Positions 1-36,978 of a stretch of DNA of 36,978 nucleotides are shown here, piece after piece. Location: NCBI GenBank assembly GCA_019237415.1, contig JAFAHD010000058.1:1-36978 (forward strand), in the 5' to 3' direction. The DNA comes from Vulcanimicrobiota bacterium (GTDB taxonomy: Bacteria; Vulcanimicrobiota; Vulcanimicrobiia; Eremiobacterales; Eremiobacteraceae). A program made the translations under genes and the position numbers. The notes below the pieces were generated by a model, which did no database searches, was not told where the DNA came from, and saw only the letters and a list, made by a program, of their open reading frames with translations. Positions within the stretch are counted from its first letter, which is position 1. Every line of letters begins with the position of its first letter.

Positions 1-70
1 ACGTCTGGCGTGAACATTTCGCGGGCACATGACGTAATAAGAAGTAGGGGGACAATACTGGAGCAGTCCG

Positions 71-220
71 ATGCAAGGCATACTCGTCTTCAACACCCTG
101 GCCGAAGCAGTCGCCAGCGGCTTCGAGGTCTTCGACCGGACTCCGGACGGCTATCTGGTGCGCAAGCGCACTGAGCGCGGCTGGGCTATCGCGCTCGCCA
201 AACAGCACAAAGCGGCATAG
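71..220 (+). CDS. Small hypothetical protein (49 aa, MQGILVFNTLAEAVASGFEVFDRTPDGYLVRKRTERGWAIALAKQHKAA)
   Basis: ATG..TAG ORF with upstream GGAG and a strong terminator 36 nt downstream; non-repetitive protein-like composition. Not in the supplied ORF track (below length cutoff). Confidence 0.55.
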   Translation: MQGILVFNTLAEAVASGFEVFDRTPDGYLVRKRTERGWAIALAKQHKAA

Positions 221-255
221 GGACGCCGCCTGCCGAGCGGAGCTCGGAGAAACGA

Positions 256-292
256 AATCGAGGTGGACCATGGTCCGCCTCGATTCTTTTTG
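256..292 (+). terminator. Rho-independent terminator
   Basis: AATCGAGGTGGACC-AT-GGTCCGCCTCGATT (14-bp arms, one wobble) followed by CTTTTTG. Confidence 0.85.
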
Positions 293-405
293 CAGACGCC
301 GTGTCGCGCGGGGTGCGCTGCGCAGCACGGCGTCCTCAACTTATAACGCGCAGGCCATCAAAGATGTTTCGCCGCGTTTGCGCCGGTCGTGCGCTTGCTC
401 GGGGT

Positions 406-1164
406 TCAATGAGTCACCAAATACGTCACGGTCACGTCTGCGCTTATCGTGCCGGTGCCCGGCTCTACCGGTGGCGGCGCAGGTGCGGCAACGGCTGCGG
501 CCGCGCGGAAGAGCGGCATGACCGGCTGCGGAGCGGCCTGATTGCCGACGTTGATCGATGTGACCGAACCGAGCTTGACGCCGGCAGCGGTTGCGGCCGC
601 CTGCGCGAGGTCGCGTGCGTTCTTGACCGCGCGCTCGACTGCTTGCTGGTAGAGCGCATCGCGCCGGCTCGTGTCGAACGTGAGGCCGTACGACTGGTTG
701 GCGCCGGCGCGAATGCCGGTGTCGATCGCCGTGCCTGCCTTGTCCACCGAGGTTTTCAGATTGACGCTTTCAGAAGCGACGTACGCCGCGCTCACATTCT
801 GCGCGGGCTGGCGATAGTAGAGATTGAACCCTGTCGTCGTGATGTCGGCGGCGCTAATGCCGAGGTTCTTCAGCGCGGCGATGACGGCGTTTGCTCGTGT
901 GGCAATGCCTGCAGCCGCGGCTGAAGCGGTGCTGGCCTCGCCCTCGACGCCGAGCGTCAGGTGCACCTCGTCTGGGGTATAGTCAACTTGACCGCTGGCC
1001 TGCACGGAGAGCCAGCCCGGCTGGTTCATCCAGAGCGCCTTGATCACCGCTGCGTTGCGCGATCCCGGCATTGCAACGTCCTGAGCGGTCGTCGTAGCGG
1101 CGAAGGCCGGCGCGGCGAGCGCGATCGCGCCGGATATGGATATCACAACGAATGCGCGTATCAT
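406..1164 (-). CDS. SIMPL (DUF541) domain periplasmic protein
   Basis: Signal peptide MIRAFVVISISGAIALAAPAFA, then GQVDYTPDEVHLTLGVEGEASTA...; internal Met chosen over the longer 369-aa ORF. Confidence 0.85.
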   Translation of the reverse strand: MIRAFVVISISGAIALAAPAFAATTTAQDVAMPGSRNAAVIKALWMNQPGWLSVQASGQVDYTPDEVHLTLGVEGEASTASAAAAGIATRANAVIAALKNLGISAADITTTGFNLYYRQPAQNVSAAYVASESVNLKTSVDKAGTAIDTGIRAGANQSYGLTFDTSRRDALYQQAVERAVKNARDLAQAAATAAGVKLGSVTSINVGNQAAPQPVMPLFRAAAAVAAPAPPPVEPGTGTISADVTVTYLVTH

Positions 1165-1715
1165 CTTCTGCTCCTTGTCGTCTGAAGCGGCGCGGTCGAG
1201 CGTCTTTCGTACCGAGTCGTCGGTCCCGCGGGGACGCTTTCGAACAGCGCGAGCTCGCGTACTGCCAAGATACATGGCAGTTCGGTTTCGATGCGCGCGA
1301 GCGTCCCAAGGCCGTTCCGCGCTCGCGCGACAGTGACGTGCGCGAGCGCCTCGTGTTCGAACACAACGCCGAGTGCTTCGTACTGCGCGCGAACGGCCGC
1401 GGCGCATGCCGCGAAGCCCGGCTGCGGGCGGGAGCATCTCAGCGCGATGATGCGCGGCTTGCGGGAATCGCCGAATGGACCGAGACAGTCGAACTCGATG
1501 GCGAAAGGCGGACAAGCATCGGCCGCCCGCGCGAGCGCGTCCTCAAACGCATCAAGGCGCTGCGTGTCGACCTTGCCGAGATAGGCAACCGTGACGTGCA
1601 GCTTTTCCGGACGCTCCAAGCGCAGCTGTGGACCGGCAGCCGCCAAATCGCCCATGGCGCGAACGAGCGCGCCGCGCGCCACGTCATCAATCTCGATCGC
1701 GACGAACAGCGCCAT
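1161..1715 (-). CDS. thpR: RNA 2',3'-cyclic phosphodiesterase / 2'-5' RNA ligase family
   Basis: MALFVAIEIDD...LHVTVAYLGKV...LAHVTVARAR: two HxTxxxxG/R-type motifs of the 2H phosphoesterase family. Confidence 0.85.
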   Translation of the reverse strand: MALFVAIEIDDVARGALVRAMGDLAAAGPQLRLERPEKLHVTVAYLGKVDTQRLDAFEDALARAADACPPFAIEFDCLGPFGDSRKPRIIALRCSRPQPGFAACAAAVRAQYEALGVVFEHEALAHVTVARARNGLGTLARIETELPCILAVRELALFESVPAGPTTRYERRSTAPLQTTRSRR

Positions 1716-1916
1716 GCAAAGCGGTTAGTGCCCGCACCGCGCGGCTCCCGGCAGGCGGGCTCTCACGGCCGGTTAATGTGCTGCTTGCTCGCCCGGGGGT
1801 ATCCTTAAGACCTGGAGCGCTCGGGCGCACGCCGAGGCTCGACCTCTTAGCGGGCGACGCACGTGAGAGTCGCAGTGCTAACCACCCGTCGCTGGACACG
1901 ACAGGAGCACCGCACA

Positions 1917-2621
1917 ATGTCGCACTCATCTCTCCCCTCCCACGCGGCCGAACAGGCCAAACGCAAGATCCTCGTCGTCGAAGACGACATCCAAATCGCC
2001 AAAGTCCTGCGCCTCGAGCTCGAGCATGAAGGCTTCGAAGTCGAGGTGTGCGGCGATGGCGCGAGCGCCATCGAACGGGCGCTCAAGGGCCCCGACCTCA
2101 TCATCCTCGACCTGTTGCTGCCGCGCATCGACGGCCTCGAAGTCTGTCGCCGGGTGCGCCGCCATTCGTCTGTGCCGATCATCATGCTCACCGCCAAAGA
2201 TGCCGTGCCGGATCGCATCACCGGGCTGGACACCGGCGCAAACGACTATCTCGCCAAACCGTTCTCGATCGACGAACTGCTGGCGCGCATCCGCGTGCAG
2301 CTGCGCGAGCGCGAGCCCGGCGAGCGCGTGCTCGACATCAAAGACCTCAAGCTCAACCGCGACACGCACGAAGTATGGCGCGCCGGGCGTCCGATCAGCC
2401 TGACCGCCAAGGAGTTCTCGCTGCTCGAGTTCCTCATGATGTACCCGAACAAAGTGCACACGCGCGACGAGATCTTCAACAGCGTGTGGGGCTCGGATTT
2501 CTTAGGCGAATCGAACTTGATCGACGTCTACATCCGGTATCTGCGCAACAAAGTGGACGACGCCGCCGATGAGAAGCTCATCCAGACCGTCAGAGGTGTC
2601 GGCTACGCCCTCCGCGCGTAA
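1917..2621 (+). CDS. OmpR/PhoB-family response regulator
   Basis: KILVVEDDIQIAKVLRLEL...DLIILDLLLPRIDGLEV...MLTAKDAVPDRITGLDTGANDYLAKPFSIDELLARI plus C-terminal winged helix (LIDVYIRYLRNKVDD...TVRGVGYALRA). Confidence 0.95.
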   Translation: MSHSSLPSHAAEQAKRKILVVEDDIQIAKVLRLELEHEGFEVEVCGDGASAIERALKGPDLIILDLLLPRIDGLEVCRRVRRHSSVPIIMLTAKDAVPDRITGLDTGANDYLAKPFSIDELLARIRVQLREREPGERVLDIKDLKLNRDTHEVWRAGRPISLTAKEFSLLEFLMMYPNKVHTRDEIFNSVWGSDFLGESNLIDVYIRYLRNKVDDAADEKLIQTVRGVGYALRA

Positions 2622-4071
2622 CCGCGCGACAACACCGCCGTTTTTCGAAAGCCTGCGCTGGCGACTGAGCTTCTGGTATGTCGCGGCCGTCGCAGCGCTG
2701 CTGTTCCTGTTCGCGGCGATCGTGCTGTTGGGCGCATACCGCGTGCTCTATCTCTCCGCCGCGCAGCGCATCGAGGGCGCCTCGATGGCGCTGCAATCGT
2801 ACGCGCGCGCAGGCAATCCGCTGTTCGGCTCGGCATCGATCATCGAACTGCTGTCGCAGCAAAGCCAGCTCGACACGTTCGCCGGCCCGGGCTTATACGT
2901 CGAGGCGTTCAACCCGAGCGGCGCGCGCATCGGCGGCAGCACGAACCTCGCCGATGCCGACTTGCCGACCACCGGTTACAAGCGTTGGCATATGGAGGGC
3001 ATCGCGGCGGGCGATTGGGGCAAGGCCAACACCGCGCTCGGTCCGGTGCTCGCCCACTGGCATACGATCTCGGAGAACGGCAAGCCGGTGGCGACGGTGT
3101 ACGTCGCCGAGTCGCTCGCCAACGTGGACCAGGCCCTTGGCTCGTTCGCGACGTTCTTGTTGCTGAGCTTCATCGGCGCAGTGATCTTGATCGTGCTGTC
3201 AGGCGTCTGGCTGTCGCGCACCGCGATCGGCCCGATCAATGAGATCTCGCAGGCGGTCCAAGAGATCGGCGGCACAGATCTTGCCAAGCGCTTGAACTGG
3301 ACAGGCCGGCGCGACGAGCTGGGACGGCTCGCCGCGCAATTCGACGACATGCTTGCGCGGTTGGAAGCCGCGTTTTCTCGCGAGCGGCGCTTCATCTCGG
3401 ACGCATCCCACGAGCTCAAGCCGCCGCTCACCGTGATCAACGCCAACGCGCAAATGCTGGAACGCTGGGGCGACCGCGACGAGCACGTGCGGCGCGAAGG
3501 GCTGGAAGCGATACGCGCGGAGAGCGCGCAGATGGCGCGCGTCATCAACGCGATGCTCACGCTTGCGAAGACCGATACGGGAACGGCCCTCGAAGTTGAG
3601 CCGCTCGACTTGCGCGCGGTCGTCACCGACGTCGCGAACACGCTGCGTCCGCGCGCCGCGGAGAAGGGGCTCACGCTCGACGCGCGCTGCAGCGGCGACA
3701 CGTACGTGCTGGGCGAGCCCGGTCTGCTGCGCCAGCTCGTTGTGAATCTCACCGAAAACGCGATCAAGTTCACGAGCTCGGGAGGCGTCACGATCTCGAC
3801 GAGCGCGCAGAACTCTCACGCGCGCATCGACGTCAGCGACACGGGCTCGGGCATCCCAGCGGACGCGTTGCCGCACATCTTTGAACGCTTCTACCGCGCC
3901 GACCCCGCACACTCGCGCTCGATCGAAGGAACCGGCTTGGGGCTCGCAGTGGTGCGCAGCATCGTGCGCGCGCACGGCGGCGACGTCTCGGTTAAGAGCG
4001 CCATTGGCGAGGGCACGACGATCTCGGTCACCCTGCCCGCACTCGTGCTCTCCAGCGACGGCGACGCATGA
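2569..4071 (+). CDS. HAMP-domain sensor histidine kinase
   Basis: Two TM segments, HAMP, H-box FISDASHELKPPLTVI, N-box LTENAIKF, DTGSGIPADALPHIFERFYR, GTGLGLAVV. Overlaps the RR 3' end. Confidence 0.95.
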   Translation: MRSSSRPSEVSATPSARNRATTPPFFESLRWRLSFWYVAAVAALLFLFAAIVLLGAYRVLYLSAAQRIEGASMALQSYARAGNPLFGSASIIELLSQQSQLDTFAGPGLYVEAFNPSGARIGGSTNLADADLPTTGYKRWHMEGIAAGDWGKANTALGPVLAHWHTISENGKPVATVYVAESLANVDQALGSFATFLLLSFIGAVILIVLSGVWLSRTAIGPINEISQAVQEIGGTDLAKRLNWTGRRDELGRLAAQFDDMLARLEAAFSRERRFISDASHELKPPLTVINANAQMLERWGDRDEHVRREGLEAIRAESAQMARVINAMLTLAKTDTGTALEVEPLDLRAVVTDVANTLRPRAAEKGLTLDARCSGDTYVLGEPGLLRQLVVNLTENAIKFTSSGGVTISTSAQNSHARIDVSDTGSGIPADALPHIFERFYRADPAHSRSIEGTGLGLAVVRSIVRAHGGDVSVKSAIGEGTTISVTLPALVLSSDGDA

Positions 4072-4080
4072 GCGCGCCTT

Positions 4081-4128
4081 TCACCCCCGGCTCACGGCGG
4101 ACTCACGCAGGCTTCATGCGTGACTCGC
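4081..4128 (+). promoter_or_regulatory. Candidate response-regulator operator: five TCAC-like half-sites at exact 11-bp spacing
   Basis: TCAC at 4081, 4092, 4103; TCAT at 4114; TCGC at 4125, followed by a possible -10 (TAAGGT, 4139-4144) upstream of the 4185 ORF. Confidence 0.6.
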
Positions 4129-4184
4129 CGCCGCACGGTAAGGTCAGGCCGAGAGGGGCCCGCGGCCCTTTCACCCCGACCTTT

Positions 4185-5117
4185 ATGAAGCGCTTCAATC
4201 ATCTCGCCATCGCGGTCGCCGCGCTGGCGGCACCGCTGCTCATCGTCTTGTCGGCCAAAGCCGACCTGGCGCAGCTCAACGATGGCGCGCCGGTGGTCCG
4301 GATCCAGTCGAATGGCGGCCGGATCCTCGTTCATCCTGGCGAGCCGGATGGCGTCGTGCGCATTCCAGGCAACGCGCCCGGCGTGCAGATGAATCGGTTT
4401 GATGTGCCGGCGCAGGCGTCGGTGTGCGTGCCGCGGCCGCAGGCGTTGATGCCGCGCCGTGGTGGAAGGCCAGGTCTCGCGCCACCGCCGCCGCAGCCTG
4501 CGTGCGTGCCGCACAACTTCAACCTGCGCCCCGGCCCGCATGGCGTCGCGATCAACAATCCAGGCAGCGATATAGAAGTCGGCGTTCCCAATCGCACGGA
4601 GCTGATGTACATCCAAGGTGGGACGAGCCCTGTCACGATGGAGCGCACGCGCGGTCCGTTCTTCATCACCGGTCAGAACGATGTGATTCTGCACGGCGTC
4701 GCCGGCGCGGGAACCGTTCTGACGCTCGGCAACATCGATGCTCGCAACCCCCAAGGCAATCTCACCGCCGGAACGCTCAACGGGCACATCACGCTCGTCT
4801 CCAACGCCGCGCTCGACAAGGCGACGCTGGTGGACCGCGATACCGGCGACATCGACTGGACGATCGAGGGCGTCGGCGGCGGACCATATCGCGTGCAGAG
4901 CGGCTCGGGGACCGCGCGCCTGTACGTGCGGCCGGGCGTCGGCGCCAACATCACTGCGACGAGCCTGGGCGGAACTGTGAACAACCTGCTGGATCCATCG
5001 ATCGCTGAAGTCGGCGTCTCGCGGCCGCACGCCGTGTCGATGACCGTCAATGGGGGCGGCGCGCAGATCACGGTCAACAGCGAAAGCGGCAACATCGTCA
5101 TCGCTCCCGCGCCGTAA
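4185..5117 (+). CDS. Secreted beta-rich/adhesin-like hypothetical protein (DUF4097-like)
   Basis: Signal peptide MKRFNHLAIAVAALAAPLLIVLSAKA, Gly/Asn/Thr-rich beta-repeat sequence. The ORF-track start at 4068 would place the repeat array inside the CDS; 4185 preferred. Confidence 0.7.
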   Translation: MKRFNHLAIAVAALAAPLLIVLSAKADLAQLNDGAPVVRIQSNGGRILVHPGEPDGVVRIPGNAPGVQMNRFDVPAQASVCVPRPQALMPRRGGRPGLAPPPPQPACVPHNFNLRPGPHGVAINNPGSDIEVGVPNRTELMYIQGGTSPVTMERTRGPFFITGQNDVILHGVAGAGTVLTLGNIDARNPQGNLTAGTLNGHITLVSNAALDKATLVDRDTGDIDWTIEGVGGGPYRVQSGSGTARLYVRPGVGANITATSLGGTVNNLLDPSIAEVGVSRPHAVSMTVNGGGAQITVNSESGNIVIAPAP

Positions 5118-5124
5118 CCTGGGA

Positions 5125-6462
5125 TTGCCCGCGAGCGCGGCGAACTGCGACCGCGTGCTCCGCATCGCCGGTTTTGGTTTCGCGCTCGCGCTCATCGCCT
5201 TCGTCGCATTGACCTCGCCCGGACCGACCGCCGTCGTCGCGCAAGAAGGCGCGGGGCCGTCGTTCGTGCCGCAAGTCAACACCTCGGCAGCCAGTCCGAC
5301 GCCGGTGCAGACCGCGCTCCCCAATCCCATTTCGCGACCTGACGACGCGCACGGCATCACGCAGACGACGGCGCCGTATGCGCAGCCAAGCGCGTTTTCG
5401 CCGCCGCCGGTGCCGCCGGCGCTCTGGCTCTCGAACGATGCGTCGTTCAGCGTGCCGTGCGAGATGCACGGCGACCGGGTCTTCGTCAGCGTCGTCGTGG
5501 ACGGACGGCCCGAGCAATTCTTACTCGACTCCGCTGCGCCGTTCTCACTGATCGATCCGTCGTCCGCGCCGTCGCGCGACGCGCCGGTCAAACTCCACAC
5601 GCTGCAACTCGGCGAACTGCGCTTCAATTCGGTGAACGCGGGGGTGAGCCGCGTTGTCGCGCCCTCGGAAGCGTATCTTGGAAAACCAGCCGACGGCGTG
5701 CTCGGACAGGAGCTGTTCGCACGCTATCCGGTGAAGATCGATTTCCAGGCCTGCGCGCTCACGATCTTCCGCGATGCCCAGTCCGTGCCCGCGAGTCCGG
5801 CGCCCAACGACAGGACGTTCTCGATCCGGATAGTCAACGGCCAGCCGCAGATCGGCGTCGGTTTCGCAAGCGGCGTGACGCCGCAATTGGTGCTCGACAC
5901 CGGATCGGACGCGGACGCCGACATCACGCAGACGTTCTTGAACGAGAGCCACCTCGCGTTCATCTCCGCGATCACGGAGCTGCGGCGCTGGGTACCCGGC
6001 GGCTTGCTGAATGGTGACACGGCGCGCACGACGGCGTTTGTGCTCGGAGCCATGTCGTTCGACCGGCCGCTGATCGGCATCATCGACAGTACGAGCCGCA
6101 CGCCGGCCGGCTATCTCGGCAACGGGTTCTTGCGCAACTTCACCGTGCTGCTCAACGAGCCTGCGCTGCAGCTGACGCTGACGCCGGTCGCCGGGTTGCG
6201 GCGCTCGTCGTACGACCGCAGCGGCGCGTGGTTGATCTGGCGCAACGGTGCTGTGACGGTCAAGAGCGTGGTGCCGGAATCGCCGGCGAGCAAACTGTTG
6301 TCGCCCGGCGATCGCATCATCGCGCTCAACGGTCAGGTCGCGTTTGATCTGGACGGAGCGCGTACGATCCTCGCCGGACCGGCCGGATCGACCGTCGCGC
6401 TGACGTACGAGCATGGCGGGCGGCAGCGCGAGGGCTCGCTCGTGCTGAAATCGCTCTTATGA
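5125..6462 (+). CDS. Secreted retropepsin-like aspartic protease with C-terminal PDZ domain
   Basis: FLLDSAAPFSLID and LVLDTGSDADAD motifs; PDZ-like VKSVVPESPASKLLSPGDRIIALNGQ. Probable TTG (5125) or GTG (5155) start. Confidence 0.75.
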   Translation: MPASAANCDRVLRIAGFGFALALIAFVALTSPGPTAVVAQEGAGPSFVPQVNTSAASPTPVQTALPNPISRPDDAHGITQTTAPYAQPSAFSPPPVPPALWLSNDASFSVPCEMHGDRVFVSVVVDGRPEQFLLDSAAPFSLIDPSSAPSRDAPVKLHTLQLGELRFNSVNAGVSRVVAPSEAYLGKPADGVLGQELFARYPVKIDFQACALTIFRDAQSVPASPAPNDRTFSIRIVNGQPQIGVGFASGVTPQLVLDTGSDADADITQTFLNESHLAFISAITELRRWVPGGLLNGDTARTTAFVLGAMSFDRPLIGIIDSTSRTPAGYLGNGFLRNFTVLLNEPALQLTLTPVAGLRRSSYDRSGAWLIWRNGAVTVKSVVPESPASKLLSPGDRIIALNGQVAFDLDGARTILAGPAGSTVALTYEHGGRQREGSLVLKSLL

Positions 6463-7211
6463 GCATCCGCGTCCGCAATCTCTCCGCGATCGCGATCGAT
6501 CCCATCGAGTTTCCAAGCGCAGGCGGCACGGTGCGCGGCCTCTTCTACCATACCGGACGTACGGCGTCGTGCGCCGTGATCTGCCACGGCTACTCGTCGA
6601 GCAAACAGAACGTCGACCCGCTGGCCTATCATCTGGCGTCCGAAGGTTTCACGGCGCTCGCCTTCGATTTTCTGGGCCACAAGTTAGGAGCGAGTTCGCG
6701 CCCGCTTGTGCGCGCAGAGGATCTTGTGGTCAACGCGCTCGATGCGATCGCCTTCGCTCGCGGGCACGCGCTTGCCGGCCGGATCGTCGTCGGCGGCCAC
6801 AGCATGGGCGCCGCCACCGCGATCGGAGCAGCGCTGCAAGACGCCGGCGTGCAGGGCGTCTTTGCGCTATGCACGTCGCGCCACCGCGGCGCGCAGCTCG
6901 CAAGCGACGGCTTGGTGCGCGGCTTGATCAATCGCCGGGTCTATGTCGATGGCGCAGGCCCGGAAGAGATCACGGCGGCAATGGACGCGCACACGGCGCG
7001 CGCGGCTGAGGTCGCACCGCGCCCGATCCTCTTCGTCGCTGGTTCAAAGGACGCGCTCGTCGCGCCCTCGGCGGTCAAGCAGCTTTTCGACGAAGCGCGC
7101 GAGCCAAAGACCTATGAGCTGATCGAGGCCAACCACACCGATGCCGCGGAGCGATCCCGCTTCGTCGTGACGAGATGGCTGCGGGCCGCGGGGTTCGAAT
7201 ATGCCCTCTAG
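6459..7211 (+). CDS. Alpha/beta hydrolase
   Basis: CHGYSSSKQN oxyanion region, VGGHSMGAATAIG nucleophile elbow, catalytic His in ANHTDAAE. Confidence 0.85.
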   Translation: MSIRVRNLSAIAIDPIEFPSAGGTVRGLFYHTGRTASCAVICHGYSSSKQNVDPLAYHLASEGFTALAFDFLGHKLGASSRPLVRAEDLVVNALDAIAFARGHALAGRIVVGGHSMGAATAIGAALQDAGVQGVFALCTSRHRGAQLASDGLVRGLINRRVYVDGAGPEEITAAMDAHTARAAEVAPRPILFVAGSKDALVAPSAVKQLFDEAREPKTYELIEANHTDAAERSRFVVTRWLRAAGFEYAL

Positions 7212-7226
7212 ACAGGGGGATAAAGG

Positions 7227-7898
7227 ATGAACAAATCCTGGTTGGTCGCATGCGTTGCAATGCTTTCAATCGCATGGATCGTCGCGAGCGCCGGTGTATC
7301 GTCGCGCGCAGCAAACACGCCCGCGCCGACGCCGATGGTCTCGGTGACGACGCTGCCCGCGCTGCCGTCGCCCAGCGTGCCTACCGCACATCCTGTGACG
7401 CCGTCGGCGTCGCCGTTTGTCGTGCCGCCGTCCGCAGCCGCTAGCTCGACGCAGCAACCCGCGATGCCGCCCGCAGGGACGTTCATCCTCGTCAACGGCG
7501 CCGTCGCGAATCCGATGTACGTGACGCTCGATCAACTGCAAAAGATGCGTCCGATTTCGATCACGCAAAAAGTGTCTGGCCACGGTATTCTGACCGTCAC
7601 CGGCGTCGCGCTGCCCGCCGTCATCAATCTCGCGCAACCGACGGTCACCGGCGGTACGGATACATCGCCGAGCGCCTACGCATTTGTCACAGGGTTGTCA
7701 TCGCAGACAGCGATCGTCGCGTTTCCGGAATTCGAGCGGTCGTTTGGCGGCAAACTCGTGCTACTCGCCTACCTCATCAACGGCAAGCCGCCGAAGACCG
7801 GTGCCGCGACGCTCATCGTGCAGGGCGATGCGAGCGGCGGTCGATTCATCGAGGGCGTGACACACATCCTGATCGTGCAGCCCAGCCCAAGCCCGTAG
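7227..7898 (+). CDS. Secreted molybdopterin-oxidoreductase-domain-like protein
   Basis: Signal peptide then FILVNGAVANPMYVTLDQLQKMRPISITQ...VTGVALPAVINLA, resembling the SUOX-type molybdopterin-binding fold family; GG(A)TAAAGG RBS region. Confidence 0.55.
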   Translation: MNKSWLVACVAMLSIAWIVASAGVSSRAANTPAPTPMVSVTTLPALPSPSVPTAHPVTPSASPFVVPPSAAASSTQQPAMPPAGTFILVNGAVANPMYVTLDQLQKMRPISITQKVSGHGILTVTGVALPAVINLAQPTVTGGTDTSPSAYAFVTGLSSQTAIVAFPEFERSFGGKLVLLAYLINGKPPKTGAATLIVQGDASGGRFIEGVTHILIVQPSPSP

Positions 7899-7913
7899 AA
7901 GTCGGAGCCGGGA

Positions 7914-7943
7914 TTGCTGGCGCCGGGCGCGGTATGCTATAGT
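7914..7943 (+). promoter_or_regulatory. Sigma-70-type promoter for tRNA-Ala
   Basis: TTGCTG (7914-7919), 18-bp spacer, TATAGT (7938-7943); start expected shortly upstream of the tRNA. Confidence 0.6.
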
Positions 7944-7960
7944 ACCGTTTTGGACCCCGT

Positions 7961-8036
7961 GGGGATGTAGCTCAGCTGGTAGAGCACTTGCTTCGCATGT
8001 AAGGGGTCAGGGGTTCGAGTCCCCTCATCTCCACCA
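7961..8036 (+). tRNA. tRNA-Ala (anticodon CGC), CCA encoded
   Basis: Cloverleaf: GGGGATG/CATCTCC acceptor with G3:U70, anticodon loop TTCGCAT, T-arm GGGGTTCGAGTCCCC, terminal ACCA. Confidence 0.95.
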
Positions 8037-8089
8037 CCAACGCAGCGCCTGCAAGACTCCCGTCTCGTAGATCTTTGTTTAGGTGAACC

Positions 8090-8359
8090 ATGTGCCGAAA
8101 TATTCGTCCGCTCTTCAACTTTGAACCACCCGCGACGGACACGGAAGTACGCAACGCTTCGCTCCAATTCGTGCGCAAGATCTCAGGCTTTACGAAACCG
8201 TCTCATACGAACGAAGCCATATTCGATCGAGCTGTTGACGACATATCGTCTGTGGCGAGCCGTCTAATCGCCTCGCTCACCACGTCGGCGGCGCCACGAG
8301 ATCGCGAAGTCGTCGCCGCCAAAGCGAGGGCCCGAGCAGCGAAACGCTTCGCACGTTAG
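8090..8359 (+). CDS. DUF2277 family protein
   Basis: MCRNIRPLFNFEPPATDTEVRNASLQFVRKISGFTKPS...APRDREVVAAKARAR matches the family hallmark sequence. Confidence 0.9.
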   Translation: MCRNIRPLFNFEPPATDTEVRNASLQFVRKISGFTKPSHTNEAIFDRAVDDISSVASRLIASLTTSAAPRDREVVAAKARARAAKRFAR

Positions 8360-8432
8360 TGGTTCAGCGCTGGGCGAACCATTGCAGCAACGCGCTGCTG
8401 AGCGCCGCGTTCAGAGCGGCAACTCGCGAGCT

Positions 8433-9026
8433 CTAGGTGCTCGCGCTGTCGATGCCGCTGAACGACAAGAAGTAGATGATCATCACCCAGTAGATGACGT
8501 ACGACGCGATCGGCAAGAAGAACGCGAAGATGAGGCCGAGGGCGCGGATGTACAGCGAGAATCGGATGCGGCGATAGGTCGCGCGCGCAAGTTCGGGCGG
8601 CCCGTCCACCTGGTAGGCGCCGCTTTCGATGAGGTGACGCGCCATGAAGAACCCGATGACCGCGCCGATCAACAGCACGACCGAGTACAAGACTGCGGCC
8701 GCTGGAAGCGTCGGATAGGTGCCTGCCACATTGGTTGCGTACGGGATAAAGGCAGCCACGACCAGGAATGCAGTGTTCAACAAGATCGTCGTATGGTCGA
8801 GGACGCGCACGTCATGGAACATCGCGCTGTGCAGTCGCCAATAGTTCACGATGATGAAAAAGCTCAGCAGAAAGGCCAGCAGCTTCGGCCACTGCGATGT
8901 CAGCGCGTGCACGAGCTCAACGTTGCCCGCGTTGTCGAGGATCGGCACGGCGAAGTTCAAAACGAGCAGCGTCGCCGAAATGGCGAAGATTCCGTCTGCG
9001 AACTGCTCGAGTCGGGCGGGCGTCAT
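8433..9026 (-). CDS. TMEM175-family (DUF1211) potassium channel-like membrane protein
   Basis: MTPARLEQFADGIFAISATLLVLNF: variant of the family RxxxFSDGVFAIAxTLLVL motif; about 6 TM segments. Confidence 0.85.
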   Translation of the reverse strand: MTPARLEQFADGIFAISATLLVLNFAVPILDNAGNVELVHALTSQWPKLLAFLLSFFIIVNYWRLHSAMFHDVRVLDHTTILLNTAFLVVAAFIPYATNVAGTYPTLPAAAVLYSVVLLIGAVIGFFMARHLIESGAYQVDGPPELARATYRRIRFSLYIRALGLIFAFFLPIASYVIYWVMIIYFLSFSGIDSAST

Positions 9027-9104
9027 CGCTTCGTCTACGAAGATGTCTCGAAAGTGTCCTCCGCACGAAGATTCACTGCACTTCGCGGCTAACGTTAGGC
9101 TCTG

Positions 9105-9677
9105 ATGATAAGGGTGAGCGCGAAGTTGAAGAGATCAGTTCACGGGAAGAACGGCGCTGGTGGTCCAGCAGTCATCCGCTTCAAGGCCCGCTTGACCCGC
9201 CACCCGGACGTGGCGAAGAACGGTTCCTTGGGCTCGCTCGACGTTCCCAAGGCTGTCAGCGCGCGACTGAACGGCATGATCACGCTCGAAGGCACGATCA
9301 ACGGCCATCCGTTCCGAGCGCCGTTGGAACCAAACGCGTCGGGCGGTCATTGGTTGCGCGTGAACGACGCGATGCGCCGGGGCGCGGGCGCCAAGACCGG
9401 CGACATGGTTGCCCTCGCCGTGCTCGGACCAGAGCCTGAACCCGCCGTTCCTTCAGACCTGCGGATCGCATTTGCCGCTTCTAAGAGAGCGACGACGTTA
9501 TGGAAGGATCTCACGCGCATCGGCCGTCTTGATTACATCCGCTGGATTGACGCGGCCATGACCCCGCAGACCCGCGCACGCCGCGTCAGGCGCACCGTCG
9601 AACAGCTCGCCGAAGGAAAGCGCCGCCCGTGTTGCGTGAACGTCTACGAATTCATGCTGAGCCGGGTTCAACAATAG
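9105..9677 (+). CDS. DUF1905/YdeI (OmdA-associated) domain protein
   Basis: Beta-barrel-like DUF1905 region (FRAPLEPNASGGHWLRVNDAMRRGAGAKTGDMVALAVLGPEPEPAVPSDLRIAF) followed by YdeI-like helical region (RLDYIRWIDAAMTPQTRARRVRRTVEQLAEGKRRPCC). Confidence 0.8.
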   Translation: MIRVSAKLKRSVHGKNGAGGPAVIRFKARLTRHPDVAKNGSLGSLDVPKAVSARLNGMITLEGTINGHPFRAPLEPNASGGHWLRVNDAMRRGAGAKTGDMVALAVLGPEPEPAVPSDLRIAFAASKRATTLWKDLTRIGRLDYIRWIDAAMTPQTRARRVRRTVEQLAEGKRRPCCVNVYEFMLSRVQQ

Positions 9678-9738
9678 CGTAGGCCGCAAGCCGAAACGTT
9701 CAGGCCGGGATCTGCGTTATCGCTGCCTAGCGGGAAAC

Positions 9739-9882
9739 ATCGTCAAGGATTGGGCCAGAGGCGTTACGCCCAACTGGGGCTTCGCGCTCAAGGGGACCAA
9801 TGAAGATACCGGCGCAAACGACAACGGCAGCTGTATGCTCGATTTCGATCCGAACGCGAGCCTGTCGATCGAATTCTATTGA
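9739..9882 (+). pseudogene. Remnant of C-terminus of a secreted DNRLRE-like protein
   Basis: Open frame without start: IVKDWARGVTPNWGFALKGTNEDTGANDNGSCMLDFDPNASLSIEFY*, resembling the end of DNRLRE-type domains (V.DW..G..PN.GF.LKGTNE). Confidence 0.45.
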
Positions 9883-9902
9883 TCTGAGCCGCCGAGGCTC
9901 GG

Positions 9903-10634
9903 CTACTTGTACTGGATCAGCTTTATCTCGATCTGGTAGTTGTTCGTGGTTTGGCGCGGCACGATGTTGGATACTTGGTTGACCAGCACCGGTATGCCGA
10001 TGCGCGGGTCGAACAAGATGTTCTCCTGTTGGCTGAAGGTCGTGTAGCGGCCGCCCTGCTGCTTGAGCGTGCCGTCCGACTTTATCAAGATGAGCGGCGG
10101 CTGCTCGGGGATCGTACCGTGTCCCTTCATCGAATACGTGCCGTTCCAGGTAGTGACCTGGCCCGCGAACCCGCGGTTCACGCTCGGCGCAAACGTCGCC
10201 TTGATGTTGTAGTTCGCATTCCAGCTGGCGTTCGGATTGCCGGACAAGGCGGCGAACACACTCTTGCCAAGCAGCGGAACGATCGACTGTTGGATACCGG
10301 TAAAATTATACGGCGCTTGGGAACACGTGACGTTACCGTTCGCGTAGAGCTCGCAGACCGAGCTCTGCTTGGGCTGCACCGCGTTCCACCACTCGTCCGT
10401 CGCCTTTACAGTGACGCCGCCGTCCGCCGCAGCGCCGACGAAGTCGATGGTCGTCTTGCCCGTGTTGTTTCCGGAACTCGCGGCCTTCTGGTTGTAGCCG
10501 AACTCGTACACCAGATGATGCACCGCGTGCGTTGCGGGTGCCGCCGCTGCGCCGGCGCCGGGCGTCGGTTGGGCAGACGCCGTCGATGCTGCGAGCATCG
10601 CAGCAATAACGAATGTGCCAATTCGCATACTCAT
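9903..10634 (-). CDS. Secreted hypothetical protein
   Basis: Signal peptide MSMRIGTFVIAAMLAASTASAQP; ORF may extend to 10664. Confidence 0.7.
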   Translation of the reverse strand: MSMRIGTFVIAAMLAASTASAQPTPGAGAAAAPATHAVHHLVYEFGYNQKAASSGNNTGKTTIDFVGAAADGGVTVKATDEWWNAVQPKQSSVCELYANGNVTCSQAPYNFTGIQQSIVPLLGKSVFAALSGNPNASWNANYNIKATFAPSVNRGFAGQVTTWNGTYSMKGHGTIPEQPPLILIKSDGTLKQQGGRYTTFSQQENILFDPRIGIPVLVNQVSNIVPRQTTNNYQIEIKLIQYK

Positions 10635-10683
10635 GAGTCCGATTGTCCTCCGCGACACGTTCACGAAGCAGGTGGCGTATGGT

Positions 10684-11361
10684 TCAGCTATCGGAGAGGT
10701 CTGCGCCTGCCGAGCTTGCCTGCCCGGGGGCCTCGAACAGTCGCGCCATCACCGCGCCAAAAATGAAGCCGCCGACATGGGCGAGGTAGGCCACGCCGCC
10801 GGTCTGCTGCGTACCCGCGACGGTACCGATGCTGATCAACTGAAGCAAGAACCACACACCGATCAGCAGCGCCGACGTGATGTACGCGACCCGCACGAAG
10901 ACAAAGATGACGAGCAGCGACCGGATCTGGTCGCGCGGGTAGGTGACGAGGAACGCGCCCATGACCGCCGCGATGGCTCCGCTCGCGCCGAGGTTTGGAA
11001 TCGTCGAATGCGGGTCGAACGCGACCTGCGTCAGCCCCGCAATGATGCCGCCCAGCAGATAGAATATCAAGTAGCGCCACCAGCCCATCGCGTCTTCGAT
11101 CTCGGGGCCGAACGCCCAGAAGAACACCATGTTCCCGATGATATGCGACCAGCTGCCGTGCATGAACATCGCCGTGAGCAGCGTTTCCAGGTGCTGGCCA
11201 GACGAGATGTTCGCAGGCACCATCGACCAGCGATCGACGAACGGCTGCCCGTAGATCAGCTCGACGATGAAAACGATGAAGTTGAGGACGATGATCGACA
11301 GCGTGACGACCGGAAAGTTCGTCGGACGTCGTGAAGCGTCGGTCAGCGGAACGACAGCCAT
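10684..11361 (-). CDS. Rhomboid family intramembrane serine protease
   Basis: MFMHGSWSHIIGNMVFFWAFG, GASGAIAAVMGAF (catalytic Ser), AHVGGFIFGAV (catalytic His). Confidence 0.95.
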   Translation of the reverse strand: MAVVPLTDASRRPTNFPVVTLSIIVLNFIVFIVELIYGQPFVDRWSMVPANISSGQHLETLLTAMFMHGSWSHIIGNMVFFWAFGPEIEDAMGWWRYLIFYLLGGIIAGLTQVAFDPHSTIPNLGASGAIAAVMGAFLVTYPRDQIRSLLVIFVFVRVAYITSALLIGVWFLLQLISIGTVAGTQQTGGVAYLAHVGGFIFGAVMARLFEAPGQASSAGADLSDS

Positions 11362-11441
11362 AGGCCCCCTTGAACAGCAGCCGCGCTCAGATTCGCCGGC
11401 TCGGCCGCAGTCCCCGCTCGACGAATCCGGAGGTGACAGCG

Positions 11442-12089
11442 ATGCATCGTATGGCTATTTGGATCTTCGCCGTTTGGACCGCGGCAACGGCGACCCCTGG
11501 GAGCTTGAGCGCGACCGACATCGTCAGCCGCATGGCCGCGTCGCGCACCGGGCTCAGCTCGTACTCGGTACCGATCCACTTCGATCTCTCTGTTCATAAG
11601 GGCGTAAGCGCCTCCGCCAAACTCGACGGCGTCCGGTATTTCCAACAACCCGACAAAGAAGTGCTCGTCATGAACTCGATGCCCTCGATCGCCAAGCAGT
11701 TCAAGTATCTCTACGAGGGCCTGGGCACTCCAGAGACGTGGCCGGCGCAATACGACATCAGCCGCGTTGACAATCCGGACCCCAAGGTTTACTCGCTCAA
11801 AGGCGTGCCGAAGAGCGCCGGCGGCATCAAGTACGTGCTCTTGGACGTTGCAAGCGACAACCTTGCGCCGATCGATGCGCACTGGTTCTATGCGAACGGC
11901 GGCACGGTGGCCATTCAGTATCGAAACGCCATGGTGCAGGGTCAGTATATGCTGCCGGCGTCCGAGACGATCGACATGAGCTTTCCGGAATACAAGGTGC
12001 ACGCGACCGGGACGTTCGGTGATTACAGCATCAACCAACCCATTCCGAACGCGATCTGGCAAGTGAGCCCGCAGCCGCTTCCTACGTAG
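11442..12089 (+). CDS. Secreted hypothetical protein (LolA-like)
   Basis: Start MHRMAIWIFAVWTAATATPGSLSATDIV preceded by GGAGGTGA SD; ORF track start at 11370 is less likely. Confidence 0.7.
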   Translation: MHRMAIWIFAVWTAATATPGSLSATDIVSRMAASRTGLSSYSVPIHFDLSVHKGVSASAKLDGVRYFQQPDKEVLVMNSMPSIAKQFKYLYEGLGTPETWPAQYDISRVDNPDPKVYSLKGVPKSAGGIKYVLLDVASDNLAPIDAHWFYANGGTVAIQYRNAMVQGQYMLPASETIDMSFPEYKVHATGTFGDYSINQPIPNAIWQVSPQPLPT

Positions 12090-13236
12090 TCGGGGCCGCG
12101 AGCGCGGAAGGGCACGACAGCGTCACCCAGATCGCCTCGCCCGACTGGCTGAACAAATCGGTCTGCACATCGCCGATGAAACGGCTGCCGTCGCTGCTCC
12201 ACGTGACCGTTCCGGCCCACACTGCTTTCGCGCTGGATTCCGGATGGCCGGGCGTGTTCAAGTACGTCAAACGCTGTTTGTGCGATCCGTCGGCATCCAT
12301 GACCCACCAGTCGGTTCCGGGCATGAGCGCGTTGAGCCGCGGCTTGACGTCGCGGTCGCTCATCCACGTAATGCGACCGTCCGGCGTGTACGATGGATGT
12401 TCGTTGTAGTCGCCGGAGGTCAGGGCTACGACCCTCGATGTCTCGAGATCGATCGAATAGATCTGGTTCAACCACCACTTTCCGGTCGCGTAGTCGCTTG
12501 TGAACACGATGCTGCGGGAATCGGGCGAAAAGCCGCCCATTTCGTAAAAGGCATCGCCGTTTGCGCGATAATCCCGGATGTTCCGCACGGACGGCACGCC
12601 GTTCGCGTCGACCACAAAGTCAGCGACGCGCAACACCCAATAGCCCATCGCCCGTTTCGCGCTCAGGAACTGGGGCGACCTGACGCGCGCAGTCCATGCC
12701 AACTTCCGACCGTCGGGCGAGAAGCGCGGGATTATCACTCCGTGACTTGAGTCGTTCGGCTCTTCGGTCAGCCGGTACAGGCGGGCGCCGTCAGGCGTGG
12801 CGACCCAGATGTCGGAATATCCCCCGAAGCCTGGAATCGCGTCCGCGTGGCTACCCGGATGCTTCGACTTTTCTGCAGAAAACGCGAGCCACGAACCGTC
12901 GGGGCGCCAGCCTGGCGAACCCGTGTTGCCCGAAGGCATCTGCGGATTATCTGCACCCAGCCGCACGTCACCGGTGCCGTCCGGATTGATGAGGTGCAAC
13001 TCGAAGAGACCCGTCGCGCCGCGCTTGGCATAGGCGACGCGGTCGAGCTGATGGTTCCACGCGACCATGTATCCATCAGAGAGGAACGGTGAGGTCGAGA
13101 CCGGCGGCCCGCATTGCGAAGCACGTGCGGCCGCGGGCGTCGACAGCACGACGGCGACCGCGCAAAACGCCGCGCTTAAGGCACAGGCGTTCGGTGCCCT
13201 CGTCAGCCGACGCAGGGAAAGAGCGACGTTCAGCAT
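12082..13236 (-). CDS. TolB-like/PD40 beta-propeller secreted protein
   Basis: Repeats such as PRFSPDGRKLAWTAR, GGFSPDSRSIVFTSD, PSYTPDGRITWMSD, WRPDGSWLAFSAE. Confidence 0.85.
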   Translation of the reverse strand: MLNVALSLRRLTRAPNACALSAAFCAVAVVLSTPAAARASQCGPPVSTSPFLSDGYMVAWNHQLDRVAYAKRGATGLFELHLINPDGTGDVRLGADNPQMPSGNTGSPGWRPDGSWLAFSAEKSKHPGSHADAIPGFGGYSDIWVATPDGARLYRLTEEPNDSSHGVIIPRFSPDGRKLAWTARVRSPQFLSAKRAMGYWVLRVADFVVDANGVPSVRNIRDYRANGDAFYEMGGFSPDSRSIVFTSDYATGKWWLNQIYSIDLETSRVVALTSGDYNEHPSYTPDGRITWMSDRDVKPRLNALMPGTDWWVMDADGSHKQRLTYLNTPGHPESSAKAVWAGTVTWSSDGSRFIGDVQTDLFSQSGEAIWVTLSCPSALAAPTT

Positions 13237-13248
13237 TAGAGGCCGCCC

Positions 13249-15117
13249 ATGTCCAAGCTCCGCGATCGCAACCTTCCGTTGGTCATCGCGGCGCTTGGCG
13301 TGGTGTTCGGCGACATCGGCACCAGTCCGCTATACACGCTCCCCTCCTGCTTCACGTTCAGCGGCGCGCACCCAGTGCGCGAGGACATTCTCGGCATTTG
13401 CTCTTTGATCGTGTGGGCGCTCATCATCGTCGTCTGCATCAAGTATATCGGGTTCATCATGAAGGTGGATCACGACGGCGAAGGCGGCATCCTCGCGCTG
13501 CTGGCACTTGCCGGAAAGCCGAGCGGCCGCGGTGGTCTGGTCGCCACGGGGCTGCTCACCACGATCGTCGTCGTCGGCGCCGCCATGCTGTTCGGCGATG
13601 GCATCATCACGCCCGCCATTTCCGTGATCTCAGCGGTCGAAGGCTTGGGCGTCGCGTCGTCAGCGTTCAACGCCTGGATCGTGCCGATCTCGGTTGTCAT
13701 CCTCATCATCTTGTTCGCGATTCAAGTGCGAGGCACCGAACGGGTCGGCCGCCTGTTCGGGCCGGCGATGATCGTGTGGTTCTTATCGATCGGCATCGCC
13801 GGCGCCATCGCGATCGCGCGCAATCCCAGCGTGCTGTGGGCGATCGATCCCCGGCATGCGCTAACCTTCGCGCAGCACCACGGACCTGGTGGGTTCCTCG
13901 TCTTAGGGGGCGTGGTCTTGGCGGTGACCGGCGTCGAGGCGCTCTACGCCGATCTTTCGCATTTCGGCCGGGCGCCGATCGTGCGCGCGTGGTACTTGTT
14001 TGTCTTTCCGCCTTGCGTGCTCTCGTATCTCGGACAGGGCGCGAACCTCGAAATGCATCCTGACGCCTTGAACAATTCGTTCTACGCGCTCACTCCGGGA
14101 TGGACACTCATGCCCATGGTGGTGGTCGCGACGATCGCCACGGTGATCGCCTCGCAAGCGCTGATCTCGGGGGCCTTCACGCTGGTGGAGCAGGCGATCC
14201 ATCTCGGTCTGTCCCCACGAATCGAGGTCCGCCACACCTCGCGGCGCATCATTGGGCAGGTGTATTTGCCGGGCGTCGCCTGGGCGCTTGCGGTCGGATG
14301 CATCCTGCTCACCGTGACGTTCCGGACGAGCGCGCACCTCGCCGCCGCATTCGGTCTCGCCGTTTCGATGACGATGTTGGCGACCGACGTGGCGTTCTAC
14401 GCGGTCATCACGCGCGTTCTGCACTGGAAACGCTACGTCGCGATTCCACTCGTGTTGTTCTTCGTGATCGTGGACGGCTCGTTCGTGCTCGCCGGCTTGC
14501 CGAAGTTCGCCGAGGGAGCGTGGCTGCCGCTGGCGATCGCCGCAGTCCTGAGCACCGTCTCGTTGACGTGGCTTGAAGGACGCAAGCGCCTGCACGCCGC
14601 GCTCGCGGCGCAACAGACGCCGGTTGAAGAGGTCATCAAGACCATCCACCGCGAGAGCGGCCTGCCGGTGGAGACGATGGTGTTCCTCACGCCTGACCCA
14701 AATGGCGTGCCGTTCGTCGCTTCGCATCGCTGGATACGCGAACGCGCGCGCAACGAACGGATCATCCTGCTCCACCTCGCGCCGGTTCGACAACCGTACA
14801 TCACTGACGACAACCGAGTGACGGTGGAGACGTTGTCGCCACAACTCGTACGAGTGCGCGGGCGGTTCGGCTTCATGGAGCCCCCGCGCATCGAGCCCGT
14901 TCTGCGCGCGTGCGAAACGCAGGGGCTGGGCATCGACAACCCCGAGACGTCGTTCTTCTACGCAGATCCAAAGATCGTGGCCGGAGGCGATCGCGGATTC
15001 CCAGGCTGGCGGCGTTGGCTGTTCGCCGTACTCTCGCGAAACTCGCGCCCGCTGCCCGACGATCTGCAAATCCCGCCCGAACGCCGCGTCGAACTCGGCG
15101 TCACCGTCGCGCTGTAG
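13249..15117 (+). CDS. kup: KUP-family potassium transporter
   Basis: LGVVFGDIGTSPLYTL N-terminal signature, KVDHDGEGGILALLAL, GDGIITPAISVISAVEGL; 12 TM region plus soluble C-terminus. Confidence 0.97.
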   Translation: MSKLRDRNLPLVIAALGVVFGDIGTSPLYTLPSCFTFSGAHPVREDILGICSLIVWALIIVVCIKYIGFIMKVDHDGEGGILALLALAGKPSGRGGLVATGLLTTIVVVGAAMLFGDGIITPAISVISAVEGLGVASSAFNAWIVPISVVILIILFAIQVRGTERVGRLFGPAMIVWFLSIGIAGAIAIARNPSVLWAIDPRHALTFAQHHGPGGFLVLGGVVLAVTGVEALYADLSHFGRAPIVRAWYLFVFPPCVLSYLGQGANLEMHPDALNNSFYALTPGWTLMPMVVVATIATVIASQALISGAFTLVEQAIHLGLSPRIEVRHTSRRIIGQVYLPGVAWALAVGCILLTVTFRTSAHLAAAFGLAVSMTMLATDVAFYAVITRVLHWKRYVAIPLVLFFVIVDGSFVLAGLPKFAEGAWLPLAIAAVLSTVSLTWLEGRKRLHAALAAQQTPVEEVIKTIHRESGLPVETMVFLTPDPNGVPFVASHRWIRERARNERIILLHLAPVRQPYITDDNRVTVETLSPQLVRVRGRFGFMEPPRIEPVLRACETQGLGIDNPETSFFYADPKIVAGGDRGFPGWRRWLFAVLSRNSRPLPDDLQIPPERRVELGVTVAL

Positions 15118-15316
15118 CGACGCGTGCGCGCCAATGCGGCGCTTGCTCGCTGAGCATTCGAGTGGCTGCGCGCTCAATGCATTCACCAAGTCTCCTCTCA
15201 CGCAGCTTTAAATCGAATCGTGGTATGCTGTTGATGACGCGGACGTTATGTCTGTGCAAGGGGTCCATGAACGGAGGGTGCGTTAGATACGAACGTGACC
15301 CCGCTAGGAGACTCTC

Positions 15317-17614
15317 ATGCATGTCATCATGCGAAACTCAGCCGGGCGGCTCTGGTGCGGCCTGCTCTTGGCGCTTGGCGCGTTGGTCTTTGCGGTCGCA
15401 CCCGCGGCAGCCGATGACGCCGCTCCGAACGTCGCGCGTATCAGCGCGATGCAGGGCGCCGTCACGATTCAGCGAGGCGACTCCGGCGAGAACGTCGACG
15501 CATCGGTCAATGCGCCGATCAGCGTCGGCGACTATCTAGCCACCGCGGGCGAGGCTCGCGCGGAAGTCCAAATCGACGATGCGGACTTCGTCCGCGTCAC
15601 CGACAATTCGCAGCTGCGCTTCACGCAGCTCGATCCAAGCGACAACGAACTCCAACTGGCGGCCGGGACCATCGAAGTCGCCGTGCTGCGCTATTCCGAC
15701 TCGCGCCCGCAAGTCGAGACCCCGTCGATCAAGGTCATCCCCAATGAGGAAGGCTCGTATCGCGTGGTCGTCGATCCGGACGGCAACACCTGGGTGACGG
15801 TGCGCCATGGCAGCGTCAGCTTGGTGTCGGGAGAAGGCACCACGACGATCAATGAAAGGACCAGCGTCGAGATCTCGGGCGACTCGTCGGCGCCGGACAT
15901 CCACGAGGTGGGGTACATCGCGTTGGATGACTTCGACGCGTGGAACGCGCAGCGCGATCAGTTCGCGATGGGCGCGTTCTCGAGTCCCGCCGCAGCGACC
16001 GATATCACTGGCCTCGCGGACCTCGGCTCGTACGGCAACTGGCAAGACAACTCGCAATACGGTCAGGTTTGGGTCCCCAACAATCAGACGGCCGACTGGG
16101 CACCGTATCAAGACGGCCGCTGGGCGTGGGAACCGTATTACGGGTGGACATGGGTCGGCTATGAGCCGTGGGGCTGGGCGCCATATCACTACGGTCGCTG
16201 GTTCTACACCGGCAACGTGTGGGCGTGGTCCCCTGGACCGGTCTACGTACGCCCCGTCTACCAGCCCGCATTGGTTGCGTTCCTCGGCTTCAATATCGGA
16301 AACGTCAACATCGGGTTGAGCTTCGGCGGGGGCGGCTTCGGATACAACAACATCGGCTGGGTGCCGCTCGCGCCTGGCGAGCCGTACTATCCGTGGTGGG
16401 GACGCGGCTACCGCAACGTCTCGGTCACCAACGTCACCAACATCACGAATATCACCAACATCACGAACATCACCAACGTCTATCGCAACGCGCGCGTGCG
16501 CAACGGCGTCGCGGTGATCTCGCAGCAGAACTTCACGGACGGTTCCCGCTATCAATACCACTCGGTGCGTGGCAATGATCTGCGCAGCGTCGCCCTCGTC
16601 AAGAGCGCCTTGCCGGTCGTGCCGACCAACCAGAACCTGCGCTTCAACACCGGCACGGTCGCGAAGGCGCCGATGATCTCGTCGCACTTCGACAAACTGC
16701 CGGCAGTGCGTTCGCCCGAGCCATTCGAGCAAGCGCGCGGCTCCGTTCAGACGATCGCGCACAGCGCTGGTAATGCGACGCGATTCGGCACACAAAGCAC
16801 TCCCGCGCATCCGATCAACGACACGAACGTCGTGCACAGCGTGACGAACGGCGGTTCCACCAACGCATCGAGCGTCTGGAGCCGGTTCGGCACGCAAAGC
16901 ACGCCTGCGCATCCGATCAATGACACGACCGTCGTGCACACGCCAACTGCTCCCTCGGTGCAGCACGGCTTGACGAACGGCGGCGCAAGCGTGACGAACG
17001 GCGGTCCCACCAACGGAACGAGCGTCTGGAGCCGGTTCGGCACGCGGAGCACGCCTGCGCATCCGATCAATGACACGACGGTGGTGCACGCGCCGGTCGC
17101 TCCAACGGTGCAACACGGTTTGCCGAATGGCGGCGCGAGCGGAGCGAATGCGGGTTCCACCAACGCATCGAGCGTCTGGGGCCGGTTCGGCACGCAAAGC
17201 GTAGCGCCGCGTCCCATCAACGGCGCTACTGCGGTGCACACGCCGCTGAGTCCCAGCGTCGTGCAGCGCGGGGTCACGACGACCAACTCCGCTCCCACGA
17301 ACGCATGGGGCAGGTTCGGCACGCAAAGCATCGCGCCACGCACGCTGAACAACGCTCCCAGCACGAACACATACAACCGCGTGACGCCGGCATACACGTC
17401 GCACACGCCCGCGTACAACCCCGCGCCGGCACCGCACTATGGCCCTCCAGCTACACAGTACGTTCCGGCATACAACCACAACAACGGCTCGGGCGGCTCG
17501 CGCTACAACGCGGTGAACGCGAACGTGAGCCACGCGGTCGCGCCGTCCGGCGCGTCCGGCGGGACCAGCAAACAGCCGGCCGGCGGCAACCACAACCACA
17601 AGGGACAGAACTAG
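15317..17614 (+). CDS. FecR-domain protein with DUF6600 region and C-terminal repeats
   Basis: FecR-like N-terminus (GAVTIQRGDSGENVDASVNAPISVGDYLATAGEARAEVQIDD), Trp/Tyr-rich YGQVWVPNNQTADWAPYQDGRWAWEPYYGWTWVGYEPWGWAPYHYGRW, then TN(V/I) and RFGTQS repeats. Confidence 0.85.
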   Translation: MHVIMRNSAGRLWCGLLLALGALVFAVAPAAADDAAPNVARISAMQGAVTIQRGDSGENVDASVNAPISVGDYLATAGEARAEVQIDDADFVRVTDNSQLRFTQLDPSDNELQLAAGTIEVAVLRYSDSRPQVETPSIKVIPNEEGSYRVVVDPDGNTWVTVRHGSVSLVSGEGTTTINERTSVEISGDSSAPDIHEVGYIALDDFDAWNAQRDQFAMGAFSSPAAATDITGLADLGSYGNWQDNSQYGQVWVPNNQTADWAPYQDGRWAWEPYYGWTWVGYEPWGWAPYHYGRWFYTGNVWAWSPGPVYVRPVYQPALVAFLGFNIGNVNIGLSFGGGGFGYNNIGWVPLAPGEPYYPWWGRGYRNVSVTNVTNITNITNITNITNVYRNARVRNGVAVISQQNFTDGSRYQYHSVRGNDLRSVALVKSALPVVPTNQNLRFNTGTVAKAPMISSHFDKLPAVRSPEPFEQARGSVQTIAHSAGNATRFGTQSTPAHPINDTNVVHSVTNGGSTNASSVWSRFGTQSTPAHPINDTTVVHTPTAPSVQHGLTNGGASVTNGGPTNGTSVWSRFGTRSTPAHPINDTTVVHAPVAPTVQHGLPNGGASGANAGSTNASSVWGRFGTQSVAPRPINGATAVHTPLSPSVVQRGVTTTNSAPTNAWGRFGTQSIAPRTLNNAPSTNTYNRVTPAYTSHTPAYNPAPAPHYGPPATQYVPAYNHNNGSGGSRYNAVNANVSHAVAPSGASGGTSKQPAGGNHNHKGQN
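16427..16480 (+). repeat. Six tandem 9-bp units encoding (TNV/TNI)6
   Basis: ACCAACGTC ACCAACATC ACGAATATC ACCAACATC ACGAACATC ACCAACGTC. Confidence 0.95.
16781..17350 (+). repeat. Five imperfect coding repeats beginning RFGT(Q/R)S
   Basis: RFGTQST/RFGTQST/RFGTRST/RFGTQSV/RFGTQSI at 16781, 16883, 17033, 17183, 17312 (spacing 102, 150, 150, 129 nt). Confidence 0.9.
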
Positions 17615-17636
17615 AAGAACCTTTGATCCGCGCCGA

Positions 17637-17670
17637 GAGCCGCTCGACCCACTCGAGCGGCTCTTTTCTT
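17637..17670 (+). terminator. Rho-independent terminator
   Basis: GAGCCGCTCGA-CCCAC-TCGAGCGGCTC (perfect 11-bp stem) followed by TTTTCTT. Confidence 0.92.
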
Positions 17671-17677
17671 GCGCGAG

Positions 17678-18589
17678 CTAGTCTGCCGGCGGAGCGAAGC
17701 GCGCGAGCGTCGAGAGCGCAGGCACGAAGTAGTATGCGCCCGTGAGCGGTGTGACAAAGCGCGTCAGTGCGTCGCGAACCCCGTCGCCGATGCCCGCCAT
17801 GCGCTCGAGCATCCGCTGCAGCGGATCACGCGTGTTCGCGAAGCCGACGAACATCGTTCCGTGGTCGCCGACCGTGCCGTACGGAGTGTTGCGCCGAAAG
17901 ATCTTTCGCTCTTGCCCGTTTTCGTCGACCGTCGTGCGCGACACGTGAGAGTTGGCCGGCATGACGCTCGCGTCGAACTCGATGCTGTCGCTCTTGGTGC
18001 GGCCTATCACGCGCTCTTGCTGGGCGACCGGCGTCGCGCGCCAATCGTCCGTCTTGTGGCGCCATTGCTGGAAGAGCAGGATACTGCCGCCCGCGCCGGG
18101 TTGCCCATCAGGGATTATCGCAATGCCAGGCGCTTCTTCCAAACTCGGATTTTCGGTGCCGTCTTCGAATCCGGTAAGATCGCGATTGACCCTGTACGTC
18201 CAACCCGCGACCTCGCGCACCGGCACGACGACCTTGGCAAGATGCCCGATGATTGCCGTGGCGATATCGAAGACGACATCATATGACGGTCCTGCCGTCC
18301 ACACGAACAGATCCGCTTGCGTGGCAGGCATCGAATACCCATCAGGCCCGACGAGCGCGCGGTCGAACGATACTGCATCCGCCGGCGCATCAGCAGGTGC
18401 CGCGGCGCGCCAAAGCTCAGGACGGAATCCGACAACCAGATTGACGGCGTCCGTGGTCTTGCGCTGATCGTGCATGGACGCCACCGCAACGACGACGTCG
18501 TTCGCCGGCGGCGAACCCCTCAGAGCGAACTCGATGAAGCTGTGCGAGCCGTCGCCTAACGAGAAGATCCCCATCTGCGGCGTGCTCAT
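17678..18589 (-). CDS. DyP-type peroxidase
   Basis: LTGFEDGTENPSLEEAPGIA (GxxDG-type motif), proximal-His region SHVSRTTVDENGQERKIFRRNTPYG, TMFVGFANTRDPLQRMLERMAG. Confidence 0.93.
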   Translation of the reverse strand: MSTPQMGIFSLGDGSHSFIEFALRGSPPANDVVVAVASMHDQRKTTDAVNLVVGFRPELWRAAAPADAPADAVSFDRALVGPDGYSMPATQADLFVWTAGPSYDVVFDIATAIIGHLAKVVVPVREVAGWTYRVNRDLTGFEDGTENPSLEEAPGIAIIPDGQPGAGGSILLFQQWRHKTDDWRATPVAQQERVIGRTKSDSIEFDASVMPANSHVSRTTVDENGQERKIFRRNTPYGTVGDHGTMFVGFANTRDPLQRMLERMAGIGDGVRDALTRFVTPLTGAYYFVPALSTLARFAPPAD

Positions 18590-18607
18590 GTGCTAGCGGG
18601 CCCGCTC

Positions 18608-19882
18608 CTATGCCTGGAAGATCGCTGGGTTTTGCGCGTCTGCATACCCCTGGTCGAAGGCCGCTTGCAGTTCCGGGCCGTTGTCGAAGCCCACCGCCGT
18701 CAACGTCAACGGTTTCGATGGCCGGATGATCCGCAATGTGACGGGCACCCACTCCGTCATCTGAATGGAGTGCAGCACCGCAATCGTTCGTTCGTTCAGT
18801 CCGTGATAATCGCGGTAGCGCGACAGGATGTTCCTCGCGAGCGAAAGCCTGATGTCGTCCTCGAGCAGTTCGCGCTGAATCACCGCAAACGAACCTTGCA
18901 AGAGCCGCGGTAGCGAGTCGGGCTGTTTCTGCATCCCCTCGCCGGGCGCACTCGAGATCACGACCGTCACGTCTGTCGCGCCGGCGGCAACCGCGGTGCT
19001 TATCGGCGTGTTGTTGGCCACGCCGCCGTCGACGTAGAGATCGCTGTTGCCGGTCTCGGCGATCGGCACCTCGACCGGTTGGAATACGCCGGGCACCGCC
19101 GCCGACCCGAGCACGGCCGGGATCAGATTGGATTCGTTGAGCGCGTATCGTTGGCCGGTCGGCTGCACCGCTGGCCCGGCGACGTTGCTCGACGTAAGGC
19201 TCATGCGCGTGAGGAAGGTCGCCTGTTGGGCGGCTGCGGCCGAGCCGGTGAAATGATAAAACGAATCCGAGCTGAAACGCGTCATGTTCGTCGCGTTGAT
19301 GATCAGGCCGGTCTTCATCTCAGCGATCGTGAACGGATACTTCTTGACCAGCCCGTCGATGCCGTCGCTGCTGACGACACCCATGATCTTGACGAGATCT
19401 TCTTTCGGACCCATCGCCTTGATCTCGCTGTTGGCCTTGCTGAGATAGCGCAGCTTGCGCGGATAGCCATGCTCGGTCGACTCCTGGAACTGATCCGCTG
19501 CGTTCACTGCGTGTTGCGCGGGTGGGATGAGGGTCATGACCCCGGCCTGCGGCATGCCGAGCCACAATTGTGCCGCTTGCGCGATGGAAGCGCTCGTCGC
19601 GCGCGCAGCGAACGAGGCGTTGATCGCGCCCGCGGAGGTCCCGCTCACGAAGTCGTACGGCTGCTCGGCGTCGATGTTGCGGTACAGCCATTTCATGACG
19701 CCAGCCTCGTACGCGCCGCGCGCACCGGCGCCGCTGAGCACTAGCGCGCGCGTCGGCAGCCGCGGCTTGAGCGGCGGGGGCAGCGGATACCACGGCGGCA
19801 GCGCCGCTTGCGCGCGCGTCGCCGCAGCCGCGGCTGCGGCGCCGCCGAGCGCGCCAAGAAATGCAAAGCGTGACACCTTCAT
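18608..19882 (-). CDS. Patatin-like phospholipase, secreted
   Basis: LVLSGAGARGAYEAGVM, GTSAGAINA nucleophile, DGGVANNTPI catalytic Asp; signal-like N-terminus MKVSRFAFLGALGG. Confidence 0.93.
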   Translation of the reverse strand: MKVSRFAFLGALGGAAAAAAATRAQAALPPWYPLPPPLKPRLPTRALVLSGAGARGAYEAGVMKWLYRNIDAEQPYDFVSGTSAGAINASFAARATSASIAQAAQLWLGMPQAGVMTLIPPAQHAVNAADQFQESTEHGYPRKLRYLSKANSEIKAMGPKEDLVKIMGVVSSDGIDGLVKKYPFTIAEMKTGLIINATNMTRFSSDSFYHFTGSAAAAQQATFLTRMSLTSSNVAGPAVQPTGQRYALNESNLIPAVLGSAAVPGVFQPVEVPIAETGNSDLYVDGGVANNTPISTAVAAGATDVTVVISSAPGEGMQKQPDSLPRLLQGSFAVIQRELLEDDIRLSLARNILSRYRDYHGLNERTIAVLHSIQMTEWVPVTLRIIRPSKPLTLTAVGFDNGPELQAAFDQGYADAQNPAIFQA

Positions 19883-20035
19883 GGACGTGCAGCTCCCCTC
19901 GCTGGTGCGGTGAAGGCACGAGATACGCGCTTCGCGCTGCCATCGCCTGTGCCGTCGCCAGTCCACGGCGTGGAGGAGAGGCTCGCCGCCGAAACGCAAT
20001 CCCGTCCGCCTGTACGGCCCTAGAGGAGTATTGTC

Positions 20036-20614
20036 ATGGCTTTAGCGTCTGAGCTCGTCACTTCGGTCGCGGATCACTGGTGGGTCTTGCTGCTGCGCGG
20101 CATCATCGGCGTCATCTTCGGCGCGCTGTTCATCTTCTATCCAGGCCCCTCGCTGCTCGCGCTGCTGTATCTCTTCGGCGCGTACGCACTTGTCGATGGC
20201 ATCTTCGCATTCGTCCAAGCGTTGCGTTTGGGCGTCCATAGCGACCGCTGGTGGCCGCTGATCATCGAAGCGCTCATCGGCGTGGCCGTCGGCGTCGCGT
20301 TCTTCCGCTTCACCGACACGAGCGCTACCGTCGTGGCGTTCATCATCGCGGTGTGGGCGATCGCGACCGGCATCCTCGAAATCGTAGCGGCGTTCCGGTT
20401 CGGCAGCGACGGCGGCAGCGCGCCATGGCTGCTCGGCCTCGGCGGCGTGCTCTCGATCATCGTCGGCTTGATCTTCTCCGTTGCGCCCATCCAGGGACTG
20501 CTCGCCTGGGTGTGGGTGATCGGCGTCTACGCGATCGTGTTCGGCCTGATGATGATCTTCTGGTCGTTCAGACTGCGCGGGATGAAGCCCACCGCTGCGG
20601 CCGCCACGTCCTAG
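20036..20614 (+). CDS. HdeD family (DUF308) membrane protein
   Basis: WWVLLLRGIIGVIFGALFIFYPGPSLLALLYLFGAYALVDGIF...; six TM segments; upstream GAGGAG RBS region. Confidence 0.9.
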   Translation: MALASELVTSVADHWWVLLLRGIIGVIFGALFIFYPGPSLLALLYLFGAYALVDGIFAFVQALRLGVHSDRWWPLIIEALIGVAVGVAFFRFTDTSATVVAFIIAVWAIATGILEIVAAFRFGSDGGSAPWLLGLGGVLSIIVGLIFSVAPIQGLLAWVWVIGVYAIVFGLMMIFWSFRLRGMKPTAAAATS

Positions 20615-21207
20615 CTATGCTTTGAGTAGCGCTGGATAAAGATAGCTGCACGTTGGTGTCCGCGCCTGAGGGCTTCGCGCCAATACGCGAGCGCTTGGTC
20701 GCGCTCGCCGAGATGGTAGCTCGCCCAAGCAGCATAGTCCCACGCGAACTTGTTCGAAGGATCGTTCTTGACGGCGGCTTGGCAGGCGCCAAGCGCGCCT
20801 GAGTAATCCTTCCCGATCTCGTAGTACGCGCGGCACAACTGCCACGGCAGCAGGCCGTCCTTCGGATTGTACGCTATGCCGCTCTTGAACGTCTGGATAG
20901 CTGATTCGTAATCGCCTGGATTTCCGCGACCGCGCATCATCTGCAAGGTGCCGAGGCCGAGCCAGCCCTCGGGGATGCGCGGATACACGCTGATGGACTT
21001 GCGGTAGTAGTGCTCGGCGGTCCTGACCGCGAGCATGTGCTCGAAACTGAGGCCACGATAGTACACGGAGAACGCGAAGATCGGCCGGAACAGGAACCAG
21101 CCGGCCACGAGCACCAGCGCCAAGATGATCCAGCGATCGTACGTCTTGATGACATACGGACGGACGTCGGCCGCGGCAGGCGCGGTGGCTGCGGGTATGT
21201 CGCTCAC
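20611..21207 (-). CDS. Membrane-anchored TPR protein
   Basis: VSDIPAAT... (GTG start overlapping upstream stop), one TM, TPR-like repeats (AEHYYRKSISVYPRIPEGWLGLGTLQ, AIQTFKSGIAYNPKDGLLPWQLCRAYYEIG). Confidence 0.8.
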   Translation of the reverse strand: MSDIPAATAPAAADVRPYVIKTYDRWIILALVLVAGWFLFRPIFAFSVYYRGLSFEHMLAVRTAEHYYRKSISVYPRIPEGWLGLGTLQMMRGRGNPGDYESAIQTFKSGIAYNPKDGLLPWQLCRAYYEIGKDYSGALGACQAAVKNDPSNKFAWDYAAWASYHLGERDQALAYWREALRRGHQRAAIFIQRYSKHS

Positions 21208-21887
21208 GCGATGACCACGAAGAAGAGCGCGAGGAACACGAGCACGTAGCCGGCGGCCATCTCCGCGGCGAGTTGCCATTTGCGCACCGCCGGGTGATGC
21301 GTGTACCACGGCGCGAGCACGCCCGCGGCGAACACCGGCAGGCCGTGCCCGATGCCGAATGCGAGCATGAGCAGCGCCCCAAGACCGATCTCGCCGTTGA
21401 ACGTGGTGACGGCGAGCGCGCCAAGCATGAACGGGGTCGCATCGGGGGCGATGAGAAACGCGAATCCAAACCCCAAGAGAAACGCCCCGAGCGCGCCATG
21501 CCCGACCGAGCGCATGACCGGGATATCGACCTTGAGGTCGATCAGCCTGATCATGGACAGGCCCATCAACAAACAGATCGCCGCCGTGAAGTAGTAGAGG
21601 AAGCCGGTCATCGTCAAGAGCGCGCCGAACGAACCGGCGAGCGCGCCGACGCCGCAATAGACCACGCAGATCCCGGCGATGAACGCGACCGACAGAACCG
21701 CCGCGTGGAGCGTGCTGCGGGCTTCGCGGCCGGCGTAGCTGACGATGGCGACCATCCGGGGCACGCTCGACGGGCTCAGGCTCGAGAGCACGCCGCCGAG
21801 CATCATGAGGCCTAAGGCCGTGAAGAGGTGTTTATGGATGACGCCGCCGATGGCGTCGGATAGCGCGTAGATGTTCGTGTAGTCCAT
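21204..21887 (-). CDS. CcdA/DsbD-beta-like transmembrane protein lacking the conserved cysteines
   Basis: LGGVLSSLSPSSVPRMVAIVSYAG and FLLGFGFAFLIAPDATPFMLGALAV align with the two internal CcdA repeats. Confidence 0.7.
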   Translation of the reverse strand: MDYTNIYALSDAIGGVIHKHLFTALGLMMLGGVLSSLSPSSVPRMVAIVSYAGREARSTLHAAVLSVAFIAGICVVYCGVGALAGSFGALLTMTGFLYYFTAAICLLMGLSMIRLIDLKVDIPVMRSVGHGALGAFLLGFGFAFLIAPDATPFMLGALAVTTFNGEIGLGALLMLAFGIGHGLPVFAAGVLAPWYTHHPAVRKWQLAAEMAAGYVLVFLALFFVVIA

Positions 21888-21991
21888 CCTATCTCTGTAT
21901 CGGCAACGGGTCGACTAGGGACGCATTGACATAGGCGGGACAGGCTGCGCACGGCAGAGGACGACCCTGGCGCCGCAGAAGTTAGGAAAAC

Positions 21992-22231
21992 GTGATCACT
22001 CCCGTCGAAATCACCGCTCTCATACGCCGCGCGCTGCCGGATGCGCACGTGGAGGCGTTCGACCGGACGGGCACGCACGATCACTACAACCTGAAGATCA
22101 TCTCGAAGGGCTTTGCGGGTCTCGCCCCGCTTGACCGCCACCGGTTGGTTTACAAGGCGCTGGGCGAAGCGCTCGATGACGGCCGGCTCCACGCGGTGGA
22201 ACTGATCACCCAAACGCCGGATGTCATGTAG
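21992..22231 (+). CDS. BolA family protein
   Basis: ITALIRRALPDAHVEAFDRTGTHDHYNLKIISKGFAGLAPLDRHRLVYKALGEAL...HAVELITQTP. Confidence 0.92.
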   Translation: MITPVEITALIRRALPDAHVEAFDRTGTHDHYNLKIISKGFAGLAPLDRHRLVYKALGEALDDGRLHAVELITQTPDVM

Positions 22232-22272
22232 CCGCGCGAGCACCGCACCCGCATAATTATGGAAAGCACACG

Positions 22273-22605
22273 ATGAACGAAGACCTCAAAGCGCAGATTC
22301 AGGACGAGATCAAGACCCACAAGGTGTTGGTCTATGGCAAGGGCACCAAAGACGCGCCTCGCTGCGGCTTCACGATGGAGACGATCGCATTTTTCGGGCA
22401 GTTCGGGCACCCGTTTGAAGTGATCGACGTGCTCGAGGACATGCCTAAGCGCCAGGCGCTGACCGAACTCACCGATTGGCCGACGCTGCCCAAAGTGTTC
22501 ATCGACGGCACGTTCTACGGCGACACGGACATCCTCGGCCCCATGCACGAACGCGGCGAACTGCAGCCGCTGCTCGACCAAGCCTTCCAGACGCCGGTCC
22601 GCTAG
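22273..22605 (+). CDS. grxD: Monothiol (Grx4-type) glutaredoxin
   Basis: KVLVYGKGTKDAPRCGFTMETIAFF...DWPTLPKVFIDGTFYGDTDIL; variant CGFT active site. Confidence 0.9.
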   Translation: MNEDLKAQIQDEIKTHKVLVYGKGTKDAPRCGFTMETIAFFGQFGHPFEVIDVLEDMPKRQALTELTDWPTLPKVFIDGTFYGDTDILGPMHERGELQPLLDQAFQTPVR

Positions 22606-22647
22606 GGCGCCCGGCGCCGCCCGGCAGTCACGATCGGAAGCCGTCCT

Positions 22648-24099
22648 TTGCCGCCAGCTTCGCGAACGCCGACGCCTTTGGAGCGCCCGCCCCGGCCGAT
22701 CACCGCGGGTGCGGTTTTGATCGTCGCGCTCATCGTCTCGATGGCGGGATCGTACATCACGTTTCGAAGCATCCAGGCCGCCTTTGCCCAGCATGAGGCG
22801 TACGACACGGCGCATCAGCAGCTCGAGAAATGCCAGCAGTTGCAGTCCGACGAGGACGCCGCGTTGCGCGGCTACCTCGGCACGGGCAACGCGTACTTCC
22901 TGCAGCAGTACAAGGATGCCGACTACATGGCGGCGTTTGAGACGCTCTCGCAAGACGTCGGTGGGCTGCGCATCGGCGGCGCATCGCCGCTGCTGCTCGA
23001 TCTCAACCGCGAACACGCCTATTGGAAGCAGCAGATCGCCACGCCGCTCATCAGCAATTCCAACGCGCCCGACGCCGTGCAGCGCTTGGAGCGCGGCAAG
23101 ATCGTCATGGATCAGATCCAAGGCGACTACTCGCAGCTGGCGGACATCCTCGGCAGCGGCTCGAGGCGGCTGTTCGACGAGTCCGTCAAGCTGCTGCGCA
23201 ATCTCGCGGCGGGCACAGCCGCCACCATCCTGCTGTTCGGCATCGCCGCGTTGGTGGCCGACGTCTACCGCTCTCGCTCCCAAGCCGCGCTCGAGCGCGA
23301 GCGGATGGTCACCGACACGCTGCAGCGCGCGTTCCTCTCCGGCTGGGACCTGCTCCCGTACCTGCGGGTCGGCACCGCGTACGTCTCGTCGACGCGACAG
23401 GCAGCCGTGGGCGGAGACCTGTTCGACGTCTACCAACTGGACGACCATCGCGCGCTGATCTTGGTCGCGGACGTCAGCGGCAAGGGGCTTGGCGCGGCGG
23501 TCGACACCGCGCAGGTGAAGTACACCGTGCGCACCCTCGCGGAGACCGAGCGCGATCCGGCGGCTGTCTTGCGCCGCTTCAACGAGATCTTCGTCCGCTC
23601 GGCGCACGACCCCGAAGCCTTCGTCAGCCTTTTCCTCGGCGTGATAGATGATCGCGACTTGACCCTGCGCTACGCGAGCGCCGGTCACGCACCGGTCTTT
23701 CTGCGCGGCGGCAGTCAGGTTCGGGCGCTGCCCGCGACCGGCCCGGTCATCGGCCTGGGCAAGGAGGCGGCGTTCACATCGGAGCGCGTCGATCTCAACG
23801 TCGGCGACGTCATCGTGCTGGCCACCGACGGGCTGACCGAGGCACGCGACCAGGCGGGTCTCATGCTCGGAGAAGACCAGGCGATCAAATGGATCGAGCG
23901 CGGCGACGCCGACCCGCAGCGTCTCGCCGACGAGATCGTCGCCAACGTGCGGCGCTACGCCGGCGGCCGCATCGCCGACGACTTGGCGCTGCTAGTCATC
24001 CGGCTGCAGCGCGCGCCAGTGTCCGATCAGGTGGGTGACGGACGCGCCCGCCACGAGGTCACGCCCGAGCCGGCCGACGGCCGCGCGGGCGGCGCCTGA
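22648..24099 (+). CDS. CHASE3-like sensor with SpoIIE/PP2C-type phosphatase domain
   Basis: TM-flanked extracellular helix region (DEDAALRGYLGTGNAYFLQQYKDA), then VGGDLFDVYQLDDHRALILVADVSGKGLGAA...VIVLATDGLTEARD...DDLALLVIRL. TTG start. Confidence 0.9.
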   Translation: MPPASRTPTPLERPPRPITAGAVLIVALIVSMAGSYITFRSIQAAFAQHEAYDTAHQQLEKCQQLQSDEDAALRGYLGTGNAYFLQQYKDADYMAAFETLSQDVGGLRIGGASPLLLDLNREHAYWKQQIATPLISNSNAPDAVQRLERGKIVMDQIQGDYSQLADILGSGSRRLFDESVKLLRNLAAGTAATILLFGIAALVADVYRSRSQAALERERMVTDTLQRAFLSGWDLLPYLRVGTAYVSSTRQAAVGGDLFDVYQLDDHRALILVADVSGKGLGAAVDTAQVKYTVRTLAETERDPAAVLRRFNEIFVRSAHDPEAFVSLFLGVIDDRDLTLRYASAGHAPVFLRGGSQVRALPATGPVIGLGKEAAFTSERVDLNVGDVIVLATDGLTEARDQAGLMLGEDQAIKWIERGDADPQRLADEIVANVRRYAGGRIADDLALLVIRLQRAPVSDQVGDGRARHEVTPEPADGRAGGA

Positions 24100-24311
24100 T
24101 GGCGCGCGCGGGTTTTGCCTGCGAGGATTGCGGCGAGGTCGTCTGGCTGGCCCAGGGGCCGACGCACGTGCGCTGGCTGCGCGATCGGGAGCACGTCGCC
24201 CGCGAGGTCGGCGAGCACTCGTCGTCGGGTCTGGATCAATGGATGAGCGAAGGCCTGCGCTTCATCGACGAGCACCGCGGCCACAGCATCCTGGTCGTCT
24301 CGAACGAATAA
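24099..24311 (+). CDS. Small hypothetical protein with one CxxC (70 aa)
   Basis: ATG overlaps phosphatase stop (TGATG); MARAGFACEDCGEVVWLAQGPTHVRWLRDREHVAREVGEHSSSGLDQWMSEGLRFIDEHRGHSILVVSNE. Confidence 0.7.
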   Translation: MARAGFACEDCGEVVWLAQGPTHVRWLRDREHVAREVGEHSSSGLDQWMSEGLRFIDEHRGHSILVVSNE

Positions 24312-24340
24312 AAGAAGAGCGAAGGAACGCTTCGCTCTTC
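24307..24340 (-). terminator. Rho-independent terminator on minus strand
   Basis: Minus-strand GAAGAGCGAAG-CGTTC-CTTCGCTCTTC (perfect 11-bp stem) followed by TTTTATT; no T-tract on the plus side. Confidence 0.85.
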
Positions 24341-24363
24341 ATATATGCGCTAGACGCGATGGT

Positions 24364-24405
24364 CTAGTGCTTTTTCTTCTTGGCAGCCTTTTTCTTCTTT
24401 GCCAT
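24364..24405 (-). CDS. 13-aa lysine-rich micropeptide MAKKKKAAKKKKH
   Basis: ATG preceded by perfect SD GGAGGTGA with 6-nt spacer; stop TAG; terminator 24 nt downstream. Confidence 0.6.
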   Translation of the reverse strand: MAKKKKAAKKKKH

Positions 24406-24526
24406 TTGGACTCACCTCCATTCTGCGGAGTAAATGGATGTGACACGCTCTTACTGAGCTTTGCGCGAACTTGCCTAGGTCGCGCGCCATCTCCTTCTTT
24501 CTCATCGGCAGCAGACCGCCGGACTC

Positions 24527-25579
24527 TTACGACGCGTGGATGTGTTCTTCGCCGCGGTCCTTCAACTTCATACCCGCGCGATCGTATTTCGCCGCGATCA
24601 GCTCCGCGAGGATGGCGACGGCGATCTCCTCCGGCGTCTGCGCGCCGATGTCGAGGCCGATCGGCGCGTGAACGGCGTCGATGGCGGCGCTCGAAAAGCC
24701 GGCTCGCTCGAGCCGCGCCCGCCGCGCCGCCTGCGTCTTGCGGCTGCCGATCGCGCCGACGTAGCGCGCGGGCCGGCGCAGCACGTGCTCGAGCGTCGGG
24801 TCGTCGAACTTCTCGTCGTGCGTGAGCACCGCCACATACGTGTTCTCGTCCACCGCGAGCGCGGGCAGCTCGTCCTCGGGCCAGCCGACCACGAGCCTGC
24901 GGGCGGCGGGGAAGCGCTCGCGGTTGTTGAGCCGCTCGCGCGGGTCGACGACCGTGACCGCGAAGCCGCTGCGCGAGGCGAGCTCGCACAGCGCGGACGC
25001 GATGTGCACGGCCCCGACGATGATCAGACGCGAGTCGGGCAGCAGCGGTAAGACAAAGACGTCGTGGGCGCCGGCCTGGGCGGTCTTGGCGGTGCCGCGC
25101 GCGAGGGCGGCGAGCGCAAGCGCGTCCATGGCGGCGTCGAGGCCTGCGTCACCCGTTCCCCCGGTGGCCGTCGCGCCATCGACGATTCGCGCGGTGCCGA
25201 CGTGCGACGGGCCGCGCACAATCGTGCAGATCACGGTCGGGCGGGTGATTTCGGCCGGCGGCGCCGGACCTTCAAAACGGCGGATATACACCTCGATCGC
25301 TCCGCCGCACGAGAGCCCGACATCCCACATCATGTTCTTATTGATGCCGTAGCGCACGATCTTCGCAGGCCCGCCGTCGAGGACGCTGCGAGCTTCGTCG
25401 ACGACGGCGCCCTCGACGCAGCCGCCGCTCACCGAGCCCTCGATCTTGCCGCTCGCCGAGATGAGCATCGTCGCGCCCTCGTCGCGCGGCGCCGAGCCGT
25501 CGACCTTGATCACGGTGGCAAGCGCGAACCGCTCACCGCCATCGCGCCAGCGCGCGATGGTCTCGAGGACGTCTTTCAT
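24527..25579 (-). CDS. XdhC/CoxF-family molybdenum hydroxylase maturation protein
   Basis: LATVIKVDGSAPRDEGATMLISASGKIEGSVSGGCVEGAVVDEA...GLSCGGAIEVYI; C-terminal Rossmann LIIVGAVHIASAL...VVDPRERLNNRERFP...VGAIGSRKT. Confidence 0.93.
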   Translation of the reverse strand: MKDVLETIARWRDGGERFALATVIKVDGSAPRDEGATMLISASGKIEGSVSGGCVEGAVVDEARSVLDGGPAKIVRYGINKNMMWDVGLSCGGAIEVYIRRFEGPAPPAEITRPTVICTIVRGPSHVGTARIVDGATATGGTGDAGLDAAMDALALAALARGTAKTAQAGAHDVFVLPLLPDSRLIIVGAVHIASALCELASRSGFAVTVVDPRERLNNRERFPAARRLVVGWPEDELPALAVDENTYVAVLTHDEKFDDPTLEHVLRRPARYVGAIGSRKTQAARRARLERAGFSSAAIDAVHAPIGLDIGAQTPEEIAVAILAELIAAKYDRAGMKLKDRGEEHIHAS

Positions 25580-26844
25580 GCCGGAATCCGCTGAGCGCGC
25601 ACCGGGCGGCGGTCTTCGACGGTGTTGAGGAGGTCGGCCAGTTGCATGAGGCTGCGCAAGTTGTGCGCTGACAAGAAGTTGTCGATGTACGGCAGCGCGG
25701 CCTGCATGCCGACGGTTTGCGGCCGGTAGCGCGGCGAGCCCAGCAACGGATTGAGCCAGATCAAGCGGTACGCGCCGCGCTGCAGCCGCTTCATTTCCGC
25801 CGCGAGCAAGTCGATATCGCCACGGTCCCAGCCGTCGCTGATGATGAGCACGATCGCACCGCGTCCGAGCACGCGATTGGCCCATTTCAGATTGAAGGCC
25901 CGCAGGCACTCGCCGATGCGCGTGCCGCCGGCCCAATCGGCGACGCTCGCCGACACGTCGTCGAGCGCCGCGCGGATATCGCGGTGGCGTATTTGGCGCG
26001 TGATGCGCGTCAAGCGCGTGCCGAACACGAACGCTTCGACGCGGCCCACCGAGTGCCGGACGGTGTGCACGAATTGCAGCAGCAGGCGCGCGTAGCGGTC
26101 CATGGAGCCCGAGATGTCGCATAACAGCACGAGGTCGCGCTGCTTGCGCTTGCGCCTGCGCGTGATCAGCGCAAGCGCTTCGCCGCCGCGGCGCAGGCTG
26201 GCGCGCAGCGTGCGCCGGTAGTCGAACGCTCCCGCGCCTTCGCCGTGCCGCATGCGGCGCGAGCGTTTGGTGCCGAGCTCCCACACATGGCGGCGCGTCA
26301 GCTCCCGCGCGCGCTCGGCTTCGTCGTCGCTGAGGTTCGAAAGCTCTTTTTGGTACAATCCCTCCGCGAAGCTATACGTGAACGAGCGATCGCCGTCGAC
26401 CGCCTCGGCGCGTTCGTCCGGCGGCTCGTAGCCGCTGCCGTCGCTGTGCACGAACGTCGTCTGGCGCTGCGCCGCTTGCGTGCCGGAGCCGTGGACGTCT
26501 GGCGGGCTCTTGCGAGGATCGCCCTCGATGGCCGGATTCGTGTCGGGCGGCGCGCCCGGGTCAGGCGCGGGCATCACAGCCTTGCTCCAGAACAACTCGA
26601 ACGCCGCATCGAAGGTCGGGATCTCTTCCGGCTTGCGCACAATGACGCTGCGCGCGGCCGCTTTGACATCGGCGCGAGAGCGCATGCCGACCGCATCGAG
26701 CGCCTGGTCGAGGAGGATGATCCGGTCGGGTTGCACGGCGAGGCCGAGCCTGCGCAACACGCGCCCGAAGATGACGACGTTGCGCCCGAGGTGGGTGAAG
26801 CGCTTGAGCTCGGCCGCGTCGGCGATCAGGCCGCGCTCGCTCAC
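25576..26844 (-). CDS. coxE: VWA-domain CoxE-like protein
   Basis: RDLVLLCDISGSMDRYARLLLQFVHTV...FGTRLTRITRQI...WAGGTRIGECLRAFN...LIISDGWDRGD. Confidence 0.9.
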   Translation of the reverse strand: MSERGLIADAAELKRFTHLGRNVVIFGRVLRRLGLAVQPDRIILLDQALDAVGMRSRADVKAAARSVIVRKPEEIPTFDAAFELFWSKAVMPAPDPGAPPDTNPAIEGDPRKSPPDVHGSGTQAAQRQTTFVHSDGSGYEPPDERAEAVDGDRSFTYSFAEGLYQKELSNLSDDEAERARELTRRHVWELGTKRSRRMRHGEGAGAFDYRRTLRASLRRGGEALALITRRRKRKQRDLVLLCDISGSMDRYARLLLQFVHTVRHSVGRVEAFVFGTRLTRITRQIRHRDIRAALDDVSASVADWAGGTRIGECLRAFNLKWANRVLGRGAIVLIISDGWDRGDIDLLAAEMKRLQRGAYRLIWLNPLLGSPRYRPQTVGMQAALPYIDNFLSAHNLRSLMQLADLLNTVEDRRPVRAQRIPA

Positions 26845-27752
26845 GCCTGCGATGCCACCTTTTGGGCGCGCTCGACGCGCGCGCCTAGCGCTGTGTCTTT
26901 GGCCTTGGCGACGTCTTCTTGATACTTGAGCAGGCAGCCGATCGTCTCACTCACCGCGCGTTCGTCGAGCGCGGTCTTGCCGAGCGCCACTAATGCCGCC
27001 GCCCAGTCGATGGTCTCGGCCACTCCCGGATGTTTGTAGAACGAGTCGCTGCGCAAACTGGCGACGAGCGCAGCGGCTTCGAGCGCAAGGCGGTGGCCGA
27101 CGCCGGGCACTTTTGATTCGACGATGCGAGCTTCGCGTGCGACGTCGGGATAGTCGATCCAATGGTACAAGCAGCGCCGCTTGAGCGCGTCGTGCACTTC
27201 GCGCGTGCGGTTGCTGGTGAGCACGACCAAGGGCGGCGTCGCAGCGGTGAACGTGCCGATCTCGGGCACTGTGACCTGGAAGTCCGACAGCAGCTCGAGC
27301 AGGAATGCTTCGAACTCTTCGTCGGCGCGATCGATCTCGTCGATGAGCAGTACCGCCGGCGCGCCGTCCGCGTCGTCGATCGCCTGCAACAATGGCCGCT
27401 TGATGAGGAACTCCGGTCCGAAGATCTCGCGCTCGATCCTCGCGCGCTCGTGCTCGCCCGCTTGCGCCTCTGCGAGCCGGATGTGCAGGATCTGCTTGGC
27501 GTAGTTCCACTCGTACACGGCGTGGTTGACGTCGAGCCCCTCATAGCACTGCAGCCTGATGAGCCTGCGGCCCAAGCCTGCCGCGAGGACCTTTGCGACT
27601 TCCGTCTTGCCGACGCCGGCCTCGCCCTCTAAGAAGAGCGGGCGGCCAAGCGTCGCGGCCAGGTAGATCGACACCGCGAGCGTGCGGTCGGTGACATAAC
27701 GATGTTCGGCCAGCAGCGTCTGCACGTCGTCTATCGTTGAAATCGTCTTCAC
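26841..27752 (-). CDS. coxD: MoxR-type AAA+ ATPase, CoxD-like
   Basis: RPLFLEGEAGVGKTEVAKVLA (Walker A), VLLIDEIDRADEEFEAFLLELL (Walker B), VLTSNRTREVHDALKRRCLYHWIDYP. Confidence 0.92.
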   Translation of the reverse strand: MKTISTIDDVQTLLAEHRYVTDRTLAVSIYLAATLGRPLFLEGEAGVGKTEVAKVLAAGLGRRLIRLQCYEGLDVNHAVYEWNYAKQILHIRLAEAQAGEHERARIEREIFGPEFLIKRPLLQAIDDADGAPAVLLIDEIDRADEEFEAFLLELLSDFQVTVPEIGTFTAATPPLVVLTSNRTREVHDALKRRCLYHWIDYPDVAREARIVESKVPGVGHRLALEAAALVASLRSDSFYKHPGVAETIDWAAALVALGKTALDERAVSETIGCLLKYQEDVAKAKDTALGARVERAQKVASQA

Positions 27753-27837
27753 GACGCGCTTGCTTCGCGCTCACAACTGGGCCTACCCGCGCTCGCGGAC
27801 CGCTGTCACGGCAGGGCCGCCCGTGCGGCTCCGCAAA

Positions 27838-28365
27838 GTGGTCGACGTGCTTCGCTGGATCGTCGGCGCAATCGTCGCGGTCGCGCTGGTGGTCCTCATC
27901 GCTGCGTATTTCCCAAGCGAGAATGACCAAAGTCGCGGGCCGGGGCAAGTCGTCGGTATGACCGCGCCGGCTGTGACTGTGCCGCTCGTGAAAGGCGGCG
28001 AGGTCGACCTCGCCGGATTGCGCGGGCATGACGTGCTGCTCAACCTATGGGCGAGCTGGTGCGGACCGTGCCGGCGCGAGATGCCTGCGCTCGAACGTTT
28101 GGCGCGCGAACAGACCGGCCGGTTGGTCGTCATCGCGGTCGATCAAGGTGAAGCGCCGGCGACGGCGGCGCTGTTCGCACGGCGATTCGGCGTCACGTTT
28201 CCCGTCGGCGCCGATCAGGAACAGCGGCTCGGCACGCAATTGCATTTGGCCGGATTGCCCAGTTCGTTCTTCATCGACAAGAACGGCGTGATCCGCGAGG
28301 CGGTCGACGGTGAAATGACGTACGATGTGATGTGGGCGAAGACGCAAGCGGTCGAACGGATGTGA
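27838..28365 (+). CDS. TlpA/ResA-like thioredoxin, membrane anchored
   Basis: N-terminal TM, LNLWASWCGPCRREMPALERLA, AGLPSSFFIDKNGVI. ORF may extend to 27760. Confidence 0.9.
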   Translation: MVDVLRWIVGAIVAVALVVLIAAYFPSENDQSRGPGQVVGMTAPAVTVPLVKGGEVDLAGLRGHDVLLNLWASWCGPCRREMPALERLAREQTGRLVVIAVDQGEAPATAALFARRFGVTFPVGADQEQRLGTQLHLAGLPSSFFIDKNGVIREAVDGEMTYDVMWAKTQAVERM

Positions 28366-29045
28366 TGACGAGATTGAACTGGGTCCGGGGTCAGGTCGTG
28401 CGCGTGTTCCCACCGCGCGTGCGCCTCGCTTGTGCGTTGACCTTCGCCGCGGTCGTGCTTTTGGTCGCTGCGTGCTCCAACAAGAGCACGACGCCGACGC
28501 CCACGCCGACGCCGTCATCGAGCGCGACGACGTCGCCGACACCGACCGGCGCGACGCCGACGCCGGTGCCGCAGAATTTCGTGTCGGTGTCCACCGCGCC
28601 GTCGCCGACGGTGGATCCGGTGTACGGCCAGATGGATGGATTCGGATTGCTGGCCGCGCAGCCCACGGCGTCACCGGCGTCGACGCCCGCACCGACCGAA
28701 GTGGTCATGGTGCCGGCCAATCAAACGATCGTGTTCGTGAACTTCGACACTACCCCACACACCGCGTCGCAGCTGGTCCCCGCCAGCGGCGCCGCATGCA
28801 GCTCCTATCCGTCTTCTCCCTGCTTCCCGGGCGTGTTCAACAACACCAACGGCACGGTGTCGCTGCCGGCGGGCACCGCGATCAGTTTGCCGCAGTTCTC
28901 GACGGGCACGATCGGCGCGGGTGGCGGACACGCATCGTTCTCAGCCGTGTACTCGACTGGCGCAATGGCCGGCATCTTCTTCTTCGGTGATTATTTCGGC
29001 TACGATTCCAGTCCGCCGATCCGCGGCATCATCGTCGTCCTCTAA
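28365..29045 (+). CDS. Lipoprotein with degenerate cupredoxin-like domain
   Basis: Lipobox LLVAACS, Thr/Pro linker, then IVFVNFDTTPHTA...FSTGTIGAGGGHASFSAVYSTGAMAGIFFFGDYFGYDSS. Confidence 0.65.
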   Translation: MTRLNWVRGQVVRVFPPRVRLACALTFAAVVLLVAACSNKSTTPTPTPTPSSSATTSPTPTGATPTPVPQNFVSVSTAPSPTVDPVYGQMDGFGLLAAQPTASPASTPAPTEVVMVPANQTIVFVNFDTTPHTASQLVPASGAACSSYPSSPCFPGVFNNTNGTVSLPAGTAISLPQFSTGTIGAGGGHASFSAVYSTGAMAGIFFFGDYFGYDSSPPIRGIIVVL

Positions 29046-29286
29046 CTCCCCGTCACGCGTTCCTCGGCGCGAGCGAGTAATCGCAGGTGCCTCACCGCGC
29101 GGCGAAGCATCGGAAGATTTTCCCTTCGCCGCTCCTTCGGCGGCTCTCGCCGCCTCAGAGGGTTCGGCTTTCAGCGATACTCGCTCGCGCCGCCGACTGG
29201 GGCGTGCATGTCGGCCTCCTGCGCTGTAGCGATGAACGTTCTTTCATTTTAATACGCGTTTCAGCGGCCCCGCCTAGGATGTGCGT

Positions 29287-29321
29287 GCGGGTGCGGCGCT
29301 GCGCCCTGTCGCCGCACCCGC
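29287..29321. repeat. Perfect 12-bp inverted repeat, 11-nt loop
   Basis: GCGGGTGCGGCG ... CGCCGCACCCGC; no following T-tract; lies 52 nt upstream of the 29373 CDS. Confidence 0.85.
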
Positions 29322-29372
29322 GCTTCCGCTTCCGGAAAAATTCAGCTAGCGGGGTGCGCGAAAGGATCATTT

Positions 29373-29954
29373 GTGAAATTCCAAAGCGTGCCGGTCCTTG
29401 TGAAGCTCGGGACCGGACTCCTCACAGCGCTTGCCGCGGCGATCCTCGTCGCCGGCTGCGGCGGCAGCAGTTCGTATGGCGGCGGTGGCGGTGGCGGCGG
29501 CGGCTGCGCTTACGGTCAGGTGTGCCCGACGCCCGTACCTTCGCCCGCGAAAACCGATTGTGCAGTAGCGCCGGCTGGGAACGTCACCATCGATCTCTAC
29601 TACGGACTGTCCTCGTGCAACGACACGACGTTCGGCATGGTCGAAGGCTTCTCGACCGACAATGCGCATTCGCAAGTCATCAAGATCGCCACTGGGTCGA
29701 CTGTGCAGTTCACCGCGACGGTCAACGGGCCGCACTCGGCGGACTTGCTCGGCAATACATTCACCGCCGCCGATAACAACCCGGAGATCGCCTCGCCCGC
29801 GGGCACCGACATCAGCACCGCCAACTTCAGCACCGGCACGCTCAACGACGGCCAAACCTCAGCCGTGTATCACGCCTCGGTCGCCGGGATGTATTTCTTC
29901 GGCTGCCACTTCCACTACAGCCTCGGCATGCGCACGGTGATCATCGTCCAGTAA
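29373..29954 (+). CDS. Lipoprotein with cupredoxin-like domain and apparent type-1 Cu ligand motif
   Basis: Lipobox ILVAGC, polyGly linker, VNGPHSADLLG and FFGCHFHYSLGM (C-x2-H-x4-M). Confidence 0.7.
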   Translation: MKFQSVPVLVKLGTGLLTALAAAILVAGCGGSSSYGGGGGGGGGCAYGQVCPTPVPSPAKTDCAVAPAGNVTIDLYYGLSSCNDTTFGMVEGFSTDNAHSQVIKIATGSTVQFTATVNGPHSADLLGNTFTAADNNPEIASPAGTDISTANFSTGTLNDGQTSAVYHASVAGMYFFGCHFHYSLGMRTVIIVQ

Positions 29955-30315
29955 CGGTGGCGTATCCCGAGAGATAGATGACCACTTGATCACCGCTCAC
30001 TTCGAGATGGACGGTACGACGGCGATCGTCGAACAGGGCGAAGGTCGCCTCGCGCCGCTTCTCGTTCACGACTGACTGCGCGCTGCGCGGCAGCGCACCT
30101 GCGTACCAGTCCCGTACCCTGTCAAAAGAATCCCACGTGGTGAACACCTCGAGGACCTGACCTGCGCCCTTGGCTTGCACCGTGGGCGACAGGCCCACTG
30201 CGGTGGCGTGCGGGTAGACCGGCAGGCGCAGCGTGGACCGATCTGCATTGTTGTGTGCGCAGCCGGCCAACGTGAACGCGAACGCGAATGCGGCGAGCGC
30301 CGCGCGCACCCTCAC
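29941..30315 (-). CDS. Hypothetical lipoprotein
   Basis: MRVRAALAAFAFAFTLAGCAHNN lipobox; overlaps stop of Mrp-like gene by 4 nt. Confidence 0.75.
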   Translation of the reverse strand: MRVRAALAAFAFAFTLAGCAHNNADRSTLRLPVYPHATAVGLSPTVQAKGAGQVLEVFTTWDSFDRVRDWYAGALPRSAQSVVNEKRREATFALFDDRRRTVHLEVSGDQVVIYLSGYATVTGR

Positions 30316-31349
30316 GCGCCGCGAGTGCGCGCCGCTTCCGGCGCGGGAAGCACCTTCACGAAATTGTCTGCGAGCGCATCGTAGTCCGGCGACCGGTACT
30401 CTTCGATCCTGCCCTCATCGCAGAGCGCGGCAAGCACCGGATCGATGGGCAGCTGTGCGAGCAGCGGCGCGCCGCTTTCGACGACGAGCTGAACGCCCTT
30501 GCTGGGACCGAACGGTTCGAGTCGCGCGCCGCTCGGGTCGACGAAATATGCCATGTTCTCGACGAGCCCCATCACGCGCGCATCGAGCTTCTGCACGAGT
30601 TTGATCGCTTTGCTCACGATCATCGTCGCGAGTCCTTGCGGCGTGCTGACGAGCACTGTTCCATCGACCGGCAACGCCTGCAGCACGGTGAGCGGCGCAT
30701 CGGATGTTCCGGGCGGAAGGTCGACCAGCAGATAGTCGAGCGTGCCCCACTCGAGGTCGCCGTAGAATTGTTTGATGGCGCTAGACACCATCGGCCCGCG
30801 CCAGATGACCGCTTCATTCTCGTTGTCGAGGATGAGGTTCATCGACATGAGCGGGATGCCGGTGCGCGTCACCGGCGGATGCGGTTTGCCGTCCGCTCCT
30901 TTGTACAGCCGCGCGGTGACGCCGAAGAGTTTTGCTTGGCTTGGGCCGGTGATATCGGCGTCGAGGATGCCCACGCGGTACCCGCGCCGCTGCAACGCGA
31001 CCGCAAGCAGCGCGGTGACGGTGGACTTCCCGACGCCTCCCTTGCCGGACATGACGGCGACGACGTGCTCGATGCCGGGCTTGCGCTGGCGTTCCATCGG
31101 CGGCGCATGCGGCCCGGCGAGTTTGCGTCGCGAAGGCGGCACCGTGCCGTCAGCGACGAATCGTTCGAGGTCGGCCATGAGCGCTGCGAGATCGAGGTTG
31201 TGGACGGCCGCACCGCCCCGAATGCTCTCGCGAGTGGACACGTGACAGCCGGCGCATGGCAGACCGTGCGCGGCGAACACCGCTTCGGCTCCCTTGTGCG
31301 TCTCGACGACGTCGCGGATCAGGGTATCGGGGGAAAGGGTCGAAGGCAT
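30312..31349 (-). CDS. DUF1858-Mrp/NBP35 family P-loop ATPase fusion
   Basis: N-terminal DUF1858-like SPDTLIRDVVETHKGAEAVFAAHGLPCAGCHVSTRESIRGGAAVHNLD; then VVAVMSGKGGVGKSTVTALLA, GILDADITGPS, LVDLPPGTSDAPLTVLQ. Confidence 0.9.
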   Translation of the reverse strand: MPSTLSPDTLIRDVVETHKGAEAVFAAHGLPCAGCHVSTRESIRGGAAVHNLDLAALMADLERFVADGTVPPSRRKLAGPHAPPMERQRKPGIEHVVAVMSGKGGVGKSTVTALLAVALQRRGYRVGILDADITGPSQAKLFGVTARLYKGADGKPHPPVTRTGIPLMSMNLILDNENEAVIWRGPMVSSAIKQFYGDLEWGTLDYLLVDLPPGTSDAPLTVLQALPVDGTVLVSTPQGLATMIVSKAIKLVQKLDARVMGLVENMAYFVDPSGARLEPFGPSKGVQLVVESGAPLLAQLPIDPVLAALCDEGRIEEYRSPDYDALADNFVKVLPAPEAARTRGA

Positions 31350-31353
31350 CGCG

Positions 31354-32127
31354 TTATCGTTCGACGCGCGCGCTGGCGGAATCTTCTGTTCGCAGCAGCG
31401 CCGAGGCGTCGCTGATGCGGCTTTCGCACGCATGACCGCGAGCATAGTAGAAGTTTGCCTGTCCGCCCGCGTCGAGCAGCACGATGGCGCTCGACACCGT
31501 GCCGTACTGCTCGGCCGGGCGATGCACGCACAAGCCGCCGTCGTTGCCGTGCTCGCCGGGGGCATGGTCGGCCAAGGCGTGGTGCAGCTGTGCCGCCAAG
31601 GGCTCGCGCTCTCTTTCGAGCCGCAGCGCGCGTGCGATATCCAACGCGTGGCGCGTCTTCGGATGGCGCCGTTCGTCCATCTCCCAATTGGTCACCGCAT
31701 GGACGCCGTCCAGGATCGGCTCGATGCGCAGTCCGTCATCGCCGGCGTGCGCGGCGATGCCCGCAGAGCGGTCAACCGCGATGAACACGAACGGATTGTA
31801 CGCGTGAGGATCGAGCTCGCGCAGCGACGCGGCGATGCCGGCCGGCGTCGCGAGTTGCGCCAGCTCGCGGACGAGCAGCCCGCGCGAGCGCTTGCGCGGG
31901 TCGTGGCGGCCCGCGCCTCGCCGGTTGGTCAGCGCGACGAGCGTGCCCGTCTCGTTGACGGCGAGCCATGTGCCCCCGGCGACCTCATCGCGCCCACCGA
32001 CGACGAGCGGGCGATCGTGCAGGCGCTGCGGCTCAGTCGACGGCCGCTCCTCGAACTCGTCGCGATTTGCGGCGATGATGATCGGGTAGACGGGATGACG
32101 GTTTTTCCACAGGAGCAGCGTGCACAC
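31354..32127 (-). CDS. NRDE (TANGO2-like) family protein
   Basis: VCTLLLWKNRHPVYPIIIAANRDEFEERPS (NRDE motif, N-terminal Cys), GGTWLAVNETGTLVALTNRR. GTG start. Confidence 0.88.
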   Translation of the reverse strand: MCTLLLWKNRHPVYPIIIAANRDEFEERPSTEPQRLHDRPLVVGGRDEVAGGTWLAVNETGTLVALTNRRGAGRHDPRKRSRGLLVRELAQLATPAGIAASLRELDPHAYNPFVFIAVDRSAGIAAHAGDDGLRIEPILDGVHAVTNWEMDERRHPKTRHALDIARALRLEREREPLAAQLHHALADHAPGEHGNDGGLCVHRPAEQYGTVSSAIVLLDAGGQANFYYARGHACESRISDASALLRTEDSASARVER

Positions 32128-32219
32128 GCGCAGCGACTTCGGTCTGCAAGGAGCGACTTTCCCGCTCGCGAACCCGGACAAGACTTCACCGTCGCCCCAC
32201 ATCTAGAGGAGCGAGCTAC

Positions 32220-33446
32220 ATGCATCGTCCGCTTATCATCGTTGTGGCGCTGGCCGTCGTCGCCGCGGGCTGCTCGCAGCAGTCCTCGCAGACGTCGCCG
32301 GCCGGCAGCGTCATCAAGATCGGCATCGAGCTACCGCTCTCGGGCGCGGACGCCTCGATCGGCGTGCCGACGCAATACGGCGCGCAACTGGCGATCAAGC
32401 AGGCCAATGAAAAGAACCTGGTGCCGGGCTTCACGTTCCAAGCCGATGTGCTCGACGACGTCGTCGGTTCGCGGCACGATCCCGCGCAGGGCGCGAAGAA
32501 CGTGCAGACATTCGGCGCCGATCCGGCGGTGCTCGGCGTCGTCGGTCCGTTCAACAGCAACGTCGCGCGGGCGGAGATCCCGCTCTCCAACAGCCTCCAG
32601 CTCGCGCTCATCAGCCCCGCGAACACCAATCCGACGCTCACCAAAGGGCCGGACGCGATCGCGATGCGCAAAGACCATCCGGACCAGATCGCCTACTTCC
32701 GCGTCTGCACGACCGACGACATCCAAGGCCCGGTCGGTGCGACCTACGAGTATACGAAACTGGGCGCGCGCAAGGCGTACGTGATCGACGACAACGAGAC
32801 GTACGGCAAGGGCGTCGCCGACGAGTGGGAGGCGCAGTTCAAGAAGCTCGGCGGCAGCTCGCTCGGGCACGACCACCTCACCAGCGGCCAGCAAGATTTT
32901 CACGCATTGCTCACGCGCGTCGCCGGCACGCACCCTGATATCGTCTTCTTCGGCGGCAACTCATCGACCGGCGGCGGTCTACTCCGCAAGCAGATGCCCG
33001 ATGCCGGACTGGGGTCGACGATCTACGCCGGCGCGGATGGCATCAGCGATAACCAATTCCTGCAAGACGCCGGCCCGACCGCGGACGACGTGTACGTGAC
33101 GGTCGCCTCGGTGAATGCGACGAAGCTGCCGGCGGCGGCGCAATTCCTCAGAGACTATCAAGCCGAATACAATCAGCCGGTCGGGCCGTATTCGGCGAAC
33201 GCGTACGCGGCGGCGATGGTGTTGATCCACGCGATCGGCGAAGCGGTCAAGGGCAATGGCGGCAAGGCACCCACGCGCGAGCAAGTGCTCGACCAGCTGC
33301 GCCAGACCAAAGACTTTCCAAGCGTCATCGGCACGTTCTCGTTCGACGCGAACGGCGACACGAGCAACCGCATCATCTCGATCTACGAGGCGGTCAAGGG
33401 CAAGTGGGTCTTCGTGACCCAGCAGAACTTCACGGGCGCGCACTGA
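32220..33446 (+). CDS. livK: Branched-chain amino acid ABC transporter substrate-binding lipoprotein
   Basis: Lipobox VVAAGCS; IKIGIELPLSGADASIGVPTQYGAQLAIKQAN...; type I periplasmic-binding fold. Confidence 0.93.
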   Translation: MHRPLIIVVALAVVAAGCSQQSSQTSPAGSVIKIGIELPLSGADASIGVPTQYGAQLAIKQANEKNLVPGFTFQADVLDDVVGSRHDPAQGAKNVQTFGADPAVLGVVGPFNSNVARAEIPLSNSLQLALISPANTNPTLTKGPDAIAMRKDHPDQIAYFRVCTTDDIQGPVGATYEYTKLGARKAYVIDDNETYGKGVADEWEAQFKKLGGSSLGHDHLTSGQQDFHALLTRVAGTHPDIVFFGGNSSTGGGLLRKQMPDAGLGSTIYAGADGISDNQFLQDAGPTADDVYVTVASVNATKLPAAAQFLRDYQAEYNQPVGPYSANAYAAAMVLIHAIGEAVKGNGGKAPTREQVLDQLRQTKDFPSVIGTFSFDANGDTSNRIISIYEAVKGKWVFVTQQNFTGAH

Positions 33447-33458
33447 CCCGCACGCCGC

Positions 33459-34379
33459 GTGGCGACCTTCCTTCAACAACTCATCAACGGCATAGCCCAA
33501 GGCGGGATGTACGCCCTCATCGCGTTGGGCTACACCATGGTGTACGGCATCGTCGAGCTCATCAATTTCGCGCACGGCGACGTGTTCACGCTGGGCTCGT
33601 TCTTGTGCATCGCGATCCTCGCGTTGCTCGGCGTGTCTGCAAGCGGACAGGTGATCGGCGGTTGGCAAGGCGCGCTCATCGCGCTGCTCGTCATCCTTTT
33701 GGCGGCGTTGTTATGCGGCGTCGTCGGCGTGCTCATCGAGCGTTTCGCTTACCGGCGGTTGCGCAACGCGCCGCGGCTCGCGCCGCTCATCACGGCGATC
33801 GGCGTGTCGTTCCTTCTCCAAGGCGTCATGCGCAATTGGAAGGGCCCGTCTGAGATCTCGTTCCCGCAGTTCTTGCCCAACCCGACGTTTTCGTACGGCG
33901 GCGTGCATATCGACGCGCGCGAGCTGCTGGTCGTCGTCGTGAGCATCGCGATGATGATCGCGCTGCAGTTGTTCATCTACAACACGAAGCTCGGCAAAGC
34001 GATGCGCGCCAGCGCGCAAGACCGCGACGCTGCGCAGTTGATGGGCATCAACGTCAACTCGACGATCGCATGGACGTTCTTCATCGGTTCCGCGCTCGCC
34101 GGCGTCGCGGGATTCATCTCCGGGATGTACTTCGGCACCACGATGTTCACCAACGGGTACCAAGCAGGGCTGAAGGCGTTCACGGCGGCGGTGCTTGGCG
34201 GCATCGGCAACATCGCGGGCGCGATGCTGGGCGGCTTTCTCATCGGCATCGTCGAGGCGATGACGGCCCAGTACATCTCGGATCAGTGGACTAATGTCGT
34301 CGTCTTTTCCATCCTCGTGCTGATCCTCGTGCTGCGTCCGAGCGGCTTGCTCGGCGAGCAGCTGCCGGAGAAAGTCTGA
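33459..34379 (+). CDS. livH: Branched-chain amino acid ABC transporter permease LivH
   Basis: LINGIAQGGMYALIALGYTMVYGIVELINFAHGDVF...; GTG start. Confidence 0.95.
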   Translation: MATFLQQLINGIAQGGMYALIALGYTMVYGIVELINFAHGDVFTLGSFLCIAILALLGVSASGQVIGGWQGALIALLVILLAALLCGVVGVLIERFAYRRLRNAPRLAPLITAIGVSFLLQGVMRNWKGPSEISFPQFLPNPTFSYGGVHIDARELLVVVVSIAMMIALQLFIYNTKLGKAMRASAQDRDAAQLMGINVNSTIAWTFFIGSALAGVAGFISGMYFGTTMFTNGYQAGLKAFTAAVLGGIGNIAGAMLGGFLIGIVEAMTAQYISDQWTNVVVFSILVLILVLRPSGLLGEQLPEKV

Positions 34380-35482
34380 TGTCCGCGGGAGAGCGTTCGC
34401 TTCGGGCCCGCGTCCGGCTTCCGCTCGGTATCGGCGAAGTGCAGGCGTGGCAGGCGCTCGGCCTCGTGGCAATCATCGCCCTGTTCGTCTTCTATCCCCT
34501 CATCGACCGCAACCAGGGCGATGTCTCATCGGTGGCAGATGCCGGCTATTTCCTGTTGCTCGTGTTCGGCTTGAACATCGTGGTCGGATTTGCCGGGTTG
34601 CTCGACCTTGGCTACGCGGCGTTCTTCGCGATCGGCGCGTACGCGTACGCGATGGTCGCCTCGACGCAATTCAACCTGCACTTCAACTTCTGGCCGATGC
34701 TGATCTTGAGCGGCTGCGTCGCCGCGCTCTTCGGCGTGATCTTAGGCTTCCCGACCTTGCGCTTGCGCGGTGACTATCTCGCGATCGTGACGCTCGGTTT
34801 CGGCGAGATCGTGCCTCAGGTGTTCCTCAATCTCGACAAGTATACGGGTGGGCCCAACGGCATCTCCAACGTCGACCAGCCGGTGCTTTTCGGCTATCAT
34901 TTCGGTTTCAACCCGGTTCCCTACTATTATCTGTACCTCGTGGTCGCGCTGATCTCGCTGGTGCTGCTTAATAACTTGAAGCATTCGCGTCTTGGGCGCG
35001 CGTGGATGGCGATCCGCGAGGACGAGCTCGCTGCGACGCACATGGGCGTCAACCCGGTCACCACCAAGCTGCTTGCGTTCGCGATGGGCGCGTCATTTGC
35101 AGGCCTCGCGGGCTGCATCTACGCGGCCAAACTTACGCTCATCAGTCCTGACGAGTTCAATTTCTCTGTGTCGGTGACGGTTCTCTCAGCGATCGTGCTT
35201 GGCGGCATGGGCAGCCTGACCGGCGCATTCATCGGCGGCTTGCTGCTCGCCGTGCTCAACTTCAAGGTGCTGCCGCAGGTGACGAACTGGACGCACGCGC
35301 TCGGTGCGGCGCTGCACAACGAAGCCGTGCAGAACCTCGACTTGCACTACATCATCTACGGGTTGATCCTCGTGCTCGTCATGCTCTTCAGGCCGGAGGG
35401 ACTCGTCTCCACGGCGTCACGGCGCGCCGAGCTGCACCATGCGCAACCGGCGGCTTCGGCTGCAGCGGCTGGTGTCGAATGA
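34379..35482 (+). CDS. livM: Branched-chain amino acid ABC transporter permease LivM
   Basis: LNIVVGFAGLLDLGYAAFFAIGAYAYA, LRLRGDYLAIVTLGFGEI, GGMGSLTGAFIGG. Confidence 0.95.
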   Translation: MSAGERSLRARVRLPLGIGEVQAWQALGLVAIIALFVFYPLIDRNQGDVSSVADAGYFLLLVFGLNIVVGFAGLLDLGYAAFFAIGAYAYAMVASTQFNLHFNFWPMLILSGCVAALFGVILGFPTLRLRGDYLAIVTLGFGEIVPQVFLNLDKYTGGPNGISNVDQPVLFGYHFGFNPVPYYYLYLVVALISLVLLNNLKHSRLGRAWMAIREDELAATHMGVNPVTTKLLAFAMGASFAGLAGCIYAAKLTLISPDEFNFSVSVTVLSAIVLGGMGSLTGAFIGGLLLAVLNFKVLPQVTNWTHALGAALHNEAVQNLDLHYIIYGLILVLVMLFRPEGLVSTASRRAELHHAQPAASAAAAGVE

Positions 35483-36242
35483 GCGCGCCGCTGCTCGCGA
35501 TCGAGGGCTTGACCAAGCGTTTTGGCGGCCTCACCGCGGTGAAGGACCTCACGTTGAACGTCGAAGCTGGTTCGATCGCAAGTCTTATCGGTCCGAACGG
35601 CGCCGGCAAGTCGACCGTGTTCAACGTCATCACCGGCATCTACACGCCGACTGCGGGCGACGTCAAGCTCGACGGCCGTTCAATCGTCGGTTTCAAACCG
35701 CACCAGGTGGCGGGAACCGGGGTCATGCGCACCTTCCAGAATATCCGGCTGTTCGCGTTCATGACGGTGCTCGAGAACGTGATGGTCGGCGATCAGACGC
35801 GTATGCACGCAACGCCGTTCGACAGCGCGTTTCGAACGCCGCGGGCGCAAAAGGAGGAGCGTGCCGTCACCGAACGCGCGATGGAGCTGCTCGACTACGT
35901 CGGGCTTGCGTCCTATGCTCGCGAGTGGGCGCGCAACCTCCCCTATGGCATGCAGCGGCGGTTGGAGATCGCGCGCGCGCTAGCGCCGCAGCCGCGCTTG
36001 CTGCTGCTCGACGAACCTGCCGCAGGCGCCAACCCGACCGAAAAGCGCGACCTCATGGGTCTGGTCCGCTCCATCCGCGACCGCGGCATTACCATCGTGC
36101 TCATCGAGCACGACATGAAGCTGGTCATGGGCATCTCTGATCGCGTGACCGTCCTCGACTACGGCGAGAAGATCAGCGAAGGCGATCCACAGACCGTGCG
36201 CCACGACCCGCGCGTGATCGAAGCGTATCTCGGCAAGGGCGC

Positions 36243-36246
<4 letters not shown>
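35479..36246 (+). CDS. livG: Branched-chain amino acid ABC transporter ATPase LivG
   Basis: IGPNGAGKSTVFNVITG, MRTFQNIRLFAFMTVLENVMVG, LPYGMQRRLEIARALAPQPRLLLLDEPAAGANP. Confidence 0.95.
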
Positions 36247-36959
<713 letters not shown>

Positions 36960-36961
36960 CC

Positions 36962-36978
36962 ATGTCGCTTGAGGTCGT
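36962..36978 (+). CDS. Start of a further CDS, truncated by window end (MSLEV...)
   Basis: ATG preceded by GGAGAGGAG overlapping end of livF. Confidence 0.5.

Follow-up and report, generated by a model that had tools for sequence, protein, structure and literature searches.

Among the closest described relatives of the system considered here are regulators that act on tandem direct repeats. The M. tuberculosis PhoP crystal holds a tandem dimer on TCACAGC repeats, arranged as TCACAGC-N4-TCACAGC with an obligatory 4-bp spacer, and DNA with three or four repeats is bound more tightly (PMC4832192). Direct repeat units of 11 nt likewise make up the PHO box of E. coli PhoB (CTGTCAT) and the sites of Streptomyces PhoP (GTTCACC) (PMC4415409). 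Salmonella PhoP promoters of architecture III (rstA, ompX) carry a directly oriented box about 21-23 nt 5' of the -10 element, and the rstA promoter requires the alpha C-terminal domain (PMC3335776). Toastrack proteins, for their part, recur next to two-component systems tied to envelope stress, for example in lia/vraSR-like loci, and have been placed inside the cell (PMC11237479). No paper in the library searched deals with a regulon of a two-component system from Candidatus Eremiobacterota; the element described below is of a known kind, and the regulon is apparently a new one, in an unstudied phylum.

The window, a 36,978-nucleotide stretch, comes from an incomplete assembly (1.76 Mb, 72% complete). 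Its plus strand carries genes for an OmpR/PhoB-family response regulator (1917-2621; Pfam Response_reg, PF00072, and Trans_reg_C, PF00486; recognition helix NLIDVYIRYLRNK) and a sensor histidine kinase (2569-4071, stop codon 4069-4071; Pfam HAMP, HisKA and HATPase_c). Beyond a 113-nt gap lies the candidate target (4185-5117), a family-conserved gene whose product combines an apparent signal peptide with a Toastrack (DUF4097-like) beta-helix, followed on the same strand by two genes that Pfam matches and synteny make probable members of the same operon: an aspartyl protease with a PDZ domain (5155-6462) and an alpha/beta hydrolase (6459-7211), which overlaps the protease stop through an ATGA. 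This synteny, with SIMPL-like and LigT genes upstream, then regulator, kinase, beta-protein, protease and hydrolase, is largely kept in the family as far as contigs reach, and each of the other 13 family genomes has an orthologue of the 4185 protein. Pfam gives no match for the window protein itself; two orthologues score above the gathering score for PF13349, and the structural model (mean pLDDT 75) matches 4QRK in a fold search (E 2e-7, with low TM-scores). The Pfam match thus comes through the orthologues and the 4QRK-like fold through the model, and on both counts the product is predicted to be a Toastrack-fold protein. Elsewhere in the window, two tandem repeats have periods that are multiples of three: a 9-bp unit, TCACCAACA, at 16425-16477 (5.9 copies), which may encode a short peptide repeat, and a 150-bp unit at 16823-17245 (about 2.5 copies, 85% match).

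The array itself sits at the start of the gap behind the kinase. The first-pass annotation had listed five half-sites, and all are where it put them: TCAC at 4081, 4092 and 4103, TCAT at 4114 and TCGC at 4125 (4125-4128). The first four are conserved in the family alignment but TCGC is not, and it was left out of the operator, which we delimit as four half-sites at 11-bp pitch on the plus strand (4079-4122). The annotation also had the array overlap the kinase stop codon; this holds in related families, whereas in the window the array starts about 8 nt past it. An 11-nt copy of CCTTTCACCCC is indeed present at 4077 and 4167, but relatives have nothing that corresponds to the one at 4167. The -10 element TAAGGT (4139-4144, plus strand) lies 25 bp from the start of the last half-site, which would put the transcription start at about 4151 and give the window mRNA a leader of about 34 nt. 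No -35 consensus is found at the expected place of this promoter (ATGCGT at 4116-4121, 17-bp spacer). Four TCAY units at 11-bp pitch occur once in the real window and in 0/200 dinucleotide-Markov simulations of it, and the exact four-unit pattern has a single match in the 1.76-Mb genome. As a bare periodicity the array is nevertheless unremarkable in the window, where other 4-mers, GC-rich words, equal its score at several periods, so that the case for it rests on comparison with relatives.

Fourteen genomes of Candidatus Eremiobacterota formed the family set, being relatives and not independent samples. All 14 carry, between the kinase and the downstream gene, the consensus CTCAY-N7-TCAY-N7-TYAC-N7-TCATGCG. 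Thirteen of these intervals align without gaps over the array, and in each the four half-sites keep the 11-bp pitch exactly; among the aligned genomes units 1, 2 and 4 are invariant at T, C and A, as is TCATG in unit 4, and TCATGCG (4114 in the window) is the best-conserved unit of all. In G010 the contig breaks past the kinase, leaving the array at the contig end with one unit substituted. The proposed -10 is equally well kept: TAnnnT follows the start of unit 4 at 25 bp, or at 26 bp in three genomes (G003, G008 and G010), in 14/14. Unlike the array and its spacing from the -10, the flanks cannot be aligned across the family, and because the interval from kinase stop to gene varies from 114 to 657 nt, the fixed array-to--10 distance is under specific constraint. 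Conservation of the repeats in orthologous loci, which the first-pass annotation had named as a check, extends to the array and its promoter spacing and stops at their flanks: the array is real and conserved.

The kinase has matches at E <= 1e-60 in 93/101 genomes of the class, mostly at 34-45% identity outside the family. A matrix trained on the family arrays alone was scored against shuffles at the kinase 3' end of sister-family loci, where 39/53 exceeded the 95% shuffle level and 24/53 the 99% level, compared with 0/333 at the 99% level among segments of kinase coding sequence. A regular expression for a two-unit site plus -10 placed a match at the kinase 3' end in 45/59 sister loci, with one elsewhere in 218 kb and none antisense; it was composed after viewing the family and the first sister loci, which makes the matrix score the cleaner test. 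By this expression, a recognisable site is absent from the kinase 3' end in about a quarter of the 59 loci. In sister families the site mostly runs across the kinase stop (TCATGA), but it stands at other offsets in several loci; in two f3 genomes, where the order is Toastrack-regulator-kinase, a TCATG ahead of the Toastrack gene precedes TAGGCT by 25/26 bp. These other offsets and the f3 gene order argue that the site tracks the target promoter and not the kinase reading frame, and the consistency across genera and gene orders is too great for chance. In 34 of the 45 matching loci (among L168-L233), a start codon, mostly GTG, follows exactly 6 nt past the -10 and precedes a signal-peptide-like sequence. 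This fixed distance checks the -10 independently and implies that mRNA from these loci should be leaderless. We are inclined to think, with some reserve, that the class drives the regulator's main target from a rigid, near-minimal cassette, in which a two-unit operator lies across the last codons and stop of the kinase, the -10 follows at 25/26 bp and the start codon 6 nt further on, yielding a leaderless mRNA; the window's family would have enlarged the operator to four units, shifted it out of coding sequence and gained autoregulation.

What protein reads these sites? The closest solved relative of the regulator by sequence is M. tuberculosis PhoP, most of whose base-contacting residues its recognition helix keeps: Asn212, Tyr217 and Tyr220 are retained, as is Arg222, with Glu215 replaced by Asp and Ser216 by Val, and the recognition-helix core NLIDVYIRYLR is identical in family genomes and in nearly all sister genomes. 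The regulator reaches neither the NCBIfam PhoB equivalog cut-off (TIGR02154; 223.7 vs 296.2 bits) nor that of MtrA (NF040689; 223.7 vs 300 bits). The locus combines several features of an OmpR/PhoB operator: 11-bp tandem repeats 5' of a -10, a regulator with receiver and winged-helix domains, and orthologous conservation. The regulator's own promoter also carries a two-half-site operator on the plus strand (1762-1777; TCAC 1763, TAAT 1774), with a -10 element TATCCT (1800-1805) 26 bp after TAAT. In 11/11 family genomes a YTCAY-N6-YTTAATG-like site, followed at 25/26 bp by a -10, precedes the regulator gene, and the motif is absent from this promoter outside the family (0/58). A pattern that covers both site forms matches the window only at the two promoters and nowhere on the minus strand, and over twelve family loci 21/21 matches fall at these two promoters. 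To judge by its sequence, the two-unit site thus suggests autoregulation in the window's family.

We hold it highly probable, from these comparisons, that the 1917-2621 regulator has its operator in the array at 4079-4122 and would activate the Toastrack-protease-hydrolase operon and, in the family, its own gene as well. The proposal of the first-pass annotation, that the adjacent regulator controls the operon through the array, gains support from a site conserved in relatives and not coding from 4068. The assignment to this regulator rests on synteny and on autoregulation. Against the reading stand the paralogous OmpR-family regulators present in these genomes, the quarter or so of sister loci without a recognisable site at the kinase 3' end, and the absence of the motif from the regulator promoter outside the family. 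The comparisons show that site, spacing, gene order and recognition helix are conserved and that the motif is specific; from them we infer the identity of the binding protein, activation rather than repression, dependence on phosphorylation and a role at the envelope. In the mechanism that we propose, protomers of the phosphorylated regulator would line up head to tail on the direct repeats, each taking one 11-bp turn; the binding would be cooperative and in tandem, by four protomers in the window's family and by two in the rest of the class. The protomer furthest downstream would occupy the -35 position and recruit RNA polymerase to the -10 (4139-4144), thereby turning on the operon, while the two-unit site 5' of the regulator gene would allow autoregulation in the family. 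Because Toastrack proteins occur near envelope-stress two-component systems and a protease shares the operon, analogy suggests that the circuit is an envelope response.

Scanning the family genomes with R1, a profile built from the array sequence alone, recovered the 13 arrays at E <= 5e-10 and few other sites per genome. The next-best sites mostly precede genes of a single lipoprotein family, whose members are about 360 aa long (MRTR...AGCSG) and have been assigned no Pfam domain. Such sites occur in ten family genomes (L034, L037, L038, L142-L144, L146-L148 and L154), including a pattern match in G009, at 25 bp from the -10 where counted except in G011, a looser match; none was found in G000 (incomplete), G006, G007 or G008. 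The lipoprotein gene, by this count over ten family genomes, is the most consistent further candidate target of the motif, and its similar sites would place it under the control of the same regulator. Two same-genus genomes also have three TCAC units 5' of a gene for a PHB-depolymerase-like esterase (L039, site 3346; L153, site 1998), where no clear -10 was seen at the usual distance.

Alternatively, the array might be the operator of a different OmpR-family regulator, for example the true PhoB or PhoP of these bacteria, of which the neighbouring pair is merely a co-regulated target. Many OmpR/PhoB-family regulators share TCAY repeats with an 11-bp pitch, as in PHO boxes (PMC4415409), and related arrays of different geometry do exist: a second conserved four-unit array (CTCAY..TCTCAY..TCAAG..TCACG) stands 5' of a DUF1800 gene in five genomes (L032-L036, that is G000:C21, G007:C14, G002:C11, G003:C96 and G009:C21). 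Its third unit is TCAAG and its last unit lies 15 bp before the -10, a geometry like that of the E. coli PHO box; these differences set it apart from the array at the kinase, and the DUF1800 arrays are possibly sites of another OmpR-family regulator rather than members of the same regulon. That another protein reads the array itself seems unlikely to us, given that the site accompanies the regulator-kinase locus across the whole class, even in the f3 gene order, and that the R1 profile is so sparing of other sites.

A second alternative keeps the adjacent regulator as the binding protein but has it repress the operon, or has the array merely tune a basal promoter. Regulators of the OmpR family can act as repressors, and polymerase could be occluded by a site that covers the -35 position. 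Lacking a -35 consensus, though, the promoter would presumably need help, and the phased spacing resembles that of the activated architecture III promoters of Salmonella PhoP (PMC3335776); it is because of this operator-to--10 geometry that we favour activation, and repression strikes us as improbable. Far less credible is an RNA hairpin (CGGCGG..TCACGCA/TGCGTGA..CCGCCG at 4095-4133) of which the TCAC repeats would be a by-product: the 119-nt region folds somewhat better than its shuffles (z -2.0), but the pairing is specific to the window and not conserved in relatives (41% of cells paired vs 39% in shuffles, with slid versions equal), and no T-run follows, so that a hairpin or terminator was rejected. 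Separately, a second inverted repeat in the leader region of the window (4140-4183) could fold. Finally, the named refuter of the first-pass annotation, that the array belongs to the reading frame of a longer downstream protein, can be virtually dismissed: the frame is open from 4068, with an ATG overlapping the kinase stop, but orthologues align from the ATG at 4185 (signal peptide), in G009 and G003 no frame stays open through the array and that of the gene opens only downstream of it, 11 bp is not a codon period, and the interval to the gene varies in length at a fixed array-to--10 distance.

An operator of the adjacent regulator, our preferred reading, yields a testable operator code, with an exported Toastrack protein as the core candidate target conserved over a class and the lipoprotein as a further one, and offers a comparative series of operators of two versus four units and of leaderless versus leadered promoters. 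Set against known systems, it shares with M. tuberculosis PhoP (PDB 5ED4, 9JI3) TCAC half-sites at 11-bp pitch, and PhoP also binds three- and four-repeat tandems; it differs in the 3' part of the half-site, which is not AGC (the last unit is TCATGCG), and belongs to another phylum with other targets. From E. coli PhoB and Streptomyces PhoP it is set apart by its score below the NCBIfam PhoB cut-off and by the absence of phosphate genes among the targets seen, while 11-nt units, a TCAY core, several units per operator and the -35 position are common to all. The box of Salmonella PhoP is (T/G)GTTTA, compared with TCAY in the window, but in architecture III the box stands similarly far from the -10 and is just as tightly phased. 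Unlike lia/vraSR-like loci, finally, this one has an OmpR-type regulator, no detected PspC or LiaF domain and a Toastrack protein that apparently carries a signal peptide; as in those loci, a two-component pair is linked with a Toastrack-fold protein.
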